In this document: in pieces, positions 1 through 64,000 of the stretch | Layout: every line of letters starts with the position of its first letter | Numbering within the stretch: position 1 is the stretch's first letter | Assembly: GCA_001462345.1 (NCBI GenBank) | Contig: LIUM01000041.1 | Location: forward strand, 1 to 64,000 | Direction of reading: 5' to 3' | DNA: 64,000 bases | Source: Fibrobacteria bacterium AD312 | Lineage (GTDB): Bacteria > Fibrobacterota > Fibrobacteria > Fibrobacterales > Fibrobacteraceae | The notes under the pieces: model-generated | What the model was told of the DNA's origin: nothing | Seen by the model: the letters and a program-made list of their open reading frames with translations, nothing else | Database searches by the model: none | Made by a program: the position numbers and the translations under genes

Positions 1-480
1 ACTGTGTTAGTTTAGAAGGGCTTCTCATTTTCGTGCAATTGCATTTCAAACGAGCTCATCAACAATAGCCATTTCCGTCTGCTATGTTGATTGAATTTGT
101 TATTTGAAAAGTATTGTTTTTTCATTTGCGTCTACGCTAGTTGATTTACAATCAAAATCGTTCTAAAGCAATACTCCTTTCCGTCTGCTATGCAACTATT
201 ATGATTTAATTGAAAAGTATTATTTTTTTTATTCAAACCTTCGCTATTTGCTTTCCAAGCAAATGACGCTTGGTTCTTCATAAAAAAAACTCGGTTTGTT
301 TAGATGAACTTTTCTTTTTTCGTGCTATTACATTTCAAAACGAGCTCATCAACAAAATCCATTTTCGTCTAGTAATTCACTATTATGATTTAGTTGAAGG
401 GCATTATTTTTTTATTCGAGCCTTCGCTATTTGATTAACTAATCAACATTAACGCTTGATTCGGCATGAAAAAAACAGAA
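1..480. repeat. Three degenerate tandem repeats with hairpins
   Basis: No gene is visible here. Three diverged units share a run of landmarks: CGTCTgctatg-like text, then TTGAAAAGTATT followed by a T tract, then CTTCGCTATTTG and CGCTTG. The phrase CGAGCTCATCAACAA occurs at 51-65 and 341-355. Each unit contains a small inverted repeat: TTGATT-tac-AATCAA at 141-155, TTTGCTT-tcc-AAGCAAA at 247-263, and TTGATTA-ac-TAATCAA at 431-446. The second unit differs from the others on both arms so that pairing is kept. The repeats lie next to an IS relic, but their role is unknown. Confidence 0.6.
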
Positions 481-626
481 TAATTTTATAAACGTCAGAT
501 TAATCCTAAGAATGGGGAAATGACGATAAAAAAACAAATAAATAATGAAGAACGATTTCTTCAGCTAGAATACAAATCATAAAAAAAGGCCAATCTTTTG
601 CTTTAAGCCACTTAATTTTTGGGTGT

Positions 627-1190
627 GAATTCAAGCCACTAACGCAATTTTACTTCTCTCTAATTTAAATAATATTTTTGGTAATTTGTAATCTAAAGTT
701 TTTCGTGACCGATTGTTTAATCGGCTCATTATCATGTCCTGCAAATTCTTTCCCATTATCTGCAGTAATTGTTTTGACGCATTCTTTAATTGGTTTGAAC
801 ATTGAAATGAGCTCCTTTTTGACACTACTCGCATCCTTTTTTTGACTAAAGCCGACTAAACCAAAAATTGGCTCAGGACTCCAATCATCCTCTAGTTTTT
901 GATTTATTTTGAATAATAACGAAGACGATAATTTTCTGCTTTTAGGCTTATTAGCTTCTCTAGCAATAGCTTTTTCATGCGCCTGTTTAGGTCTATAGCC
1001 TCTTTCACCTGTATTTCGCTTAATTTCACGGCAAATGGTGGAAGGACTTCTCATTAATTCATCGGCAATCGCTTTTTGTGAAAAACCTGCCCTTTTCATG
1101 GCGTAAATATGGTATCTTTCTTCTTGGTCTAGTCGAGTCATGCAATCTTTCCTTTTTAATCTAATTCGATTGCGTTAGTGACTTGAATTC
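627..1190. mobile_element. IS30-family relic bounded by 22-bp inverted repeats
   Basis: The left end (627-648, starting GAATTCAAGCCACTAACG) and the right end (1169-1190) are inverted copies that match at 21 of 22 positions. They enclose a truncated IS30-type transposase reading frame that starts 28 bp inside the right end, which is the usual IS30 layout. At 564 bp the element is about half the length of a complete IS30-family element, so it is internally deleted and resembles a MITE. I see no clear target-site duplication. The right end stops 19 bp before the start codon of the next gene. Confidence 0.75.
665..1141 (-). pseudogene. IS30-family transposase, internally deleted
   Basis: The first ~70 residues form the N-terminal helix-turn-helix of IS30 transposases (MTRLDQEERYHIYAMKRAG, then SPSTICREIKRNTGERGYRP). 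Next comes the linker that ends WSPEPI. The following catalytic-core text carrying the first Asp of the DDE triad is missing. The frame resumes with a segment containing TADNGKEFAGH, the region of the second Asp, and then diverges before the final Glu. At 158 residues, against more than 300 for intact members, it cannot be an active transposase. The retained DNA-binding domain could still bind the flanking inverted repeats, but that is speculation. Confidence 0.8.
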
Positions 1191-1209
1191 AGGAAAAGGA
1201 GGAAACAAA

Positions 1210-1719
1210 ATGAGACACAAACGATTAAAATTAAGTGCCGTACTCTTGTTAGGACTAGGATTAACAGGATTACAAGCGCAAACAATGTATGTAAAAGAAA
1301 GTAGCGGAACACAAACCGCATATACTTTGAGTAACATACAAAAGATGAGTTTTTCCTCGGGGAATCTCACAGTAACCAAAACAGATAATAGCAGCGGGGT
1401 GTTTGCCCTAAGTGATTTGCGATACCTGAATTTTTCGGATATTACAACAGACTTACAAGAAGACTTGTCTGTTAAAAGCCAACAGTTAAAAGTGTATCCT
1501 AACCCAGTTGGTGATATACTGAATATTAACTTAACAGGAAAGTCTGAAACAGAAGGAACACTGAGCATACTCAATTTTGAAGGCAAAACTTTGGCAACCC
1601 GAAAAGTAAGTAATGAAGGAGTTCTTTCATTAGATATTAGCCACTTGCCTACAGGCATTTACCTTTGCCGTTACAGCAATGCTACAGAAATTAAAACAGT
1701 AAAAATCATTAAACAATAA
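1210..1719 (+). CDS. Small secreted protein with T9SS type-A C-terminal sorting domain
   Basis: This 169-residue protein starts at the ATG preceded by AGGAAAAGGAGG. It has a signal peptide ending near LQAQ, then a short repetitive beta region (SNIQKMSF, LSDLRYLNF). The last ~75 residues look like a type-A sorting domain of the type IX secretion system (VYPNPVGDILNI, LPTGIYLCRYS, KTVKIIKQ). In T9SS organisms this domain routes proteins across the outer membrane. Apart from the sorting domain there is almost no cargo, which is unusual. It is followed after 17 bp, with a good ribosome binding site between them, by a FISUMP gene, so the two are probably co-transcribed. The IS30 relic abuts it upstream and may have displaced its original promoter. 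Confidence 0.8.
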   Translation: MRHKRLKLSAVLLLGLGLTGLQAQTMYVKESSGTQTAYTLSNIQKMSFSSGNLTVTKTDNSSGVFALSDLRYLNFSDITTDLQEDLSVKSQQLKVYPNPVGDILNINLTGKSETEGTLSILNFEGKTLATRKVSNEGVLSLDISHLPTGIYLCRYSNATEIKTVKIIKQ

Positions 1720-1736
1720 ACAAGGAGGACAAAATT

Positions 1737-2525
1737 ATGAAAACAATAAATACACTAAAAAAAGTATCATTAGCAACGTTTTTAACTTTTGTCTTATCAT
1801 TTTCGTCTGTTTTTGCCCAAAACGACACCATGTATATAATGAAATCAGGTGCAATAGTAGGTCAGTACAATGTAAACACAGAGGTTGACAGCGTAATATT
1901 CTATAAACCAACGCTTGAAGGGAACATTACATATGATTCTATAACAGATATTGATGGTAATACCTATAAAACGGTAACTATAGGCACCCAAACATGGATG
2001 GCTAAAAACTTAAAAGTCACAAAATATAACGATGGTATAGCTATACCAAATGTAACTAATAACACAGAATGGAAGGAATTAACCACCGGAGCATTATGTG
2101 ATTATGCTAATACCCCATCAAATTCTGAAACATACGGTAAATTATACAATTGGCATGCGGTAAATACAGGAAAACTCTGCCCAACAGGGTGGCATGTACC
2201 AAGCGATGCAGAGTGGACAGAATTAACCGACTACCTTGGTGGTGAAAGTGTTGCCGGTGGTAAACTTAAAGAAACCGGAACTACGCATTGGGCAAGTCCA
2301 AATACAGGTGCAACCAACGAAACCGGCTTTACAGCCCTGCCGGGAGGCTACCGTAGCAGTGGTGGAGCATTCTACAATGATGGAGACAACGGTACCTGGT
2401 GGAGTGCTACGGAGACCAATGCGACAAGTGCATGGTACCGTAACATGGGCAACAATTACAGCAATGTGATCAGAGGCAACAACTATTCGGAGGTTGGTTT
2501 TTTCGTGCGTTGCGTGAGGGATTAG
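1737..2525 (+). CDS. Secreted FISUMP-domain protein
   Basis: This 262-residue protein has a signal peptide (cleavage near SVFAQ), a short segment similar in style to the preceding protein (DTMYIMKSG, VDSVIFYKP), and then a complete FISUMP domain (TIGR02145-like) from about residue 83 to the end. Diagnostic text includes TVTIGTQTWMAKNLKV, CPTGWHVPSDAEWTEL, ALPGGYR, WWSATE and VGFFVRCVRD. The domain is C-type-lectin/FGE-like and abundant in Fibrobacter and Bacteroidetes; its molecular function is not established. Ribosome binding site AAGGAGGA precedes the ATG. The wording of the domain looks more like Bacteroidetes copies than the FISUMP protein at 3034-4275, so transfer is possible (inference). 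Confidence 0.85.
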   Translation: MKTINTLKKVSLATFLTFVLSFSSVFAQNDTMYIMKSGAIVGQYNVNTEVDSVIFYKPTLEGNITYDSITDIDGNTYKTVTIGTQTWMAKNLKVTKYNDGIAIPNVTNNTEWKELTTGALCDYANTPSNSETYGKLYNWHAVNTGKLCPTGWHVPSDAEWTELTDYLGGESVAGGKLKETGTTHWASPNTGATNETGFTALPGGYRSSGGAFYNDGDNGTWWSATETNATSAWYRNMGNNYSNVIRGNNYSEVGFFVRCVRD

Positions 2526-2562
2526 AATTTATTTAATTCATTTGACTATTTGATTTGTTTTT

Positions 2563-2583
2563 ACCCTGAGCTTGTCGAAGGGT
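2563..2583. repeat. CCCTGAGCTTGTCGAAGGG dispersed motif
   Basis: An imperfect palindrome with outer arms ACCCT/AGGGT. The same or nearly the same word recurs as a dispersed intergenic element in many unrelated bacterial genomes. Only one copy is seen in this window. Confidence 0.5.
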
Positions 2584-2956
2584 GTTTATTTCCGCGAAGT
2601 GGTCGATTTTTTTAAATGGCACAGTATAACGAACTACTGGTATATAAAGCAACTTATGATTTACTTTAGGCTATATTCCAGTTTACAAAGGATTTTAGTA
2701 AAGAGTACAAATATACCGTTGGCGAGAGTTTGAAAAAAGAAACAATAGATCCAATAATCGCTTCTAATCCTGTAGAGTCAAAAAATAAACTATTCCTTTG
2801 CTGTAAATACAATCCCCATATGGCACCTGTCATCATAGAAAAGGAAAAAAGATAAGCTATTGTTTTATCAAGCATATATTAAAACCATTAATCCGTATTT
2901 GAATTCAAATCAAAAAAACTTTTTCATCCAACATTTGATTACCTAAATCATTCAAA

Positions 2957-3017
2957 ATATCAGCACCAAGAGGATGCTTGAGAAGAGATATTTTTCAAAA
3001 TGGACAACGGACGGGGC
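2957..3017. repeat. Dispersed repeat, copy 1
   Basis: Begins ATATCAGCACCAA and resembles 4438-4497 over about 60 bp in the same orientation. Read on the minus strand, both copies encode similar peptide text (FEKYLFSSILLVLIF here), so the pair may be remnants of a short duplicated coding segment. They flank the FISUMP lipoprotein gene. Confidence 0.4.
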
Positions 3018-3033
3018 ATGTATCGTAAGTTGC

Positions 3034-4275
3034 CTATTCAGAGTCTTTTATACATCGAACACTTAGGGCACTTACATTAAAGATCATGGATTCTTGAAAT
3101 ACGTCTTCATAGTAATAATAGAAACCGAAATAAGAAATCATTTCTTCTTCACCCCAGAAACCAGCGTAATCATTGATTGCATAAAAATCTCCTTTACGAT
3201 TACGATATCCACTAGGAAGAACATTGAAACCATAGTCATCTGTTCCATTCCCATTTTTTGTCCAACTATTCTTTGATTTTAATTTTGTTCCTGCAATATT
3301 TACTCCACCTACGACTGACAATAACTCATTCCATTCTGTAGTGTCTGGTAAATGCCAATCACTTGGACACACATGCTTTGAAGCAATATCATTATACAAT
3401 ACACCATATTTTTTATACGCTTCAGTTGTTTTAGCAATACTATCATTTTTACCTTTATAACCATACACATAATATCGACTTTCTTCATAAGAATTTTTAT
3501 TATCTACTTGAGGTAAAAATCTCAAGTTTTCGGCCATCCAAATCTGATTCCCTATTTTTACAGTCTTATAAATTTGACCATCACGGGTATCCAAAAGATC
3601 ATCATCATAAGAGAACAAAGGAACTCCCGTTTCATCATTCAATGTTGTTCTAAGGCTCTCTATACTAAAACCTAAATCTTTACCTTCCTCTACATAAGGA
3701 ATATTAAATTCAAACCCATTTATATTCTTATATAGTTTTTGAGAATAATAATAAATCGTATCTTGAGTATATGGAGAATAAAAAGAAAAGGCTCTATCCC
3801 AATCAAAATTATAACAATTTCTAGGTTCATATTCTTCTTTGTTAGGGCCTAAATACACCTCTGTATTAACTAATGTAAATAAATACCCATCCATATCTAT
3901 AAAATGCTCCCCAAGAAGTACGCTATCTCCCGTCTCATTATGTCTTAAGAACACCTTTACCCACACTTGGCCTCTTAATGGATTAGGACAAAGTGCAAAG
4001 TCCCCATTCGCGATATAAACATTACAAAAGCCGCCCTTATTATATAATTCTAGTCTACCTATATTTGATGTTTTTTCTTTATTATTAAAAGAAAGACGCC
4101 TAGTTTTAGAAATTTCATTTACCTGTTGCTCATCAATATAATAGACTAGAGAATATTTATCCAAGGATTGAGGGGAACCTTCCATAATCCCAAGTAAATC
4201 AAGTCTTTCCACATTCTTATAAGAACAAGAAATCAAAAAGAAACAGACCACAAGGAATAAAAAATATTTTACCAT
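3034..4275 (-). CDS. FISUMP-domain lipoprotein
   Basis: This 413-residue protein starts with a lipoprotein signal (MVKYFLFLVVCFFLISC; the lipobox Cys is residue 17), so it is expected to be anchored in the membrane. Residues ~20-205 are unassigned and beta-rich in appearance. The C-terminal ~200 residues are a FISUMP domain: TVKIGNQIWMAENLRF, CPSDWHLPDTTEWNEL, VLPSGYRNRKGDFYA, ALSVRCIKDSE. It differs from the neighbouring secreted FISUMP protein in being a lipoprotein and in having a long N-terminal extension. It stands alone between two gene-poor spacers. The function of the family is unknown; surface or cell-envelope binding is a guess. Confidence 0.85.
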   Translation of the reverse strand: MVKYFLFLVVCFFLISCSYKNVERLDLLGIMEGSPQSLDKYSLVYYIDEQQVNEISKTRRLSFNNKEKTSNIGRLELYNKGGFCNVYIANGDFALCPNPLRGQVWVKVFLRHNETGDSVLLGEHFIDMDGYLFTLVNTEVYLGPNKEEYEPRNCYNFDWDRAFSFYSPYTQDTIYYYSQKLYKNINGFEFNIPYVEEGKDLGFSIESLRTTLNDETGVPLFSYDDDLLDTRDGQIYKTVKIGNQIWMAENLRFLPQVDNKNSYEESRYYVYGYKGKNDSIAKTTEAYKKYGVLYNDIASKHVCPSDWHLPDTTEWNELLSVVGGVNIAGTKLKSKNSWTKNGNGTDDYGFNVLPSGYRNRKGDFYAINDYAGFWGEEEMISYFGFYYYYEDVFQESMIFNVSALSVRCIKDSE

Positions 4276-4639
4276 GGATTTACCATAAATGTATACCTAT
4301 AATGTAATGGCCGTTCCCCAGCTAAACGCAAACCGAGTATTTTATGAATACGCTGCATAAAATCAATATAAGTTTTTAGCAGAAAGGCGTCGCAATATAA
4401 ACCAACTTTACCTAATAAAAAACCATCTTTTTAATGAATATCAGCACCAAAGATGAGGACGCGAGGAAATGTTTTTCAATCATGAAGTCGGAGGGGGCTA
4501 CTCCTTTAATGAGATCCATACGCAGTAATTTCTTCAATGTGTAATGGTTCTTTTTTGGATTATGATTTTTTTAGGATCTTTTTATATTAAAATTGTTTTT
4601 ATTTAATCTCGAACATTTCTTTTTTATAATTTTGTGGCC
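4276..4639. other. Spacer upstream of the aminotransferase gene
   Basis: This gap has no convincing gene. It contains the second copy of the dispersed repeat (4438-4497) and, at 4625-4630, a perfect TATAAT placed only 9 bp before the ATG at 4640 with no Shine-Dalgarno sequence, compatible with a near-leaderless transcript. Confidence 0.4.
4438..4497. repeat. Dispersed repeat, copy 2
   Basis: Begins ATATCAGCACCAAAGATGAGG and parallels 2957-3017. On the minus strand it reads MIEKHFLASSSLVLIFIKK, related to the text of copy 1. It lies just upstream of the start of the FISUMP lipoprotein gene, while copy 1 lies just downstream. Confidence 0.4.
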
Positions 4640-5722
4640 ATGATTCCATTTGTTAATCTTTCGGCTCAATACAAAGCACACGAAACTGAACTTAAAAGCG
4701 CCATAGATCGCGTTCTTTATTCTGGAGCTTATATTGGAGGCCCTGATGTTTCTGCATTAGAAGAAGAACTTGCTCACTATGTTCAAGTTCCTTATGCAAT
4801 TACTTGCGCAAGCGGTACTGACGCTCTCTTCTTGGCTTTAGAAGCGCTTGGTCTACAGCCAGGTGATGAAGTGATTGTTCCTGATTTTTCTTTTATTGCT
4901 CCTGCAGAAGCTGTTCGTAGTTTAGGTGGTATGCCTGTTTTTTGTGATATTGATCCTAATACTTTTTTAATTGACCCTTCTTCTGTGGAGAGTCTCATTA
5001 CTTCAAAGACTAAAGGAATCATAGCCGTTGATCTATTTGGGCAATGTGCTCCTTATGAAGCTCTTTCTCAAATCAGCCAAAAACACCATCTCTGGATTTT
5101 AGAAGATGCAGCGCAAAGTTTTGGGGCTACTCAAAATGGGAAAAAAGCGGGTTCCTTTGGAAACATGGCGATCACAAGTTTTTACCCCACAAAGCCTCTT
5201 GGTTGTTTTGGGGATGGTGGTGCCTTATTCACTTACTCCGAAAAACTAGCCGATCGTATTCGTTCTCTTGCCAATCATGGCTCTTCTATCCGTTATTATC
5301 ATGAGCTGATTGGTAGAAATAGTCGTTTAGATTCTATCCAAGCGGCAACGCTTCGAATCAAGTTAAAATATTTAGACAATGAATTATCTATTCGAAGAGA
5401 AAATGCTCTTCAATACAATTCATTTTTTAGTTCCATTAAAGATTTGTCCATTCCGCAAATTCTATCTGGAAATTCTTCTACTTACGCTCAATACACGCTT
5501 CGGTCTTCAAATCGAAAACAGATGGAATCTATTTTGAAAGAATGTGGTATTCCCTATTGTATTCATTATCCAAAAGCATTGCGTAAACAGCCTTGTTTTT
5601 TAGGCCTAAGTAACCCAGAGAATCCTTCCACAGACTTAGTCTGCAAACAAGTGTTCAGTTTACCAGTATGTGCCTTTACAGATGTTTCTGAAGTGATTCA
5701 AAAGCTTAAAACTTTCTTCTAA
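4640..5722 (+). CDS. DegT/DnrJ/EryC1/StrS-family sugar aminotransferase (WbpE/WlbC-like)
   Basis: This PLP-dependent fold-type I aminotransferase (360 residues) acts on keto-sugar nucleotides. It begins MIPFVNLSAQYK, the usual start of the family, so I prefer the ATG at 4640 to the GTG two codons earlier. Family text includes CASGTDALFLAL, PGDEVIVPDFSFIA, DLFGQCAPY, EDAAQSFGAT, FYPTKPLGCFGDGGALFT (the Lys of PTKPLG is the expected PLP Schiff-base residue), GRNSRLDSIQAA and IHYPKALRKQPCF. It most resembles the enzymes that make 2,3-diacetamido sugars for lipopolysaccharide (WbpE, WlbC). No other sugar-nucleotide genes adjoin it. It converges on folC with 2 bp between stop codons. Confidence 0.88.
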   Translation: MIPFVNLSAQYKAHETELKSAIDRVLYSGAYIGGPDVSALEEELAHYVQVPYAITCASGTDALFLALEALGLQPGDEVIVPDFSFIAPAEAVRSLGGMPVFCDIDPNTFLIDPSSVESLITSKTKGIIAVDLFGQCAPYEALSQISQKHHLWILEDAAQSFGATQNGKKAGSFGNMAITSFYPTKPLGCFGDGGALFTYSEKLADRIRSLANHGSSIRYYHELIGRNSRLDSIQAATLRIKLKYLDNELSIRRENALQYNSFFSSIKDLSIPQILSGNSSTYAQYTLRSSNRKQMESILKECGIPYCIHYPKALRKQPCFLGLSNPENPSTDLVCKQVFSLPVCAFTDVSEVIQKLKTFF

Positions 5723-5724
5723 AT

Positions 5725-6987
5725 CTATCGATGTTCATTTGTGGTGGCTTCAAGCCCTCTGAAAAAAGAAAGCGATTCAAAATCATTCTTTAATAGATCC
5801 ACAACGCCGCCAATTAAATAAAGAGAACCTGTTACTAAAATAGGGGCACCATTTGCTTCTTTTTGACACTCGAGCAAATCTTCTTTAGAAAGCATAAATT
5901 GTCTCTCTGGCGTTTTACCACATTGTAAAAGGATTTCAGCCAGTTCTTCTGTTTCTCTAAAGCGCATATACGGCGTTCTTGTGAAATACCATTTAGAGAC
6001 AAACGGAGCTAGTAAACGAATCATATGGCTCACGTCTTTGTCTTTGACTGCACCAAATACACAAGGGAACGTCATGCCATGATAATCCGCATTTAAGGTT
6101 TCTACTAATCGTTCCATGGCGTGCAAATTATGAGCGCCATCTAAGATAAACTCTAGCTTCTCATTTTTATTTTTTAGTAGATGCATTCTGCCAGCCCAAG
6201 CATTTTGCGAAAGTGCCTCTAATGCAACAGAGTTCTTCCATTCTTTGCCTAAAACGAGTTCTGCAGCCTTTAAGGATAACGTGGCGTTTTCTTTAAAATG
6301 AGTGCCACCATTTAAAAGGACTAGCGATAAATCTCTTTCAACGACCATTTCACTCGCGTATTTTTCTTTTACCAATTGGCTCGCTTGAGCGTCTAAATCA
6401 GAACCTAGGGAAAAGCGAATAAGTAACGAACCCGCAGATAAAACCCCTAACTTTTCATTTAGAATAGAAGATAAAGAATCCCCTAATATTTCTGTATGAT
6501 CAAGACCAATACTTGTTAAAACGCAGTACTTACCCTTAGCGATAGCCGTACTATCTAAACGACCACCGAGGCCTGCTTCTAAAACAGCCACTTCAATCTG
6601 CTGTTCTCTAAAATACAACAAGCAAACCATCGTCATGATTTCAAAAAAAGTAGGGCTGATTTTTTCTTTTATTGCCGCTTTTTGAACTTCTAAAAGAGTA
6701 GACTCTAAATCGGCTTTAGAAATGGCTTCTTGATTCACACGTATGCGTTCTTGTAAACTTACTAAATGAGGGCTAGAAAATAGACCCGCTTTTTTTCCAT
6801 GGGCCTTGAGTATTTGGGCTAAATAATACGCCGAAGAGCCTTTGCCATTAGTCCCTACTACATGAATCACTTGAAAAGACTTTTCTGGATGATTAAAATA
6901 GCGGCACATAATTTCCATATTCTGAAGACCAGGTTTCATACCATACAATAAAGAATCATTCAAAAAATCCATTCCACTTTTTTTCAT
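5725..6987 (-). CDS. folC: Bifunctional folylpolyglutamate/dihydrofolate synthase
   Basis: FolC adds glutamate to dihydropteroate and to folates, using ATP, in the cytoplasm. The 420-residue length fits. The Mur-ligase-type P-loop is VVGTNGKGSSAYYLA (~residues 42-56), followed by FSSPHLVSLQERIRVN, ISPTFFEIMTMVC, EAGLGGRLDSTA and SIGLDHTEILGDS. The C-terminal domain contains LDGAHNLHAM and CVFGAVKDKDV. A GAGGGT ribosome binding site lies immediately before the ATG. It is transcribed singly, divergent from the aldo-keto reductase gene. Confidence 0.95.
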   Translation of the reverse strand: MKKSGMDFLNDSLLYGMKPGLQNMEIMCRYFNHPEKSFQVIHVVGTNGKGSSAYYLAQILKAHGKKAGLFSSPHLVSLQERIRVNQEAISKADLESTLLEVQKAAIKEKISPTFFEIMTMVCLLYFREQQIEVAVLEAGLGGRLDSTAIAKGKYCVLTSIGLDHTEILGDSLSSILNEKLGVLSAGSLLIRFSLGSDLDAQASQLVKEKYASEMVVERDLSLVLLNGGTHFKENATLSLKAAELVLGKEWKNSVALEALSQNAWAGRMHLLKNKNEKLEFILDGAHNLHAMERLVETLNADYHGMTFPCVFGAVKDKDVSHMIRLLAPFVSKWYFTRTPYMRFRETEELAEILLQCGKTPERQFMLSKEDLLECQKEANGAPILVTGSLYLIGGVVDLLKNDFESLSFFRGLEATTNEHR

Positions 6988-7131
6988 ACCCTCAATAATA
7001 ACTAATTAAAGAAACCTTTATATATTGTTTTACAAAATTAAATAGGGTACTTATTAAGGCCACCATAATATTTATCACAAACACACGTTTTATTTTATTT
7101 ATATATTCCTAAAAAATAGTGAGGCTTTATT

Positions 7132-8115
7132 ATGACATATTCTCCTGCATCTAATCGATATGATTCTATGATTTACCGTCGCTGTGGTAAAAGCGGATTA
7201 AAACTCCCAGCCATTTCACTTGGCTTTTGGCATAATTTTGGTGGCGTAGATCTTTTTGAAAATTCTAGAGAAAAAGTACGCTACGCTTTTGACCATGGGA
7301 TCTGTCATTTTGATCTCGCGAATAATTATGGCCCTCCAGCAGGAAGTGCCGAAGAAACATTTGGTCAGATTCTAAAAAAAGATTTTCTCTCTTACCGTGA
7401 TGAAATGACTATTTCTACAAAAGCTGGTTGGGGTATGTGGCCAGGCCCTTATGGAGATTTTGGAAGCAGAAAGTATTTAATTGCAAGTCTTGATCAAAGC
7501 TTAAAACGCATGGGTCTTGATTATGTCGATATCTTTTATCATCATCGTCCTGATCCAGAGACTCCTCTTGAAGAAACAATGGGAGCCTTAGATCATATCG
7601 TTAAAAGTGGTCGTGCTCTTTATGTTGGTATTTCAAGCTATGACGGGCCTTCTACTCAAGCCGCCTATGATATTCTAAAATCGATGGGCACACCTTGCTT
7701 AATTCACCAGCCACAATATCATATGTTTAACCGTTCCTTAGAAGGGAATCTACAATCGGTTCTAAATAAGAATGGGATTGGTTGCATCACCTTCTCGCCA
7801 CTGGCTCAAGGCCTACTGACCGATCGCTACTTAAATGGCATTCCAAGTGATTCTAGAGCAGCTAAGAGTCCATTTTTAACAAAAGACCAAGTAGAATCAA
7901 GCTTATCTAAAGTAAAACAATTAAATGAGCTTGCAAAAAAACGTGGTCAAAAATTGTCTCAACTAGCCCTTGCCTTTAATTTAAGGCTTCCAGAAGTCAC
8001 TTCTGTTTTAATAGGAGCCAGTCGAACAGAGCAAATTCAAGATGCTTTAGGCGCTCTGCAAAATCTTTCCTTTACTTCAGAAGAGCTTCAATTAATTGAT
8101 TCCATTTTAGCGTAA
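7132..8115 (+). CDS. gpr: Aldo-keto reductase, YghZ/L-glyceraldehyde-3-phosphate reductase type
   Basis: This NADPH-dependent (beta/alpha)8 oxidoreductase (327 residues) closely follows E. coli YghZ (Gpr): YRRCGKSGLKLPAISLG, HFDLANNYGPPAGSAEETFG, ISTKAGWGMWPGPYGDFGSR, SLDQSLKRMGLDYVDIFY, FSPLAQGLLTDRYLNGIP and SVLIGASRTEQI. The catalytic Asp and Tyr lie in DLANNY, the Lys in STKAG and the His in FYHHR. YghZ-type enzymes reduce L-glyceraldehyde 3-phosphate and other aldehydes, so detoxification is the likely role. GTGAGG lies 9 bp before the ATG. Confidence 0.92.
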   Translation: MTYSPASNRYDSMIYRRCGKSGLKLPAISLGFWHNFGGVDLFENSREKVRYAFDHGICHFDLANNYGPPAGSAEETFGQILKKDFLSYRDEMTISTKAGWGMWPGPYGDFGSRKYLIASLDQSLKRMGLDYVDIFYHHRPDPETPLEETMGALDHIVKSGRALYVGISSYDGPSTQAAYDILKSMGTPCLIHQPQYHMFNRSLEGNLQSVLNKNGIGCITFSPLAQGLLTDRYLNGIPSDSRAAKSPFLTKDQVESSLSKVKQLNELAKKRGQKLSQLALAFNLRLPEVTSVLIGASRTEQIQDALGALQNLSFTSEELQLIDSILA

Positions 8116-8154
8116 AACTGTTTTAAATATTCTTTTAATACATCTTATTTATAA

Positions 8155-8886
8155 ATGAAACGGTTAGTCTTTACCCTATTGATTCTTCTGGCGTGTACTT
8201 TATTCGCTGAGGAAGAACCTAGGCATTATGATTACAACGGTGCCTCACGGCAAATGCATCGCATTTATTATGGCGATCTTCAAGAGACGCTCTATTGTGG
8301 ATGTAGTTATAAAAATAAAAAGAGTATTGATTTTAATTCTTGTGATTACGCCCCTCGAGAAAATCCAAAACGTAAAAGCTTTAGACGTGCCCACCGCATT
8401 GAATGGGAACATATTGTCACAGCTCATAATATGGGGCATTTTCTTCCTTGCTGGAAAGAAGGCGGGCGAAAAAACTGTTCTAACAATAATGAGCAATTCG
8501 ATTTAATGGAAGGCGATCTCCATAACCTTTACCCTGCGATTGGAGAAGTCAACGGGGATCGAAGCAACTTCATGTTTTCTCAATGGACAAACGAGCCTGA
8601 ACCTATGTATGGGAAATGTTCGACGATTGTGGATTTCGAACTCAAAAAAGTCCAACCTCGAAAAGAAGCGCGAGGCATTATTGCACGAGTTTCTTTTTAC
8701 ATGGAAAAAACATACGGCGTTTCGCTTTCTAATCAAGACCGCAAATTATTTGAAGCATGGGATCGAATGCACCCCGTCAGTTCGAAAGAATGCCTTAGAG
8801 ACAAGCGTATTTATAATGTTCAAGGGGATCACAACCCTTTTGTTTATGATAAGTGCGTTGAACAAAAATTATATTTAGACGAATGA
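8155..8886 (+). CDS. endA: Endonuclease I, secreted
   Basis: A secreted or periplasmic DNA/RNA endonuclease of the EndA/NucM family (243 residues) with a signal peptide (MKRLVFTLLILLACTLFAEE). The beta-beta-alpha metal site is visible: RIEWEHIVTA supplies the general-base His, and DLMEGDLHNLYPAIGEVNGDRSN holds the metal Asn and His. NVQGDHNPFV near the C-terminus is also conserved. Several Cys residues suggest disulphides, as in NucM. Likely roles are nutrient acquisition from environmental DNA or processing of transforming DNA. There is no obvious Shine-Dalgarno sequence. The stop overlaps the next start (ATGA). Confidence 0.93.
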   Translation: MKRLVFTLLILLACTLFAEEEPRHYDYNGASRQMHRIYYGDLQETLYCGCSYKNKKSIDFNSCDYAPRENPKRKSFRRAHRIEWEHIVTAHNMGHFLPCWKEGGRKNCSNNNEQFDLMEGDLHNLYPAIGEVNGDRSNFMFSQWTNEPEPMYGKCSTIVDFELKKVQPRKEARGIIARVSFYMEKTYGVSLSNQDRKLFEAWDRMHPVSSKECLRDKRIYNVQGDHNPFVYDKCVEQKLYLDE

Positions 8887-9026
8887 AAGAGAAAGAAACC
8901 TATAGAGAATTAGAAATTGGGGAACTCCCCTGCCCTGTTGAAAATTGCCGCGGGGTATTAAAAGTAGAGCCCGACAACAGCTACAAATTAACTTGTGATT
9001 TATGTGGGTATATTAAAGATGAGTGA
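8883..9026 (+). CDS. 47-residue zinc-ribbon-like small protein
   Basis: A short frame that starts on the ATGA overlapping the endA stop and ends inside the start of the radical SAM gene (TGA at 9024-9026, next ATG at 9019). Sequence features: CPVENC (Cys17, Cys22) and CDLC (Cys38, Cys41), a plausible C-x4-C...C-x2-C zinc ribbon, with GVLKV between. The two-sided translational overlap argues that it is real and co-translated. I cannot assign a function; such ribbons commonly bind zinc and nucleic acid or protein. Confidence 0.65.
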   Translation: MKEKETYRELEIGELPCPVENCRGVLKVEPDNSYKLTCDLCGYIKDE

Positions 9027-9882
9027 AGATTTCTTAAAAGACGCTTGGTCAGATCATTCTAGGCTATGGGAAAAAAACACCTGGGTTTATCCAGTGATTA
9101 GCAGGAGAGCCAAAGGGCTTTCTATTGGGGTGAATTTAAATCCAGATAAACGTTGTTCCTTTGACTGTGTTTATTGTCAGGTAGATCGTTCTATTCCAGG
9201 ATCAAACAGACGTCTAGACATCGAAGCGATGACCAAAGAATTAGAACTCATTATCCAAGAATATGAAAAGAATGGGCTTACTTCTTTTTCCAACTTTAAG
9301 CTTATTGAAGAATCCAAGCGTCAAATAAAAGACATCTGTCTTTCTGGAGATGGCGAATCGACTTTGATTAAAGAATTCCCTGCCGTTTGTGAACGCCTTC
9401 TTGAAATCCAACATAAATATTCAAAATACAATTTGAAACTCACTCTCATCACAAACTCCACAAGACTCGATCAAGAGTACGTGCGCGAGGGGCTTCGCTA
9501 TTTAACTCAAACTAATGGAGAAATCTGGGCTAAATTAGATGCGGGCACAGAAGAGTGGTTTCAAAAAGTAAATATCAGCCCATACCCTTTAGAAGTGATT
9601 CAAAGAAATATTGAGCTTACCGTAAAAGATTTTCCTACTCGAATTCAAACGATGTGGTGTGAAGTAGATGGCATAAGCCCTTCTCCCGAAGAAGTTCGTA
9701 AGTACATTGAAAGAGTTAAAAAGATATATCATCATCACAGTAAAAACCTTCTTGAAGTGCAATTATACAGCGTAGTTCGAAATACGGCACGTCCCCATGT
9801 TTTACCAGTCTCGAAATCATTTATGGAAGATGTAGCGAACCAACTTCAATCTCAAATCGATATTCCTGTTGGGATTTATTAA
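9019..9882 (+). CDS. Radical SAM protein
   Basis: This 287-residue protein starts at the ATG at 9019 (overlapping the preceding small gene) rather than the upstream GTG. The iron-sulfur motif is CSFDCVYCQVDR (C-x3-C-x2-C, ~residues 45-52), followed by ICLSGDGESTL, the glycine-rich SAM-contacting text, and LITNSTRL. The family resembles COG0731-type radical SAM proteins that carry LNPDKRCSFDCVYC. The substrate is unknown. It is the last gene of the endA-zinc ribbon-radical SAM run and ends before a bidirectional terminator. Confidence 0.82.
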   Translation: MSEDFLKDAWSDHSRLWEKNTWVYPVISRRAKGLSIGVNLNPDKRCSFDCVYCQVDRSIPGSNRRLDIEAMTKELELIIQEYEKNGLTSFSNFKLIEESKRQIKDICLSGDGESTLIKEFPAVCERLLEIQHKYSKYNLKLTLITNSTRLDQEYVREGLRYLTQTNGEIWAKLDAGTEEWFQKVNISPYPLEVIQRNIELTVKDFPTRIQTMWCEVDGISPSPEEVRKYIERVKKIYHHHSKNLLEVQLYSVVRNTARPHVLPVSKSFMEDVANQLQSQIDIPVGIY

Positions 9883-9935
9883 AAGGCACTTCTAAAACAA
9901 TTTCTATTTGATTCTTAAAATATTCATTATTAAAA

Positions 9936-9966
9936 AAGCCCTCTTTCAAAAGAGAGCTTTTAATTT
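9936..9966. terminator. Bidirectional hairpin between convergent genes
   Basis: AAAAGCCCTCTTT and AAAGAGAGCTTTT pair with one mismatch across a short loop, with A and T tracts outside. It lies between the radical SAM gene (+) and the pfkB-family gene (-). Confidence 0.75.
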
Positions 9967-9971
9967 TATGC

Positions 9972-10934
9972 TTATCTAAAAAAATGCCTAATTCTAAACC
10001 AGCCTTCTTCAGGAATTTGTGGACCCATTACTTGTACCACTTCTGAAGCCACAAGACTTGCTAAGCGACCGCAAACAGAAAGAGACTCTCCTTCTAAATA
10101 GGCAAATAGAAAACCAGCCGCCCAAAGGTCCCCTGCTCCTGTTGTATCAATCGCATTCACTTGCTCTGCATCTACAGAAGTGACTTTTCCGTCTTTAGAG
10201 ATCAATGCGCCGCGCTTTCCTAATTTCACTACAGCAACAGAAGATTTTGAAGCTAAAACAGCTAACGCCTCTTCTTCCGTTTTACCCGTATAGGCAAGAG
10301 CTTCATCTTCGTTCGCAATGATAACATCTACTAACTTTTCTTGAAACAAGTTATCAAAAAGAGCGCGACAATCATTCACAACACTAAATGCGCCGAAATC
10401 CACCACTGTAGTCACGCCATTCTTTTTAGCCAGTTGTAAGGCCTTCTTAAAACAAGGGCCATTATATGCACGATACCCCTCTATATAAAATAGAGATACA
10501 TCTTGAAATAAAGAATCTTGAATATCATCTACATCTAAATCATCAGATGCACCTAAATAAGTAAACATCGTGCGCTGCGCATCTGGAGTCACTGCGGCTA
10601 AAACAGATCCTGTGGGCTTATCTGAAAAAAGAAGTTTGGATTCGACATGAGAATCACTCAAATGAGTTTCAAAACGTTTTCCTAACTCATCATGCCCAAT
10701 CTTTGCAATAAAAGCAGCGCGGGCTCCAAGCTTAGAAAGTCCAACAATCGTATTGCAGGCAGAACCACCAGGAACTAATACTGGATTTTTTACTTCTGCT
10801 AACCATGCTTGACTTTTCTTTTGATCAATTAAAGTCATGCCCCCCTTTTCACTTCCAGAAGCCTTAACCCAAGCATCCTCTACAGTATAGACAACATCTA
10901 CAAGTGCGGCGCCCATACCTAATATCTTTTTCAT
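9972..10934 (-). CDS. PfkB-family carbohydrate/adenosine kinase
   Basis: A ribokinase-fold kinase (320 residues). The first PfkB signature is in VLVPGGSACNTIVGLSKLG, and the anion-hole and catalytic base are in NAIDTTGAGDLWAAGFL (~residues 261-277; the Asp of GAGD is the base). Other landmarks are GMGAALVDVVYTV at the start and VVDFGAFSVV. The overall pattern resembles bacterial adenosine kinases and related sugar kinases; the exact substrate cannot be read. It is the last gene of a long minus-strand run. Confidence 0.85.
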   Translation of the reverse strand: MKKILGMGAALVDVVYTVEDAWVKASGSEKGGMTLIDQKKSQAWLAEVKNPVLVPGGSACNTIVGLSKLGARAAFIAKIGHDELGKRFETHLSDSHVESKLLFSDKPTGSVLAAVTPDAQRTMFTYLGASDDLDVDDIQDSLFQDVSLFYIEGYRAYNGPCFKKALQLAKKNGVTTVVDFGAFSVVNDCRALFDNLFQEKLVDVIIANEDEALAYTGKTEEEALAVLASKSSVAVVKLGKRGALISKDGKVTSVDAEQVNAIDTTGAGDLWAAGFLFAYLEGESLSVCGRLASLVASEVVQVMGPQIPEEGWFRIRHFFR

Positions 10935-10972
10935 CTATCTATTATCCTTATTTGCCATTAAAAATATTTTCT

Positions 10973-11800
10973 TTATAGACCACGTCGACGGCGCAGACGT
11001 TCTCCAGCTTTTAACAAATATTGACGTTCTGATTCAGTCAGCGAATTTACACCTTCTTTATTGACCTTAGAAAGAATCGCATCCATTTGTTTATCTTGAT
11101 CAAGATAACCTACTTCGCCTTCTAACACCTTTTCTGAACTATTATGTTGAGAGTGCTGTTTTTTTCTTTTAGGTTGAAACCATTTTTCCCAAAATGGAAT
11201 ACGATAAAAGAAATTCATAAAAATAAAGCCCGCTAATACTCCACCTAAATGTGTGAAATGGGCAATAGAATCATTTGTTTGCGACATCATAATATCAAGT
11301 GCAATTAAAACCCATATTGCATATTTCATTTTCAAAGGGATTACAAAAAACAACAACAATGTCCGTTCAGGGAAAAACTTATAATAAGCTACAAAGACCC
11401 CCATTAGAGCACCAGAAGCACCAATAATCATAGCATAGGGCGAAAGAGAGCCAAAGAGATAAAAAGGAATACTAAAAACGCCTGCAAAAATACCAGAGAA
11501 TATATACAGGCCCACAAATTTTCGATGGCCCATAAATTCAGCCACTTCATCTCCAAACATCCAAAGCATCAGCATATTAAATAAAAAATGCATAAATGAA
11601 ACATGGACAAAATTATAAGTTAAGAAGCGCCATGCCTGAGTAAATTCAATAGGAATTAAAGCGCCAACCGAAAGAACTAAAGCTTGAGAATCTAAGCCAA
11701 TCAAGGCTCCTAATATAACCAAGCCAAAAACGATGGCGTTGATTGAAATTAATACTCTAACTGGCTTTGCTATAAAACCAAAAGGTTTAAGACCGAACAT
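10973..11800 (-). CDS. Rhomboid-family intramembrane serine protease
   Basis: A 275-residue membrane protein with about six transmembrane helices. The catalytic dyad is visible: Ser in GASGALMGVF and His in HFTHLGGVLAGFIFMNFFYR. The NFVHVSFMHFLFNMLMLWMFG segment is the usual HxxxN-type rhomboid helix. The C-terminal ~75 residues are soluble and charged and end GERLRRRRGL, a cytosolic tail not required by the family. It cleaves membrane proteins within the bilayer; the substrate is unknown. The ATG overlaps the 3' end of coaD by 14 bp, with GGAG just upstream, so the genes are translationally coupled. Confidence 0.9.
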   Translation of the reverse strand: MFGLKPFGFIAKPVRVLISINAIVFGLVILGALIGLDSQALVLSVGALIPIEFTQAWRFLTYNFVHVSFMHFLFNMLMLWMFGDEVAEFMGHRKFVGLYIFSGIFAGVFSIPFYLFGSLSPYAMIIGASGALMGVFVAYYKFFPERTLLLFFVIPLKMKYAIWVLIALDIMMSQTNDSIAHFTHLGGVLAGFIFMNFFYRIPFWEKWFQPKRKKQHSQHNSSEKVLEGEVGYLDQDKQMDAILSKVNKEGVNSLTESERQYLLKAGERLRRRRGL

Positions 11801-12281
11801 TTAATTTTCTCCACTCAGAAAGCAAAATCTCTCTCATGCTTTCTGGCACATAAGTATCTACATTTTGATTATAAGAAAGAAGCTCTCGAACCACACTGCT
11901 TGAAACAGCCATATGTTCAGGAGCGCTCAATAAAAAAATCGTTTCTATTTTTGAATTTAATTTTTGATTATTCCAAGACAAGGCTCGTTCATATTCAAGA
12001 TCCTGTGCATGACGAATGCCTCGAATTAAAAAACGAGCGCCAACACGATCTAAAAACGAAACCGTTAATCCATCAAAAGATTCCACACGAATACAATCCA
12101 TAGAAGAAAAAGCCGCTTGAGCCATACGCACTCTAGCATCCACAGAAAAAAGACTGTGCTTAGAAACATTTGAATTCACTAAGACTATCACTTCATCAAA
12201 AAAAGAAGTCGCTCGAGTCACGATATCATAATGCCCTATGGTCAAGGGATCAAAAGAACCGGCAAATACAGCTATATTCAT
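11787..12281 (-). CDS. coaD: Phosphopantetheine adenylyltransferase
   Basis: CoaD transfers AMP from ATP to 4'-phosphopantetheine in coenzyme A synthesis. The nucleotidyltransferase signature is AVFAGSFDPLTIGHYDIV with the T/HxGH element, and the second motif is SSSVVRELLSY. RGIRHAQDLEYE matches the family's RGLR.xxDFEYE. I chose the ATG at 12281 (MNIAVF), which is preceded by GGAAGAA, over the ATG four codons upstream at 12293. It lies between rsmD and the rhomboid gene; the rsmD-coaD pairing is common in bacteria. Confidence 0.95.
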   Translation of the reverse strand: MNIAVFAGSFDPLTIGHYDIVTRATSFFDEVIVLVNSNVSKHSLFSVDARVRMAQAAFSSMDCIRVESFDGLTVSFLDRVGARFLIRGIRHAQDLEYERALSWNNQKLNSKIETIFLLSAPEHMAVSSSVVRELLSYNQNVDTYVPESMREILLSEWRKLNVRS

Positions 12282-12304
12282 TTTTTCTTCCATGTAGAGT
12301 CAAA

Positions 12305-12838
12305 TTACAAAGATGATTTAAAAAATAAAAGGGTGGATTCTCCATAACGCTTGACTTTTGCGTTTTTTGCCCATTTTGGTATACTTCGGCTAGGGCATTC
12401 AAAGACCGCTGTTCCTTGAGGAGAAAGCCATTTCAAAAATGGCAACAAGTCAGGATACTCTTCTGTAAAAGGAGGATCTGCATAAATCAAATCAAAGCCA
12501 CCTTCCACTAGCAGATTTCCTTGCGTTAAAGAAAGCGCATTTTTTTCAAGTAGTTGTAAAGATTTTTCTAAGCCTAAAGACTGATACGCCTTATAAATTT
12601 CATGAGCCTGACGATGTGCTTGTTCTACTGCGTAAACACATTTCGCCCCACGACTCAAAGCCTCTATCCCAACAATGCCACTCCCTGCAAATAAATCAAG
12701 TACGACATAATCTGAAACGTCGTATAAAATATTAAACAACGCTTCGCGAGTCATTGAAGCGGTAGGTCGAGTTTTAGAAGATAAAGGGGAGGAAATTAGG
12801 CGACCGCCTAATTCACCACCTGTAATTCGAATTGGCAT
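12305..12838 (-). CDS. rsmD: 16S rRNA (guanine966-N2)-methyltransferase
   Basis: A SAM-dependent Rossmann methyltransferase of 177 residues, the normal length. Features are MPIRITGGELGGRLI at the N-terminus, TRPTASMTREALFNIL, the SAM-binding VLDLFAGSGIVGIEALSRGA and the catalytic DPPF (YADPPFTEEY). It methylates G966 of 16S rRNA during 30S assembly. It is 2 bp downstream of the PilN-like gene and upstream of coaD in the same operon. Confidence 0.93.
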   Translation of the reverse strand: MPIRITGGELGGRLISSPLSSKTRPTASMTREALFNILYDVSDYVVLDLFAGSGIVGIEALSRGAKCVYAVEQAHRQAHEIYKAYQSLGLEKSLQLLEKNALSLTQGNLLVEGGFDLIYADPPFTEEYPDLLPFLKWLSPQGTAVFECPSRSIPKWAKNAKVKRYGESTLLFFKSSL

Positions 12839-12840
12839 AG

Positions 12841-13860
12841 CTAAGGAGCCACATACATCACGAGATGCATTGTGGCGGCGAGATTCTTTTTGGCTGGAAT
12901 TACTTCTAGTTTTTGAATACCTATTCGCACTTGGGATTTTTGTAATTCCACAACAAAATTCATTAACGTAGTATAATCAGTATTACTTGAAACCTTATAC
13001 ATGTATTTTTTATAAACGCCAAAGTCTTCTACTCGTGGTTTTTCTAAACCTGAAAGTTTCATTTTTTGCAAAACATCTAAACCAGAAAAAAGTTTTACTT
13101 CTTCTGCAACACCATCTGCATTCACAAAATTTTTAAGAACATCTAAATTAGGTTGAGAGACGTTATATTCACCAAAGACTGTAATATCTGTTGCTGGTGC
13201 ATTCTCTGGAAGCGTAGGTGTTCTAAAGTTTACACTTACTGCTTTTATTCGTTCCAAGAAACTACGTTGCATGGTAGATGTTTCTGCAACGCCTCGAACA
13301 TAATAATAATTGGGAGCTTCATAAATCAAATCAGAAAAACTAATGTTATCTGGAGTGGCTGTGTTAATAAAAACAAGTAATTGCGATAACGCCGTATTTT
13401 GATAGGCGATTTGTTCTAACGGCAAGTAGTTTGAATAATGATTTCTAGCAACAGCACGATTAAATATTTTTGGAGAAACTTCTTGTATGATATTTTCAAC
13501 GCTGACCGATTGTTGTTCTAACAAAGCGGCTCGTTCCATTTCTCTTTGTCTTTCAAGCAAACCACCAGCTGTAGTCACTTGAGGTTTTCCTAAACCTTCT
13601 TGCAAAGCGACACGACTTGGATCTTCTATTCCAAACGTAGAGAGTACGGCTTCAGGAATAACTCCATACAAAGGCTTTGGTAAGCCAAATGCCATTAACG
13701 CTCCAAAGAATAAAACGAAAAGCGCGGCCACAGAGCCAAATCCAATCAATACCACACGTGATTTTGTAGTAGTCTTATTTTTCGTATTTAGCTTGACTTG
13801 TACTTTTGCTTCAAGCGATGCGGTATGAGAAGCAGCTTCAATTAAGTTTAACTGAATCAT
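12841..13860 (-). CDS. Bitopic membrane protein partnered with a PilM-like protein (PilN/PilO-like role)
   Basis: This 339-residue protein has a short cytoplasmic N-terminus (MIQLNLIEAASH), one transmembrane helix (~residues 39-60) and a large periplasmic part. The MIQLNLI start resembles the cytoplasmic PilN peptide (INLLP) that inserts into PilM. The C-terminal part has a ferredoxin-like pattern (DYTTLMNFVVELQKSQVRIGIQKLEVIP) reminiscent of PilN/PilO. Its ATG overlaps the stop of the preceding PilM-like gene (ATGA). I infer a second pilus- or competence-type assembly platform; homology could be confirmed only by profile search. Confidence 0.6.
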   Translation of the reverse strand: MIQLNLIEAASHTASLEAKVQVKLNTKNKTTTKSRVVLIGFGSVAALFVLFFGALMAFGLPKPLYGVIPEAVLSTFGIEDPSRVALQEGLGKPQVTTAGGLLERQREMERAALLEQQSVSVENIIQEVSPKIFNRAVARNHYSNYLPLEQIAYQNTALSQLLVFINTATPDNISFSDLIYEAPNYYYVRGVAETSTMQRSFLERIKAVSVNFRTPTLPENAPATDITVFGEYNVSQPNLDVLKNFVNADGVAEEVKLFSGLDVLQKMKLSGLEKPRVEDFGVYKKYMYKVSSNTDYTTLMNFVVELQKSQVRIGIQKLEVIPAKKNLAATMHLVMYVAP

Positions 13861-14777
13861 GGATTACCTCCTCCTACTGAACGAAGAGAAGCTCCAATAG
13901 CTCCTACGCAATTTAATACACAAGCGGTGCTTTCATCATCTACAGGCAACCGTATATTTGCAAAAGAATCGAGGAGAGTTAAAGTATATCCCTTTAACTG
14001 TTCCCTTAGAATATCTACAAAGGCAATGTCATTGGCGAGTTCGCCGCAGATCTTTAATCTTTTCACAGATACTCCATTTTCATCGTCTGCTAAGTGGAGT
14101 TGTTCTAAAATATGTTTGGACAACAATAGATAGGCATCTTCTTTTGACTTATCTACTAATTCCAAAGTAGAAACGCAACGAAGAGCTTTCAAATCATCTT
14201 TCGCAAGCCACATCATGGCAACGCCTGAGATGTCTGCTTTAATAACGCACTCGGTCCCCTTCTCTAAAGCGCCATCAAAATCAAGTAGATTGAGTATAGA
14301 AACTACATCAATTTCAAAAATCTGAGGAGCTAATTTTTTTGATCGGAAACCCTTTCTAACGGCATCCACCCATACTCGGCGGACCGCAATCAAAAGAACA
14401 GTATAACCAAGAGAATTATCCCCACTCAAAATGTGATAATCAAAATAAAAATCGTCTGGATCTACACTTGTCATTAAAGAAAGAGTCCAAGAAAGATAAT
14501 CTCTAACAGAATTAGATGCTTCAGGAGGAACATAAACTTGACGCACTAATCCTCTAAAGACGGAGACAGTCAAAGCAATAGACTCTATTGATTCTAAATC
14601 ATTTTCTTTCAACCACGACTGTAGGGTGGTCTCAAAAGAGTATATATCATCTAAAGGGCTTGTTTCTGTAGGCAAGTATGACGTCTTTAACACCTTTTTG
14701 GCTTGTGGGTCAAAAAGGGATAATTTAAGAGCGGCATCGCCCACTTCTATACCTAACTGTAACTTCATATCACTCAT
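13857..14777 (-). CDS. PilM-like actin-fold protein (second copy)
   Basis: A 306-residue protein that begins LQLGIEVGDAALKLSLFD, the phosphate-1-like strand pair of the PilM/FtsA/actin fold, and contains DFYFDYHILSGD, a segment similar to PilM's E.xxxDY. It is much more divergent than the PilM at 27772-28860 and lacks a clear LSGGG motif, having LKICGELAND in its place. With the next gene it forms a PilM-PilN-like pair next to a ComEA-like gene. It may serve a second type IV filament or the competence system. Confidence 0.65.
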   Translation of the reverse strand: MSDMKLQLGIEVGDAALKLSLFDPQAKKVLKTSYLPTETSPLDDIYSFETTLQSWLKENDLESIESIALTVSVFRGLVRQVYVPPEASNSVRDYLSWTLSLMTSVDPDDFYFDYHILSGDNSLGYTVLLIAVRRVWVDAVRKGFRSKKLAPQIFEIDVVSILNLLDFDGALEKGTECVIKADISGVAMMWLAKDDLKALRCVSTLELVDKSKEDAYLLLSKHILEQLHLADDENGVSVKRLKICGELANDIAFVDILREQLKGYTLTLLDSFANIRLPVDDESTACVLNCVGAIGASLRSVGGGNP

Positions 14778-14813
14778 ATTTTCAACGACTTAGAAATATT
14801 TATGCTATTAAAA

Positions 14814-15236
14814 CTAATCAAAAATTATGTATTGTAAAATATTTTTTGACTTTTTATCACCAATTCCAGACACTTTTTGTAAATCCGAGGCTGTTTTGAA
14901 TCCACCTACCGATTCTCGATAGGCAATTATCTTCTCAGCAAGCTTAGGCCCGACCCCTTTTAGAGCACAAAGTTCTTCTATAGAAGCTTTGTTTATCGAG
15001 ATTGGAAACTTCACTTCAGTCCTCTTTTTTGACTTTTTAGGGGAAGAAATGGACTTTTGAGGTTCTAATTCAACCTTTTTCTCTAGTTCAGGGTCCATTT
15101 TTTGCAAAGAAACTTTTTCCTCTACAGAAAACTCTTCTATTGCAGGAACTGGTTCTATCGGCAATAAACGGATTAGAAAACCTATTCCAAAAAGGAATAA
15201 AAAAAGAAGTAAAGCTTTTTTTTCAGGTTTGTTCAT
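14814..15236 (-). CDS. ComEA-like helix-hairpin-helix DNA-binding protein
   Basis: A 140-residue protein with an N-terminal membrane anchor (LLLFLFLFGIGFLIRLLP), a charged linker rich in Lys and Glu, and a C-terminal tandem helix-hairpin-helix of the ComEA type (INKASIEELCALKGVGPKLAEKIIAYRE, then VSGIGDKKSKNIL). ComEA binds incoming DNA on the outer face of the inner membrane in natural transformation. The neighbouring PilM/PilN-like genes and pilB support a competence/type IV pilus context. RBS GAGG is present upstream. Confidence 0.85.
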   Translation of the reverse strand: MNKPEKKALLLFLFLFGIGFLIRLLPIEPVPAIEEFSVEEKVSLQKMDPELEKKVELEPQKSISSPKKSKKRTEVKFPISINKASIEELCALKGVGPKLAEKIIAYRESVGGFKTASDLQKVSGIGDKKSKNILQYIIFD

Positions 15237-15264
15237 TTTGAGTCCTCAACCATTTTAAGACAAT

Positions 15265-15993
15265 CTAAACATCTATTAATACACCATCCAAGGTTTTATT
15301 ACTTTGAATGATTTGCTCTACTTTTAAAAGATCTGCTGGGACATCGACAGAGACGGATTCTTTATCACTAAAAATCACTCTTATTGGGCGTAAACCTAAT
15401 ATGCGAAGAGGTTCAATGGAATGCTCTTTTTCTGGATTACTTGGGGGCAAACGAGAAAATTCTTTACGAGCTTCTTTACCGTAAGCATATATACCGCGAT
15501 GACAATTCCAAAGCGTTATTTTATCTAAAGGAATTTCTCTTAGAAAATCACACGCATAGTTTTCTTCCACACGTACTTTCACTACATTACGATTATAAGC
15601 GTCGTTTGGATCAAGAATAGAAGATGCTGTCACCCAAGAACTAGGCTCTGTTTGAATGGTTTCAGAGACACTCCGTAAAAGCTCTAAATCCACAAGAGGT
15701 TCATCTCCCTGCAAATTCACAACTAAATCTAAGTTCAATTTTTCTGCAGCTTCCATCACTCGATCAGAACCCGTTAGATGCACCCCTGTCATCACAGCCT
15801 CATAACCATGAGAACGAACTAGAGAGGCAATTCTTTCAGAATCTGTGGCGCAATAAATAGAATCAAAACAATCCGCTAAAAGAGCTCGACGCATTGTGTG
15901 GAGAATCATTTCTTCTCCATTAATTTCTGCCAATGGTTTTCCAGGAAACCGAGAGGATCCCATACGAGCAGGAATGACACACGAAACGGGCAT
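15265..15993 (-). CDS. kdsB: 3-deoxy-manno-octulosonate cytidylyltransferase
   Basis: KdsB makes CMP-KDO for the lipopolysaccharide inner core, so its presence shows a diderm cell with LPS. The 242-residue protein has the nucleotidyltransferase N-terminus CVIPARMGSSRFPGKPL, ATDSERI, LVVNLQGDEPLVD, the family's HRGIYAYGKE and a C-terminal ESVSVDVPADL. The start codon directly follows the gatC stop. Confidence 0.9.
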   Translation of the reverse strand: MPVSCVIPARMGSSRFPGKPLAEINGEEMILHTMRRALLADCFDSIYCATDSERIASLVRSHGYEAVMTGVHLTGSDRVMEAAEKLNLDLVVNLQGDEPLVDLELLRSVSETIQTEPSSWVTASSILDPNDAYNRNVVKVRVEENYACDFLREIPLDKITLWNCHRGIYAYGKEARKEFSRLPPSNPEKEHSIEPLRILGLRPIRVIFSDKESVSVDVPADLLKVEQIIQSNKTLDGVLIDV

Positions 15994-16281
15994 TTAGCCG
16001 CCAATCACTTTAGGGATCACAAAATGGTCATCTTCGACTTTTGGGGCATTTTTAAAAACTTGGTCTAAAGTAAAAGAAGAGATTGGTTCATCTTCTCGAA
16101 GAGGAGTCGTTTCATTTTCAACTCCTGTCATTGGTTCTACGTCACTCAGATCCAATTCACGCAACGCTTCCATGTGAGAGAGCATTTGACTTAGATGGAT
16201 TGAAACGGATTCCATATCTGCTTCAGATACATCTAATCTGGAGAGTTTAGCCAATTTTAAAATATCACTACGTTCAAGCAT
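15994..16281 (-). CDS. gatC: Asp-tRNA(Asn)/Glu-tRNA(Gln) amidotransferase subunit C
   Basis: GatC stabilises the GatCAB complex that converts misacylated Glu-tRNA(Gln) or Asp-tRNA(Asn) to the correct amide. The 95-residue protein has the usual N-terminus (LKLAKLSRLDVSE), MEALRELDLSDVEPM and a C-terminal LDQVFKNAPKVEDDHFVIPKVI. I chose the ATG at 16281, which follows CGGAGGC, not the ATG six codons upstream. gatA and gatB are not in the window. Confidence 0.93.
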   Translation of the reverse strand: MLERSDILKLAKLSRLDVSEADMESVSIHLSQMLSHMEALRELDLSDVEPMTGVENETTPLREDEPISSFTLDQVFKNAPKVEDDHFVIPKVIGG

Positions 16282-16332
16282 AAAAGCCTCCGAAAACATC
16301 TTTCAAAAGATACAAAACAAAACCATACTAGA

Positions 16333-18741
16333 CTAACCCATTATTTCTAGACTAGCAAATTTTAAGACTAATGTGCGTACAGTTCCATCCATAAAATGAA
16401 CATCCACTTTTGTGTTATCCCCTTGCCCTGTAGAGCGAATTAACGTTCCTACACCAAAGCGAATATGACGCACTTTAATTCCTGGACGAATAGGAGATTC
16501 ACTGTACTCATCATAAACCACTCGTGGCTCTTCCTTTTCAGATGGTACCTTAATAGGATTTTTATATACAATACGCTGTGTGCCACCATTTTTTGTAGAC
16601 GAGAAGGAACCTGGGCGAGTATATGTATAAGGGCGTTCAAATCCTCTGGCTTTTGGTGTAGCTCTTTCTAAACCAGTAAAAGAAGAAGCCCCCATAGAAT
16701 CAAAGGACGTTTCATCTAGCAAATTCACCACTGTGGAGTCCATTTCTGCCAAAAAACGAGAAGGCGGAAATGGTCGAATCGTTCCCTGCCAAAAGCGACG
16801 TGCAGCATGATATAAAAAAAGTTTTTTCTTTGCACGAGTACAACCGACATAAAAAAGACGACGTTCTTCTTCCATCTGGGCTTTTTGCTCTTCTTGAGTC
16901 ATAATTGCCGTAGAACGAACGAGAGGAAATATTTCTTCATCACAACCAGCAATATGCACCGTATGGAATTCAAGACCTTTTGCCATATGCATAGTCATTA
17001 GAGTTACTTTCTCTTTACTATTCTCTGTCTTTTTATCTGCATCTGTCAATAAAGAAATATCTTGTAAAAAAGCCTCTAATGTGGCCTCTGGATTTTCTTC
17101 ATCAAACTCTCGAATTGCATTAATCATTTCGTCTAAGTTTAAGGCCCGTTCATCTGCAGTCAACTCATCTTCTTTTTTTAAGAACGTGCGATAATTCGTA
17201 TCTTCAATAATACGCTCTGCAATTAATGGAAGAGGTGTTTCTTTTCCATTCACAAGAGCGAGCCAAGAATCGACTTGTTCCTTAAATCCCTTTAATTTAG
17301 AGGCGTTTCGACTGCCCTGTTCCACCTGAGCACTTAATTCTTCCCAAAGAGAAGCCTCATGACTCTCCGCACTTTCAATCAACTGTTCCACAGTGGTTTT
17401 CCCAATCTGACGAGCAGGTACATTGATCACTCTTAAAAGAGCCGCATTATCTTTTGGATTGGAAAGTAAGCGCAGGTAAGCCAAGATATCTTTTACTTCT
17501 TTTCGATCCCAGAAACGAGTACCCCCATAAATAACACAGGGTATTCTAAAATCATTTAAAGCTTTTTCTAAAGCACGAGATTGAGCATTTGTTCTATAAA
17601 AAATGGCGGTCTGTGAATAAAATGATTCTCCCGCATTTAAAATGGTGCGTGCTATTTTTTCTGCTTCACGACGATCTTCATCCACATAACAAATACGAAT
17701 CAAATCGCCTTTTTCTTCTTTAGAAAAAACCACTTTTTGCATTTCTGCAGGCCGCACATTGTTTGCAATAACGGAGCCCGCTCCTTGAACAATATTGGCT
17801 GTAGAACGATAATTTCGTTCTAACTTCACAATCGTCACTGGATGAAAATCTCGATGAAAATTGCGAATGATTTCAATGTTTGCCCCTCGCCAGCCATAAA
17901 TGCTTTGGTCATCATCACCCACCACAGTCACATTATGAGAATCATTCATTAACAATTTTAAAAGTTCATATTGAACATCATTTGTATCTTGATATTCATC
18001 CACAATCACATATTCAAACTGACGAGCTAATTGAGCCGCTACTGTTGGGAGCCTCTGTAACATATCGACTGTATTGAGCAACAAATCATCAAAATCCATG
18101 GCGTTAGAATCCAGTAATTTTTTCTGATATGCTTTATAATAACCAGCCATCTTTTCTTCATCAGCAAAGTTTGCGTTTTTTTCAACAACGGCAGGAGTTT
18201 GTAAAACAAGCTTATATTGCCCACCAGGCAAACGCTCTTTTCTAACAGTGTTTTTATACTTAGAGATAATCGAACGGACTTTTTTTAGTTCATTCGCATC
18301 ATAGGCTTCTCCAAGATCATTTTTTAGAATCTCTTTTAAAATTCGTTTTTGATCATCATCATCATAAATGGAAAACTGTGATGTAAAAGGCCAGCCTAGC
18401 GAAGCAATCGCTCCTGAACGATTTAGGCAAAGTCTTAGAATACGAACACAAATCGAATGGAATGTCCCCATCCAATTTAATTGGACAGGAGCTTTTAATA
18501 TTTGATGTATGCGTTCTCTCATTTCCCGAGCGGCTTTATTAGTAAAAGTCACTGCAAGAATATGATTTGAATCCACTTGATGTGCTGAAATCAAATGAGC
18601 CATTTTATAAGTGATTGCTCTCGTTTTACCAGAACCAGCACCCGCCAAAATAAGCATTGGCCCTTGTATTTTAAGGGCTGCAGCGGATTGTTCTTGGTTT
18701 AATTCTTTTTTTAATAATACTTCATCCACAAAACAAGACAT
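16333..18741 (-). CDS. pcrA: ATP-dependent 3'-5' DNA helicase PcrA/UvrD
   Basis: A superfamily 1A helicase (802 residues) for nucleotide-excision repair and removal of recombinase filaments. Motifs in order: Walker A GAGSGKTRAI (~residue 35), Ia TFTNKAAREMRERI, II VDEYQDTN, III GDDDQSIYGWRGA, IV YRSTANI, V MTMHMAKGLEF, VI VGCTRAKKKLF. The C-terminus (KVRHIRFGVGTLI to LEIMG) is the PcrA/UvrD tudor-like domain that contacts RNA polymerase. I take the ATG at 18741, which overlaps the pilB stop by one base (TGATG). Confidence 0.93.
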   Translation of the reverse strand: MSCFVDEVLLKKELNQEQSAAALKIQGPMLILAGAGSGKTRAITYKMAHLISAHQVDSNHILAVTFTNKAAREMRERIHQILKAPVQLNWMGTFHSICVRILRLCLNRSGAIASLGWPFTSQFSIYDDDDQKRILKEILKNDLGEAYDANELKKVRSIISKYKNTVRKERLPGGQYKLVLQTPAVVEKNANFADEEKMAGYYKAYQKKLLDSNAMDFDDLLLNTVDMLQRLPTVAAQLARQFEYVIVDEYQDTNDVQYELLKLLMNDSHNVTVVGDDDQSIYGWRGANIEIIRNFHRDFHPVTIVKLERNYRSTANIVQGAGSVIANNVRPAEMQKVVFSKEEKGDLIRICYVDEDRREAEKIARTILNAGESFYSQTAIFYRTNAQSRALEKALNDFRIPCVIYGGTRFWDRKEVKDILAYLRLLSNPKDNAALLRVINVPARQIGKTTVEQLIESAESHEASLWEELSAQVEQGSRNASKLKGFKEQVDSWLALVNGKETPLPLIAERIIEDTNYRTFLKKEDELTADERALNLDEMINAIREFDEENPEATLEAFLQDISLLTDADKKTENSKEKVTLMTMHMAKGLEFHTVHIAGCDEEIFPLVRSTAIMTQEEQKAQMEEERRLFYVGCTRAKKKLFLYHAARRFWQGTIRPFPPSRFLAEMDSTVVNLLDETSFDSMGASSFTGLERATPKARGFERPYTYTRPGSFSSTKNGGTQRIVYKNPIKVPSEKEEPRVVYDEYSESPIRPGIKVRHIRFGVGTLIRSTGQGDNTKVDVHFMDGTVRTLVLKFASLEIMG

Positions 18742-20651
18742 CAATCATCCTTTGTCGATGCCGAAAGAACTTGTTCTAGTGTGGTAAGACCATCTAAGGC
18801 CTTTTGAATTCCATCCATTCGAAGTGTAATCAAATTCGTTTCCTGTATCGCAACACGTTTAATATCGTCACCTGAAGCTCTTTTAAGAATTAGGTTACGA
18901 ATAGTTTCATTAGGGACTAAAAATTCATAAATACCGCAACGTCCTTTATAACCAGAACCATCACATTTGGGACATCCCTTTCCATGATAGAACTGCATAT
19001 CAGGAGTAAGATGAAGTTCATCGCGAAGCTCTTGAGGAATATCCAAAGGTTCCTTGCAATATTTGCATATACGTCGAACTAAGCGCTGAGCTAAAACCCC
19101 TTTGATAGCTGTAGACACCAAGAAGGGTTCCAAATCCATTTCAAGCAAACGAGGAAACGCGCCAGAAGCATCGTTCGTATGGAGTGTACTAAACACTAAA
19201 TGGCCTGTTAAAGCCGCTTCAATGGCCATAGAAGATGTTTCTCTATCGCGCATTTCACCGATCATAATCACATCTGGATCCTGACGGAGAAGAGCTCGAA
19301 TACCCGCCGCAAAAGTAAAGCCTGCAGCCACGTTAATTTGCCCCTGATTCACGCCATCCACATTCAATTCCACAGGGTCTTCCATGGTAGAAATATTAGT
19401 CGTGGAATCCAGAATTTCACGGATGGAAGCATAAAGAGTGGTTGATTTACCAGATCCTGTTGGGCCAGTCACAAGGATAATACCGTTAGGTAAATTAATC
19501 GCTTCTAAATACAACTTAAATACTCGTGGATCAAAACCCATATCCTTCAACGGGAATTGTCCTGAATTCGGGTCTAAAATACGCATTACAATTTTTTCAG
19601 CAACCCCACGTTTACGCAATGAAATAGGGAAAGAGCTCACACGTAAGTCCACCTCTCTTCCTCTGTATCTCACCGTAAAGCGACCATCTAAAGGACGCCT
19701 CTTTTCTGCAATATCCATTTTTGCTAAAAGCTTAATTCTCGATAAAATCTGAGCCATCAATCGAGCAGGAATTGGAGCCATCACTTGCAAATCGCCATCA
19801 ATACGATAGCGTAATTTTAAATAAGTCTCTTGTGGTTCTAGATGGATGTCAGAGGCCCCACGAGCAATCGCTTCGTGAATCAATGTCGTTACAATCTTCA
19901 CCACTTGCTGGCCTTCTTCATCGCTCAGCTCTGGTTCTTGATTATAGCCGTCTCGTTCTACCGTTTCTAATTCATCTTTGTCATCTGAAGCACTTAATAG
20001 AGAACTTAAGGTTTCATCAGCACTCACACGTTCCGCATATAGCCTTTCTATAGCAGCAGTCACATCTTTTTCAGAAGCCATGACTACATCTATATCCATT
20101 TGAGCCTTAAATTTAACGATGTCAATGACACGCATATTCGTTGGATCAGACATCGCAATTGTCAAGATTTTTTCTTTTGTGTTGACAAATAAAGGAACGA
20201 CATTGTACCCACGACAAACGTGTTCAGATAAATACTTCACTACATCTGGATCAAAAGAAAAATTACTTAACGAAACATAAGGAATTTCAAACTGAATGGA
20301 TAAAATTTCAATCAGTTTTTCTTCGGGCATAAAGCCAAGAGAAACAAGTGTTTTTCCTAAACGTTGGCCAGTCACTTTTTGTTGCTCTAGCGCCTTTTCC
20401 AACTGGGCTTCTGTAATATAGCCCTGCGCCATCAACATCTCTCCAATGCGCATTTTAGTCGTAGACTGCATCTGCACACCAAGAATATTGGTCAAAGTAT
20501 CTTCACTCACCATTCCTAAACGAACAAGAATTTTGCTCAACATAATTCCCGTACGCTCTTGTTCACTCAACGCATGTTTGAGCTGATCTTCGTCAATGAT
20601 TCCTTGACGAAGGAGTAATTCACCAATATTAGCCTTTGAATTTCGATTCAT
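18741..20651 (-). CDS. pilB: Type IV pilus assembly ATPase PilB (GspE family)
   Basis: A hexameric traffic ATPase (636 residues) powering pilin polymerisation on the cytoplasmic face of the inner membrane. The N-terminus has two short repeated blocks (IGELLLRQGIIDEDQL and IGEMLMAQGYITEAQL) followed by an MshEN/GspE-N domain. The ATPase core shows GPTGSGKSTTLYASI (Walker A), DPVELNVDGVNQGQINVAAGFTF (Asp box), LRQDPDVIMIGEMRDRET (Walker B) and STLHTNDASGA (His box). A zinc finger, CKYC then CPKC, lies in the C-terminal third. The ATG at 20651 overlaps the thiL stop (ATGA). Confidence 0.93.
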   Translation of the reverse strand: MNRNSKANIGELLLRQGIIDEDQLKHALSEQERTGIMLSKILVRLGMVSEDTLTNILGVQMQSTTKMRIGEMLMAQGYITEAQLEKALEQQKVTGQRLGKTLVSLGFMPEEKLIEILSIQFEIPYVSLSNFSFDPDVVKYLSEHVCRGYNVVPLFVNTKEKILTIAMSDPTNMRVIDIVKFKAQMDIDVVMASEKDVTAAIERLYAERVSADETLSSLLSASDDKDELETVERDGYNQEPELSDEEGQQVVKIVTTLIHEAIARGASDIHLEPQETYLKLRYRIDGDLQVMAPIPARLMAQILSRIKLLAKMDIAEKRRPLDGRFTVRYRGREVDLRVSSFPISLRKRGVAEKIVMRILDPNSGQFPLKDMGFDPRVFKLYLEAINLPNGIILVTGPTGSGKSTTLYASIREILDSTTNISTMEDPVELNVDGVNQGQINVAAGFTFAAGIRALLRQDPDVIMIGEMRDRETSSMAIEAALTGHLVFSTLHTNDASGAFPRLLEMDLEPFLVSTAIKGVLAQRLVRRICKYCKEPLDIPQELRDELHLTPDMQFYHGKGCPKCDGSGYKGRCGIYEFLVPNETIRNLILKRASGDDIKRVAIQETNLITLRMDGIQKALDGLTTLEQVLSASTKDD

Positions 20652-21649
20652 AAGTGCGACCACGATTGAGCGTTCATTTGTACCTTTACCCCTTGTGAAT
20701 CCACTAGTTCAACGCCACTACCGACTTGAACTAAACCAATATCACAAACAGTACCAATCCTATCATTATTAGAATAGAATATACTATTTGAAAAGGAACT
20801 TGTAAAAAGAAGTTGATATTCTTCACCCCCATTTAGAACAAAAAGATCTGTTGACAAGCCATAATACTCACACATAGTCAAAACATCAGGATCCACAGGT
20901 AAATTTTCTTTTTCAATTGTCAATTTTACCCCAGAAGAGCAAGCGATATGGTTCAATTCCGAGCTTAACCCATCACTTATATCAATGCAAGCCGAAATAG
21001 CATTCATCTCAGCAAGAGCTTCTCCTGCATGTTCTTTAATGACTGGATTTAAATGATAATTCACAAGAGATCGCCATTTTTCTTTATCTTCTGGGTGATT
21101 CAAAAGAACCCAAAGACCCGCTGCCGATTTCCCTAGTGTGCCTTGAACATAAACACGTTCGCCAGGCTTTGCACTAGAGCGTTTTAACGGTTGTACCAAG
21201 GTTGTTTGTCCAAGGAGCGTTGTAGAAAAAAAGCCCACATCCCCGACCACTGTATCTCCACCTAAAAGACGGATACCGCGTGACCCGAATCCTTTTTGAA
21301 AAGCAAGAATTAAGGATTCTCTTTGAGATTCATTCCAATGACGATTCAACCCTAAGCCTAAGAAAGCAATCATCGGAAATCCACCCATAGCAGAAATGTC
21401 CGAGACGTTTGAAACAATATGCTTTTCTACGGCCTCTTCTATTGTGGAGAAGTCTAATCTAAAATGTGTATTCTCTACAGATAAATCTTTTGTAATAAGC
21501 CAACCATCTACACCTGCAGCATCATCGCCTGCGTCTAACCAAAAACGATGTTTGGGAGAAATCTTTGATAACGGGGGACGATGACTTAATAAATGATCAA
21601 TCAATCGAAATTCACCTAAATCAGGAAATGCATAATGATTCTCTTCCAT
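20648..21649 (-). CDS. thiL: Thiamine-monophosphate kinase
   Basis: ThiL phosphorylates thiamine phosphate to the diphosphate cofactor. The 333-residue protein has GEFRLIDHLL, the DAGDDAAGVDGWLITKDLSVENTHFRLD nucleotide and metal site, NVSDISAMGGFP (a metal-binding Asp run), LLGGDTVVGD and IDISDGLSSELNHIA. It is the first gene of the thiL-pilB-pcrA run, divergent from the gene at 21730. ThiL beside pilus genes is a positional curiosity without an obvious functional link. Confidence 0.92.
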   Translation of the reverse strand: MEENHYAFPDLGEFRLIDHLLSHRPPLSKISPKHRFWLDAGDDAAGVDGWLITKDLSVENTHFRLDFSTIEEAVEKHIVSNVSDISAMGGFPMIAFLGLGLNRHWNESQRESLILAFQKGFGSRGIRLLGGDTVVGDVGFFSTTLLGQTTLVQPLKRSSAKPGERVYVQGTLGKSAAGLWVLLNHPEDKEKWRSLVNYHLNPVIKEHAGEALAEMNAISACIDISDGLSSELNHIACSSGVKLTIEKENLPVDPDVLTMCEYYGLSTDLFVLNGGEEYQLLFTSSFSNSIFYSNNDRIGTVCDIGLVQVGSGVELVDSQGVKVQMNAQSWSHL

Positions 21650-21729
21650 ATACGTAAATTTAATGAAAAAAAAGACTTCTCCAATTCCTACTATACTCTA
21701 ATGAGAAAAAAAAACTAGTTTTACAGGTA

Positions 21730-22167
21730 ATGGGACATATTTTTTTTATTACGCTGGATTCCAGTTGCAATCTAGATGAAGTTGCTCAATGGACTCTTTT
21801 TTGGCTTTTAGACCATGACATGGTAGCAAATACAACGCTTTATACATGTAGTGGTTTAGAACAGGCGTATCGAGCTCTTGAAAAGCCTCTAAAAAATGGA
21901 AATTCTCCCGCTTTAATAGTCATTGACTACCCCATGCAGCCTAATGCTGAAATGACTCAATTTGTTCATCGTTTGCGTGAATGCATCCCCGAAACGTGGA
22001 TTGTGGAATTTATTCCTCGTTCTATGCCAATGCCTTCAAATAAAGAAGAACATCTATTCTGGATTCCAAAACCAGTTTGTGAAGAAGATTGGACGGATGT
22101 ATTAAAACACGTTTGTTTTCAAGCCGCTTCCCCTCAATGGTCCGAAGCAGAAAATTCTTCCCTATGA
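21730..22167 (+). CDS. Degenerate receiver-like protein
   Basis: A 145-residue protein without a signal peptide. The pattern LIVIDYPM (Asp at the end of a hydrophobic strand), then WIVEFIP and FWIPKPV, resembles response-regulator receiver domains (D-T/S-K), but the acidic pair at the N-terminus and the conserved Thr are not clear, so phosphorylation cannot be assumed. Its stop overlaps the start of the next gene (ATGA), which couples the two proteins. The upstream DNA shares a short divergent promoter region with thiL (TATACT at 21697). Confidence 0.6.
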   Translation: MGHIFFITLDSSCNLDEVAQWTLFWLLDHDMVANTTLYTCSGLEQAYRALEKPLKNGNSPALIVIDYPMQPNAEMTQFVHRLRECIPETWIVEFIPRSMPMPSNKEEHLFWIPKPVCEEDWTDVLKHVCFQAASPQWSEAENSSL

Positions 22168-23147
22168 TAAAAGGTATTAGTTACTTTGGAGTTCGACGTC
22201 CGAAATGGGCTCTTGAAGACATGAAAGAAATTAAAGAGCGAGGGTTTACTCACGTTCTACATACCTGGTCGGAAGAAGATCTTCTCTATTACCGTGATTC
22301 CATGCAAGAAATAATTGATGGTTCTGATGCTCTCGGTCTAAAAGTTTATGTAAACCCATGGGGTGTAGGTAGAGTCTTTGGTGGAGAAGCTTTTTCAGAA
22401 CTCGTCGGCAGAAATTTTTCTATTGCGCAAAAAACAGTCGATGGAAAATCTAAAGTGGCAGCTTGCCCTAATCAACCAGAATTTAGACTTTACATGGATC
22501 AATGGATTGAAGCCGTTTGTAAAACCAAGGTAGATACCATCTTCTGGGATGAACCTCACTTTTATTTTGAAAAAGGGGCGCTCGATAATTGGGCCTGTTG
22601 TTGTGACCATTGCCAAAAGAAATTTTTGGACCAATATGGTTTTAAAATGCCCCTTTCATTAACACCAGAAGTAGAAACTTTTAGAGAAAATTCATTGATC
22701 GATTTCTTAAATGAAATGACGGAAAAGGTGCATCGATTAGGTAAAAGAAACTCTGTATGTCTTTTGCCACCATGGTTTCCTGCAGGCATAGAAAACTGGA
22801 ATCGTATTGCAGAATTACCTTTTGTAGATGAAATTAGTTCTGACCCTTATTGGGAAAAGACAACCCCTTCTGAAACGATCAAAGAAAACTATCGAGAAAT
22901 TTCTAAACGCCTATTATCCCTTGCTCAGAAATACAATAAAGACGCACAAATGTGGATAAAGAATTATCATATTGTAGAAGGGAAAGAATCTGATGTACGC
23001 CTCGCTACAGAGGAAGCTTATAATGCAGGAATACGCAATATTTTTGCTTGGTCTTATCGAGGATCAGAATACTTATCGTGGCTACGTTCCGATAATCCAG
23101 AATTGGTTTTTGAAACCCAAATCCACGCCCTTGAAAACCTTAGATAA
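22164..23147 (+). CDS. Putative glycoside-hydrolase-like TIM-barrel protein
   Basis: A 327-residue cytoplasmic-looking protein; the start is set by the ATGA overlap with the preceding gene. The text has the alternation of a (beta/alpha)8 barrel: KGISYFGVRRPKWALEDMKEIKERGFTHVLHTWSE, LGLKVYVNPWGVG, VDTIFWDEPHFY, NSVCLLPPWFPAG, DEISSDPYW and NIFAWSYRGSEY. The DEPH and DPYW acidic residues at strand ends are where GH catalytic residues sit. CCCDHCQKKF suggests a bound metal. No family assignment is certain. The convergent pilQ stop lies 2 bp away. Confidence 0.6.
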   Translation: MIKGISYFGVRRPKWALEDMKEIKERGFTHVLHTWSEEDLLYYRDSMQEIIDGSDALGLKVYVNPWGVGRVFGGEAFSELVGRNFSIAQKTVDGKSKVAACPNQPEFRLYMDQWIEAVCKTKVDTIFWDEPHFYFEKGALDNWACCCDHCQKKFLDQYGFKMPLSLTPEVETFRENSLIDFLNEMTEKVHRLGKRNSVCLLPPWFPAGIENWNRIAELPFVDEISSDPYWEKTTPSETIKENYREISKRLLSLAQKYNKDAQMWIKNYHIVEGKESDVRLATEEAYNAGIRNIFAWSYRGSEYLSWLRSDNPELVFETQIHALENLR

Positions 23148-23149
23148 AG

Positions 23150-24724
23150 TTACCAGTCTTCTTCTTCAGTAGAAGCATCCCCTGCTGGAGCTGGAGGAGG
23201 CTCAGAAACTGTTTCTGGAGCAGGTTCTACTGTGTTCTGTGTTTCTACTTGAGGTTGTACAGGAGTGTTTTCAACAGGGGCTTCTTCAGCAGGAGCTCTT
23301 TGAGTAGTAGTCTCTGTTTTCACAGGTTTTGAATTTGATTCTTCTTTTGTTGGAGTCACTGGAGCAGATTCGTCCATGCGCTGCACTTTCACTTCAGAAG
23401 GTTCAGAAGTTTCCACATTTCCTATATAATTACGAATGATACGAGGGGTAACAAAAATAACGAGATCTTTCTTTGTCACCGATTTCTTTGTGTACTTAAA
23501 TAAGTTTCCTAAGATTGGAATGTCTTTTAAGAATGGAATTCCACTTTCTGACTCCACATTTTCATTACGAGTGAGTCCACCAATCACAACGGTTTCACCA
23601 TCAGCCACAACAACCTTTGTTTTGGCTTCTTGAGTGCTAATCACAACTTCACCTTTAGTATCATAGTCATAAGAATTATTTTCTGGATGTAAATCTAAAA
23701 GAATCCGGTTATCACCAGATACATGAGGAGTCACTGTTAATTTAATACCTGTTTCTACAAGTTGTGTAGAGGATTCACCAGAATCATCAATCACACGAAT
23801 CGAAATTTTATCACCCATAAACACTATGGCTTCGGTATTATCTAAAGTAGATACCTGAGGACTAGCTAATACTTCAGTAGAAGCATCACCCATAATGCTA
23901 TTAATTGCAATTTGCAAATTGTTATCTAAAATACTTGCAGTTAAAGAAGTGGCGGCACCAGATAAGCCAGAAACCCCGTTATTTGGGAATGATTGAATTG
24001 CACCACTCGTTCTTGTGCCACCAACATTACTTCCCGCTGGCGTAGAAGCGACTCCAGGAGTTAAAGTGGCTGAACCCATTGCACTTGTCCAATCGACACC
24101 TAATTCACGAGCTAAATTACTATTGACAACAACTAATTTTGCTGTAATCATAATTTGTAGCGTTTCCATATCTAATTCATCTAAAGCATTTTTCATTTGA
24201 GAAATACGCGCATCTGTATCATAAACAATAATGGAATTACTGCGTTCCACTACCGTAATTTTACCTCTAGGTGATTTCATGCTTTCTAAAACACTCACTA
24301 AATCCTGAGCCTTCGCATGACGAATAGAAAAATTCTTACGAATCAAAGGAGATACTTGTTCACTTTGTTCTTCTTGTTCGGCAATCTTTTTCTGCTTTGC
24401 CTGGTAAGTAGCAAGCCTTTGAATGGTGATGTACTTGTCTTGAATTAACCATACTAAATCATGCAATTCACAAATAATATCTAGTGTTTCTTGCCAAGTC
24501 TTCTTGGAAACTTTTAAATTCAATTTTCCCTTTACTTCTGGAGCAAGTAAAATATCAACTCCAGCCGTAATGGAAAGTGATCTAAAAGCGGCGTCGAACT
24601 CAATGTCGACAAACGAAAAGTCATACAACTTTTTATTTGGAGCAACGGATCCCTCTGCAGGAGCAGCCCACAAACTAGCTACCATTATAAGTAAAATCGT
24701 TATCGATCGGATGATTGAATTCAT
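23150..24724 (-). CDS. pilQ: Type IV pilus secretin PilQ
   Basis: The outer-membrane channel for the pilus. The 524-residue protein has a signal peptide (cleavage near LWAAPA), a secretin/TonB short N-terminal domain (YDFSFVDIEFDAAFRSLSITAGVDILLAPEVKG), one N1-type domain (FSIRHAKAQDLVSVLESM, SIIVYDTDARISQM) and the secretin core (VLASPQVSTLDNTEA, VETGIKLTVTPHVSGDNRILLDLHPENN, VVIGGLTRNE, GIPFLKDIPILGNLFKY). A ~75-residue Pro/Glu/Thr-rich tail follows, which is not usual. It lacks the AMIN repeats of proteobacterial PilQ. Its ATG overlaps the pilP-like stop. Confidence 0.93.
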   Translation of the reverse strand: MNSIIRSITILLIMVASLWAAPAEGSVAPNKKLYDFSFVDIEFDAAFRSLSITAGVDILLAPEVKGKLNLKVSKKTWQETLDIICELHDLVWLIQDKYITIQRLATYQAKQKKIAEQEEQSEQVSPLIRKNFSIRHAKAQDLVSVLESMKSPRGKITVVERSNSIIVYDTDARISQMKNALDELDMETLQIMITAKLVVVNSNLARELGVDWTSAMGSATLTPGVASTPAGSNVGGTRTSGAIQSFPNNGVSGLSGAATSLTASILDNNLQIAINSIMGDASTEVLASPQVSTLDNTEAIVFMGDKISIRVIDDSGESSTQLVETGIKLTVTPHVSGDNRILLDLHPENNSYDYDTKGEVVISTQEAKTKVVVADGETVVIGGLTRNENVESESGIPFLKDIPILGNLFKYTKKSVTKKDLVIFVTPRIIRNYIGNVETSEPSEVKVQRMDESAPVTPTKEESNSKPVKTETTTQRAPAEEAPVENTPVQPQVETQNTVEPAPETVSEPPPAPAGDASTEEEDW

Positions 24725-26571
24725 TTTAAACTCCCATATTTGTCGGGCAAGCCCATGGAGTAACGACGACTGACTCCAAATTCTTGAATCAAGAACAGTA
24801 CGTCTGTTGATGTAATTTTAAGCACTTTTCCGTTTAAGATCTTGTCGCCTTCTTTAACGGTATAAGAAATCGCTGGGTTTTTAGATTCTGCAAGGATAGC
24901 CATTGGTTCTTCTGTTTCCCATATAATACCAACCAATTCCACTTGATCAATATTAATTCCTTCTTCAACTAACCCTTTTATTTCTACAAATGGATCTCTA
25001 CGGCCAAAAGAGCTATAAGTCACACGATCTTCTGAATTCTTCTCAAATCGAGAAACGATAGAGTCGAGATTTTCACCTTTCTCAAAAGCCATTTGTTTTA
25101 AGCGTTCTAATTGAATGCTAGATAATTCATCACGAAATGACACGGCTCTCTTATATACAAAACCTGTTTTATTCTTAAACTGAACTTTTTGAAATAAGCC
25201 TGTATTTTCAAGACTGACTAATCGATCTCCAAAAACTAAACGCTGTAATACTTGAGATTTTTGATTAGCGGAAGCAAATAATTCTATTTCTTCAGATACA
25301 ACGATTAATTCTCTTGTTGTTGGACGTAAATAGAATGTCTGCGCTACAGAAACTAATTTTTTTGATTCTGGTTCTAACTTTTTAGCAAATGCATCAAATG
25401 AAGTCGTTGAAGATTTAGATCCAAGCCATTGACGTTCATGAATGCCATTGGGCTTTGCATGCCAATAGGATATTCCATCTATCTTTTTTTCAGAAAGCGT
25501 TTGCAAAATCAAAATACCATTTCTAACAAGTATCGAAGGTTCAATTCCTGGTTGAATCTCTAAATTCAAACCATAAGAATTCCAATATACTGATTTAACA
25601 ATTGAACCCCGATTAATTTTGAATACTGGCGATTTAGAAGGGCCAGCTAAACCAATCGTAATCACCTGCTTTTTTAAAGGCCCCACATTTGATAAAACAA
25701 TTTTATCATCTGTTACTAATTGAAATTGTTCTATGCCAAAACTGGATAAAGCAATCATCTCCTGAACGCCATCAATTAATGCTGATACAGGTTTTGATTC
25801 AGAAGAGCTTTTGAGTTCAGCAGTAGCTGCTTTTTCGGCATTCTTCTTTTCTTGTGCCGCCAGTTTCTTTTCTTTTAAAGACGCTTTTTCTGCCGCTTTC
25901 TTTTCTTCAGCAATGCGCTTTTTTTCTTCTAGGGCTAACTTGGCTGCAAGCTTCTTTTCTTCTAAAGCTGCTTGTTCTGCCGCTTTCTTTTCTTCAGCAA
26001 TGCGTTTCTTTTCGTCCAGGGTTGACTTTGCAGCAAGCTTCTTTTCTTCTAAGGCCGCTTTTTCTGCCGCTTTCTTTTCTTCAGCAATGCGTTTCTTTTC
26101 TTCTAAGGCCGCCTTCTCTGCTGCTTTTTTTAATTCCTTAAACTTTTTAGTTAAAACCCATCCATTATCTTTTGCTTTTGGAAGAACAATCACAAAATCT
26201 GTCTGTTTTGAAAGCTCTATTTTATTTTTGTCCGATTTAATTAAATCACCAACACTAAATTCAAATTTTAGCAAGGTTGTCTTTTTGCTTTTCTCTTTAA
26301 ATACCTTCATTTTCTGAATTAAAGGAGAAGTCGCACTTAAATCAAAAGAACCTTCCCCTAAAAGAAAATCTGTTTCTGAAAAAGCCACTGTCAAAGTTTT
26401 TGAAGAAGCTTCATACTTTTGGAAAAAGCTAGGTAGGTTTTTAGGCGAAACAAATTGGAAAACCAATTGACATGCCTCTTTTTGACATAGCAAGCTAACA
26501 TCTTTTATTTCTGCAGCAAAAGAATAAGACGTTAAAAGGAACAAAAGAAGAAGGACTTTTATCTTTTTCAT
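24721..26571 (-). CDS. pilP: PilP-like protein with long KEA-rich coiled coil
   Basis: The position (pilO-pilP-pilQ) and the C-terminal ~90 residues (FGRRDPFVEIKGLVEEG, QVELVGIIWETEEPMAILAESKN, YTVKEGDKILNGKVLKI) identify the PilP beta-domain that links the inner-membrane PilNO ring to the secretin. Upstream there is much more than usual: a signal peptide, an AMIN-like N-terminal domain, a ~110-residue run of EEKKRIAEEKKAAEKAALEE-type repeats that should form a long helix as in TolA, a beta region, and an SH3-like segment (YLRPTTRELIVVSEEIELFA to KTGFVYKRAVSF). At 616 residues it is over three times the usual PilP length and could span the periplasm. Confidence 0.8.
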   Translation of the reverse strand: MKKIKVLLLLFLLTSYSFAAEIKDVSLLCQKEACQLVFQFVSPKNLPSFFQKYEASSKTLTVAFSETDFLLGEGSFDLSATSPLIQKMKVFKEKSKKTTLLKFEFSVGDLIKSDKNKIELSKQTDFVIVLPKAKDNGWVLTKKFKELKKAAEKAALEEKKRIAEEKKAAEKAALEEKKLAAKSTLDEKKRIAEEKKAAEQAALEEKKLAAKLALEEKKRIAEEKKAAEKASLKEKKLAAQEKKNAEKAATAELKSSSESKPVSALIDGVQEMIALSSFGIEQFQLVTDDKIVLSNVGPLKKQVITIGLAGPSKSPVFKINRGSIVKSVYWNSYGLNLEIQPGIEPSILVRNGILILQTLSEKKIDGISYWHAKPNGIHERQWLGSKSSTTSFDAFAKKLEPESKKLVSVAQTFYLRPTTRELIVVSEEIELFASANQKSQVLQRLVFGDRLVSLENTGLFQKVQFKNKTGFVYKRAVSFRDELSSIQLERLKQMAFEKGENLDSIVSRFEKNSEDRVTYSSFGRRDPFVEIKGLVEEGINIDQVELVGIIWETEEPMAILAESKNPAISYTVKEGDKILNGKVLKITSTDVLFLIQEFGVSRRYSMGLPDKYGSLK

Positions 26572-27167
26572 TGGGCAGCCTTCTTTGATGTGTAGGTGGT
26601 CAATTTAAAAGAAACTGAAACGGTAATGGGAGTCCATCCATGAGTTTCAGCCTTTTCGAGTTCTGTTGCAATACCTGAGTAACGCCCTAAACGCAAATCC
26701 GTAATGGATGTAGGGTAATTAAAATTAGCAATCTCAGCAAAAAGGTAGCCTAGCATATGGTAACCAGAATTTACGACAATAGAATACTTATTCTCAATGT
26801 AGTAATCTTTTGTTTCACGACCTTCTGGATTAAATTTCTGGATTTGTACACCAGAACTTCTTAACACGGCATATAAATCTTGCAAGCGAAGAGGCACTTT
26901 TTCTTCTTCAGGGAACATTTCTTTAAGGCGTTCAAATTCATTTTCTGCTTGTGCTAATCGAAGGCTCAACTCGGCAATTCTATTTTTCTGCACATTAATT
27001 TTAGCAAGATCATCTTGAGCTTTACTTAATTGCTGTTCTAAATCTTGTTTCTTTATTTCAAAAGCTTTCCATTCATATTCATAAAACGCAAAAGCACCAC
27101 CACCAAGTAGTAATACAATTAAAATGGCAAAAATATTCTTTTTATCTTTCCAATCAAAATTACCCAT
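26568..27167 (-). CDS. pilO: Type IV pilus inner-membrane platform protein PilO
   Basis: A 199-residue bitopic protein: cytoplasmic start MGNFDWKDKKN, one transmembrane helix (IFAILIVLLLGGGAFAFYEY), a coiled coil (~residues 35-85) and a ferredoxin-like C-terminal domain (VVNSGYHMLGYLFAEIANFNYPTSITDLRLGRY). It dimerises with PilN. GGAAGGAG precedes the ATG; the stop overlaps the start of the pilP gene. Confidence 0.9.
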   Translation of the reverse strand: MGNFDWKDKKNIFAILIVLLLGGGAFAFYEYEWKAFEIKKQDLEQQLSKAQDDLAKINVQKNRIAELSLRLAQAENEFERLKEMFPEEEKVPLRLQDLYAVLRSSGVQIQKFNPEGRETKDYYIENKYSIVVNSGYHMLGYLFAEIANFNYPTSITDLRLGRYSGIATELEKAETHGWTPITVSVSFKLTTYTSKKAAQ

Positions 27168-27169
27168 AC

Positions 27170-27772
27170 CTATCTAGCTCCTTCCAGGCCGAGGTCCTGT
27201 TTGATTGATGCTTTAATAGTAAAATTATAGGTATCTTCTGCGCCAGTTTTCGTAGTTGCAATGGAAATTAAACTAACGGCACTAATACTGACTTGCTTTT
27301 CAAGCTTAACCATGTATTCTGCCACTTCAGAAAAATCAAAAGTGAACCCTTTTAGCTCCATTTCATTAGCCCCAATCTGATTTAAATTCGTAAGCCACAT
27401 ATTAGGAGGTAAAATGGAAGATAAGTTTTCAAAAAGAATAACCCATCTTTTCTTACTGACTTGTATTGATTTTAATGCATTATTTTTTTGAGCAATGACA
27501 GATAGTTTATTATCAAGCTCCGTAATTTTATTCAGTAATGGTTTTTCTTTTTCCACTTCTGCAAGTGTGGATTGTAAATTATTTTCTAGTTGAGAAGTAA
27601 CATCTTGCATATGAATCTTCAATAGGAAGATTAATACTAGTACAACTAATAAAGCCACTATAGGCCAAATAATACGTCGATCTAAAATCCAAGATAAATC
27701 ATTCTTAACCTTCCTATATTCAGCAGGAAGTAAATTGATTTCAACACAAAGTTTATTCGTTTTCTCTGCCAT
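27170..27772 (-). CDS. pilN: Type IV pilus assembly protein PilN
   Basis: A 200-residue bitopic protein. The cytoplasmic N-terminus VEINLLPAEYRK is the conserved INLLP peptide that binds PilM. It is followed by one transmembrane helix (IIWPIVALLVVLVLIFLLKI), a coiled coil and a ferredoxin-like domain (WVILFENLSSILPPNMWLTNLNQ, ELKGFTFDFSEVAEYMVKLE). The ATG shares its A with the pilM stop (TAATG). Confidence 0.93.
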   Translation of the reverse strand: MAEKTNKLCVEINLLPAEYRKVKNDLSWILDRRIIWPIVALLVVLVLIFLLKIHMQDVTSQLENNLQSTLAEVEKEKPLLNKITELDNKLSVIAQKNNALKSIQVSKKRWVILFENLSSILPPNMWLTNLNQIGANEMELKGFTFDFSEVAEYMVKLEKQVSISAVSLISIATTKTGAEDTYNFTIKASIKQDLGLEGAR

Positions 27773-28860
27773 TAGAATTTCCTCATGGCATACCCAAGAG
27801 CGGGAGCGTAAATATTTACAAGTGCTTTTGAAAGCCCTGATTCACCAACGACTTCTGGTGAACAAGAAACCTTTTCAAATGGATTAAGAGCTTCTGTAGG
27901 AATTCCAATTCGATCCTCTATGTACTCGCATATTCCAGGAAGGCTCACTCCCCCTCCACTCAATAAAATCTTACTTGGCTTTTCTCCCGATTCGGAGTTA
28001 GAAAAATAACGAATGCCAAATTCCAAGGCACCAACTACTTCTTCAAAAGCAAGTTGCATTGCAGACTCAACATCTGCTTCAGAAAATCCGTCTATCATCA
28101 CAGGTTTTTCGCTTTCAAACATTTCATGACATTTTGCAGCATCGATCCCCAGATGTCGGCACAGCATATTAATCACGGATTCCATAGAACCACTTGTCAA
28201 TGCACGCGTAGAATGAAAGAATCCTTCCATTAAAAATACGATGCTAGCCTTTTTTTCACCAATATTGAAAATGGCAACCGTCTTTTTTTTCTCTTCTTCT
28301 TCAACAGACGACATATACACATTCGCTAAAGCAAAGACATCGACATCAATCGCATTTAGGCGTATATCGGCATCCTTGTAAAAACCCGCCCATGAATCTA
28401 ACATGGCGTTTTTAGCAGCGACAATATTGACTTTAATTTCACCTTCTTGTCGATCGTAAACTTGATAATCTAAGATATTATCTTGATCGTCAAAAGGAGG
28501 ACGAGCTTGTGCGGTCTGAACAATGATTGCATCTTCATTCCCATTCTTTGGCACTTTAACAGTTAGCTTATCGACAAGCACTCCAGATGCACTATTAATC
28601 CCAGCGACGATATCTACTTTTTCTCGGTCACCGACTTGCCTTGCCATTATTTTAGACAAAGCATCACGTAATTTTTCTGCGTCTCGAATTTCCCCATCTT
28701 CTAATGTCTTTTCTGGTAAACGTTCCAAATCAACAGCTGTGACTTGAATATTTCCTCGATGACCATGAAATACTCGAACTAGTTTGATACTGTAATGACC
28801 AATATCAATTCCGACCGTTTGTCGATCGCCAAGCATATGTGAAAAAAAATCAGAAGCCAA
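27772..28860 (-). CDS. pilM: Type IV pilus assembly protein PilM
   Basis: A cytoplasmic actin/FtsA-fold ATPase (362 residues) that organises the pilus platform. The phosphate-binding strands are VGIDIGHYSIKLVRV (~residues 16-30), and ILLSGGGVSLPGICEYIEDRIGIPTE marks the adenosine site. The start appears to be TTG at 28860, with GGAG 6 bp upstream; the next in-frame ATG is eight codons later. It is the first gene of the pilMNOPQ operon, directly behind a strong promoter at 28892-28920. Confidence 0.92.
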   Translation of the reverse strand: MASDFFSHMLGDRQTVGIDIGHYSIKLVRVFHGHRGNIQVTAVDLERLPEKTLEDGEIRDAEKLRDALSKIMARQVGDREKVDIVAGINSASGVLVDKLTVKVPKNGNEDAIIVQTAQARPPFDDQDNILDYQVYDRQEGEIKVNIVAAKNAMLDSWAGFYKDADIRLNAIDVDVFALANVYMSSVEEEEKKKTVAIFNIGEKKASIVFLMEGFFHSTRALTSGSMESVINMLCRHLGIDAAKCHEMFESEKPVMIDGFSEADVESAMQLAFEEVVGALEFGIRYFSNSESGEKPSKILLSGGGVSLPGICEYIEDRIGIPTEALNPFEKVSCSPEVVGESGLSKALVNIYAPALGYAMRKF

Positions 28861-28891
28861 AATATACTCCGACGGGAAACATTATCATCTA

Positions 28892-28920
28892 ATTCTACCT
28901 TTCGCAAACCCGAATGTCAA
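28892..28920 (-). promoter_or_regulatory. Sigma70-type promoter of the pilMNOPQ operon
   Basis: On the minus strand TTGACA (28920-28915) and TAGAAT (28897-28892) are separated by exactly 17 bp. The predicted transcript start is near 28885, giving a leader of about 25 nt with a GGAG ribosome binding site. Confidence 0.75.
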
Positions 28921-28979
28921 GCAAAAAATACATAACTCCTTGAAAAATAATTAGTTAGCCCTATTTTTAACCTCAATAA

Positions 28980-29975
28980 TCAGGTCTTTTTCTTTTTATG
29001 AACCTGAAATATGTACTGAAGAACCTTTTCTTGTATTCGACCAAATTCACCAGAAAAAGAAGCTGTGTATAAATACAAATCTGGATATTCTTGTCTTTTT
29101 TTGCTTAATTTGCGTAAAATCTCAATTTTTACTCGATCTGAACCAAAACTAGGTAAACTAAATTGAATTTCAATATCACGTGTAGGTATTTCACTTATGG
29201 GTAAGCCAATTAAAATACCACCCGCAGACAAGTCAAATAAAAAACCTTCCAACTTGGAGGAATGAGAAATAAAAGCTTGTACTGGAATTAAGACTTGTTC
29301 TCGAATCCAACGTCTTAATTGAAGTTTTTCAAAGTCAACTATATGTGAGAGCTCTAGTTCATTTGAACTTACTTTTAATACTTTAACTTTACCAGAATAA
29401 ACAGCCTCATCTGGTTGAGTCCAACGCATAGAGATAATGGAACCTTCCAATGAAGGGTAAAAGTTCTCTCCCCAAATTCCTGAGAATTTTACCTTCCAAC
29501 TTTTTTCATCAACAGCAATAACTTCCGTATGTTCTTTATCTGACTTTGAGTTTGATAAAAGAGTGACCTTAATCCCTGTTACAAATTGTCTTGAACTGGT
29601 TAAAATGCAATTCTTATGATTGACTGTAAAGCCTAGCTTTTCACGTAAAGAAGAAACCGATTGTAATGTTTCCGTGCGAATCTGATTGATTTTCCTAAAC
29701 TCATAAAATCGATTCACCGCTTCTTCAAATAGAATGGATGAATTAAAAACGGCGTCTTTATTCGAAAAAGAAGATTGACGTACTATTTTTTCAATCGTAT
29801 GCATCTCTTTTTCAGTTAAACAAAGAAGCTTCTTTTTGCTTTCAAAACTTTGACTCCCGAACATTTCTTCACTTTCTCGCCGTTTTTCACTACGATGAAT
29901 TTCTATTAATACCAAGAGAAGTAGTAACAAAATAGTTACCACTCCAATCCATATTAAAACGGCGGGGTCTATCAT
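28980..29975 (-). CDS. Membrane-anchored PilZ-like domain protein
   Basis: This 331-residue protein has an N-terminal transmembrane helix (VLIWIGVVTILLLLLLVLIEI), a helical region, a YcgR-N-like beta domain (~residues 135-205) and a C-terminal PilZ-like domain with RRWIREQV and DLSAGGI. These match the RxxxR and D/N-x-S-x-x-G motifs that bind cyclic di-GMP, although the first is spaced RRWIR. I use the ATG at 29975, three bases after the pyrC' stop; an upstream TTG at 29993 is also possible. It sits between the pyrimidine operon and the pilM promoter, so a c-di-GMP role in pilus control is plausible. Confidence 0.75.
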   Translation of the reverse strand: MIDPAVLIWIGVVTILLLLLLVLIEIHRSEKRRESEEMFGSQSFESKKKLLCLTEKEMHTIEKIVRQSSFSNKDAVFNSSILFEEAVNRFYEFRKINQIRTETLQSVSSLREKLGFTVNHKNCILTSSRQFVTGIKVTLLSNSKSDKEHTEVIAVDEKSWKVKFSGIWGENFYPSLEGSIISMRWTQPDEAVYSGKVKVLKVSSNELELSHIVDFEKLQLRRWIREQVLIPVQAFISHSSKLEGFLFDLSAGGILIGLPISEIPTRDIEIQFSLPSFGSDRVKIEILRKLSKKRQEYPDLYLYTASFSGEFGRIQEKVLQYIFQVHKKKKT

Positions 29976-29977
29976 AC

Positions 29978-31225
29978 TCAGACCTGAGTCCAAAGACCCT
30001 GAATATACGAACCTTTTATGGCACTTGGTATTTGATTGTTTAGAAGAGGTGTGTTTTGAACTGCCCCTGAAAGAATCTTTGGCGACACTACACTTGGCTC
30101 CCTAGGATCTAGAAGCACCAAATCTATATTCGACCTCTTCTCCATCTTTTGAAGCCCCGCACAAGCGATTTTCGCTGGATTGAACGAAAGTAAATCCAGC
30201 GCCCGTCGTTCGCCGACGTGGTCTACCAATGTAGACCAAATCGCTGGTAATGCGACTTCTAATGAAATAGCACCAGCAACGGCATCTTCAAAATTCACTT
30301 CTTTTTCTTGACGAAGAACAGGTGTGTGATTACAACTGATGGCATCAACAACGCCACGTTTGAGGCCATCCCAAAGAGCTTGTTTATCTTGAGGAGAACG
30401 AAGTGGAGGGATGAGATTAAAATGAGAATCCAAATCAAAAAGAACGTGATCATCAAACAATAAGTGATACAATCCAACATCACAGGTTACATCTAACCCA
30501 CGAGCTCTCGCTTGTTCAATTAAGTTTAAGGACTCTGCGCATGTAATTTGTTTTAGATGAATTGGCACTTTTAAGAAAAGAGCTGTTTCTAAAATAGTAT
30601 GAACGACAATGGTTTCAGCAATTCTAGGAATTCCCTTCATGCCAAGAACATCTGCGACGTCGCCTTCGTGAACACAACCCGCACTGCGTAAAGAAAGATC
30701 CAGAGGCAAAAAGAAGAATCGCTTCGATGACATCGCTCCATATTCCATCGCTAAGCGTAAAAAGCGAGTCGTTGCATTTAAGTGATTACCATCTCCAAAA
30801 CCAGAGACCCCACAAGAAGCAAGTTCTAGCATTTCGGCGAGCTGTTCACATTTATAGCTTTTACTAAAAGAGCCTAAAATAGAAAGCTGAAATCCACTTT
30901 TAGAAAATACTTGTTGTATAGCACTTAGCTTTTGAACATCATCAATTGGGTTGGCACTGCTCTCATAGAGCCCACCATAAAAGCCTCCACGGCGCATGGC
31001 AGTATAACCATTTTGAAAAGTATAGATGTCATCTCGAAGAGGTTCTTGAAAATCAAGACCTAAAGCAAAAAGCGCGGGCAAAGCAAGAGCTCCGTTCCCT
31101 TCTATTTCAATCGCTCCTTCAATGGATTCTCCAACCCAACGTCCATCGACTAGATTCATGGTGGTCAACGGTTGAAACGATCCTTGAACAAAAGGACGAA
31201 CATTTTTTAGAATCACTTTATTCAC
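29978..31225 (-). CDS. pyrC: Non-catalytic dihydroorotase homologue (PyrC'/PyrX type)
   Basis: This 415-residue protein aligns end to end with class I dihydroorotases (GCVHEGDVADVLGMKGIPRIAE, LIEQARARGLDVTCDVGLYHLL, IPPLRSPQDKQALWDGL, AGAISLEVALPAIW), but the metal site is gone. DLHVHxREP is GLDFQEP, HCED is LPLD, the CHIS His is Lys, and TDHAPH is CNHTPV. Such proteins (PyrC' in Pseudomonas) are structural partners of aspartate carbamoyltransferase. The likely start is the GTG at 31225, overlapping the pyrB stop, with GGAGG upstream. An active dihydroorotase must be encoded elsewhere. Confidence 0.88.
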   Translation of the reverse strand: MNKVILKNVRPFVQGSFQPLTTMNLVDGRWVGESIEGAIEIEGNGALALPALFALGLDFQEPLRDDIYTFQNGYTAMRRGGFYGGLYESSANPIDDVQKLSAIQQVFSKSGFQLSILGSFSKSYKCEQLAEMLELASCGVSGFGDGNHLNATTRFLRLAMEYGAMSSKRFFFLPLDLSLRSAGCVHEGDVADVLGMKGIPRIAETIVVHTILETALFLKVPIHLKQITCAESLNLIEQARARGLDVTCDVGLYHLLFDDHVLFDLDSHFNLIPPLRSPQDKQALWDGLKRGVVDAISCNHTPVLRQEKEVNFEDAVAGAISLEVALPAIWSTLVDHVGERRALDLLSFNPAKIACAGLQKMEKRSNIDLVLLDPREPSVVSPKILSGAVQNTPLLNNQIPSAIKGSYIQGLWTQV

Positions 31226-32153
31226 TTGCACGCCCTCCCGAAAGAAGAAATAACACAGCCATACGAACAGCAACGCCATTAGTCACTTGTTCTAGAATAA
31301 CAGATTGATCACTATCAGCCATCTCAGAATCGAGTTCTACTCCTCGATTAATTGGTCCTGGATGCATGATTAAAGCGGAAGGACTTGCTTGTTCTAAAAC
31401 ATCTCTAGTAATTCCAAAGAAATTACGATATTCACGCATACTAGGTAAAAGCGAATCATCCATCCGCTCTTTTTGTAAACGCAATGCAATGACCGCATCG
31501 GCTTCATGAACCGCTTTACGAACATCTTGTTCAAAATGAACACTGTTAAAAAATTCTCTATTACGAGGAGCTAGTGTACTTGGAGCACAAAGCGTAACAT
31601 GAGCCCCCATGGTAGTTAAACCCCATAAGTTAGAACGAGCTACTCGACTATGACGAATATCTCCAATAATAGCGATCCGTTTATTTTTTAAGGAGCCAAG
31701 ATGCTGTTCAATCGTCAACATATCCAATAACGCTTGAGTGGGATGTTCATGAGCACCGTCTCCAGCATTCACAATAATCGCCTTACTATGATCTGCTAAA
31801 AATTTAGGGACACCAGTCCCTTTATGCCGCACCACCACTAAATCAATTTTCATGGCTTCAATATTTCGCAAAGTATCTAGGAGGGTTTCACCCTTTTTTA
31901 CACTTGAGTTGGAAGTAGTAAAATTGATTGTATCTGCTGAAAGTCTTTTTTCTGCGAGTTCAAAACTCGTTCTGGTTCGTGTACTATTTTCAAAAAACAA
32001 ATTGACGACCGTAACGCCTCGTAATGAAGGGACTTTCTTCACTGGACGTTCTAACACCTGACGAAAATCCATGGCCGTATCTAAAATGGTTCTAATATCT
32101 GATTGAGATACTCCTCGTAAGCCAAAGAGATGTTTTATTTGCAATGTACTCAT
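31218..32153 (-). CDS. pyrB: Aspartate carbamoyltransferase catalytic subunit
   Basis: PyrB condenses carbamoyl phosphate and aspartate, the first committed step of pyrimidine synthesis. The 311-residue protein has the carbamoyl-phosphate motif ENSTRTRTSFELAEKRL, SSVKKGETLLDTLRN, HEHPTQALLDMLTI, the RHSRVARSNLWGL segment and HPGPINRGVEL. No pyrI is present; the inactive PyrC' directly downstream suggests a PyrB-PyrC' dodecamer. The ATG shares its A with the pyrR stop, behind GGAGG. Confidence 0.96.
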   Translation of the reverse strand: MSTLQIKHLFGLRGVSQSDIRTILDTAMDFRQVLERPVKKVPSLRGVTVVNLFFENSTRTRTSFELAEKRLSADTINFTTSNSSVKKGETLLDTLRNIEAMKIDLVVVRHKGTGVPKFLADHSKAIIVNAGDGAHEHPTQALLDMLTIEQHLGSLKNKRIAIIGDIRHSRVARSNLWGLTTMGAHVTLCAPSTLAPRNREFFNSVHFEQDVRKAVHEADAVIALRLQKERMDDSLLPSMREYRNFFGITRDVLEQASPSALIMHPGPINRGVELDSEMADSDQSVILEQVTNGVAVRMAVLFLLSGGRASE

Positions 32154-32716
32154 TATTCACCCTCCACTTCGACTAAATAGACAGAGTTTTCTTGATCCAT
32201 TGGCTCTATTGAAACTCGAACTTCTTGATTCACAGCGGTTTCAACAACTAAACCAACGCAATCGGGGGCTATCGGTAATTCACGATGGCCGCGATCGACA
32301 AGAACACAAAGACGGATTGCCGATGGGCGACCTAAATCCAAAATAGATTGCATTGCCGCTCGAACAGAACGCCCTGTATATAAAACATCATCGACAAGAA
32401 TAATTTCTTTTTCTTCAACAGACGTAGGCATCGCCCTGATTCTCATTTCGGTGTTTTGAATGCGTTTACGATAATGAAAGTCATCTCTATAAAAAGTGGC
32501 ATCAATGCTCCCTAAAGGAATTTTCTGACCATACTTTTCGGATAAGCGAGCTGCGAGTTTTTCGGCAAGAGGAATACCTCGAGTAGCCATTCCTAAAACA
32601 ATTAAATTTTCTGGAGAAGGATGCATTTTTGCCAATTTAGCGGCCATTTCATCTAAAGCCCATTCCATGGACTTAGCATCTAGTAAGAGTCGAATGCGTT
32701 TACAGTTATCTTTCAA
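32153..32716 (-). CDS. pyrR: PyrR, pyrimidine operon regulator / uracil phosphoribosyltransferase
   Basis: A PRT-fold protein (187 residues) with the PRPP motif IILVDDVLYTGRSVRAAMQ and the PyrR-typical RPSAIRLCVLVDRGHRELPIAPD. In Bacillus it binds pyr mRNA and causes attenuation; in other taxa it may act only as a uracil PRTase. It is first in pyrR-pyrB-pyrC'. The start codon is TTG, and the Shine-Dalgarno sequence lies within a perfect 6-bp hairpin just upstream (listed separately), so translation may be self-regulated. Confidence 0.94.
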   Translation of the reverse strand: MKDNCKRIRLLLDAKSMEWALDEMAAKLAKMHPSPENLIVLGMATRGIPLAEKLAARLSEKYGQKIPLGSIDATFYRDDFHYRKRIQNTEMRIRAMPTSVEEKEIILVDDVLYTGRSVRAAMQSILDLGRPSAIRLCVLVDRGHRELPIAPDCVGLVVETAVNQEVRVSIEPMDQENSVYLVEVEGE

Positions 32717-32749
32717 AAGGGGCTCCTTTTATTCAGTGCCTTCTGAACA
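32717..32749 (-). promoter_or_regulatory. pyrR leader hairpins covering the ribosome binding site
   Basis: On the mRNA strand, TTCAG-aaggca-CTGAA is followed by AAAAGG-agcc-CCTTTT, which ends immediately before the TTG start. The second stem includes the AAAAGGAG Shine-Dalgarno sequence. This could limit translation or serve as a PyrR/uridine-nucleotide-responsive element; PyrR binding is not shown by the sequence. Confidence 0.45.
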
Positions 32750-32887
32750 CATCAATTTAGTTTTTTAAATGCCCTATGTACTAATTTCTTATAAAAAAAT
32801 GCGTTTTTAATCATCAAAAGTAATTCCAGTTTCCTCTCTTCTTTAAGATTTGTATATTTGATTTTACTTTTAAAATTCGGAGATTTT

Positions 32888-33436
32888 ATGTTTAATCAGT
32901 TAGATAAAGCTCAAAGCGGCGAAACCATCGCTATTATTAAAACCAATCTTGGTGAAATGCGTGCCCGTCTATTCCCTGAAATTGTGGGAGAGGCCGCCGA
33001 AAACTTTATAGAACTAGCTCAACAAGGCAAGTATAATAACGTTCCTTTTCATCGTATTATCAATGGTTTTATGATTCAAGGCGGTGATTTCACCAACCGT
33101 AATGGTACTGGTGGTCATGCAGCTAAAGGACCACGCTCCAATATTGGCGATCGTTATGACGTTCGCTTAACTCACCTTCGCGGTGCCTTAAGTTGGGCTA
33201 AAACTTCTTTACCTAATTCGATTGGAAGCCAGTTTTTTATTGTTCATCCCGAAAATGGAACTCATTTTTTAGATCATCCACAGAACGGTGGCCCTGCTGA
33301 AGGCTATTCTGTCTTTGGGCAATTGTTTGATGGTTTTGACGTTCTTGACGCCATTGCCTCCGTTAAAACAGACCGAAACGATCGTCCTTACGAAGATGTT
33401 TTAATTGAATCGGTTAAAATTGAAAAAATGGCATAG
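32888..33436 (+). CDS. Cyclophilin-type peptidyl-prolyl cis-trans isomerase
   Basis: A cytoplasmic cyclophilin (182 residues). Motifs are NVPFHRIINGFMIQGGDF with the catalytic Arg, GRGALSWAKT-like text (LRGALSWAKTSLPNSIGSQFFIVH) and YSVFGQLFDGFDVLDAI. I chose the ATG at 32888, preceded by CGGAG, not the upstream TTG-type frame start at 32858. A TATATTTG box at 32853-32860, matching the Bacteroidetes-style TAnnTTTG, is a candidate -7/-10 element. Confidence 0.93.
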   Translation: MFNQLDKAQSGETIAIIKTNLGEMRARLFPEIVGEAAENFIELAQQGKYNNVPFHRIINGFMIQGGDFTNRNGTGGHAAKGPRSNIGDRYDVRLTHLRGALSWAKTSLPNSIGSQFFIVHPENGTHFLDHPQNGGPAEGYSVFGQLFDGFDVLDAIASVKTDRNDRPYEDVLIESVKIEKMA

Positions 33437-33454
33437 CCTTTTTTCCTTTCGCCC

Positions 33455-33484
33455 TTGACAAAAAAACTTTTTTTTGTTCATATT
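33455..33484 (+). promoter_or_regulatory. Promoter of tRNA-Ala
   Basis: TTGACA at 33455-33460 and CATATT at 33479-33484 are 18 bp apart; the tRNA begins 11 bp further on. This spacing fits a sigma70-type promoter. Confidence 0.6.
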
Positions 33485-33494
33485 GCTCTACCTT

Positions 33495-33567
33495 GGGGTT
33501 ATAGCTCAGTTGGTAGAGCATCACGCTGGCAGCGTGAGGGTCTGCGGTTCGAATCCGCATAGCTCCA
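33495..33567 (+). tRNA. tRNA-Ala (anticodon GGC)
   Basis: A 73-nt cloverleaf: acceptor GGGGTTA pairs with TAGCTCC; the D arm is GCTC...GAGC; the anticodon stem TCACG/CGTGA encloses CTGGCAG, giving GGC; the T arm is TGCGG-TTCGAAT-CCGCA; the discriminator is A. The 3' CCA is not encoded (the next bases are CGA). It reads GCC/GCT alanine codons. Confidence 0.97.
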
Positions 33568-33569
33568 CG

Positions 33570-33597
33570 AAAAAGGATCTTCGGGTCCTTTTTTTAT
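33570..33597 (+). terminator. Rho-independent terminator after tRNA-Ala
   Basis: AAAAAGGATC-TTCG-GGTCCTTTTT, a stem closed by a UUCG tetraloop and followed by a T tract. Confidence 0.9.
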
Positions 33598-33635
33598 TTC
33601 TATATTGAAATCGTATTTTTTTTCGGGGAATCGAC

Positions 33636-35429
33636 ATGCATCGCTTATTCTTGTTATTGCTTTCTTTCATTTCTATGGGAACCGTTTTTGCTGCGGACTA
33701 TTCTCCTTTTAATAGAGACGCGTATTTAACCTCTTCTTTTGCTGAAAATAGAGGGAGCCGCTATCACGCTGGAATAGATTATTCCACTGAAATGGAAGAA
33801 GGTTGGCCAATTCTTGCCCCAGAAGATGGAGAAATTCAAGACATTAAAGTATCCCCTTTTGGCTATGGAAAAGTCCTTTACTTTAAAGGGAAGAGCGGGA
33901 TGTTATGGGTTTTTGCCCATTTAAGCGAATTTAATGAATCTATTCAACAACTTGTGGATCGTCGCCAATCCTCTGAACGTCGAAACGATGTATCTATTAT
34001 TCTCCCCGATTTAGACCGTGTCAAAAAAGGAGACACTCTAGCCTTCTCTGGAAGTACTGGTATTGGTGCGCCTCACCTACATATTGAAACACGAATTACA
34101 AAAGACAAAATTATTTCTCCTTGTCAATATGGAGTACAATGCCTCGATACCATTGCTCCTTTTATTTTAGGTGCGGCGGCATGGCGTAATACGCAAGTTG
34201 TTTTAACAGATGAACAATCTCTTCAGAATGGCTGCCTCGCTGTTCCTAATGAGGATACTCCTCTTAGACTCGCTTTTAAGATTGTCGATTATAGTCGCTA
34301 CCCACTAGAAAATCCAATGTCCATTAGACGCATTGAACTCAAAGTAGAAAAGCGTTCTTTATACAAACGCGTAAAAGACACTCTATCATTCAACTCCATG
34401 CTTAAAATTCGAGATGAGCTTCTTTGGGCAGAAGAGGTGGATACTGCCGGAGACTGGCATTTAATGTTAGGCGCTCTACCTACAGAAAGAACAATCCGCC
34501 TCGAAGTGGAAGATTATTCTGGCAATGTTTCTTTTAGAGATTTTACTCTTCAACCATCTTGTTCCACAGAAACTAAAGTCAAATACTTTAAGCAACAAGA
34601 TTCTATTCTATTTACTTTTTTATCTAGAGCTTACTTAAATTTAGGCGAATGTTCTAAAGCTCAATTTGAATTAAAAGACAGTCAAAATAAAACATTAGCT
34701 TATGATTTATGTACGCTTTACCCTCAAACAGAAACTCCTGTGGCTCACTTTTTTGAAAAATTTCCAACAGGCTCCAAGATCCTTGTAAAGCCCAATACTG
34801 GTAGGAACAATCGAGAAATTTTATTGTACCCTCTTGATGGAGAGCTTCAATCTAAAATTGAAATTCAAAAGCCTTATTTCTTAACTTCAAAGATTAAAGG
34901 TCTAAAAAATAAATACATCAAGCAAGTTATCGCCATTCAAGAAACGGTAAAAGACAGTATTACTTCCATTGAATTTCACCCCAAAGGGCTTCAATTTTTT
35001 AAGAATTGGCATCTTTGTTTTGACTCCACCTATATTAAAAATCCAATTTTCTGGCTTGGGGAAACGTCAAGAGAATGGTTTGTTTTTTCTAAACAAATTA
35101 AAGAAAAAAACAATCGCTGCATTGAAACCAATGAACTGCGAGACATAGCCTCCATTCCAGATTCGATAGCTCCTGCACCAGGAGTGCCTTATTTTAAGAA
35201 TGAAAGACTCCGTATTCCCGTTATAGAACAATATGCTGGTATTCGTAATGGTAATTCCTTTAAGGTTTATTCTTTAGAAGAACCCTGGATTACTGCAGAA
35301 TACGATTCTGATCCTAAAGAACTGGTGATTAAAAAAGAATTATTACCCCCCACTGGAGATTCCATTTCGGTATTCATGCAAGACGTTTTAGGTAATGCAA
35401 AAACCTATTCCATTATTATTCCAGAATAA
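33636..35429 (+). CDS. Secreted M23-family metallopeptidase
   Basis: A 597-residue protein with a signal peptide (cleavage near TVFAAD) and an N-terminal LytM domain (~residues 30-165). The zinc ligands are visible: HAGID (His, Asp), and PHLHIE at the second His pair, with AHLSEF for the catalytic His. The remaining ~430 residues are beta-rich with no recognised domain and end in several Ig-like blocks. It should cut peptidoglycan cross-links or act as a divisome activator. It is the only gene between tRNA-Ala and a terminator. GGGGA precedes the ATG. Confidence 0.85.
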   Translation: MHRLFLLLLSFISMGTVFAADYSPFNRDAYLTSSFAENRGSRYHAGIDYSTEMEEGWPILAPEDGEIQDIKVSPFGYGKVLYFKGKSGMLWVFAHLSEFNESIQQLVDRRQSSERRNDVSIILPDLDRVKKGDTLAFSGSTGIGAPHLHIETRITKDKIISPCQYGVQCLDTIAPFILGAAAWRNTQVVLTDEQSLQNGCLAVPNEDTPLRLAFKIVDYSRYPLENPMSIRRIELKVEKRSLYKRVKDTLSFNSMLKIRDELLWAEEVDTAGDWHLMLGALPTERTIRLEVEDYSGNVSFRDFTLQPSCSTETKVKYFKQQDSILFTFLSRAYLNLGECSKAQFELKDSQNKTLAYDLCTLYPQTETPVAHFFEKFPTGSKILVKPNTGRNNREILLYPLDGELQSKIEIQKPYFLTSKIKGLKNKYIKQVIAIQETVKDSITSIEFHPKGLQFFKNWHLCFDSTYIKNPIFWLGETSREWFVFSKQIKEKNNRCIETNELRDIASIPDSIAPAPGVPYFKNERLRIPVIEQYAGIRNGNSFKVYSLEEPWITAEYDSDPKELVIKKELLPPTGDSISVFMQDVLGNAKTYSIIIPE

Positions 35430-35458
35430 TCTCATTTAATAAATCTTAAAATCAAATT

Positions 35459-35491
35459 AGCCTCTTTACAAAAAAGTTTAGAGGCTTTTTT
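35459..35491. terminator. Terminator between convergent genes
   Basis: AGCCTCT (35459-35465) pairs with AGAGGCT (35480-35486), followed by a T tract. It serves the M23 peptidase gene and possibly the opposing gene. Confidence 0.85.
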
Positions 35492-35528
35492 ATAGACTAT
35501 AATCCAATCTTAAAATAAAACTAAATAA

Positions 35529-36239
35529 TTATAAATCCTTATACTGAAGCCAATGGCTCTCGTTTAAGGCTGCTCGAATTAGATTATGAATACGTTCTCT
35601 ATGATTTGGAAAATCAACTGGATGTAAGGCAATTCTTGAAACACCAAAAGGAATTCGAAGTAAGAAATAACCATAATTAAAAGCAATGGGAATCAATGGT
35701 TTTAATAGACCAGCAAAACTAATCGCTCCTGAAAAGTAACGTCGAGTCTTTGTTTGAATTGAAAAGCGCCCTTCATAAATCATCTCTTCTTTTAACACTT
35801 GTGATGATAAAAATGGATTATCATACCATGCAGGAGGCACAAAAGCTTTTGGCTTTTCTAATTCTAGTTGATTCCAAAAAGAGAGTGCTCTTTTGAATAG
35901 AGTAGCTGAATCGGCTTGATTTAAGCCTGCAAACTCCGCTTCTCCATGAGTGAGAATATGTGCCAAACGTCCTTGATAAGAGAGGCGATGTGAATCGATT
36001 GAAAAATGAGAGCATCCATGCAACAATAATTCATAACCCTCTTGCTGCCATTTTTTTAATTGTTTTTTAAATGCATCGAAGCGTTCAGAAGAGGCGGTTT
36101 TTGGGTCTGGAATAATAAGCAAAGCAAATGGAGTTCCCGCTAAAAGACGAATTTCTTCTAGCCATGGGGATATCGTATCAAAATTTTCGATACTAATATC
36201 ATGAAAGCTTAATAAACATTTTTTTTTCTTATTCCACAT
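35529..36239 (-). CDS. DUF2334-like polysaccharide deacetylase-fold protein
   Basis: A 236-residue protein with the NodB/DUF2334 pattern: LLSFHDIS near the start (metal Asp), YELLLHGCSHF (the HxxxH-like metal histidines), FVPPAWYDN and IALHPVDFPNHRERI at the end. There is no signal peptide. It probably removes acyl groups from a surface or storage polysaccharide, but the substrate is not readable. It is monocistronic and converges on the M23 peptidase gene. Confidence 0.75.
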   Translation of the reverse strand: MWNKKKKCLLSFHDISIENFDTISPWLEEIRLLAGTPFALLIIPDPKTASSERFDAFKKQLKKWQQEGYELLLHGCSHFSIDSHRLSYQGRLAHILTHGEAEFAGLNQADSATLFKRALSFWNQLELEKPKAFVPPAWYDNPFLSSQVLKEEMIYEGRFSIQTKTRRYFSGAISFAGLLKPLIPIAFNYGYFLLRIPFGVSRIALHPVDFPNHRERIHNLIRAALNESHWLQYKDL

Positions 36240-36467
36240 ATGTTAATTGACTTCATATAGACTTTTCTTATAACACTATTAAGAGTACCTCTAAAATGAA
36301 TTTAATAAAAAAAAGTCTCACCCGTACTTTTCCTATCGATATCACAAGCTGTTTAACGTGGCGTGATTACCGTAAAAAGGTGCCATCATGAAGTAATCTC
36401 AATATAAGAAGCCTCTTTTTTTTCTCGACCTCTCATTAGAAAATTAGATTTTATTAACTTTGCTTTT

Positions 36468-37766
36468 ATGAAATACCATATCGCTACATTTGGCTGCCAA
36501 ATGAACGAATACGATTCTGGGTTATTATCTAGTCTGCTTGAAGGCGTTGGCTGTCAAGCGACAAGCAATACAGAAGAAGCGGATTTACTCTTTTTTAATA
36601 CCTGTTCTATTCGTGAAAAGGCAGAAGAAACAGCTATTGCTAGAGTTTCCCAGTATCAATGTTTTAAGCGTAAAAATCCAAAATTAAAAATCTTTATTGT
36701 CGGTTGTATGGCAAAAAACAAAGGGAAAGACTTGTTTAAGAAACTCCCTTATGTCGATTACATTATTGGTCCTGACCATTATAAAGAAATCCCAGAAATT
36801 ATTTTAAAGCATAAGCATAGACATTTATTTATTGATTTTGATGAAACGGAAAATTATCAAGGGTATTACGCCAAATTACAAACGCCTTATAGTACCTCTG
36901 TTTCCATTCAAAGAGGATGCAATAAAAGATGTAGCTATTGCATTGTTCCTTATGTTCGCGGGAAAGAGAAATATCGCGACGCTATTGATGTTCTCGCCGA
37001 AATCCAACGTGCCGCAGATCAAGGTGTATCAGAAATCATGCTTTTGGGGCAAACAGTCAATGCCTATCATAATGAGAATATTTCTTTTGCTACCCTATTA
37101 GATAAAATTTCACAAATCAATGGTATAGAACGTATTCGCTTTACAAGCCCTCATCCTAGACACTACAACGACGAACTTCTCGACGTGTTAATATCTAATC
37201 CAAAGATTTGCAATCACGCCCATTTGCCTCTTCAAAGTGGAAGCGATGCTATCTTAAAAAAGATGAGACGCCAATATAATGTAGAGCAATTTCTATCGAT
37301 TGTAGAACGTCTTCGTAAAAACAATCCTCTATACGCGATTACCACAGATATTATCAGTGGCTTTGTTGGAGAAACAGACGACGATTTTGAACAAACTCTT
37401 AATGTCGTACGCGAAGCCGAGTTCGACAATGCGTTTATGTTTATTTATAGCCCTAGAGCAGGGACCGAATCTTTCCAAGAAAAAGAAACCCTCTCTGAAA
37501 AGGAAAAATGGGGACGACATGAAAGACTCGTTGTGATTCAAAATGAAATTATTTCAAAACGAAATAAGCTCATGTTTAATAGAGACGAAAAAATCCTTGT
37601 CGAACGCCCCTCTACGAAAGATCCAGAAGAATGGGTTGGTAAAACAGATAATTTCAAAAAAGTGATTTTTAAGCCCAATCAGATTGTTCATCCCGGAGAT
37701 TACGTTGTATGTCATATCAATGATATCCGCGGTTGGACTCTTCGAGGCGAAATTGTAGGAGAATGA
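36468..37766 (+). CDS. miaB: tRNA-2-methylthio-N6-dimethylallyladenosine synthase
   Basis: A radical SAM methylthiotransferase modifying A37 of tRNAs that read UNN codons. The 432-residue protein has the UPF0004 domain with its three Cys (TFGCQMNEYDS, NTCSIREKAEE, VGCMAKNKG), the radical SAM CxxxCxxC (QRGCNKRCSYCIVPYVRGKE, ~residue 145) and a C-terminal TRAM domain. There is no Shine-Dalgarno sequence; a TAACTTTG box ends 5 bp before the ATG, which suggests a leaderless transcript. It is followed 1 bp later by the SPOR gene. Confidence 0.95.
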   Translation: MKYHIATFGCQMNEYDSGLLSSLLEGVGCQATSNTEEADLLFFNTCSIREKAEETAIARVSQYQCFKRKNPKLKIFIVGCMAKNKGKDLFKKLPYVDYIIGPDHYKEIPEIILKHKHRHLFIDFDETENYQGYYAKLQTPYSTSVSIQRGCNKRCSYCIVPYVRGKEKYRDAIDVLAEIQRAADQGVSEIMLLGQTVNAYHNENISFATLLDKISQINGIERIRFTSPHPRHYNDELLDVLISNPKICNHAHLPLQSGSDAILKKMRRQYNVEQFLSIVERLRKNNPLYAITTDIISGFVGETDDDFEQTLNVVREAEFDNAFMFIYSPRAGTESFQEKETLSEKEKWGRHERLVVIQNEIISKRNKLMFNRDEKILVERPSTKDPEEWVGKTDNFKKVIFKPNQIVHPGDYVVCHINDIRGWTLRGEIVGE

Positions 37767-37767
37767 T

Positions 37768-38565
37768 ATGTTTCGAATTCTATTATTATTTGTGATCACA
37801 TTATCTTATGCTCAAACGGTTTCTTTAGCAGATGCTCAAAAGGCTTATTTATCTGCCAATTGGTCAGAGGCGGCTAAATTGTTCAACACCGTTTGCCCTC
37901 AACTTGATAAAGACAAACAGTCTGAATGCGTTTTATGGACCATTCTTTCTTTAAGCCAAACAGGCAAAATGGAAGACTTCTCGAGTGCGATTAAAAAGCT
38001 AGATAGCTTAATTCAGGTATCCTCTCCTCAAGAAGCCATATACACAGACCTTTATATGACAAAGGCTCAATTTGAACTTTATCTAAACAAACTAGACCTA
38101 TCGGTAATAAGCTTAAAGCACGCCATAGAAACAAGCCGACCATCACAACATGCCGTTTTGTTAAAAGTCTGTTCTGCTATTGAAAAAGCTTATAACAAAC
38201 CTGAAGTGAAAGAACTATGTCTTAAATTACAACCGTCGGATGAAGTTCATACGACTTTATCTTCCAGTGTTATAGGATCTTCTTCTTCAAACGTTGTCAC
38301 AAATGTCCCCTCTAAAGACGTTCCAAGTATGGAGGAATGGATTTTACAATTAGGCGCATTTAGCCAAAAAGAGAATGCCTTATTACTTATTAATAATTTG
38401 AAGAAAAGAAATATTTCAACCCAAATTAGAGAAAAGATAGTCTCAGAGAAAACGCTTTACTTGGTTCAATCAAAACCATTTAATTCTGAATCAGAAGCAA
38501 TTGACTATGGAAAAAAATTTTTTACACCTTTAAACATGGAATTCAGAGCACTTAAATGGGAATGA
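37768..38565 (+). CDS. Secreted SPOR-domain protein
   Basis: A 265-residue protein with a signal peptide (LLFVITLSYAQ), a helical TPR-like region (ADAQKAYLSANWSEAAKLFNTVCPQL, ~residues 20-130), a Ser-rich linker and a C-terminal SPOR domain (EEWILQLGAFSQKENALLLINNLKKRNIST, LYLVQSKPFNSESEA). SPOR domains bind denuded peptidoglycan at division sites. Co-transcribed with miaB. Confidence 0.8.
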   Translation: MFRILLLFVITLSYAQTVSLADAQKAYLSANWSEAAKLFNTVCPQLDKDKQSECVLWTILSLSQTGKMEDFSSAIKKLDSLIQVSSPQEAIYTDLYMTKAQFELYLNKLDLSVISLKHAIETSRPSQHAVLLKVCSAIEKAYNKPEVKELCLKLQPSDEVHTTLSSSVIGSSSSNVVTNVPSKDVPSMEEWILQLGAFSQKENALLLINNLKKRNISTQIREKIVSEKTLYLVQSKPFNSESEAIDYGKKFFTPLNMEFRALKWE

Positions 38566-38642
38566 TTGCTTTTTGTTTACATCAAAATGACTCTTTTTCC
38601 TGCAAAAACTTAAAAACTGTGCTATATTTGGTGTACACCCTA

Positions 38643-38726
38643 GCCGGGGTGGTGAAATTGGTAGACGCGCTGGACTCAAAATCCAGTAGAGGTAACTCTG
38701 TGAGGGTTCGATTCCCTCCCCCGGCA
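38643..38726 (+). tRNA. tRNA-Leu (anticodon CAA)
   Basis: An 84-nt class II tRNA: acceptor GCCGGGG/CCCCGGC, D arm containing AATTGGTAGACGC, anticodon stem CTGGA/TCCAG around CTCAAAA (anticodon CAA), a long variable arm AGAGGTAACTCT, T arm AGGG-TTCGATT-CCCT, discriminator A. CCA is not encoded. A TATATTTG box at 38623-38630 lies 12 bp upstream. Confidence 0.97.
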
Positions 38727-38754
38727 CTATTGATTTATAATTTATGAGGTCAAG

Positions 38755-39501
38755 ATGGCTCATTGGTTGAAAGCGATTCCGGCAATCTTAATTTTAAGTG
38801 CTCTCTCCTTTGCGCAATATGATTACGATTCTGAAGGAGAATCAGAAGCAACTGAAACATCTTCAGAAATAGAAGCACCTGCACCAGAAACTACCGGTTC
38901 GGCAACAGCGACTGGAGATGAATGGGATGGCTTTCGTATTGAAGAAATGGGTCTAACTCAATGGGAATTTCAACAAGCTAAAGAAGGTGGGGTTTCAAGA
39001 GATAAACTCACTCAATTAGTGGAACTTGGAATTCGTCCTACAGAATATCTACAAAAGCCTTGGTTACGCCTTGGTGTTGGTGAAGATGTTTGGCTCGAAC
39101 AAAGAGCTCAAGGTCTTGAGGATTCCGACATCGACCGTTCTTATCGTAACAAAAGTGATCAACAAAATTTAGCCTACCTATCCATACTCGTTCCAAGTCT
39201 TTACCAATGGAAAACAGGTTCCACTTCAACAGCTATTTGGATTGATGTTCTCTGGGCTGCTGGTGTCGGATCGGCCATATTCTTGGGCGTAACCGAACCT
39301 GATGAAAAAACATGGATATACGCTTTAATTCCTATTATTGGAGCTCATGTTTGGTCTTTTGCAGATGCATTCTTTGGTACTCAATGGGAAAATAATCCTG
39401 ACGCTAATCGTTTCAGTTTTGGAATTCTCCCCACTTTTGATAAAGGCGTTGCAGGCGGTATAGATAAAGGCATTACAGGCCTTATGCAAATGCGCTTTTA
39501 A
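38755..39501 (+). CDS. Secreted/membrane protein of unknown function (P13-like hydrophobic C-terminal half)
   Basis: A 248-residue protein with a signal peptide ([12 protein letters not shown]), a Glu/Thr/Ser-rich low-complexity stretch (~residues 25-55), a soluble domain ([37 protein letters not shown]) and a C-terminal part with two or three hydrophobic helices ([42 protein letters not shown]). The arrangement resembles outer- or inner-membrane P13-like proteins. It follows tRNA-Leu by 28 bp with its own TATAAT-like box and GAGG ribosome binding site. Confidence 0.65.
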
Positions 39502-39515
39502 CACTTAAATTGAAA

Positions 39516-39866
39516 ATGCAGATAGAATTACTTAAAGCAAAAATTCATCGCGCAACAGTCACTGATGCGAATCTTAATTATGAAGGTTCTATTACAATAG
39601 ATAAAACCCTCATCGATGCCGCAGGCATTTTACCTTACGAAAAAGTTGGAATCCTAGACATTAACAATGGCGCCCGCTTTGACACTTATGTAATCGAAGG
39701 CGAGCCTAACTCTGGAACCATTTGCTTAAATGGCGCTGCTGCTAGGCTAGTTCAACCTGGAGATTTGATTATTATAGTTGCCTACGTTTCTCTGACCCCA
39801 GAAGAAGCGAAAAACTGGCATCCAGTTGTCGTGCGTGTTAATGCAAACAACAAAATTATAGCCTAG
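39516..39866 (+). CDS. panD: Aspartate 1-decarboxylase
   Basis: A pyruvoyl enzyme that makes beta-alanine for pantothenate. The 116-residue length is normal. Self-cleavage is expected at Gly-Ser in NYEGSITID, giving the pyruvoyl group on the alpha chain. Other landmarks are [52 protein letters not shown]. The ATG at 39516 is preferred to the TTG two codons upstream. Confidence 0.96.
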
Positions 39867-39926
39867 TCTCCCCTTTTTAATCACTCTTTTATTTTTTCTT
39901 TTTACAGAAATTCTAATTTTTAACTT

Positions 39927-40322
39927 GTGATTGATCGACTTCTTATACTTTTATTTTCATTAGTAACCCTTTTTATTTTTTGGGGTTGTAAAGAAGAAAA
40001 GCCTCCTGTGACGGAAGCTCGCTCTTATAGTGGTTCTGTAGAAGTTCTAAATAGCTGTGGTAAAACTGGAGCGGCTTCTCAAATGACCCTTTTTCTTCGA
40101 AATAAAGGATTTGATGTGGTTCAATATCGAAACGACCTTTTACAAAATTATGAGGAAACAATTATTGCCATTCGTAACCCTCAATGGGAAGGCGCAGATG
40201 CCTTGAGTCAAGCATTAAGAACAAAAAATGTATTACAATTAAAAAGCAAACGAGCACATGTAGATGCGACCGTTTATATAGGCAAAGACTTTAACAAAAT
40301 CATCGAACAGGGAACACCATGA
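39927..40322 (+). CDS. LytR_C-domain lipoprotein
   Basis: A 131-residue protein starting with GTG. It has a lipobox (LFIFWGC, Cys at ~21) and then a LytR/CpsA/Psr C-terminal domain: VEVLNSCGKTGAASQMTLFLRNKGFDVVQYRN and ETIIAIRNPQWEGADALSQAL. In LCP proteins this domain follows the catalytic part; here it stands alone, as in several Gram-negative groups. Its stop overlaps the rsfS start (ATGA), so the two are co-translated. Confidence 0.82.
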   Translation: MIDRLLILLFSLVTLFIFWGCKEEKPPVTEARSYSGSVEVLNSCGKTGAASQMTLFLRNKGFDVVQYRNDLLQNYEETIIAIRNPQWEGADALSQALRTKNVLQLKSKRAHVDATVYIGKDFNKIIEQGTP

Positions 40323-41266
40323 AAGAAAAAAAATCCACACCTAAATCAAGTGTAAAAAAAGCAACTGTTAAAAAAGCAGCTGTTAAAAAAGCTGCCCCTG
40401 CAAAGGCTGTGAAAGCTCCTGCTAAAAAAGTAGCGCCTGCAAAGGCTGTGAAAGCTCCTGCTAAAAAAGCTGCCCCTGCAAAAGCTGTAAAAGCTCCTGC
40501 TAAAAAAGTAGCGCCTGCAAAAGCTGTAAAAGCTCCTGCTAAAAAAGTAGCGCCTGCAAAGGCTGTGAAAGCTCCTGCTAAAAAAGTAGCGCCTGCAAAA
40601 GCTGTAAAAGCTCCTGCTAAAAAAGTAGCGCCTGCAAAGGCTGTGAAAGCTCCTGCTAAAAAAGTAGCGCCTGCAAAAGCTGTGAAAGCTCCTGCTAAAA
40701 AAGTAGCGCCTGCAAAGGCTGTGAAAGCTCCTGCTAAAAAAGTAGCGCCTGCAAAAGCTGTAAAAGCTCCTGCTAAAAAAGTAGCGCCTGCAAAAGCTGT
40801 AAAAGCTCCTGCTAAAAAAGTAGCGCCTGCAAAAGCTGTAAAAGCTCCTGTAAAAGTGGAGAAAACTTTTTCGGAAGCTGTTTCTATTGCAGCAACTTCA
40901 TTATTTGAATTACGTGCAGAAAAAGTTCAACTCATCGATCTTCGTGGTGTAAACGATGTGGCAGACTATTATATAGTCGCTACTTGCACAAGCGAAGCTC
41001 AAATGCAAGCCATTTTAAATGAACTTACTAAAGAATTTAAAGCAAAAAACATACAGACCAAAGGAATCGAATACAAGAGTGGTGTTCAATGGGCTGTATT
41101 TGATGCTGGCTTTGAATTAATGGTTCACCTTTTTGAGGAAACCAAACGAGAAGAAATTCAAATGGATCGTCTTTATAGCGACGCCGCCATTGAAACCCTT
41201 GAAGAAAAAGACTTTATTAAAGAGACGACAAAGAATAAGGCTATAACAGAAGATGATTTCATTTGA
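40319..41266 (+). CDS. rsfS: Ribosomal silencing factor RsfS with histone-H1-like N-terminal repeat
   Basis: RsfS binds uL14 on the 50S subunit and blocks 30S joining. Its domain occupies about residues 183-295 (VQLIDLRGVNDVADYYIVATCTS, EAQMQAILNELTKEF, WAVFDAGFELMVHLFEE, MDRLYSDAA). Ordinary RsfS is ~105-120 residues. Here it is preceded by ~180 residues of Lys/Ala/Pro repeats: eleven copies of a 13-residue unit of the type VKAPAKKVAPAKA, closely like bacterial histone-H1/HctB tails. The tail should be unfolded, highly basic and able to bind nucleic acid or rRNA. Overlaps argS by 14 bp. Confidence 0.88.
   Translation: MKEKKSTPKSSVKKATVKKAAVKKAAPAKAVKAPAKKVAPAKAVKAPAKKAAPAKAVKAPAKKVAPAKAVKAPAKKVAPAKAVKAPAKKVAPAKAVKAPAKKVAPAKAVKAPAKKVAPAKAVKAPAKKVAPAKAVKAPAKKVAPAKAVKAPAKKVAPAKAVKAPAKKVAPAKAVKAPVKVEKTFSEAVSIAATSLFELRAEKVQLIDLRGVNDVADYYIVATCTSEAQMQAILNELTKEFKAKNIQTKGIEYKSGVQWAVFDAGFELMVHLFEETKREEIQMDRLYSDAAIETLEEKDFIKETTKNKAITEDDFI
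40409..40837 (+). repeat. Eleven tandem 39-bp repeats inside rsfS
   Basis: The 39-bp unit is in frame, encoding the 13-residue basic repeat. Copies differ mainly at silent sites (GTG/GTA for Val, AAG/AAA for Lys) plus one Val-to-Ala variant in the second unit. A partial twelfth unit (VKAP) follows. The near identity predicts length variation between strains by slippage. Confidence 0.97.
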
Positions 41267-42968
41267 GCAATCCATTGCAGCTGCGGTTGCAAAAACAGAT
41301 ACTTTTTCAGAAGAAGAAGTTTTACAGCTTCTGACAATTCCGCAAGAAACCACTCACGGTAATTTTAGTTTACCTTGTTTTGCTCTTGCGAAAAAAATGC
41401 GTCTAGCTCCTAAAATAATTGCAGAAACCCTCGCCACAAAAATTGAACTTCCTCAGGGAATTTCTAAAGTAGAACCCGTTAACGGTTATCTAAACTTTTT
41501 TATCGAGCGTTCGTTTTTAGCTTCTTCTGTACTCACTCATATAGAAGAAAAAGGCTTAAGTTACGGCCATGCTTCTCCTAACCATAAAACGGTGATTATT
41601 GATTATAGTTCACCTAATATTGGGAAAGAATTAGCATTCCATCATCTTAGATCTACTATGATTGGCAATAGCTTATCTCGGATTTATAAAGCGAATGGTT
41701 ATCACGTAGAACGCATTAACCATTTAGGCGATTGGGGCACTGCTTTTGGTAAATTAATTGTAATGTACTTAAGAGAAGGTCGCTCTTTAGAAGATGATGT
41801 TCTTGAAAATTTAACCGTCAAAGAATTGAATATACTCTATGGTTCTTTTTCAAAAATTAGTAAAGAATATCCTGAACTTGAAAATGAAGCAAGAGCGGCA
41901 TTCACAAGGCTTGAAGAAGGAGATTCTCTTTATAGAAAGCTCTGGAGTGCGTTCAAAAACGCTACCTTAAAAGAACTCCTAAGAATCTATTCTATGATGG
42001 GCGTCTCTTTTGATCACTATACGGGAGAATCTTTTTTTGAAGATAAAATCCCAGCTGTGCTTGATGAATTACGTGAAAAAAATCTTCTTATAAAAAGCCA
42101 AGAATTAGATGTGGTTATGCTTGATGATTTTGATTTGCCGCCATGCTTAATTCGTAAAAGTGATGGGAGTACGCTTTATGCGACTCGAGATCTCGCTGCC
42201 GCGCTTTATAGAAAAAAAGAGTACCAGTTTTCCAAATGCCTATACGTAGTTGATTTAGGTCAATCACTTCATTTTAAGCAAGTGTTTCATGTCTTAAAAA
42301 AGATGAATTACGATTGGTATCAAGAAATGGTCCATATTCCTTTTGGTGTTATTTTACAACAAACAGAAGAAGGAAAATGGGAAAAAGGGAAAACACGCTC
42401 AGGAACAGCGAGCTTACTTCGCGACGTTATTGAAGCAGCCAAAGAAAAGATCCTTTCTTTTATTAACGAAAAGAATCCAGATCTTGAAAATAAAGAAGAG
42501 ATTGCAACTCAAATCGGAATCAGCGCTCTTACTTTTAATGACTTAAAAAACAGAAGATTAATGGACGTTAAATTCGATTGGGATTCTGCTTTGAGCTTTG
42601 ATGGTGCCACTGGTCCTTATGTTCAAAATGCTCATGTTAGACTTTGTAGCATTATGCGAAAAGCAGGCTATACTTCTAAAATGGAAGATGTTTCTTGGGA
42701 TACTCTAACAGACGATGCCGCTTATGAACTCATTAAAGTTTTAAGTCGCAAAGGGAGTACCATTGCAAAAGCTTGTGAAACAGATGAGCCTAGCATGTTA
42801 GCCCAATATGCTCTTGAAATTGCAGAAGCTGCTCATCGTTTTATCCATCAAGATCGAGTTCTTGGAAGTGCAGAAGAAAAGTCAAGGCTATTCTTAGTTC
42901 AATCCACGCAAATTGTTCTTGAAAATGTTTTAGATCTTTTAGGGCTCTTCCCTATTCGGCAAATGTAA
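41253..42968 (+). CDS. argS: Arginyl-tRNA synthetase
   Basis: A class Ia synthetase charging tRNA-Arg (571 residues). It has the N-terminal Arg-tRNA-synthetase additional domain (THGNFSLPCFALAKKMR), the HIGH-type motif in DYSSPNIGKELAFHHLRSTMIGNSL, HLGDWGTAFGKLI, and a C-terminal anticodon-binding domain (FDWDSALSFDGATGPYVQNAHVRLCSI). The KMSKS region is replaced by the EKGKTRSGTASLL loop, as in many bacterial ArgRS. The ATG lies within the end of rsfS. Confidence 0.95.
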   Translation: MISFEQSIAAAVAKTDTFSEEEVLQLLTIPQETTHGNFSLPCFALAKKMRLAPKIIAETLATKIELPQGISKVEPVNGYLNFFIERSFLASSVLTHIEEKGLSYGHASPNHKTVIIDYSSPNIGKELAFHHLRSTMIGNSLSRIYKANGYHVERINHLGDWGTAFGKLIVMYLREGRSLEDDVLENLTVKELNILYGSFSKISKEYPELENEARAAFTRLEEGDSLYRKLWSAFKNATLKELLRIYSMMGVSFDHYTGESFFEDKIPAVLDELREKNLLIKSQELDVVMLDDFDLPPCLIRKSDGSTLYATRDLAAALYRKKEYQFSKCLYVVDLGQSLHFKQVFHVLKKMNYDWYQEMVHIPFGVILQQTEEGKWEKGKTRSGTASLLRDVIEAAKEKILSFINEKNPDLENKEEIATQIGISALTFNDLKNRRLMDVKFDWDSALSFDGATGPYVQNAHVRLCSIMRKAGYTSKMEDVSWDTLTDDAAYELIKVLSRKGSTIAKACETDEPSMLAQYALEIAEAAHRFIHQDRVLGSAEEKSRLFLVQSTQIVLENVLDLLGLFPIRQM

Positions 42969-43005
42969 TTCTTGCAATTACAATTCCAATTCATCCTATT
43001 ATATT

Positions 43006-43034
43006 AAAGACTCTCTTACGAGAGTCTTTTTTTA
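43006..43034 (+). terminator. Rho-independent terminator after argS
   Basis: A perfect 10-bp stem AAAGACTCTC / GAGAGTCTTT around TTAC, followed by a T tract. Confidence 0.95.
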
Positions 43035-43336
43035 TTTTATGTAAATTATCGACACCATTATATTATTGACGGAAAATTATTTTCATAGAATCGAATTTCA
43101 TATCGCGAGCGATTTAATCCAATACACTTTATTCTCAAACAATCATTATTGTCAGAGACCGTATTGCTTTTGCATTAAGATATGTTGCAGGCAGTATGTG
43201 CACTTATGTTTATGCATCTAGTGCAATGCATTTTTTTGAACACAAATTCAAAATCACAAATCAAACGATACTTTATCTCTAAAAAAACAATAAAGCTCAA
43301 CGAAGAATACTATTTTTGAGGCAAAGGAGCGTTTGT
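43035..43336. other. Empty spacer upstream of the BNR-family gene
   Basis: About 300 bp without any supported gene, RNA or convincing promoter. A TTGACG at ~43067 lacks a well-spaced -10. I see nothing else here. Confidence 0.4.
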
Positions 43337-44893
43337 ATGCATCTATTTTTTCTCATTTTATTCATCGCTATTTCTCTTCACGCCGCTGTAGTGGAACGTT
43401 CTGACATCAGCTCTGTTTGGTCTTCTCATTTTGTTGATTTTGCAATCGCTACCGATTCTGCAGCGGAGCTACAATACGTCAGCTTTTATGATAAAGACAG
43501 AAAAATGACTATTGCCATGCGTAGTCTTTCTTCAAATGATTGGCAATTTAAAACGCTTCCACAAACTACTGGATGGGATAGTCATAATTATATAGCCATG
43601 GCTGTAGATGATAGCGGATACATTCATGTGAGTGGCAACATGCATAACGTACCACTAGTGTACTTTCGCTCTTCAAAGCCTCATTCGATTGACAATTTTG
43701 ATTCTCTTTCTATGACAGGCTCAAACGAGACTAAAGTCACTTACCCTATATTTATTAAAGGCATTGAAAAAGGAGAACTCTTTTTCCAATATCGTGATAA
43801 TGCAAATAACACTAGTACAACTACTTGGAATAAATATTCTACAGCTACAAAAACATGGACTCGTCTAACCACGCAAGGCTTTTTTAATACAGAAGGGCTT
43901 TATAGTGCCTATATGACTACTCCAATAAAGGGCCCTGACGATTATTTTCATGTGGTCTGGATGTGGCGTAATACTCCAGTGGCAAACACCAATCACGATA
44001 TATCCCATATTAGAAGTAAAAATCTGGTCCATTGGGAAACCATGAGCGGTTTGGATGTGACTCTTCCTATCAAACAATCTACTCCTGGAGTGATTGTCGA
44101 TTCTGTGGATGCGGGGAATGGGCTAATCAATATTGCATTTGGAATCGGATGGGACTCTCAAAATCGTGCTGTGATTAATTATCACAAATATGATGTCAAT
44201 GGAGTTAGCCAGAGATGGAATACCCGATGGGAGAATGAATCTTGGAAAATCTACCAGACGAGCTCTTGGAATTCATTCAAATGGCCTCTAGATAGAAATG
44301 GAACTCTTGGTATTGATGTTTCTGGCAGCCCTGTTAAAAAAGATTATTCGGGACGACTTGTTCAAGAATATAGCCACATAAACTTTGGAAATCGCATGTG
44401 GGTTCTAAATGAAGAAACGCTACAACCAGAAAAAGATACGCTACCTATAATTATTCCAGGGCTCGATTCATTATATGAAGTAAAATCTACTTTTCCAGAG
44501 ATGCAAGTTCATTTTAAGGTCGATGGGGATTATTACCTTAGATGGGAAACTTTACCAGAAAACCAAGATCAAGCTCGTAACCCTCCTCTTCCTGAGCCAA
44601 CGATGCTAAGTGTCTATAAAATCACTTCAGAGCCCCCTACGAAGATAAGGCCAGAAATCCCAAGTAATAAGAAAACATACCGTCCTATTGTTCAAGGATC
44701 AACAATCTCTTTTCACTTTTTAGAAAATAATTCAAGCGTTGCTTTGTACTCAATAGAAGGGAAGAAAATAGTTGCTTCTAAACAGACCACAATGGTTCAG
44801 GAGTTTTCCAATCTTGCCCGTGGCACCTATTTTTACCAAATAAAAAATCACGAAACTAAGAATTCCGTGATCCATAAAATTATCGTAAGGTAA
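43337..44893 (+). CDS. Secreted BNR-family putative polysaccharide lyase with T9SS-like C-terminal domain
   Basis: This 518-residue protein starts at the ATG preceded by AAAGGAG. It has a signal peptide (LILFIAISLHAA), then a beta-propeller of the BNR_4 type with the distinctive GWDSHNYIAMAVDDSGYIHVSGNMHNVPLVYFRS and WNKYSTATKTWTRL. This family includes ulvan-type lyases (PL24/PL25 relatives) and uncharacterised polysaccharide enzymes, so it probably acts on an acidic polysaccharide. The last ~65 residues (SSVALYSIEGKKIVAS, LARGTYFYQIKN, SVIHKIIVR) form a type-A T9SS sorting domain. It is monocistronic. Confidence 0.78.
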   Translation: MHLFFLILFIAISLHAAVVERSDISSVWSSHFVDFAIATDSAAELQYVSFYDKDRKMTIAMRSLSSNDWQFKTLPQTTGWDSHNYIAMAVDDSGYIHVSGNMHNVPLVYFRSSKPHSIDNFDSLSMTGSNETKVTYPIFIKGIEKGELFFQYRDNANNTSTTTWNKYSTATKTWTRLTTQGFFNTEGLYSAYMTTPIKGPDDYFHVVWMWRNTPVANTNHDISHIRSKNLVHWETMSGLDVTLPIKQSTPGVIVDSVDAGNGLINIAFGIGWDSQNRAVINYHKYDVNGVSQRWNTRWENESWKIYQTSSWNSFKWPLDRNGTLGIDVSGSPVKKDYSGRLVQEYSHINFGNRMWVLNEETLQPEKDTLPIIIPGLDSLYEVKSTFPEMQVHFKVDGDYYLRWETLPENQDQARNPPLPEPTMLSVYKITSEPPTKIRPEIPSNKKTYRPIVQGSTISFHFLENNSSVALYSIEGKKIVASKQTTMVQEFSNLARGTYFYQIKNHETKNSVIHKIIVR

Positions 44894-44898
44894 TTTGT

Positions 44899-45228
44899 TT
44901 ATTTGTCTTTCTTAAAAGAAGACATTACATCTGGAACAAGATCGACGATCTTTGAAAGCATGGAGTTATCTCTAGTAACAGGAACAATGCGCACATCGTC
45001 TCCTGATAGGACTAGAAAAGCGACTGGTTCTACAGAAGCACCACCACCAGAACCAGTGATTTCGCCCTTTCCAGAATGACCGCCTAAACCAAAACCTAAA
45101 GAAACACGACTTACAGGAATAATCGTTGTATGCTCCCCTGCTTGTATCGGTTTTCCAATGACTGTTTCCGCTTGAGATATAAAGCGTAACTTTTCAAGTA
45201 AGATATCTGCAAATTGTTCTATAGCCAT
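44899..45228 (-). CDS. GerW/YtfJ-family protein
   Basis: A 109-residue protein from the ATG at 45228. It matches the GerW family: TVIGKPIQAGEHTTIIPVSRVSLGFGLGG, a Gly-rich segment (GSGGGASVEPVAFLVLSGDDVRIVPVT) and a C-terminal amphipathic region. In Bacillus YtfJ is a sporulation protein, but homologues are widespread in non-spore-formers with unknown function. It is the last gene of a minus-strand run with the lipoprotein upstream. Confidence 0.82.
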   Translation of the reverse strand: MAIEQFADILLEKLRFISQAETVIGKPIQAGEHTTIIPVSRVSLGFGLGGHSGKGEITGSGGGASVEPVAFLVLSGDDVRIVPVTRDNSMLSKIVDLVPDVMSSFKKDK

Positions 45229-45259
45229 GTGGATAATATAACATTTTTTAGAAGCAGGT

Positions 45260-46081
45260 TTAATATTTTGCCGAATAAACTCGCTCACTAATTTCAAAAA
45301 ACAGCTTTTCTAGCTTTTTTGAATCTAATGGCCCCCAAATACAAATGACTCGCCCTCCTCCTAACCGAGAGGCAATGGCTCTAGTTTCATTTCCGCTTTC
45401 AAATTTTAGAATCGATTCATTATAAGTAACTAGCCCTTTTGTTTTTTTAATGGAATCTACCCAAGCAAGCCATTCGTCATTTTCAACAGAGTTAAAGCTT
45501 CTAGCCACACTCCAATAGACATCGACATTCCGATATTGCTGTACAAACATCGGAAAAGAAATGGGACTACCATGAAATTGATCGATTTGAATAGAAGTCT
45601 TGCCTGGTTCTCTATATTCAAAAGGCAAGCTTAAAAATTCTTGAGGTAGCCCGCCACGATAGCCTGGAAATTGTTGTACATATTCTTCTAATAGACGCCG
45701 ATCATGATTATAAAAACGCTTATGCTTAAAAACAAAAATATGACGGCCAGAGCGAATGCTTTGCTCTAAATTAAAGCCTTTTACAATAGGAAGAGTCCCT
45801 TGAAAGCGCCCACTATTAATGTAATAGGCAAGAGCAAAGGCATCGTTTTCAAATTCAAGAATAAAAACCCATAGAGAGTCATCTAAATCTCTTACATACA
45901 ATAAGTGCGCTTCATCTAAAAGATGCCATTTAGAGATTTCTTTCTTTTCCCATTGCAATGATTCATGCTTTTTGTTTTGATAAGAAATCGAGTCAAACGA
46001 AACGGAACGTAAAGACAAATCCTCTTCAGTACAGGCGAAACAAAAAAGAAGCGCCACAAAAACCAACAACCACTTTTTCAT
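45260..46081 (-). CDS. Lipoprotein of unknown function
   Basis: A 273-residue protein. The lipoprotein signal MKKWLLVFVALLFCFAC sets the start at 46081. The body has alternating beta and helical text (YVRDLDDSLWVFILEFEND, GRHIFVFKHKRFYNHDRRLLEEYVQQFPGYRGGLP, ASRLGGGRVICIWGPLDSKKLEKLF), loosely resembling DUF4837-type lipoproteins of Bacteroidetes; I cannot confirm this. It begins 5 bp after the Fe-S protein gene ends. Confidence 0.7.
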   Translation of the reverse strand: MKKWLLVFVALLFCFACTEEDLSLRSVSFDSISYQNKKHESLQWEKKEISKWHLLDEAHLLYVRDLDDSLWVFILEFENDAFALAYYINSGRFQGTLPIVKGFNLEQSIRSGRHIFVFKHKRFYNHDRRLLEEYVQQFPGYRGGLPQEFLSLPFEYREPGKTSIQIDQFHGSPISFPMFVQQYRNVDVYWSVARSFNSVENDEWLAWVDSIKKTKGLVTYNESILKFESGNETRAIASRLGGGRVICIWGPLDSKKLEKLFFEISERVYSAKY

Positions 46082-46086
46082 TGATT

Positions 46087-46911
46087 TCAAGACTTCCTCC
46101 CATAAGAGCAATAACAGTAGAGAGGGCATGCTTCACAAGACTTCATTATTTCTTGACAAAGAAAATCATTTTGGCCAGGTTCCAGAAAAAAACTAAATCC
46201 ATGAGCTGCTTTTTCTCTCGCTTTGGGTGAAACTATTTTGTACCAATCATTCACTTCCACAAGTTTTTTTTCTGGAGTCCAATCGGCAAAATCGCCGTCT
46301 TTTCTAGGGCCCATGAATCCCATAAAACGACGACTCCCCATAGAAATAGGGAAAAATGAAATCGCTTTTCCTTCATGAACAGATAAACCAAGCCCTAATG
46401 GCGGTTTATTTTTTATTCGAAGAATCGTGGATATCACTTTAGGTCTTATGCTTTTTTTACCCATAAAATAAATTTCACCGAGATCTCGCCAAAGCTCCTC
46501 TTCATTTCTAGAATCTAGCCATGTCTTTAACGGAAAGTGACGACGGACAAAAAAGCCTACGCTCCAAAACATACCTGGTGCATGCTCTAGCAAAGCCCAA
46601 GACTCATTATTTAGAGCTTTTTTTATAACCGACTTTAACTCAGAGGCTTTAGGTACAGGAGTTTCCCATAACTTTTTATTTGGAAATTCTTTAAATAGGG
46701 CTTCTAAAACAGAGAGCACTTGAAGATAAGTTAAGCCATGATATAGAACGCTGCCAAGTAAAACCCAAGCAATTTGAGCGTCTTCGTTTTCAGCAAGCGA
46801 AGCCACTTTAACAACTGGGTCTGGTACAGAATCAAACTTTTGAATAAACGCTTGAGAGGCCTCCACAATATGCGGATTTTCTCTAGCAAAGCGTAATCCT
46901 TGTTTAGACAT
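46087..46911 (-). CDS. Probable HhH-GPD-type protein with EndoIII-like [4Fe-4S] loop
   Basis: A 274-residue helical protein. The C-terminus carries CQEIMKSCEACPLYCYC, exactly the C-x6-C-x2-C-x5-C spacing of the endonuclease III/MutY iron-sulfur loop. Upstream, YFMGKKSIRPKVISTILRIKNK could be the helix-hairpin-helix region, but the catalytic Lys/Asp pair of EndoIII is not obvious. It may therefore be a divergent glycosylase or an inactive relative. The start shares its A with the psd stop (TAATG), so it is co-translated with psd. Confidence 0.6.
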   Translation of the reverse strand: MSKQGLRFARENPHIVEASQAFIQKFDSVPDPVVKVASLAENEDAQIAWVLLGSVLYHGLTYLQVLSVLEALFKEFPNKKLWETPVPKASELKSVIKKALNNESWALLEHAPGMFWSVGFFVRRHFPLKTWLDSRNEEELWRDLGEIYFMGKKSIRPKVISTILRIKNKPPLGLGLSVHEGKAISFFPISMGSRRFMGFMGPRKDGDFADWTPEKKLVEVNDWYKIVSPKAREKAAHGFSFFLEPGQNDFLCQEIMKSCEACPLYCYCSYGRKS

Positions 46912-47768
46912 TATAAGCGTTGACCCACTTGAACCGCTTGATTTAATTTTGATTTGAATAGATTTGGTTCTCGTTCTCTTAGTTTTTTATTCCCAATCAA
47001 AATGACTGTACTACCCATTTCAAAACGAGCGATTTCAGCCCCTTTTTCTAAAGAAATCGAAGTCTCTGGAAACCAATCTAAACGAGATTTTTGACGAGCT
47101 AATTTAGAAGAATTGGTAATCCAATCTTCTTTATAACTTAAGGCGATTCGGCCCACATTAGTGGCGCCCACTTTAACCAACAACATTTCGGCACCATCAG
47201 CCATTTTGATTCTTGTGGTCAAGCGTTCATTAATTGCAAATAAGCCTTCGACTCGTTCTACACTACCTGTATTCACTGGCCACAAACGTCCTGGGCAGTA
47301 ATGAGCCGAGAGAATAGTTCCAGAAACAGGCGTATGAATTCGATGGTAATTAAATGGAGCTAAATAAATAGTTGCCCAATAGCCACCTTCAAAATCTTTT
47401 GCCATTTCTTCACTTCGCAAAAGAGAAGCTAAATCATAGTTTTTCCCTTTGGCTTGAATCATCTCTTGAGAGGCGTTGTCAAAAACGCCAGTCTGAGAAA
47501 GTACGCCATCTACAGGGCTAACTACTTCTGCAGAAGGGTCAATAGGACGTGCACCTTTTTTTAGATGACGAATAAAAAGAGTGGCAATATTTGGGTACTC
47601 AGAAAAAGGCTTTTCTGATTCTTCTTCATTCAACTGGTAATGAGCAGCAAACCAATCCCGCGCTCTTGCACTAATCCAAGGAAGACGTAAACGAGTAAAA
47701 ATTCCAAACACTTGCGAAACAAGATTTTTTGGAAGTAAAAACATGAAAATATAAAATGGAGTATTCAT
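46911..47768 (-). CDS. psd: Phosphatidylserine decarboxylase
   Basis: A pyruvoyl enzyme that makes phosphatidylethanolamine (285 residues). Landmarks are FIRHLKKGARPID, SPVDGVLSQTG, YLAPFNYHRIHTPVSG, VNTGSVERVEGLFAINERL, VGATNVGRI and the self-cleavage site in FEMGSTVIL (Gly-Ser; the usual motif is LGST). The N-terminus has a hydrophobic helix. Confidence 0.94.
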   Translation of the reverse strand: MNTPFYIFMFLLPKNLVSQVFGIFTRLRLPWISARARDWFAAHYQLNEEESEKPFSEYPNIATLFIRHLKKGARPIDPSAEVVSPVDGVLSQTGVFDNASQEMIQAKGKNYDLASLLRSEEMAKDFEGGYWATIYLAPFNYHRIHTPVSGTILSAHYCPGRLWPVNTGSVERVEGLFAINERLTTRIKMADGAEMLLVKVGATNVGRIALSYKEDWITNSSKLARQKSRLDWFPETSISLEKGAEIARFEMGSTVILIGNKKLREREPNLFKSKLNQAVQVGQRL

Positions 47769-47783
47769 AAGCCTAAATATAAA

Positions 47784-48596
47784 TCAATGGTTTTCAATTT
47801 CTGAGGGGTGAGTTTTTAACATACGCCATAAATAGGGTGCAAAAGGCTCTGCCCAAAAGCGATCTGGAGCTACTCGCGTTTTGGTTTCGGCCACAAACTC
47901 AGCATAAGTTAAAAAAGCAAGTTCTCCGTAACGGGCATCCCAAAAAGTCCATACGCTCTTCCAAGAAAAGCCTCCTTTTTTTCCTGCCTTGGGTAATATT
48001 TCTACTTTCAACAAAATGGGTAGTGAAAGATACCGCACATTATATTTCAACGAAATACTAGTCAAAATTGTTTTCAATGAATCGGAGACTACACGTTGAA
48101 AAGATTGTTCTACGCCTAATCGATCAAGCCATGGAGATGAGTCTTTTAAGGGCTTTCCTTCAACGAAAGGAAGCTTTATAAAATCCGTCAGCATTTGAAC
48201 AAACCAAGAGGAATCTTCTTCAGGTAAACGAGCACCTGGAAACATTAATTCGCGAGTCATCTTAGGGAACGCTTTTGCAAAAAGAGAATCCTCGACTCTT
48301 GCTAAATCAAAGTCTAAAGCATCGGAACTAAAGGTATGACAAAAAGAACAATTTTCTGGAGCCAAAGCCTGAATCACTTGAGTTGGAAGAACTCCTATAA
48401 CACCACTGGAATCCCACTTCTGGTAGGCGGAAGGGTTCCATTCTCTATAGAATTGCGAAGAATGCACATTGAGTTCTATATCTCCTCGTTTTCCACAATC
48501 AGCACATGGTTCTTCTTTCATCGAGGTATTCGATCCTGTAGAACTACAGGAAAGAATTAGGAAACTCACAGATAGGATTAGGATTATTTTTTTCAT
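47784..48596 (-). CDS. Lipoprotein with a single CxxCH motif
   Basis: A 270-residue lipoprotein (MKKIILILSVSFLILSC). Two cysteine motifs follow the anchor: CADCG and, at ~residue 83, CSFCH in ENCSFCHTFSS, which has the form of a c-type haem site (CxxCH), although no distal Met is clear. The rest (WFVQMLTDFIKLPFVEGKPL, RYLSLPILLKVEILPKAGKKGGFSWKSVWTFWDARYGELAFLTYAEFVAE) is unassigned. It lies 15 bp upstream of psd and is divergent from ychF. Confidence 0.65.
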   Translation of the reverse strand: MKKIILILSVSFLILSCSSTGSNTSMKEEPCADCGKRGDIELNVHSSQFYREWNPSAYQKWDSSGVIGVLPTQVIQALAPENCSFCHTFSSDALDFDLARVEDSLFAKAFPKMTRELMFPGARLPEEDSSWFVQMLTDFIKLPFVEGKPLKDSSPWLDRLGVEQSFQRVVSDSLKTILTSISLKYNVRYLSLPILLKVEILPKAGKKGGFSWKSVWTFWDARYGELAFLTYAEFVAETKTRVAPDRFWAEPFAPYLWRMLKTHPSEIENH

Positions 48597-48733
48597 TATT
48601 TTAAATGGTAATTAATTATTGATCTTAAAAGTTCTTGAAATTCAAAAATAAAGACTTATTATGGTAGGAACGGTTCTTCATTTTATAAAAAAAACTAAAT
48701 TTGCCACGTTGTTTTTTGTTTTTTGGAGACATC

Positions 48734-49831
48734 ATGGGTTTTAAATGCGGTATTGTCGGGCTTCCAAACGTCGGGAAGAGCACTATTTTTAATGCCATCA
48801 CGAACGCTGGCGCTGAATCAGCAAATTATCCCTTTTGTACTATTGATCCAAACGTAGGCATGGTAAACGTGCCTGATTTACGTTTTGATAAATTAGTGGG
48901 AAGCTACAAACCTCGTTCCATTGTTCCTACAGTGACTCAATTTGTCGATATCGCTGGCCTTGTAAAAGGAGCTAGCCAAGGAGAAGGGTTAGGAAATCAG
49001 TTTCTAACGCATATTCGAGAATGCGAAGCGATTATGGAAGTCGTACGTTGCTTTGATGACGAAAACATCGTCCATGTTCATGGTTCTGTCGACCCTTTAC
49101 GTGATGTCGAGATCATTGAAACAGAACTCTTATTAAAAGATATGGACTCTGTTGAAAAACGTCTTGTCGTCGAAAACAAAAATGCAAGAGTGGGTACCCC
49201 TGCTTCAAAGCTTCGTTTAGAAGCCTGTGAAAAGCTTAAAAATGCCATGTCAGAAGGAATTCCAGTAAGACGTCTTTTAGGTCAAGATGAAGTGCTAGAT
49301 GAAGTCATTTCTGATTTAGCTCTCTTAACAGCAAAGCCTATTTTTTATTGCGCTAACGTCAACGAACAAGACATGCTTAAAGGCAATGCTTACGTTGATA
49401 CCCTTAGAGAATATGCTGAAAAGCATAATAGTTCTGTAGTAATTCTCTGTGGTAAAATAGAAGAAGAATTATCGGCTCTGGAACCCGACGAAAAAGTGGA
49501 GTTCTTAAAAGAACTCGGATTGGTGGAATCAGGCCTAGACGCCGTGATTCGAAAGGGATATTCTCTTTTAGGTTTAAGAACCTATTTTACTGCTGGAGAA
49601 AAAGAAGTTCGTGCATGGACTTTTGAAGCGGGCTGGAAAGCACCTGCTTGTGCTGGTGTGATTCACTCTGATTTTGAAAGAGGATTTATTCGAGCAGAAA
49701 CACTTTCGTTTGCCGATTTTGAAAAATACGGTTCATGGAATGCGGCTAAAGAAGCTGGCCTTGTTCGAACAGAAGGGAAAGAATACGAAGTACAAGACGG
49801 AGATATTATGTACTTCCTATTTAATGTTTAA
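48734..49831 (+). CDS. ychF: Redox-regulated ATPase YchF
   Basis: An Obg-family P-loop ATPase (OLA1/YchF, 365 residues) associated with ribosomes and stress responses. G motifs: GLPNVGKSTIFNAIT (G1), DIAGLVKGASQGEGLGNQFL (G3), and the N-x-x-E variant (CANVNEQ) that changes specificity to ATP. A C-terminal TGS domain ends YEVQDGDIMYFLFNV. I use the ATG at 48734 (MGFKCGIVG), preceded by GGAG, not the upstream frame start. Confidence 0.96.
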   Translation: MGFKCGIVGLPNVGKSTIFNAITNAGAESANYPFCTIDPNVGMVNVPDLRFDKLVGSYKPRSIVPTVTQFVDIAGLVKGASQGEGLGNQFLTHIRECEAIMEVVRCFDDENIVHVHGSVDPLRDVEIIETELLLKDMDSVEKRLVVENKNARVGTPASKLRLEACEKLKNAMSEGIPVRRLLGQDEVLDEVISDLALLTAKPIFYCANVNEQDMLKGNAYVDTLREYAEKHNSSVVILCGKIEEELSALEPDEKVEFLKELGLVESGLDAVIRKGYSLLGLRTYFTAGEKEVRAWTFEAGWKAPACAGVIHSDFERGFIRAETLSFADFEKYGSWNAAKEAGLVRTEGKEYEVQDGDIMYFLFNV

Positions 49832-49856
49832 TTTTCGTTGAATATTCAGTTGATGT

Positions 49857-49896
49857 AAAAAGGCGTTCTCGAACAAACTTGAGCAACGCTTTTTTA
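49857..49896. terminator. Terminator between convergent genes
   Basis: AAAAAGGCGTTCTC pairs with GAGCAACGCTTTTTT with one bulge; it is flanked by A and T tracts and could work in both directions. Confidence 0.8.
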
Positions 49897-50415
49897 TTCT
49901 TTATTTTTGCGTATGATAGGCCTAATTAAAAAAGCTAAACTCATGGCAATACCTATAATTAAAAGCATGCTCACACAGTAAGCTCCCACATGAGGCGCAA
50001 CAACAATAAAGCCAAACTGACTCTTTTCGACAAGATCCATAAATCGGTAGATAAAAAACCATAGACCTGTTAAAGAGGCTACCCCTAAAACTAGAGAACC
50101 CACTGGACTAACAAAGGCAAATCCACCCGCCACTAAAATGGCTGCAAAAATGCCATAGAGAACAGGCATGGATTCGAGTTTTAATGGATTCTTTTCAAAT
50201 GCTTTAGGGTTTTCAGCCTTCATGTTATTCACAATGGTCTGTTCTTCTTCCCCTAATTCTTTTTCTAAATCAACTCCTAAAGCTAACTCATAGCCATTCG
50301 GTTCTGCAATCACTTTTTCTGAGCAAGAAAAGGTAAAAAGAGGAAAAAGAAACGCCACTAAAGCAAGAGCAAAAGGTAAAGAAATCCATTTTTGAAAACG
50401 CTGTTCATCTTTCAT
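49894..50415 (-). CDS. Integral membrane protein of unknown function
   Basis: A 173-residue protein with four hydrophobic segments: LPFALALVAFLFPLFTFSC near the N-terminus, MPVLYGIFAAILVAGGFAF, SLVLGVASLTGLWFFIYRF and VSMLLIIGIAMSLAFLIRPII. The loop after the first segment is acidic. No family was recognised. It follows the FGE-like gene by 14 bp and is probably co-transcribed with it. Confidence 0.6.
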   Translation of the reverse strand: MKDEQRFQKWISLPFALALVAFLFPLFTFSCSEKVIAEPNGYELALGVDLEKELGEEEQTIVNNMKAENPKAFEKNPLKLESMPVLYGIFAAILVAGGFAFVSPVGSLVLGVASLTGLWFFIYRFMDLVEKSQFGFIVVAPHVGAYCVSMLLIIGIAMSLAFLIRPIIRKNKE

Positions 50416-50429
50416 TTTTTAAAAACATC

Positions 50430-52724
50430 CTATTTTTTCTTCTGAGGATATACACAACGGAAACCGATGTCATCAGCCCAGAAACGAGGGTCTTCATAAG
50501 CTTGCGCCTTCAAGTCTAACTTTTTTTCTTTGTCTTTCCAAGAGCCTCCCTTAATTACTTTTGAAGAACCAAATCGAGGGCCTTTGGGATTAGACTTTCC
50601 TTTTTTATAAGGTAACAAGCTGTATTTATCGAGAGTCCATTCGGCGACGTTTCCATGAACATCATAGAGTCCCCATTTATTCGGTTTTTTAGAGCCGACC
50701 TTCTGAGGACCATATAAAGGATCTTTCTTCTTTTTCTTATAAGAATTTTCTTTGTATACGGCATACGTTTCAGGATTTGGATCTTTATCTGTCACCCATA
50801 AATTCTTTTGAATTCCACCAGCACGAGCAGCATATTCCCACTCTGCTTCTGTAGGTAATCTTCCCCCTAGAGCTTCACAGAATTGATTTGCATCTAGCCA
50901 AGTGATATTATGTACTGGTTTTTGAGGACTCTGAAAAGAAGAACGTTCTTCTATTCTCTTAGTAGAATCGCGTGTCGCCATGATACGTATAAAATGACCT
51001 TGAGTTATTTCTGTTGCGTTAATGGAGAACGGTGAAAGATAAACAATCATCTCCTTAAAAATAAAAGAAGCTGAATCTAATTTAATGTAATCACCACGGA
51101 TAGAATCTCGAACTAAACGATCATTTTTCTTTTCCAAGACTAAATCTGGTTCCTCTTCAGGTTCTTCAATAGGCTCAATCACTTTTGATTCTACTGGTTT
51201 TACTGGAGCAACAGTGTCTTTAAATAAAGAATCCGCGGCAACAACAACTACATTCTTTCGATTTAACCAATCTTGCACTTCTTGATTGGAAGCAATATAA
51301 GACGGAAGAATAAAATCCCCAGAACCAGTATAAGTAATGCCTTGAGATTCCATTTCTATTTTTACGTAACGATAATGGTGACGGCTTTTAACGACACCTT
51401 CTTCTTGTAACCATAAAGGTTTATTTTCTTCTAAGGTTAAAAATACCTTAAGAGGTACCGTATTTTGATTAAAGAAAGAGGCTAGGGAATCCGCATTATA
51501 AACTGTAATCATGCCTCTCCAAATAACATCAAATCGATTTTTATCGCCCTTAAAAACAAATTCTATTTGCTTTTGCGAAGAAGCTTTTAAAGTAGAAGAA
51601 TCCAAATTCGTTAAAGATAAAGAGTCCTGAGGTAAATTAGAAGGCATTGCGTTTAGCGTAACTTGCACGGAACGTACTGAATCTGGAATTAAGGTCAAGC
51701 GCAATGGTAATTTTTCTAAGCTATCGAGTTTTGCACGAATGGCTTCATAAGTAGCCCTAACCTTTACTAGCTTAGATTCATTCCATAATTCTTTTGCCTG
51801 TTCTTTTTTTGCATGGAAGAGTTCTAAATACTTATTATATGTCTCTTTATCATCAAAACGGAAAAAGAATTCTTTTGGCTTTGGATAAATCGAATCAAAA
51901 GAATCTATAAAGACCTCTGCTGGAAGTTGATGAAGCTCCTCAATAAATAAATCATATAAATCTTCCACTTCTTCTAAAGAAGAAGCCGTTTTAATTTTGT
52001 CTTTTGTCACCGTGGTCTTTATTGGTTCTTGTTTCTTAAGAACAGTAATCCAAGTGGGCTTTATAATAGTTTCTTTCCCTGAAACAATGAGAGCCCCTTC
52101 AACATAAGGTAGATAACCAGAAGCGGCTAAAGTGCCGTAAAACAAACTTGGAGCTAAAGGGAATATTTTTTTGGCGGCGCCATAATCAAAATCTTCTACA
52201 ATCAAAGAATAATCAGAGACCGCCGATTCAATCTTAAGTATACCAGGTAAAGGTTCTGATTCCATTTTTTTAAAATGCCCATCTTTTCTATAGTACAATG
52301 TGGAAACACGCTGCGAATATATGTATTCCGAATCAAAATACAAATCCGCTTCATCTTCATAAGATTTTGCTCTAGTATTTCCATAAAAGCGTAAGGTACT
52401 TGCCTCATAAGCAGAAAGATTATTCTTTTTCAAACTAAATGCTTTTAATTTGCCAAAGCAATCGTTACGCGTGGTTCCTAAAAACCAATTGTATTGTCTA
52501 GGATTATCCTTGTGACGCCAATACATCGTATTGTTTTGTAACGGGAATTTTGGAGTCGTTGAAAGGAGACCTTTTTCATCTTTTGCAAAGCAGGATTTAT
52601 CCGTTTTTAAGAGTACGCCTTCACGAAATTGCTCTTTAGGAATAACAAAGTGTCTATCAACACTCGCCTGTACAAAAATACTCATTAAAAGCATAAAACA
52701 TGTAATCAACACGTTTCTGTTCAT
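50430..52724 (-). CDS. Secreted protein with C-terminal formylglycine-generating-enzyme-like domain
   Basis: A 764-residue protein with a signal peptide (LITCFMLLMSIFVQAS). Residues ~30-535 are unassigned: a beta-rich region and a helical section rich in Lys/Glu. The C-terminal ~210 residues are an FGE-sulfatase/SUMF1 domain: INATEITQGHFIRIM, PVHNITWLDANQFCEALGGRLPTEAEWEYAARAGG, WGLYDVHGNVAEWTLD, VIKGGSWKD and DIGFRCVY. The two catalytic Cys of true FGE are not in place, so it is more likely a ligand-binding or structural C-type-lectin-like domain, related in fold to FISUMP. Confidence 0.78.
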   Translation of the reverse strand: MNRNVLITCFMLLMSIFVQASVDRHFVIPKEQFREGVLLKTDKSCFAKDEKGLLSTTPKFPLQNNTMYWRHKDNPRQYNWFLGTTRNDCFGKLKAFSLKKNNLSAYEASTLRFYGNTRAKSYEDEADLYFDSEYIYSQRVSTLYYRKDGHFKKMESEPLPGILKIESAVSDYSLIVEDFDYGAAKKIFPLAPSLFYGTLAASGYLPYVEGALIVSGKETIIKPTWITVLKKQEPIKTTVTKDKIKTASSLEEVEDLYDLFIEELHQLPAEVFIDSFDSIYPKPKEFFFRFDDKETYNKYLELFHAKKEQAKELWNESKLVKVRATYEAIRAKLDSLEKLPLRLTLIPDSVRSVQVTLNAMPSNLPQDSLSLTNLDSSTLKASSQKQIEFVFKGDKNRFDVIWRGMITVYNADSLASFFNQNTVPLKVFLTLEENKPLWLQEEGVVKSRHHYRYVKIEMESQGITYTGSGDFILPSYIASNQEVQDWLNRKNVVVVAADSLFKDTVAPVKPVESKVIEPIEEPEEEPDLVLEKKNDRLVRDSIRGDYIKLDSASFIFKEMIVYLSPFSINATEITQGHFIRIMATRDSTKRIEERSSFQSPQKPVHNITWLDANQFCEALGGRLPTEAEWEYAARAGGIQKNLWVTDKDPNPETYAVYKENSYKKKKKDPLYGPQKVGSKKPNKWGLYDVHGNVAEWTLDKYSLLPYKKGKSNPKGPRFGSSKVIKGGSWKDKEKKLDLKAQAYEDPRFWADDIGFRCVYPQKKK

Positions 52725-52769
52725 AAAGCCTCCAAAAAACGCTCATATTAATGAAAAAATACTTTACTT

Positions 52770-55700
52770 TTATACCGTTTGTGATTTAAAATGACCTTGA
52801 TTTATTAAAAAACCTCCCAAATCACCACCTTCTGGACCTAATTCGACATTCCAATCGGCTAAACGAATGATTTCTGGATGATGTTCTATAATAATCACGG
52901 TATGACCGCGGTCAGAAAGTCGCCTAAACATGTTCCAAAGGATTTGAATATCTTTCAAATGGAGCCCCGTGGTAGGTTCATCAAATAGGTAAATAGTCTC
53001 ACTTTTTTCTTTAACCGAAAGTTCTGCCGCTAATTTCATTCGTTGGGCTTCGCCTCCTGAAAGAGTGGTTACCGACTGCCCTAGTCTTAAATAAGAAAGA
53101 CCGACTTCAGAAAGTGGTTTAAGAAGCGAAACAATTTTATCTTGATCCTTAAAAAATTCACAAGCTTCATCAATACGAAGATCTAGGACATCTGCAATGT
53201 TTTTACCCTTAAAAAGAACGGATAGTGTCTCTTGATTATAACGCTTCCCTTCACAAGCCTCACAAACTTCCCAAACATCTGATAAAAAGTGCATTTCCAC
53301 AGAAATAGCGCCACGCCCTTCACAAACAGGACAACGGCCTCGCGCCACATTATAACTAAAGCGACCAAGATCAAAGCCCTTCATTTTAGACTGTTCCATT
53401 TTAGCAAAAAGCCGACGAATAGGATCTAAAGCCCCCGTATAACTTGCTGGAGTGGATCTCGGGGTTCCAGATAAAGGCGATTGATCAACGACAACGACAT
53501 CCACCAAGCTCTGGCGACGCCCTCTAGCACCAAATTGTTTTTTCAATTCAGGTAAAATACAATCCATCACTAACGTACTTTTGCCCGAACCAGAAACTCC
53601 TGAAACAACCGAAATCTTCCCTTTAGGAATACGAACATCTATGTTTTTTAGATTATTCTTGGAAAGGTGATTAAACTCATAAAAAGGAGTTTCGTCTGAA
53701 ACAACCTCTGGCGTGTTTTGATTATGAAGAGGCGTTTTTGAGGTAAGATATCGAACCGTTTCACTTCTTGGATAAAGAGTCAGTGCATTTTTCTGAGATA
53801 ATTTTTTAGGAGAACCTTCGGCAACAATTTCTCCTCCATATTCCCCAGCGCCAGGGCCCATATCAATAATGTGATCTGCTGCCCGCATCATTTCTAAATC
53901 ATGTTCTACAACAACTAACGTATTCCCTAAATCTCTTAGTTGATAAAGAGTGGAAAGAAGTTTTTGAGTGTCATTTTGGTGTAAGCCAACGGTAGGCTCA
54001 TCTAACACGTAAAGAACGCCCTCTAAACCACTTCCAATTTGACTCGACAAGCGAATCCGTTGCGCCTCGCCTCCTGATAAGGTATCCCCTGTTCTAAATA
54101 GGCCTAAGTAACCGAGCCCAACATTTTTAAGAAAGTCTAATCGGCCGAGAATTTCTTTTAATAACGGGTCTGCAATCTTAGCGTTATCTTGTGTAAAAAT
54201 GCGCTCCGCAAACCAATCTCTTGCCTTTGAAATACTCATCGAAGAGACTTCCATGATATTTTTTTCGGCGATGCGTACATTCAAATACTCTTTCTTTAGT
54301 CGCATGCCATGGCATTCTGGGCAAATCTTCTGCGAATCCTCTATGCCTAGCCCCAAACAACGAGGACAAGCGCCCCAATGGGTATTAAAGCTGAAAAATT
54401 TAGGATTAAGTTCTTGCTCAAAATACCAGTCGCAAGAATTACAACCAGGCAACAAGGAGAATAAATGCCGTTGATTCGACTCCCCTTCGAGAATCACTTT
54501 CCCTTGATTTTCTTTATAAGCGATTTCAATCGCTTCGACTAATCGTTTTTTATTTTTTTCATTGACGATCACGCGATCAATCTGGATATATTCTTTATTC
54601 CCTGAAGTCTTCTTCTTATAGCCTTTCTCAAGCATGGCCTCCAATTTATGAGTAGAATGATGATCACTCAATAAGACATGCACCATTTGATTCTTAAAAT
54701 GTTTAAGTGCAAAATGAGAGACTTCTGCAACACTAAAAGATTGAAGAGGCTTTCCACAATGAATACAATGAGGAATTCCTAATCTAGACCAAAAAATTCT
54801 AAAGTAATCATAAATTTCAGTGAGCGTCGCGACTGTACTTCTCGGGCTACGGCTCGAACTCCCTTGATCTATCGCAATCGCTGGAGCAAGGCCTGTGATA
54901 GAATCAATATGCCCGCGATCTAGTCGCCCTAAAAAGCGGCGGGCATAAGCGCTTAATGTTTCTACAAAACGGCGTTGGCCTTCTGCAAAAAGCGTATGAA
55001 AAGCAAGGCTCGATTTACCAGAACCCGAGACTCCTGTAATCACTGTAAGTTGGTGCCTTGGGATTGTCACATCAAAATTTTTCAAATTGTGTTTTCTAGC
55101 GCCATGGATTTGAATGTCTAAAGAAAATGAATCCTCAAAAACAGATTTAGAACTCTTTTTATTTTGAGCCCATGTTTCTCCTTTGAGAACTGGAGCTAGA
55201 AAGCGACCTGTCATCGATTTTTTATTCTTCGCTATTTCTTCTGGAGTACCCGTAGCTACTAAATACCCACCAGCGTCTCCGGCTTCTGGCCCTAAATCAA
55301 TAATCCAATCGGCGCATTTAATCACGTCTAGATTATGCTCGATCACCACAAGACTATTCCCTAAACTACGCAATCGATTTAAGCAATCTAGTAAGCGATG
55401 GATATCTTCAAAATGAAGCCCTGTGGTAGGTTCATCTAGTAGATACAATGTTTTTCCTGTACCTGGACGACGAAGCTCTGCACTTATTTTAATACGCTGT
55501 GCTTCGCCTCCAGAAAGAGTCGTAGAAGGTTGCCCTAATTTTAAGTAGCCAAGCCCAATTTCTTGTAATAGTTTTAATGGTTCTACAATCTTTGGAATCG
55601 ATTCAAAAAAGACACAAGCCTCGTCGACACTCATTTCTAAAACGTCATAGATATTCAGGCCTTTATAATAGACCTCAAGTGTAGCTTCATTAAAACGTTT

Positions 55701-57953
55701 CCCATCGCAAAATTCACAGGGGATTTCTACGCTTGGCATAATCTGCATATCGACCGTTTTAACGCCAGCCCCTTCACACATCTCACAACGCCCTCCAGGG
55801 ACATTAAAACTAAAACGGCTTTTAGTATACCCACGCACTTTACTTTCTGGTAAAGAAGCAAATAGATCTCGAATCGAATCAAAAATTTTCGTGTACGTGA
55901 CAGGATTGGAACGAGGTGTTCTTCCAATAGGTGTTTGGTCTATTTCTATGACTTTATCAATATGCTCTAAGCCTTCTATGCGGTCAAATAAACCAGGTTC
56001 TTCTTCGGCGTGGTGAAAATAGCGAGCGAGTTCACGGCGTAAAATATGATTCACTAGAGAGCTTTTTCCAGAGCCTGAAACCCCTGTCACTACAGTAAAC
56101 GCGCCATCTAATGGGATCGAAACGTCGATATTTTTTAAGTTGTTTTCTCGTGCACCGTAGATGGTTAAAAAAGGCGTTTTGGAATCGATTCGTTTTCTTT
56201 TTTGAGGAATATCAATCTTCTTTTGACCACTAAGATAAAGCCCCGTAAGTGATTTTTTATTCTTTTCTAATTCTTCTGCAGTGCCCACGGCAATCACTTC
56301 ACCGCCTTTGACACCAGCACCAGGCCCAATATCAATCACACAATCAGCCCGTCGCATAGTTTCTTCATCATGCTCCACGACAATTAAGCTGTTCCCTTGC
56401 GCGCGAAGGTGTTCTAAAATATCTAATAGCTTTTCATTGTCTCTTGGATGTAAGCCAATACTTGGTTCATCTAAAACGTATAAAACGCCTTGAAGCCCAG
56501 CCCCCACGGCTCCTGCTAAGCGAATGCGTTGGGCTTCCCCACCCGAAAGAGTGGCAGAACTTCTAGAAATATTAAGATAGCCAAGCCCTACGGCTTCTAG
56601 AAAAGAAAGCCTGTTTTTAATTTCTTTGAAAATTTCTTTTCCAATATGTTCTTCACGAGGAGTGTATTTTTGTTCCTTAAAAAACTTTACCGATTGATTC
56701 ACAGACCAGCTACTCAAATCTTGAATGCCATAACCATGAAAACGAACCGCATTGGCTACAGGATTTAAGCGCGACCCGTTACAAGTATGGCAAATGCTTT
56801 CATGCATGTATTTTTTAAAAAGATGAATATGCCATTTATCCCATAGTTCTTGCATTGTTGGCACCACACCTGAAACTTTTTTGGATGGGGGTCCGTAAAG
56901 AATGGCCTCTTGTTGGTTTATAGAAAGAGACTCCCATGGAGTATCAAGAGAGAACTTCATCTCTTTGGCAATTGCTTTTAAGTCTGACCAACCAAACGAA
57001 GAAAAAATGATATCACCATCTTTTTTTTGAGGCGCTAATGCCCCTTTCTTTATAGATAATGAAGGGTTTGGAACAATCAGTTCTTTTGTAAATTGATAAT
57101 TTCGCCCTAAGCCTTTACAGGAAGGGCATTGCCCTTGAACATCATTAAAAGAAAATAAACGAGGCTCGAGTTCAGGGATTGAAATACCACAACTCACACA
57201 AGCGAGTTCTGTGCCCTGAAGCAAATACTTGGATTCATTAAATAAAAAAGAAACGAGTTTTCCTTCTGTTAAACGGAGCGCGCCTTCAATGGCCTCACGA
57301 ACACGAGAAATATTCTTTTTAGATAAATCTAACCGATCAATAACGACTTCGATCGTATGCTTTTCATAACGCACTAATAAAGGAATATCTTCTAAACGAT
57401 AAATAACCCCATCGACTCGCGCACGAATAAAACCATTGGTTTTTAGATCTTCAATTTCTTTACGATACTCACCCTTACGTTCTTGGACAATCGGCGCCAT
57501 CACTAAAAGAGAACTGCCCTCATCTTCAGAATAAAGTTGGTCCACAATTTGATCTACAGATTGAGCCTCAATTTTCTTTCCACATTGAGGGCAATGAGGC
57601 ACGCCTAATCGCGCAAAAAGCAACCTATAATAATCCATGATTTCAACAACGGTACCGACAGTAGAACGAGGATTTCTGTTGACTGTTTTTTGATCGATAG
57701 ATATAGTAGGAGAAATACCGCGTACACTTTCGACCTCTGGGCGTTTCATGCTACCAATAAATTGACGCGCATATGCCGAAAGAGAATCTAAAAAGCGACG
57801 CTGCCCCTCTTGAAAAATAGTGTCAAAAGCAAGGCTCGATTTCCCTGAACCAGAAACACCTGTGATTACCACAATGGAGTCTCTTGGAATAGTCACATGA
57901 ACATGTTTCAGATTATGTTCATGGGCGTCGCGAACCACCACCGAACGAGTCAT
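52770..57953 (-). CDS. uvrA: UvrA, tandem-fused double-length excinuclease ATPase
   Basis: UvrA is the damage sensor of nucleotide-excision repair and normally works as a dimer of ~940-residue subunits. This protein has 1727 residues and contains two complete UvrA halves. Four P-loops are visible (GVSGSGKSSLAFD, GVSGSGKSSLVNH, GVSGSGKSSLAFH, GVSGSGKSTLVMD), four LSGGEAQR signatures, and zinc-finger Cys pairs in both halves (for example CHTCNGSRL, CEMCEGAG/CEFCDGKRF, CPECHGMRL, CPVCEGRG/CEACEGKRY). The second half begins at about residue 930 (IQIHGARKHNLKNFDVTIP). A covalent dimer follows. A promoter lies at 58041-58069. Confidence 0.95.
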   Translation of the reverse strand: MTRSVVVRDAHEHNLKHVHVTIPRDSIVVITGVSGSGKSSLAFDTIFQEGQRRFLDSLSAYARQFIGSMKRPEVESVRGISPTISIDQKTVNRNPRSTVGTVVEIMDYYRLLFARLGVPHCPQCGKKIEAQSVDQIVDQLYSEDEGSSLLVMAPIVQERKGEYRKEIEDLKTNGFIRARVDGVIYRLEDIPLLVRYEKHTIEVVIDRLDLSKKNISRVREAIEGALRLTEGKLVSFLFNESKYLLQGTELACVSCGISIPELEPRLFSFNDVQGQCPSCKGLGRNYQFTKELIVPNPSLSIKKGALAPQKKDGDIIFSSFGWSDLKAIAKEMKFSLDTPWESLSINQQEAILYGPPSKKVSGVVPTMQELWDKWHIHLFKKYMHESICHTCNGSRLNPVANAVRFHGYGIQDLSSWSVNQSVKFFKEQKYTPREEHIGKEIFKEIKNRLSFLEAVGLGYLNISRSSATLSGGEAQRIRLAGAVGAGLQGVLYVLDEPSIGLHPRDNEKLLDILEHLRAQGNSLIVVEHDEETMRRADCVIDIGPGAGVKGGEVIAVGTAEELEKNKKSLTGLYLSGQKKIDIPQKRKRIDSKTPFLTIYGARENNLKNIDVSIPLDGAFTVVTGVSGSGKSSLVNHILRRELARYFHHAEEEPGLFDRIEGLEHIDKVIEIDQTPIGRTPRSNPVTYTKIFDSIRDLFASLPESKVRGYTKSRFSFNVPGGRCEMCEGAGVKTVDMQIMPSVEIPCEFCDGKRFNEATLEVYYKGLNIYDVLEMSVDEACVFFESIPKIVEPLKLLQEIGLGYLKLGQPSTTLSGGEAQRIKISAELRRPGTGKTLYLLDEPTTGLHFEDIHRLLDCLNRLRSLGNSLVVIEHNLDVIKCADWIIDLGPEAGDAGGYLVATGTPEEIAKNKKSMTGRFLAPVLKGETWAQNKKSSKSVFEDSFSLDIQIHGARKHNLKNFDVTIPRHQLTVITGVSGSGKSSLAFHTLFAEGQRRFVETLSAYARRFLGRLDRGHIDSITGLAPAIAIDQGSSSRSPRSTVATLTEIYDYFRIFWSRLGIPHCIHCGKPLQSFSVAEVSHFALKHFKNQMVHVLLSDHHSTHKLEAMLEKGYKKKTSGNKEYIQIDRVIVNEKNKKRLVEAIEIAYKENQGKVILEGESNQRHLFSLLPGCNSCDWYFEQELNPKFFSFNTHWGACPRCLGLGIEDSQKICPECHGMRLKKEYLNVRIAEKNIMEVSSMSISKARDWFAERIFTQDNAKIADPLLKEILGRLDFLKNVGLGYLGLFRTGDTLSGGEAQRIRLSSQIGSGLEGVLYVLDEPTVGLHQNDTQKLLSTLYQLRDLGNTLVVVEHDLEMMRAADHIIDMGPGAGEYGGEIVAEGSPKKLSQKNALTLYPRSETVRYLTSKTPLHNQNTPEVVSDETPFYEFNHLSKNNLKNIDVRIPKGKISVVSGVSGSGKSTLVMDCILPELKKQFGARGRRQSLVDVVVVDQSPLSGTPRSTPASYTGALDPIRRLFAKMEQSKMKGFDLGRFSYNVARGRCPVCEGRGAISVEMHFLSDVWEVCEACEGKRYNQETLSVLFKGKNIADVLDLRIDEACEFFKDQDKIVSLLKPLSEVGLSYLRLGQSVTTLSGGEAQRMKLAAELSVKEKSETIYLFDEPTTGLHLKDIQILWNMFRRLSDRGHTVIIIEHHPEIIRLADWNVELGPEGGDLGGFLINQGHFKSQTV

Positions 57954-58040
57954 ATACTAATACTTCCTTAAACGAAGAGGAATAGACAAAAAAGGGATAA
58001 AAAAAACGATTCAAAAGCTTTTTCGCCTATTTTTTAGTAA

Positions 58041-58069
58041 AAGATAGTGAACAAATGAACAATAGTCAA
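58041..58069 (-). promoter_or_regulatory. Candidate uvrA promoter
   Basis: On the minus strand TTGACT (58069-58064) and TATCTT (58046-58041) are separated by exactly 17 bp. The leader would be about 80 nt, and AAGGAAG lies 10 bp before the ATG. Confidence 0.6.
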
Positions 58070-58207
58070 TAGATGGGGTTATGGAAAAATAGATTTTTGA
58101 ATGCCTAGTGCAATTCTGATTTGAAAGAACCTTCATAAATGTGGAAATTCATGAATTATTAGTTTTACAGAAAGGAAAAGACTTATTCAGTTAATAAGGA
58201 ATTCTTT

Positions 58208-58435
58208 TTATAAGCTTCTAATTTCTTTTTCGGAAAGGCCAGAAATTGAAACAATATCAATCAAAGGAAGTCCTTTCAAAAGCATCGCTTTGGCCATTTC
58301 GCGCTTATTTTGCTCAATACCCTGCTCAATGCCTTGTTCTATGCCCTGCACAATACCTTGCTCAATACCTTGTTTTATTCCGTCGTCTTTTCCTTCGAGG
58401 TATGAGCTTTCTTTCTCGTATGCAATGTTCGTCAT
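58208..58435 (-). CDS. Stand-alone RpnS-like small protein (duplicated Rpn C-terminal domain)
   Basis: A 75-residue frame starting MTNIAYEKESSYLEGKDDG, which is almost the same as the last 71 residues of the Rpn nuclease next to it. It has six GI(K/E/V)Q units where the full gene has five, and substitutions at the end (SEKEIRSL against SEEEIKSL). Its Shine-Dalgarno sequence GAGG is 8 bp before the ATG. In E. coli, small RpnS proteins made from internal starts inhibit the full-length Rpn nuclease. Here the same segment exists as a separate downstream gene, so it may be a second inhibitor; it could also be a decaying duplicate. Confidence 0.65.
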   Translation of the reverse strand: MTNIAYEKESSYLEGKDDGIKQGIEQGIVQGIEQGIEQGIEQNKREMAKAMLLKGLPLIDIVSISGLSEKEIRSL

Positions 58436-58540
58436 TTCATCTACCTCACATAATAAGAGTTCATTGGAATACCCTTTTAAAGATACATCTTTCGCGAAGT
58501 CTTTTTGAAAAAGACTTATTAAACATCCTTCAGAAAAAAG
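58208..58540. repeat. Direct duplication of the Rpn gene 3' end
   Basis: This segment parallels about 58544-58865, that is the last ~100 codons of the Rpn gene, in direct orientation. Similarity begins just after the stop codon of the full gene (TTTTCTGAAGGATG corresponds to ATTTCGGAAGACCG inside the gene) and continues to the duplicate's own stop. The upstream third of the copy is more diverged than the part after the internal ATG, and the copy carries one extra 12-bp unit. Confidence 0.85.
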
Positions 58541-58543
58541 TTA

Positions 58544-58759
58544 TTACAAGCTTTTAATTTCTTCTTCAGAGAGGCCAGAAATTGAAACGATATCAATCAA
58601 AGGAAGTCCTTTCAAAAGCATCGCTTTGGCCATTTCGCGCTTATTTTGCTCAATGCCTTGTTCTATGCCCTGCACAATACCTTGCTCAATACCTTGTTTT
58701 ATTCCGTCGTCTTTCCCTTCGAGGTATGAGCTTTCTTTCTCGTATGCAATGTTTGTCAT
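58544..58759 (-). CDS. Intragenic RpnS (in-frame internal start within the Rpn gene)
   Basis: The in-frame ATG at 58759 has GTGAGGT upstream, with GAGG 8 bp from the ATG. The predicted product is 71 residues: MTNIAYEKESSYLEGKDDG, five GIxQ units, then the conserved C-terminal helix. This is the region produced separately as an inhibitory small protein in E. coli Rpn systems. The Shine-Dalgarno sequence and spacing are conserved in the duplicated copy at 58435. Translation is inferred, not shown. Confidence 0.6.
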   Translation of the reverse strand: MTNIAYEKESSYLEGKDDGIKQGIEQGIVQGIEQGIEQNKREMAKAMLLKGLPLIDIVSISGLSEEEIKSL

Positions 58760-59509
58760 TTCATCTACCTCACATAATAAGATTTCATCGGAGTACCCTT
58801 TTAAAGATACATCTTTCACAAAGTCTTTGTCAAGAAGACCTCTTAGACGGTCTTCCGAAATATCATCATCTTCAAGGACAGCCCGAAAAAGGCGAAGCAT
58901 ATCGGCTCTTGTAGACTTTTCTTGATTTTCAATCGGTGTGCGGTCTTCGATATTGAAAAACTTCTCGAGTTCTACAAAATACACGTCTAACTTGTCGTAA
59001 AAATGATTTTTGTTTCTAACGACCTGCGTTCGGTGAAAATACGTGTCTTTTTCGAGAATAAATTGGTCTTCCGTTAATATTGAAAGAACATAAATATGCG
59101 GAAGTTGATATTTTTGAGACTTCTTCACCGTTCTTGAGATGACTCTCGATGTATAATAGATAAGACGATCGGCAAATAGTTTGTCTGCATTTTGCTGAAC
59201 CTCAATCAAAACGGGTTCACCAGACTGAGTGATGCCATAAACATCAAAAATCGCCGTTTTATCGTTCAAGATCCCAGGATTCTCTTGCACGCCAAGCGTA
59301 AATTTCGTGATCGCTTTTGAACCCTCGAGCCCGAGCATTGCATTCAAAAATTTGATTGTGCGTTCTGGTTTAGCTTCGTTTGCCATTAGCAGTTTGAAAA
59401 TACCGTCGCTGAATGGGTAAACGTTCTTGAAAACTTTTCGGTATTCGGCAAGCCTAGCTGGGTTAGCCTTCACATCCTTAGCCATGGCTATGAACTGACT
59501 TCTATTCAT
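58544..59509 (-). CDS. Rpn-family recombination-promoting nuclease / PD-(D/E)XK transposase-like protein
   Basis: A 321-residue protein. The N-terminus (YPFSDGIFKLLMANEAKPERTIKFLNAML) and the nuclease core are typical of Rpn/PDDEXK_2: FDVYGITQSGEPVLIEVQQ supplies the catalytic Asp and the E-x-Q pair, followed by RLIYYTSRVISRTVKKSQKY. The C-terminus contains five GI(K/E/V)Q repeats and the helical end LLKGLPLIDIVSISGLSEEEIKSL. Rpn proteins are DNA endonucleases with toxic and phage-defence activity. The ATG follows AAGGGAGGAAAAG, a strong ribosome binding site. The gene has an internal start (listed separately), and its promoter carries several palindromes. Confidence 0.9.
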   Translation of the reverse strand: MNRSQFIAMAKDVKANPARLAEYRKVFKNVYPFSDGIFKLLMANEAKPERTIKFLNAMLGLEGSKAITKFTLGVQENPGILNDKTAIFDVYGITQSGEPVLIEVQQNADKLFADRLIYYTSRVISRTVKKSQKYQLPHIYVLSILTEDQFILEKDTYFHRTQVVRNKNHFYDKLDVYFVELEKFFNIEDRTPIENQEKSTRADMLRLFRAVLEDDDISEDRLRGLLDKDFVKDVSLKGYSDEILLCEVDEMTNIAYEKESSYLEGKDDGIKQGIEQGIVQGIEQGIEQNKREMAKAMLLKGLPLIDIVSISGLSEEEIKSL

Positions 59510-59554
59510 TCTTTTCCTCCCTTGCGAACAAGCTGAAATCGCAAGGCTTAATCG

Positions 59555-59671
59555 TTTAATATATTAAATGCACTTTTGTGCAGTAATTAATATAATAAGA
59601 CTTTTTGAAAAAGTCAAGTAATGAAGATTTTTCTATTTGAATATAAATTTTAAAAATGACAATTTTTGTCA
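59555..59671 (-). promoter_or_regulatory. Rpn promoter with four perfect palindromes
   Basis: Minus-strand promoter TTGACT (59617-59612), 17-bp spacer, TATATT (59594-59589). A perfect inverted repeat GACTTTTT-G-AAAAAGTC (59599-59615) fills most of the spacer and overlaps the -35. TGCAC-tttt-GTGCA (59569-59582) lies at the expected transcript start, directly abutting TTTAATATATTAAA (59555-59568). TGACAA-ttt-TTGTCA (59657-59671) is upstream. These are natural operator candidates. Confidence 0.65.
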
Positions 59672-59776
59672 ACTTGCTTTTTGTTTTATAAAAACTCAAC
59701 TTTCTACAAAACAATCATCTCTTTCCCCAACCCATGCCTTTCGGCTATGTTGTACCAGAAAATACGCCGCTAATTA

Positions 59777-60232
59777 TTAAAATACGTAACGCACGTCCAA
59801 AAGCAGGGAGCCACCAGTGCCACCTCCGAATACAGGAGCAAACGTCATGAAGTTTAAGCCCCAGTGATCGTTGAAATCCCAGTTTACCCCGAGTGCCAAT
59901 TCACCACTGGGATCTCCAAAAGAAACGACATTTAAAAGAGTAGCACCAATAATAAAATGAATGTGGTTTCCGCCTAAATAAAATAGAATTGGCATACGAA
60001 TGTACATAGAATGATACCCCTGCCACATTAAGCCCAAAGTCTGATAAATACCATTTTCTTGACTTAATCGAACTTTCATGCCAAGGCCGAAATCAAGAAG
60101 ACCTGCATGTAAGAAAAAAGAAGTTATAGGACGTTCTGAACAAGTCTGAATGGCGGGCGTTGACGCTGTTTCTGCAAAAGAAATAGTGGAGCATAAAAAT
60201 AATGCAATAAAAAATATTTTCAGTTTTTTCAT
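59777..60232 (-). CDS. Small outer-membrane beta-barrel-like protein, paralogue 1
   Basis: A 151-residue protein with a signal peptide (MKKLKIFFIALFLCSTISFAET) and amphipathic strands typical of small barrels (SFFLHAGLLDFGLGMKVRLS, YQTLGLMWQGYHSMYIRMP, FYLGGNHIHFIIGATLLN, LALGVNWDFNDHWGLNFM) ending in the aromatic residue of LLLDVRYVF, as outer-membrane proteins do. It is closely related to the protein at 63256-63738, and the leader DNA is conserved too. The promoter is TTGACA (60318-60313), 18-bp spacer, TATATT (60294-60289). Confidence 0.75.
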   Translation of the reverse strand: MKKLKIFFIALFLCSTISFAETASTPAIQTCSERPITSFFLHAGLLDFGLGMKVRLSQENGIYQTLGLMWQGYHSMYIRMPILFYLGGNHIHFIIGATLLNVVSFGDPSGELALGVNWDFNDHWGLNFMTFAPVFGGGTGGSLLLDVRYVF

Positions 60233-60234
60233 AT

Positions 60235-60294
60235 AATTGCCCTAATTTAGCGAGCTATGTTTACGCTTGTTCTATTATGTTGCACAGAAATATA
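60235..60294 (-). repeat. Conserved 60-bp leader, copy 1
   Basis: Matches 63741-63800 at 55 of 60 positions; all five differences are transitions. It runs from the -10 box to just before the start codon of each outer-membrane paralogue. Confidence 0.85.
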
Positions 60295-60498
60295 CACTTC
60301 TGTGTAAAATGATGTCAAGTAAAATTTTAAGCTACATAAATAACAAGGGAAAGTAGAAACTTCGATACTAAACATTACAAATTAATTGAGACATTATTAA
60401 TAAATCCAAATGGAATAAATGTGCCAAAAGCCTGAAGTTTTAAGTAGTATACCTACATTCGAGTCATGCATAAACTAATTATTACAAACTTTGCATAG

Positions 60499-60735
60499 CA
60501 AAAAAATTATATTGAAATTATCACCTCTTCCGAAATCGTACCAGATTCTATTGGCCTTGCTGATATTACCGATGTCTGGAAAAATATTAAATGCGACGAA
60601 AAGGTTGTTTTCGTCATTCACCACGCTGAACGCGAAACCAGTGTGCGCAAAGAATCGCCATTGACTCCCGAAGGCCAGCTCAGTTTGGGCCGGATAGCAG
60701 AACCTTTAGGTTTCGGAAGCAGCCGTACGTTTTAG
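60499..60735 (+). pseudogene. Remnant of a histidine-phosphatase-family gene
   Basis: An in-frame stretch without a start codon reads CDEKVVFVIHHAERETSV and SPLTPEGQLSLGRI before a stop at 60735. This is the N-terminal active-site region of phosphoglycerate-mutase-like histidine phosphatases, in which the RHG/RHA motif (usually IRHAER) is changed to IHHAER. It lacks both the start and the rest of the domain. The base composition is richer in G+C than the surrounding DNA. Confidence 0.6.
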
Positions 60736-60750
60736 CCCTGCAGAGCCAAA

Positions 60751-61626
60751 TCACTTGAAGTAATAGGTGATGCCACTGGTAGCTGCCCAGTGCCAGCCAG
60801 GGAAATTTCCGAAAACATTGATGGCACCAACACGGACTTCAAAATTTTTGTTGATGCGATAACTAGCCGTGATGTACTCAGTGATTACGAGAGGCAAGGA
60901 GAATCCGGCATCTACATAATAGTCATTCCTGGACTCGTTCGCATCATTTACTGGAGTATAGGCGATAACGGAATAGTTCAGGGAGAATGCATTGTAGAAG
61001 ACGCTTGCATAGGCGCTGTATGTAAACACGCTCGACATTCCTGAAGATCCCGAGAAGTCACTTTCATCAAGCGAGTATTTCTCCTCGTCGAAAAGATCCT
61101 GTAGGCACATCAGGTTCGTACCGCCATATTCATAATCACGACCCATGATCCATAGGCCGATTCCGGCGCCAAATTCAAAGGAAGGCGTATTCATACCGAT
61201 GGAAACGTAGGAGAAAAGGCCATCATTGTAGGAAAATCCAAAAGACCAAAGAAAGAGATCGTATTTATTGAGTATGTCCAAAGAGGCGTCCCACCGAGGA
61301 AACGTTATTTTATATGTACCGTACACATCTTCGGGCCAATCCTGTTTTGAAGTATTCGGACATTGCCCGACATTACTGCAGGGTTCCACATCGTTCCGGA
61401 TTCCAGAAAGCCTTTCACGTTCGGTAACACCCGCATGTACATTGATAGATCCGCGCCAGTCCCTTGTATTGGGTTTCTGGAAGCCGCTTGCACCGCGCAC
61501 TTCAGGTGCGGCGGGCACCTCCATCTCGAAATACTCCACATGTCCATGCATGCCATCAATGGAACAACCAGTAAAGAGAGCCATGGCAATTGCACAAAGC
61601 AGGAAGATGCGAAATGTGTATTTCAT
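60751..61626 (-). CDS. Fibrobacter-style lipoprotein, beta-barrel-like
   Basis: A 291-residue protein with a lipoprotein signal (LLCAIAMALFTGC, Cys at ~21), a loop-rich part with a Cys pair (EPCSNVGQCPN), and a C-terminal half of amphipathic strands (FGFSYNDGLFSYVSIGM, FEFGAGIGLWIMGRD, YYVDAGFSLPLVITEYITASYRINKNFEVRVGAINVFG) ending in ATSGITYYFK. It looks like a small outer-membrane or barrel-associated protein. Codons are noticeably richer in G+C than those of neighbours, closer to the composition of Fibrobacter succinogenes, which suggests transfer. Confidence 0.65.
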   Translation of the reverse strand: MKYTFRIFLLCAIAMALFTGCSIDGMHGHVEYFEMEVPAAPEVRGASGFQKPNTRDWRGSINVHAGVTERERLSGIRNDVEPCSNVGQCPNTSKQDWPEDVYGTYKITFPRWDASLDILNKYDLFLWSFGFSYNDGLFSYVSIGMNTPSFEFGAGIGLWIMGRDYEYGGTNLMCLQDLFDEEKYSLDESDFSGSSGMSSVFTYSAYASVFYNAFSLNYSVIAYTPVNDANESRNDYYVDAGFSLPLVITEYITASYRINKNFEVRVGAINVFGNFPGWHWAATSGITYYFK

Positions 61627-61743
61627 GATAATAAAAGTAGTAAAGATTCATTCTCATGGCTTACGCCGTGTGATTTTTCGTTATACTTTAAGAAAAGTAT
61701 GTTATATTAAGGGAGTCGTCTTAGAATAATGCCAGGAAGAAAC

Positions 61744-62556
61744 ATGACCAAAGCTCTTTATTTTATTGTTCTAATCAGTTCGTTTTCTTACGCCATCACC
61801 TGCACAGAGCTGTTCTTTGCTTTGGAAACGAGTGCCAATTTCGATGCCAATGGGAAAATTCTACAAGATTCTTCTTATTACAAGCAAATAAACAACGATG
61901 ATGTCTATGAAAAGTCAGAAAAACTCTTCTGGAGCTACGGTCAACTCGACAGTTCCTACTCATACTTTCATTATGAAGACAATCCCATACAGATTCAAAA
62001 ATACCACGCCTACACTAGCGTAGATGAACTCACTAAAAAAGATAACGAAACTGTTTTTGAAAAGTCCATTTTCGGAGACACAACATCATACGATGTCAAA
62101 CGATATAATAACGGATCTCTTTACTCCACAGAAAAGAGAACAATGACCAAAGACTACTATGAAAATGTAATCTGGCACGACATCATTTCAAGGCAAAAGT
62201 TCAATTTATTCTACTCAGGCGACACCTTAATTAAAAAAAACATATACAAGTATGGTACTAATCAAGCACAGACTGAATTTCTTTTTATAATTCCCAATTC
62301 AAAAAATGCTCTCCAATGCAAGGAGTACAAAAGTATATCAAGTAAATTCAGTGAAGCTCAATTTGAGTCCATGTTAGAAGTATCAATAACAAAAGATGGG
62401 TACAAATTAGAGAGTACAAATGAAATAATCCAACGTATTTTCTTTTTTGTTGATAATTCTAAAAATGAAAATACAACCTCTCTACAACGACGCGTTAAGA
62501 TGTCTCGTATTTCATCTAAAAAGAACCTTTATGATTTACTAGGCCGCAGACGATAA
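61744..62556 (+). CDS. Secreted protein of unknown function
   Basis: A 270-residue protein from the ATG at 61744 (AGGAAG upstream), with a signal peptide (LYFIVLISSFSYA). The body is rich in Tyr, Lys and Ser with alternating strands (SYYKQINNDDVYEKSEKLFWSYGQLD, FNLFYSGDTLIKKNIYKYGTNQ) and ends KKNLYDLLGRRR. This looks like the start of the xYDLxGR motif that opens many FCB C-terminal sorting domains, so the protein may be truncated or carry a minimal tail. It is divergent from the lipoprotein at 60751. Confidence 0.6.
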   Translation: MTKALYFIVLISSFSYAITCTELFFALETSANFDANGKILQDSSYYKQINNDDVYEKSEKLFWSYGQLDSSYSYFHYEDNPIQIQKYHAYTSVDELTKKDNETVFEKSIFGDTTSYDVKRYNNGSLYSTEKRTMTKDYYENVIWHDIISRQKFNLFYSGDTLIKKNIYKYGTNQAQTEFLFIIPNSKNALQCKEYKSISSKFSEAQFESMLEVSITKDGYKLESTNEIIQRIFFFVDNSKNENTTSLQRRVKMSRISSKKNLYDLLGRRR

Positions 62557-62596
62557 TAGACACAAATAAGAACAAGGTATACTTCTTTATGATTCT

Positions 62597-63127
62597 CTAG
62601 AACATGCTTCTTAGACAATTCAAAAATTCTGTACTGTTATTCTGAGAGTACATACCTAAAGTGTTGTTACTGAAACTCAAAATGGACGCATTTTCTGCTT
62701 TGCACATTTCAGTAGATTCAACTGATCCTTCTATGCTGTTGAAATCGCAGGTTTTGCCGTTTCCAGAAACCTGCAAGCCGAAACTTTGGCTATAAGATAT
62801 CCACACAGTTTCCTTTACCAGAGCACTGAATTGCATTCCTTTTCGAGCAAAAGTAATAGATTTGTTACTCTGATCCAGAATATCAAAATCCTTGAAAAAA
62901 ACGTGAATTAGATCCATATCTCTTGACGTGATATAGAATCCGTCAACCCAGACTTCTTCCGAAAGAACCGCTTCTGGATTATCCTGCAAGCGGAAGATGT
63001 CTTCTAGGATAGATGCCATCCCGATAGTCAGTACAAAGTCGCCATTTGGATTTATTTCACTGCTAGGCTTAATGGTATCGCCCGAAATGTCCATGTATTT
63101 AAAGAATGTTTTGATGGAGTCATCCAA
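62597..63127 (-). CDS. Unknown protein, possibly a fragment
   Basis: A 176-codon frame that begins with TTG just after an in-frame TGA, without a ribosome binding site or signal sequence. Text such as GNGKTCDFNSIEGSVESTEMCKAEN and LQDNPEAVLSEEVWVDGFYITSRDMDLIHVFFKDFDIL looks like genuine protein, so this may be the 3' part of a truncated lipoprotein gene. No family was recognised. Confidence 0.4.
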   Translation of the reverse strand: MDDSIKTFFKYMDISGDTIKPSSEINPNGDFVLTIGMASILEDIFRLQDNPEAVLSEEVWVDGFYITSRDMDLIHVFFKDFDILDQSNKSITFARKGMQFSALVKETVWISYSQSFGLQVSGNGKTCDFNSIEGSVESTEMCKAENASILSFSNNTLGMYSQNNSTEFLNCLRSMF

Positions 63128-63255
63128 GACTAGGTCCGCTCAGTTTATGAACCATCATGTTGAGATAATTCATATAAGTAGTAAGTCTAATTTTTTAACG
63201 TGATTCCCTAGGTAAATAGTACTTGGATAATTACATATTAAGCATTGAAAATAGA

Positions 63256-63738
63256 TTAAAATACGTAACGCACGTCTAAGAGCAATGAAGCCCCGTTGCT
63301 AGAAGGAAAGCTCACGGGAGTGAACATCATGAGATTTAGACCCCAATGCTTATTGAAATCCCAGTTGATGCCAAGCCCAGCTTCACCATTGGTGTCTCCA
63401 CTTGAAACGGCATTTAACAGGGTAGCTCCTGCAATAAAATGGATGTGATTTCCACCAAAATGAAACAGGAGTGGGATACGAATGTATTGAATATGAAACG
63501 CCTGCCACATGAGTCCCAAAGTGGCATAGACGCCATTTTCTTTACTTAAACGGACTTTCATACCAAGACCCAGGTCAATAAAACCAGCATGTAAGAAAAA
63601 GGAAGTTCTTGATTCTTCTTCGGAATTCTGAGTAGTTACCGTTGAATTATGTGAAGAGGCCATTACATCCCCTGTGTCTGCAAAACAGGTGACGGAACAA
63701 AGGAATAAAGCGATTAAAAATATTTTCAGTTTTTTCAT
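63256..63738 (-). CDS. Small outer-membrane beta-barrel-like protein, paralogue 2
   Basis: A 160-residue paralogue of the protein at 59777-60232. The signal peptide (MKKLKIFLIALFLCSVTCFADT) and the barrel part are conserved (SFFLHAGFIDLGLGMKVRLS, GLMWQAFHIQYIRIP, GGNHIHFIAGATLLNAVS, GINWDFNKHWGLNLMMF, LLLDVRYVF), with a longer variable insert after the signal. Its leader is nearly identical to that of paralogue 1. The local duplication includes the promoter region, so both copies are likely expressed in the same way. Confidence 0.75.
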   Translation of the reverse strand: MKKLKIFLIALFLCSVTCFADTGDVMASSHNSTVTTQNSEEESRTSFFLHAGFIDLGLGMKVRLSKENGVYATLGLMWQAFHIQYIRIPLLFHFGGNHIHFIAGATLLNAVSSGDTNGEAGLGINWDFNKHWGLNLMMFTPVSFPSSNGASLLLDVRYVF

Positions 63739-63740
63739 TT

Positions 63741-63800
63741 AATTACCCTAGTTTAGCGAGCTATGCTTACGCTTGTTCTATCATGCTGCACAGAAATATA
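63741..63800 (-). repeat. Conserved 60-bp leader, copy 2
   Basis: Matches 60235-60294 with only five transitions; see copy 1. It carries the same TATATT -10 box. Confidence 0.85.
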
Positions 63801-63943
63801 CTTCTACAAAAGACAACGTCATGTGAAATATAGGTTAAAAAAAGACACCGATGCATTTTTTTCAGCTATTTTTCATAAATATCAAAGTCATTCTTAACTT
63901 TATTATTACATTCTCAACTAGGCAAAAGAATTATATTATGGTT

Positions 63944-64000
63944 ATGAAAAACAAATTTATCTCTATTATTTCCATTTCTCTTCTAGCTCTTGTGGCTTGT
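63944..64000 (+). CDS. Lipoprotein, 5' end only
   Basis: The frame MKNKFISIISISLLALVAC runs to the window edge. The hydrophobic stretch followed by LVAC is a lipobox, so a lipoprotein gene begins here; nothing of the mature protein is visible. An alternative ATG lies two codons upstream at 63938. Confidence 0.55.
   Translation, partial: MKNKFISIISISLLALVAC

Follow-up and report, generated by a model that had tools for sequence, protein, structure and literature searches.

A likely antitoxin gene nested within an Rpn-family nuclease gene of Fibrobacterota, with its own predicted promoter, ribosome binding site, and start codon

Does the 3′ end of an Rpn-family nuclease gene in Fibrobacterota also encode a separate small protein? 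The question arises at a locus in the first 64,000 nucleotides of contig LIUM01000041.1 from Fibrobacteria bacterium AD312, a stretch referred to here in its entirety as the window. Genes-within-genes that encode a nuclease (RpnL) and a small internal product (RpnS) have been demonstrated experimentally by Zhong et al. in E. coli (RpnA-E and RpnP2) and C. difficile; RpnS blocks its RpnL, and RpnA-S was shown to block RpnA-L (PMC10327210). The first-pass annotation had proposed the same design for the window and had described its host as Fibrobacterota-like. The host indeed belongs to the same family as genomes with contigs named Fibrobacter, and the design is supported by a Shine-Dalgarno (SD) sequence and start codon that are frozen across homologues; production of the small protein and neutralization of the nuclease we infer from the work in E. 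coli and C. difficile (PMC10327210). We are confident in reading the locus as a toxin-antitoxin gene-within-a-gene of the Rpn type, composed of a nuclease, RpnL, and an internally expressed RpnS. A second, separately expressed small gene almost certainly lies within the nuclease gene, because just the letters of a putative promoter, ribosome binding site, and start, and hardly any others, are synonymously frozen in well over 100 relatives from the phylum. By analogy with the characterized systems, the embedded gene is likely the antitoxin of the nuclease. The features of the locus are as follows:

58544..59509, minus strand: rpnL, Rpn-family PD-(D/E)XK nuclease of 321 aa (open reading frame, PF12784, and TIGR01784)
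58829..58833, minus strand: putative -33/-35 element TTGAC, codons L226-D227 (1 synonymous change per codon in 52 homologues, median 9)
58803..58809, minus strand: putative -7/-10 element TATCTTT (TAnnTTT), codons V234-L236 (0, 0, and 1 changes at codons 233-235)
58768..58771, minus strand: internal SD GAGG, formed by the E247 codon GAG and the G of V248 (GTA) (G-ending codon 247 in 69/69)
58544..58759, minus strand: embedded rpnS, predicted 71-aa C-terminal product from the ATG at 58759 (start conservation and fold/profile match to 7TH0)
58436..58537, minus strand: vestigial upstream part of a downstream copy, about codons 218-250 (TATCTTT and GAGG kept, TTGAC lost)
58208..58435, minus strand: stand-alone rpnS-like copy of 75 aa with 6 repeats (first in-frame start is the equivalent ATG)

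The full-length gene is itself preceded by a strong SD, GGGAGG. Its product passes the TIGR01784 cutoff (72.6 bits against 52.1), and its main nuclease match is PF12784 (PDDEXK_2; E=8e-29). PF04754 (Transposase_31/YhgA-like) scored 17 bits on this protein, below the cutoff of 21. Judged by these profiles, the window gene is an Rpn of the PF12784 type and not of the YhgA type, which distinguishes it from the E. coli and C. difficile systems. Residues D89, E103, Q105, and K84 are invariant among 47 homologues, and PD-(D/E)XK nucleases were among the best, though weak, matches in a fold search with the whole model. The sole PADLOC match at the locus was a “putative invertase” resembling the Rpn tail.

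The in-frame ATG at 58759..58757 corresponds to M251 of the 321-aa frame and is preceded by GTGAGGT (58773..58767, minus strand), giving the spacing GAGG-N8-ATG, exactly where the first-pass annotation had placed an internal start. That annotation had also named the informative comparison, conservation of the SD and ATG at synonymous sites, and the signal passes it. Among Fibrobacterota Rpn genes, 69 could be aligned across the site; the paralogues L004, L005, and L014 from the same genome could not be aligned at the internal start and were left out of the count, and the L005 subfamily was analyzed separately. The GAGG hinges on a single synonymous choice at codon 247, GAG versus GAA. GAA, the more common Glu codon elsewhere, never occurs there: the codon is G-ending in 69/69 homologues (67 GAG and 2 CAG) and in 43/43 nonredundant sequences, compared to 10 to 77% in all other columns with at least 15 Glu/Lys/Gln codons. 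A tree of the upstream gene portion implied no change at this codon, compared to a median of 9.5 over 38 comparable columns, and an independent degenerate-pattern scan of 168 genomes returned 54 instances of GAG and 0 of GAA. The internal start codon is ATG in 68/69 homologues and GTG in the other, such that the single Met-to-Val substitution still leaves a start codon; likewise, the two Glu-to-Gln substitutions at codon 247 retain AGG. When synonymous codons were shuffled within the 69 genes, an SD preceded the internal start in 20.9 ± 3.6 of them (maximum of 34 in 300 runs), whereas 67 were observed, and at any other in-frame start of the gene the count was at most 9. Because no 16S 3′ end turned up in this assembly, pairing with the anti-SD is an assumption. 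Selection on the internal start is about as secure as sequence allows.

The first-pass annotation was right about the internal SD and start and overlooked a candidate promoter upstream of them. Synonymous positions were ranked without prior assumption. In the close clade (52 homologues, 150 columns), at most one synonymous change was found only at codons 226, 227, 233, 234, 235, and 247, against a median of 9. The frozen codons outside the SD spell CTTGAC (226-227) and GATGTATCTTT (233-236). Codon V234 is GTA in 52/52 sequences (33/33 nonredundant), even though GTA is a rare Val codon in the family. In the window, TTGAC and TATCTTT lie within 58833-58803, with 21 nt separating TTG from TA. The same layout, TTG-N20/21-TAnnTTT, was found at shifted positions in three separately aligned Rpn subfamilies. 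In a far clade (56 homologues with 30 to 39% identity to the window protein), 4 of 289 third positions show 0 changes (median 14), and the unchanging positions fall in TTG, the T of TA, TTT, and GAG. The layout in that clade is TTG-N20-TAnnTTT[G/A], nearer the ATG, and TAnnTTT is held although the encoded residues vary (S/I/C/T and N/I/K/T). Among 30 sequences of the canonical TIGR01784 subfamily, just 2 of 292 third positions are unchanging (median 8): that of TTG and, 20 nt further on, that of the T of TA. The putative promoter is thus frozen there as well, with less uniformity in the SD and start.

The Bacteroidota promoter consists of -33 (TTTG) and -7 (TAnnTTTG) elements (PMC8748976). The frozen elements fit this -33/-7 layout and are also sigma-70-like, with the caveat that the consensus is that of Bacteroidota and may not be the host's; our literature search returned no published promoter consensus for Fibrobacter. 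Its use in Fibrobacterota draws modest support from an enrichment of TAnnTTTG upstream of other window genes (10/30 versus 4.2 in shuffles, though 7 in antisense). Several homologues carry the TTGAC...TAnnTTT layout 5′ of the rpnL start itself as well. Thus, we regard TTG-N20/21-TAnnTTT as a putative internal promoter for a short mRNA, whose predicted leader, from a few bases past TATCTTT to the ATG, is about 36 nt. All five E. coli rpn genes contain an internal transcription start (PMC10327210). A conserved putative internal promoter of the FCB type in Fibrobacterota is a difference from the E. coli and C. difficile systems and goes beyond the published accounts found in a search of the literature outside supplements and most subscription papers.

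The duplicate directly downstream of the nuclease gene (58208-58537) repeats codons ~218 to the gene end. The first-pass annotation had cited it as evidence that the signal is conserved while the flanks diverge. Both statements are correct: GAGG and ATG are identical, and upstream there are 7 mismatches in the 72 nt before the ATG, and more further out, compared to 9/216 from the ATG onward. The evidence was nevertheless overweighted, because gene and copy share 96% identity from the ATG onward and the identity of the SD and ATG alone says little. What had gone unnoticed is the character of the duplicate as a stand-alone rpnS-like gene with an extra repeat: its equivalent ATG (58435) is the first in-frame start codon, and it has one additional 12-bp GIEQ unit relative to the upstream gene. 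After the ATG, the gene and copy differ at 2 of 172 nonsynonymous and 7 of 44 synonymous sites; in the 24 codons before the ATG, they differ at 5 of 59 nonsynonymous and 2 of 13 synonymous sites. The nonsynonymous rate is therefore ~7-fold higher before the ATG (P = 0.012, from small counts) at equal synonymous rates, which fits a small gene beginning at the ATG.

The same differences bear on whether the copy is instead a decaying pseudogene fragment without a role, a reading that we consider quite possible, if somewhat less probable than a functional small gene, and that would leave the embedded start unaffected. Most of the upstream frame is gone from the copy, as is the -33 element (TTGAC changed to TTCAA), and the copy may be recent; on the other hand, its frame is open from the ATG with few nonsynonymous changes past that point, and other stand-alone rpnS genes occur elsewhere. 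In E. coli, rpnE and rpnC also carry a second rpnS downstream (PMC10327210). Like rpnE/ypaA (stand-alone RpnE-S) and the downstream rpnC-S, the window's second C-terminal-domain copy lies directly after rpn and is closest to its own upstream gene; unlike them, it is one repeat longer than the upstream gene's. Because one added repeat abolished neutralization in RpnC (PMC10327210), the window copy may not act on its neighbor.

The predicted product of the embedded gene resembles characterized RpnS proteins. It contains five four-residue units (GIKQ GIEQ GIVQ GIEQ GIEQ) starting 18 residues past M251; in the known family such repeats start 8 to 20 residues past the internal Met (PMC10327210). 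The near-identical homologues L090, L091, and L093-L096 have RpnS lengths of 66, 66, 70, 74, 78, and 82 aa, in steps of 4. In an AlphaFold2 model (mean pLDDT of 81), the internal Met is followed by a long helix (254-299) and two short ones. Foldseek matched this part to E. coli RpnA-S (7TH0) with a probability of 1.00, 0.8 Å over 42 columns, 38% identity, and a TM-score of 0.86 of the target; the whole-protein E value is not significant, because only a small part aligns. The hmmsearch profile match to 7TH0 had an E value of 9.5e-4. At the single locus outside Fibrobacterota, L066 (Bacilli), the match is confined to the C-terminal repeats.

These matches suggest that the 71-aa product is the antitoxin of the nuclease. 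It could instead be a separately made structural or assembly subunit, or a regulator, since the function is assigned from homology to the RpnS C-terminal domain and the remainder of the small protein is variable. We consider this improbable, in that the fold and architecture match RpnA-S, known to block RpnA-L (PMC10327210), and the repeat number varies as in the known family. Under the antitoxin reading, the long frame would yield the nuclease RpnL, and the promoter in the 3′ third of rpnL (TTG-N20/21-TAnnTTT) would yield a short mRNA whose ~36-nt leader bears GAGG and the ATG at 58759. Translation of this mRNA would produce the 71-aa RpnS, with three helices and four-residue repeats, which would keep the nuclease inactive by binding the matching domain of RpnL, possibly in the service of phage defense. 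The duplicated downstream rpnS would supply a second version of the small protein with one more repeat.

Stand-alone rpnS genes with identical SD and ATG recur elsewhere in Fibrobacter. In one orthologous set (L138/L142/L143) and in L141, rpn homology starts a few to about 15 nt before TTG, which indicates that the preserved unit comprises the putative promoter, SD, and rpnS. Other loci suggest exchange. The nuclease parts and downstream flanks of L046 and L050 align at 88 to 89% identity, and L050 contains a 189-bp insertion with an embedded RpnS body that is new relative to L046; the RpnS type embedded in L046 stands in L050 about 25 nt past the stop, where it has a GAGG and an ATG of its own. 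L024/L049 shows the same displaced-RpnS arrangement. In L137 (G076:C26), the gene directly after a TIGR01784-type rpn is a stand-alone rpnS with SD and ATG whose product belongs to the window's subfamily; the two are apparently a mixed, noncognate pair. As a separate observation, the rpn at L145/L064 (G131:C26) has a nuclease frame that is broken near the 3′ end, and the SD-ATG-rpnS unit past the break is intact.

We tentatively propose, short of considering it probable, that Fibrobacterota Rpn loci are antitoxin-cassette exchange systems in which RpnS bodies enter at the SD-ATG segment, the old RpnS stays downstream, and free rpnS genes form a repertoire. If so, a new RpnS body would switch the specificity of RpnL and RpnS simultaneously, the old RpnS would persist downstream with its own SD as a noncognate small antitoxin, and dispersed units of promoter, SD, and rpnS would protect against, or tune, other Rpn nucleases; the window's copy with one more repeat would be an early stage of such divergence. 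In CDI/Rhs polymorphic toxins, the old immunity module is left behind downstream when the variable 3′ end is exchanged. The likeness to these displaced or orphan immunity modules is one of operation only; the proteins are unrelated, and the part swapped in Rpn is the antitoxin domain itself. The downstream copies reported previously group with their own upstream gene (PMC10327210), unlike some Fibrobacterota downstream RpnS that appear noncognate and displaced by a new cassette; such cassettes are likewise beyond the accounts that we found, supplements and most subscription papers lying outside the search.

Since RpnS cassettes are swapped beside the frozen segment (L046 versus L050) and the exchange homology covers the SD-ATG, the frozen letters might constitute a DNA element, such as a recombination or protein-binding site used in cassette exchange, and not expression signals. 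This is very unlikely: the letters are discontinuous and spaced like a -33/-7 promoter, SD, and start, GTG is tolerated for ATG, and the -7 element moves between clades yet keeps its -33 partner. That the SD and ATG are by-products of the conserved residues E-V-D-x-M, with the small frame untranslated, is hardly credible, for although Met and Glu-Val are conserved and GAGG costs only one synonymous choice, that choice is G-ending without exception where other Glu/Lys/Gln columns vary, no GAA counterpart occurs in 168 genomes, Gln in place of Glu leaves AGG intact, a frozen putative promoter stands at the right distance, and stand-alone rpnS genes exist.

With the antitoxin reading preferred, the locus would join the RpnL/RpnS kind as a further member. 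It shares with the E. coli and C. difficile systems a nuclease C-terminal domain with an internal start of its own (here predicted from sequence), four-residue repeats 8 to 20 residues past the Met, a three-helix RpnS fold, and, downstream of some genes, an additional stand-alone rpnS; the putative internal promoter would correspond to the internal transcription start of those systems. In-frame starts that yield a C-terminal domain as a separate subunit are also known from Cas10d/Cas11d and other internal translation starts (PMC10327210), although those proteins are unrelated to Rpn. Conservation alone sufficed to recover the whole embedded gene, comprising putative promoter, SD, and start, both in a further phylum and across diverged Rpn subfamilies, a result that supports the generality of the Rpn design. 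A scan for frozen synonymous sites could reveal other genes within genes without ribosome profiling, and cassette displacement and repeat-number mismatch offer a testable handle on the evolution of RpnL/RpnS specificity.

Several further observations concern the surroundings of the locus. A palindromic core, CTTTTTCAAAAAG, occurs at window positions 58501-58513 and 59601-59613. One copy, in the rpnL promoter region, stands between TTGAC and TATATT; the other sits exactly where the downstream rpnS-like copy lost TTGAC. The 2.83-Mb genome holds just four exact copies, and the two positions may therefore reflect shared regulation or a trace of recombination. A mobile-element or hairpin reading was set aside, as the palindrome was not seen 5′ of rpnL in the homologue upstream regions that were checked. 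Elsewhere in the same genome, several more Rpn C-terminal tails (L002-L013; C40:167626-168205, C13, C44, and C36) lie at or near contig ends, some adjoining masked stretches, and repeat-rich rpn tails may break the assembly. In the upstream flank of L083, the first 15 codons of rpn and the SD region appear as a tandem duplication ahead of the gene. In the window, the rpn locus is directly followed on its downstream side by a 1,727-aa open reading frame (52770-57953, minus strand) that reads as two tandem-fused UvrA-like ABC proteins. The region is flanked by two small, similar signal-peptide proteins (59777-60232 and 63256-63738, both minus strand), which both begin MKKLKIF.IALFLCS and are apparently paralogues.

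What the first reader, a model, noticed from the sequence alone, without database searches (positions are those of the whole stretch)
59555..59671. Rpn promoter embedded in four perfect palindromes
GACTTTTTGAAAAAGTC sits in the -35/-10 spacer, TGCACTTTTGTGCA at the start point, TTTAATATATTAAA abuts it, and TGACAATTTTTGTCA is upstream. Such density is unusual in this window and suggests tight repression or autoregulation of a potentially toxic nuclease, or RNA structure in the leader.
Basis: seen in the sequence. Interest (0 to 1): 0.5.

Follow-up and report, generated by a model that had tools for sequence, protein, structure and literature searches.

The report
SOS-switched RNA leader of Rpn gene
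One of the four palindromes looks like the binding site of LexA, the repressor of DNA-damage genes, and next to it sits a conserved RNA hairpin at the ribosome-binding site; the same two-part switch recurs in front of many toxin-antitoxin and phage-defence genes in relatives of Fibrobacter.

Summary
All four palindromes are present at the stated places. Only one carries signal. TGCACTTTTGTGCA (59569-59582) stands 6 nt after the -10 of the rpn promoter. Its exact form, TGCAC-N4-GTGCA, occurs once in this 2.83-Mb genome; one-mismatch forms lie in this genome's own lexA and recA promoters, and four relatives have the exact form before recA. It is very probably a LexA (SOS) operator. The other three palindromes look like chance in 18% GC DNA and are not conserved.

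A covariance model finds it in 81 of 167 Fibrobacterota genomes (all one family), with no Rfam match. It precedes Rpn, AbiEi, RelB, RhuM, ORF6N and DUF1016 genes. Of 58 distinct leaders, 48 carry a LexA-geometry box upstream (shuffles: mean 1.15, maximum 4). Promoter, operator and hairpin form one module, present once in this genome.

Inferred: LexA holds transcription off, and the hairpin adds a translational control of unknown partner. Nothing was tested experimentally.

The parts
59612..59617 (-). -35 hexamer TTGACT of the rpn promoter
   Evidence: consensus scan, 17-nt spacing to TATATT, 10 of 12 matches; the same hexamer/spacer geometry in 47 of 49 boxes of related leaders
59589..59594 (-). 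-10 hexamer TATATT of the rpn promoter
59569..59582 (-). LexA-type operator TGCACAAAAGTGCA at the predicted transcription start
   Evidence: only exact TGCAC-N4-GTGCA in the genome; one-mismatch forms in own lexA and recA promoters; exact form in recA promoters of G005, G010, G014, G016
59520..59546 (-). conserved leader hairpin: 8-bp stem (59539-59546 with 59520-59527), loop UUUCAGCUUGU (59528-59538)
   Evidence: covariation 8 of 8 pairs with two-sided changes; model R1 53.2 bits, E 7.4e-11 for the genome; fold z -2.67
59516..59523 (-). ribosome-binding site AAGGGAGG, its 5' half inside the hairpin stem
   Evidence: sequence; alignment A1
58544..59509 (-). rpn gene, 321 aa, PD-(D/E)XK nuclease family
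   Evidence: PF12784 E 8.2e-29; TIGR01784 72.6 bits, cut-off 52.1
58544..58759 (-). candidate internally started RpnS (C-terminal small protein) with four-residue repeats
   Evidence: internal ATG at residue 251 preceded by GAGGTAG; by analogy to PMC10327210
58208..58435 (-). detached tandem copy of the rpn 3' end, 75 aa, one four-residue repeat longer
59599..59615 (.). palindrome GACTTTTTGAAAAAGTC, judged chance
   Evidence: not in the other 73 of 74 module promoters scanned
59555..59568 (.). palindrome TTTAATATATTAAA, judged chance
59657..59671 (.). palindrome TGACAATTTTTGTCA, judged chance
   Evidence: such a palindrome in 49% of shuffles of the region

Best explanation
The rpn gene is driven by a sigma-70-type promoter whose start point is covered by a LexA operator, so the nuclease is kept off until DNA damage (or phage attack) triggers the SOS response. 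The transcript starts with a short leader that carries a conserved hairpin touching the ribosome-binding site; its invariant, exposed loop (UUUnnGCnUGU) with a covarying stem suggests that a shared trans-acting factor (protein or small RNA) binds the loop and sets translation. Promoter, operator and hairpin form one module that Fibrobacteraceae use in front of many toxin-antitoxin and defence genes, and this genome carries one copy, perhaps acquired with rpn. Shown here: the sequences, their conservation, their coupling and their distribution. Inferred: that LexA binds, that damage induces, that the hairpin regulates translation, that a trans factor exists, and the transfer. The other three palindromes play no role that I can detect.
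For: Exact TGCAC-N4-GTGCA occurs once in 2.83 Mb, at rpn. Own lexA promoter has TGCACAATAATGCA between -35 and -10; own recA (TIGR02012) has TGCTCACAAGTGCA. Relatives' recA promoters hold the exact form, G005 with the identical TGCACTTTTGTGCA and 21 identical bases TGCACTTTTGTGCAGTAATTA. Hairpin: 14-row alignment, covariation score 0.526 against 0.177 in shuffles; 60 distinct rows, 0.434 against 0.154, 0 of 500 shuffles as high, 8 of 8 pairs with two-sided change. Coupling: 48 of 58 distinct leaders have TGNNC-N4-GNNYA upstream, against 1.15 (maximum 4) in 200 shuffles, 2 of 58 in a stretch further upstream and 0 of 58 in coding DNA. Reverse test: a promoter-plus-box pattern without the hairpin matches 124 places in 53 of 101 genomes and its reversed control none; in G000 the single match is rpn; 22 of 30 such loci fetched have the hairpin directly downstream (20 at E <= 1e-5).
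Against: At one mismatch the box is no commoner in G000 than its reversed control (17 against 18). Most of the closest Rpn homologues (60-70% identity) lack any box: of 111 upstream stretches (99 distinct) 2 have it exact and 1 more with one mismatch, far upstream. Boxes in the Fibrobacter leaders are often imperfect (TGCACAAGTGAGTA), and a different repressor of like geometry is not excluded. The genes behind most of the 30 pattern loci, as read, are defence-like rather than core repair genes. The hairpin does not clearly hide the ribosome site: predicted unpaired probability of GGAG has median 0.46 over 58 leaders, 0.74 for the window. No transcript or protein data.
Confidence: 0.72

Rival explanations
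1. The box is the operator of a dedicated repressor other than LexA that serves the toxin-antitoxin/defence module, and the likeness to lexA/recA boxes is coincidental or ancestral.
For: Many Fibrobacter boxes depart from TGCNCN4GNGCA; genes behind them are mostly defence-like; 5 of 58 leaders have another operator instead or as well, TGTCA-N4-6-TGACA at the -35 (shuffles 0.005), so several repressors may use this leader.
Against: The window's box equals the recA operator of a relative letter for letter and matches own lexA/recA boxes with one mismatch; relatives' lexA promoters show the same range (TGCCCAATTGTGCA, TGAACATTTGTTCA).
Confidence: 0.2
2. The palindromes are chance products of a very AT-rich promoter and nothing special is here.
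For: 17.8% GC; three of the four are expected often and are not conserved.
Against: Does not explain the box nor the covarying hairpin coupled to it.
Confidence: 0.05
3. The hairpin acts as DNA, as a recombination or capture site that moves defence genes behind a ready-made SOS promoter (cassette-like), rather than as an RNA regulator.
For: Leaders up to 92% identical stand before unrelated genes (L287 and L293); copies lie in clusters in several genomes.
Against: In the fetched leaders the hairpin stands immediately before the ribosome site: loop to SD 6-11 nt in 58 of 58. No integrase or 3' counterpart site was looked for. No exact match of one common hairpin form in viral contigs.
Confidence: 0.1
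4. Rpn or its C-terminal RpnS protein binds the palindromes and autoregulates.
For: Rpn small proteins dimerise and counteract the large protein (PMC10327210, abstract and passages).
Against: The promoter box is shared with recA and lexA and with non-Rpn genes; the other palindromes are not conserved.
Confidence: 0.04

Closest known systems
SOS-induced toxin SymE/SymR of Escherichia coli (PMC1891008, abstract and outline read)
   Same: A toxic protein held down at two levels: LexA at the promoter and an RNA-level control of translation.
   Different: In symE the second level is a cis-encoded antisense RNA; here it is a conserved hairpin shared by many unrelated genes, and no antisense RNA was shown.
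Rpn (YhgA-like) nucleases with intragenic antitoxin RpnS (PMC10327210 abstract, outline and passages; PMC5350276 passages)
   Same: Same family, C-terminal four-residue repeats, internal start; in E. coli Rpn overexpression induces SOS.
   Different: In the passages found for promoter, SOS and DNA damage, neither paper describes LexA control of rpn; the word LexA occurs in neither main text. Here rpn itself appears to be an SOS target.
LexA box of Fibrobacter succinogenes, TGCNCN4GTGCA (recalled; a passage in PMC3091678 confirms only that LexA was characterised there)
   Same: The window's box fits the recalled consensus at every fixed position.
   Different: Known targets recalled are SOS genes; toxin and defence genes behind a structured leader are new here.
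Rfam cis-regulatory leaders
   Same: A covarying hairpin at the ribosome-binding site.
   Different: No Rfam 15 family matches the window leader (best chance hit 17.2 bits, gathering 60) or six related loci.

Membership tests
LexA (SOS) regulon | genome encodes LexA | tested here: met
   G000:C2:100080-100697, TIGR00498 224.6 bits, cut-off 110.95
LexA (SOS) regulon | operator matching the boxes in lexA and recA promoters of the same genome | tested here: met
   rpn TGCACAAAAGTGCA; lexA TGCACAATAATGCA; recA TGCTCACAAGTGCA
LexA (SOS) regulon | operator overlaps promoter or start point | tested here: met
   6 nt after -10; start point predicted, not mapped
LexA (SOS) regulon | LexA binding and induction by DNA damage | not testable with these tools
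   needs binding assay and expression data
Rpn / PD-(D/E)XK nuclease (PF12784, TIGR01784) | match to the curated family models over cut-off | tested here: met
   101.4 bits against 27.4; 72.6 against 52.1
Rpn / PD-(D/E)XK nuclease (PF12784, TIGR01784) | catalytic D...ExQ residues | tested here: inconclusive
   FDVYGITQSGEPVLIEVQ is present and resembles RpnA D63, E82, Q84 (PMC5350276 passages), but no alignment to RpnA was made
Rpn with intragenic antitoxin RpnS | separately translated C-terminal domain with four-residue repeats | tested here: inconclusive
   repeats, internal ATG and GAGGTAG seen; translation not shown
Type I toxin-antitoxin (SymE/SymR-like) | antisense RNA over the leader | not tested
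   the plus strand at the box has a recA-like promoter shape but would transcribe away from the leader; no RNA data
Known Rfam leader family | match above gathering score | tested here: not met

The most novel reading that the evidence does not exclude
A new cis-acting RNA family, the hairpin with loop UUUnnGCnUGU, together with a LexA operator forms a portable two-lock switch that Fibrobacteraceae attach to unrelated toxin-antitoxin and phage-defence genes. A single trans-acting factor that reads the loop could release or block the whole set after DNA damage, making an SOS-defence regulon; the window holds the only copy in its genome.
Probability: 0.5. Interest if true: 0.82.

Novelty: new variant of a known kind. 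Interest (0 to 1): 0.7.

Why it matters
Toxin and defence genes controlled by SOS are known one by one, mostly in E. coli. Here one LexA-operator-plus-hairpin module stands before many unrelated defence genes across a bacterial family that matters for fibre digestion in ruminants. It predicts a defence regulon switched on by DNA damage, gives a search tool (model R1) for finding uncharacterised defence genes in these little-studied bacteria, and raises a testable question: what reads the constant loop? It also suggests a loop of cause and effect for Rpn, which in E. coli damages DNA and induces SOS when overexpressed: here SOS would in turn induce Rpn.

Tried and rejected
Terminator reading of the 59569-59582 palindrome: the scan lists it as terminator-like but terminator-like sites in the region are no commoner than in shuffles (2 against 3.0). 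Direct DNA search for the promoter in the two other genomes of the genus: no match. Conservation of all four palindromes upstream of 22 homologues: not found; four share TGTCATATTCTGACA instead. First scan of family loci read minus-strand loci on the wrong side; it was redone with orientation and only that is used. In one search minus-strand lexA loci were likewise printed unoriented and redone. Own-genome scan at one mismatch: no excess over control; 16 of its 17 sites were examined. Names given by eye only are marked; the 185-aa (19 loci) and 107-aa (8 loci) proteins have no Pfam or NCBIfam match, and a small toxin-like gene behind a short-ORF leader matches no Pfam or NCBIfam model, so I do not name them. 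One exact hairpin pattern in viral contigs: 0 matches. Literature: searches found no paper on a Fibrobacter SOS/toxin leader or on LexA control of Rpn (listings; of the listed papers only those named in this report were opened); the library lacks most subscription journals, so this is no proof of absence.

Selection to bear in mind: the 90 hairpin loci fetched are the top-scoring ones of the list (the 30 given as loci plus the next 60), not a random sample; R1 was built on Rpn leaders; the 30 loci are one per genome out of 124 matches; two of 91 leaders (L250, L289) were dropped before the 58-leader count because the upstream was short or held N, and the rest were merged at 75% identity.

Full report
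What was claimed and what is there. The four palindromes are at the stated places and the promoter TTGACT-17-TATATT lies on the minus strand at 59617-59589. The stretch is the most palindrome-rich 118-nt piece of the window by summed arm length, yet it is 17.8% GC, and shuffles give as many palindromes in 4.9% and as much arm length in 0.7% of cases. Without the box at 59569-59582 three palindromes are unremarkable in number (P 0.27) and marginal in arm length (P 0.0375).

The gene. The ORF 58544-59509 is an Rpn nuclease (PF12784, TIGR01784). The genome is a 2.83-Mb assembly in 50 contigs; the named records with the closest Rpn proteins are Fibrobacter (58-70% identity, 22 of 23 loci, the other a Bacilli tail match). 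Of the two other genomes held for the same genus, one has no match and one only a distant homologue (34%).

One palindrome is a LexA-type box. TGCACTTTTGTGCA fits the Fibrobacter LexA consensus TGCNCN4GTGCA, which I recalled and could not find in the held literature. I therefore tested it against the genome's own SOS genes. The exact form TGCAC-N4-GTGCA occurs once in G000, at rpn. With one mismatch there are 17 sites, no more than the reversed control (18), so the motif is not enriched as such; but of the 16 examined, one is in the lexA promoter, between TTGACA and TATATT, and one in the recA promoter. In relatives the exact form stands before recA in G005, G010, G014 and G016 (three of these four proteins confirmed by TIGR02012, the fourth, G016, read by eye), and before a gene read as uvrA in G012 (by eye). 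G005's recA operator is identical to the window's box and shares 21 bases in a row. Relatives' lexA promoters show boxes from TGCCCAATTGTGCA to TGAACATTTGTTCA.

Conservation before other Rpn genes. Of 111 upstream stretches of Rpn homologues (99 distinct), two carry the exact box at the same place (G041 and G065; 74 and 73 nt before the ATG, 73 here), and one more has a one-mismatch match far upstream. By eye, several others have variants right after the -10. The large majority of the closest homologues have no such box, which counts against general SOS control of Rpn.

The hairpin. Printing these leaders side by side showed a stem-loop directly before the ribosome-binding site. In the window it is CCTTGCGA-TTTCAGCTTGT-TCGCAAGG (59546-59520), followed by GAGG. 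In 14 leaders the stem covaries: six of eight pairs change on both sides, covariation score 0.526 against 0.177 in shuffles and at most 0.228 in slid controls. The window leader (76 nt) folds with z -2.67. No Rfam family matches.

Distribution. A covariance model (R1) finds the hairpin in 73 of 101 family genomes, up to 12 per genome, and in 81 of 167 genomes of the phylum, all of the same family, 4 of 40 genera; G000 has one, at rpn, and G001 and G002 none. I fetched 90 of the best matches. Realigned (60 sources including the window), 63 matches (60 distinct rows) give 92.2% paired cells, two-sided changes in 8 of 8 pairs, score 0.434 against 0.154 (0 of 500 shuffles as high; the alignment is fitted to the model, so it leans towards it). 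GC-n-TGT is kept in every row printed.

Genes behind it. Clusters among the 84 fetched first frames of 30 residues or more: Rpn-type 19, an unnamed 185-aa family 19, an unnamed 107-aa family 8, a short 31-38-aa frame 7, RelB 7, RhuM 6, AbiEi-type 5, ORF6N 4, DUF1016 4, DUF4160 2 and three singletons, one of them an AbiEi_1 protein (names from representatives); six further first frames were shorter than 30 residues, one of them followed by a RelE/ParE-type toxin gene (TIGR02683). PADLOC places the RhuM and ORF6N representatives in candidate defence systems PDC-S05/S23, DUF1016 in PDC-S02 and AbiEi in AbiE; the RelB and 185-aa representatives had no PADLOC match, and the window's Rpn has only a weak match to its repeat tail.

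Coupling of box and hairpin. Of 91 leaders, two were dropped (short or N) and the rest merged to 58 distinct ones. 48 of 58 have TGNNC-N4-GNNYA in the 70 nt upstream; 200 shuffles gave 1.15 on average and at most 4; a stretch 121-200 nt upstream gave 2 of 58 and coding DNA 0 of 58. 47 of 49 boxes follow a TTGAC-17-TATATT-like promoter at 2-11 nt. In the reverse direction, a pattern of promoter plus box without the hairpin gives 124 matches in 53 of 101 genomes, the reversed control none, and in G000 only rpn (the sum counted by hand from its table). Of the 30 loci fetched that way, 22 have the hairpin right behind (20 at E <= 1e-5). Five of 58 leaders carry a second kind of palindrome around the -35, TGTCA-N4-6-TGACA (shuffles 0.005).

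Mechanism. Most likely LexA covers the start point and blocks transcription until damage. The hairpin is in the mRNA if transcription starts near 59582. Its loop is predicted open (median unpaired 0.87), the stem closed, and the ribosome site only half hidden (median 0.46). This argues for the hairpin as a docking place for a trans factor rather than a plain lock. Leaders up to 92% identical before unrelated genes suggest that leader and gene are exchanged; whether by recombination at the leader is open.

What is new. SymE in E. coli is held by LexA and an antisense RNA (PMC1891008, abstract and outline). In the two Rpn papers the word LexA does not occur in the main text; the passages report SOS induction by Rpn, not of Rpn. 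Searches found no description of this module. I rate it a new variant of a known kind: SOS-controlled toxin and defence genes with a second, RNA-level control, but with an undescribed RNA element shared by many families.

Noticed in passing
58208-58435 and 58544-58759: The 3' end of rpn is repeated in tandem as a separate 75-aa ORF that begins at the same internal ATG and is one four-residue repeat (12 nt) longer; in E. coli a changed repeat number abolishes neutralisation (PMC10327210, passage), so this may be a decoy or a mismatched antitoxin.
   Followed up: partly
G000 contigs C13, C36, C40, C44 (L003, L007, L008, L010, L011): Further copies of the rpn repeat tail lie close to contig ends, as if these repeats broke the assembly.
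   Followed up: no
L015, L016, L018, L019; L270; L266, L272, L298: A second operator-like palindrome, TGTCA-N4-6-TGACA overlapping the -35 hexamer, recurs upstream of Rpn and other module genes, mostly where the LexA-type box is missing.
   Followed up: partly
L020, L021, L026, L028, L030, L031, L057, L144: Another Rpn subgroup has a different conserved G+C-rich leader (around CCGCGACACGGGCGCGTTCCCGC) just before the start codon.
   Followed up: no
L223, L227, L238, L252, L260, L261, L276: Seven hairpin leaders are followed by a conserved short frame of 31-38 residues before the next gene, possibly a leader peptide.
   Followed up: no
59569-59597, plus strand: Read on the plus strand the region resembles the recA promoter of relatives (box, GTAATTA, TATAAT at the same spacing), pointing away from rpn with no gene near; perhaps a relic of its origin.
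   Followed up: partly
52770-57953, minus: A double-length UvrA of 1,727 aa lies downstream; no LexA-type box was found in the window other than that of rpn.
   Followed up: no
59777-60232 and 63256-63738, minus: Two related small exported-looking proteins (MKKLKIF start, no Pfam match for the first) flank the region.
   Followed up: no
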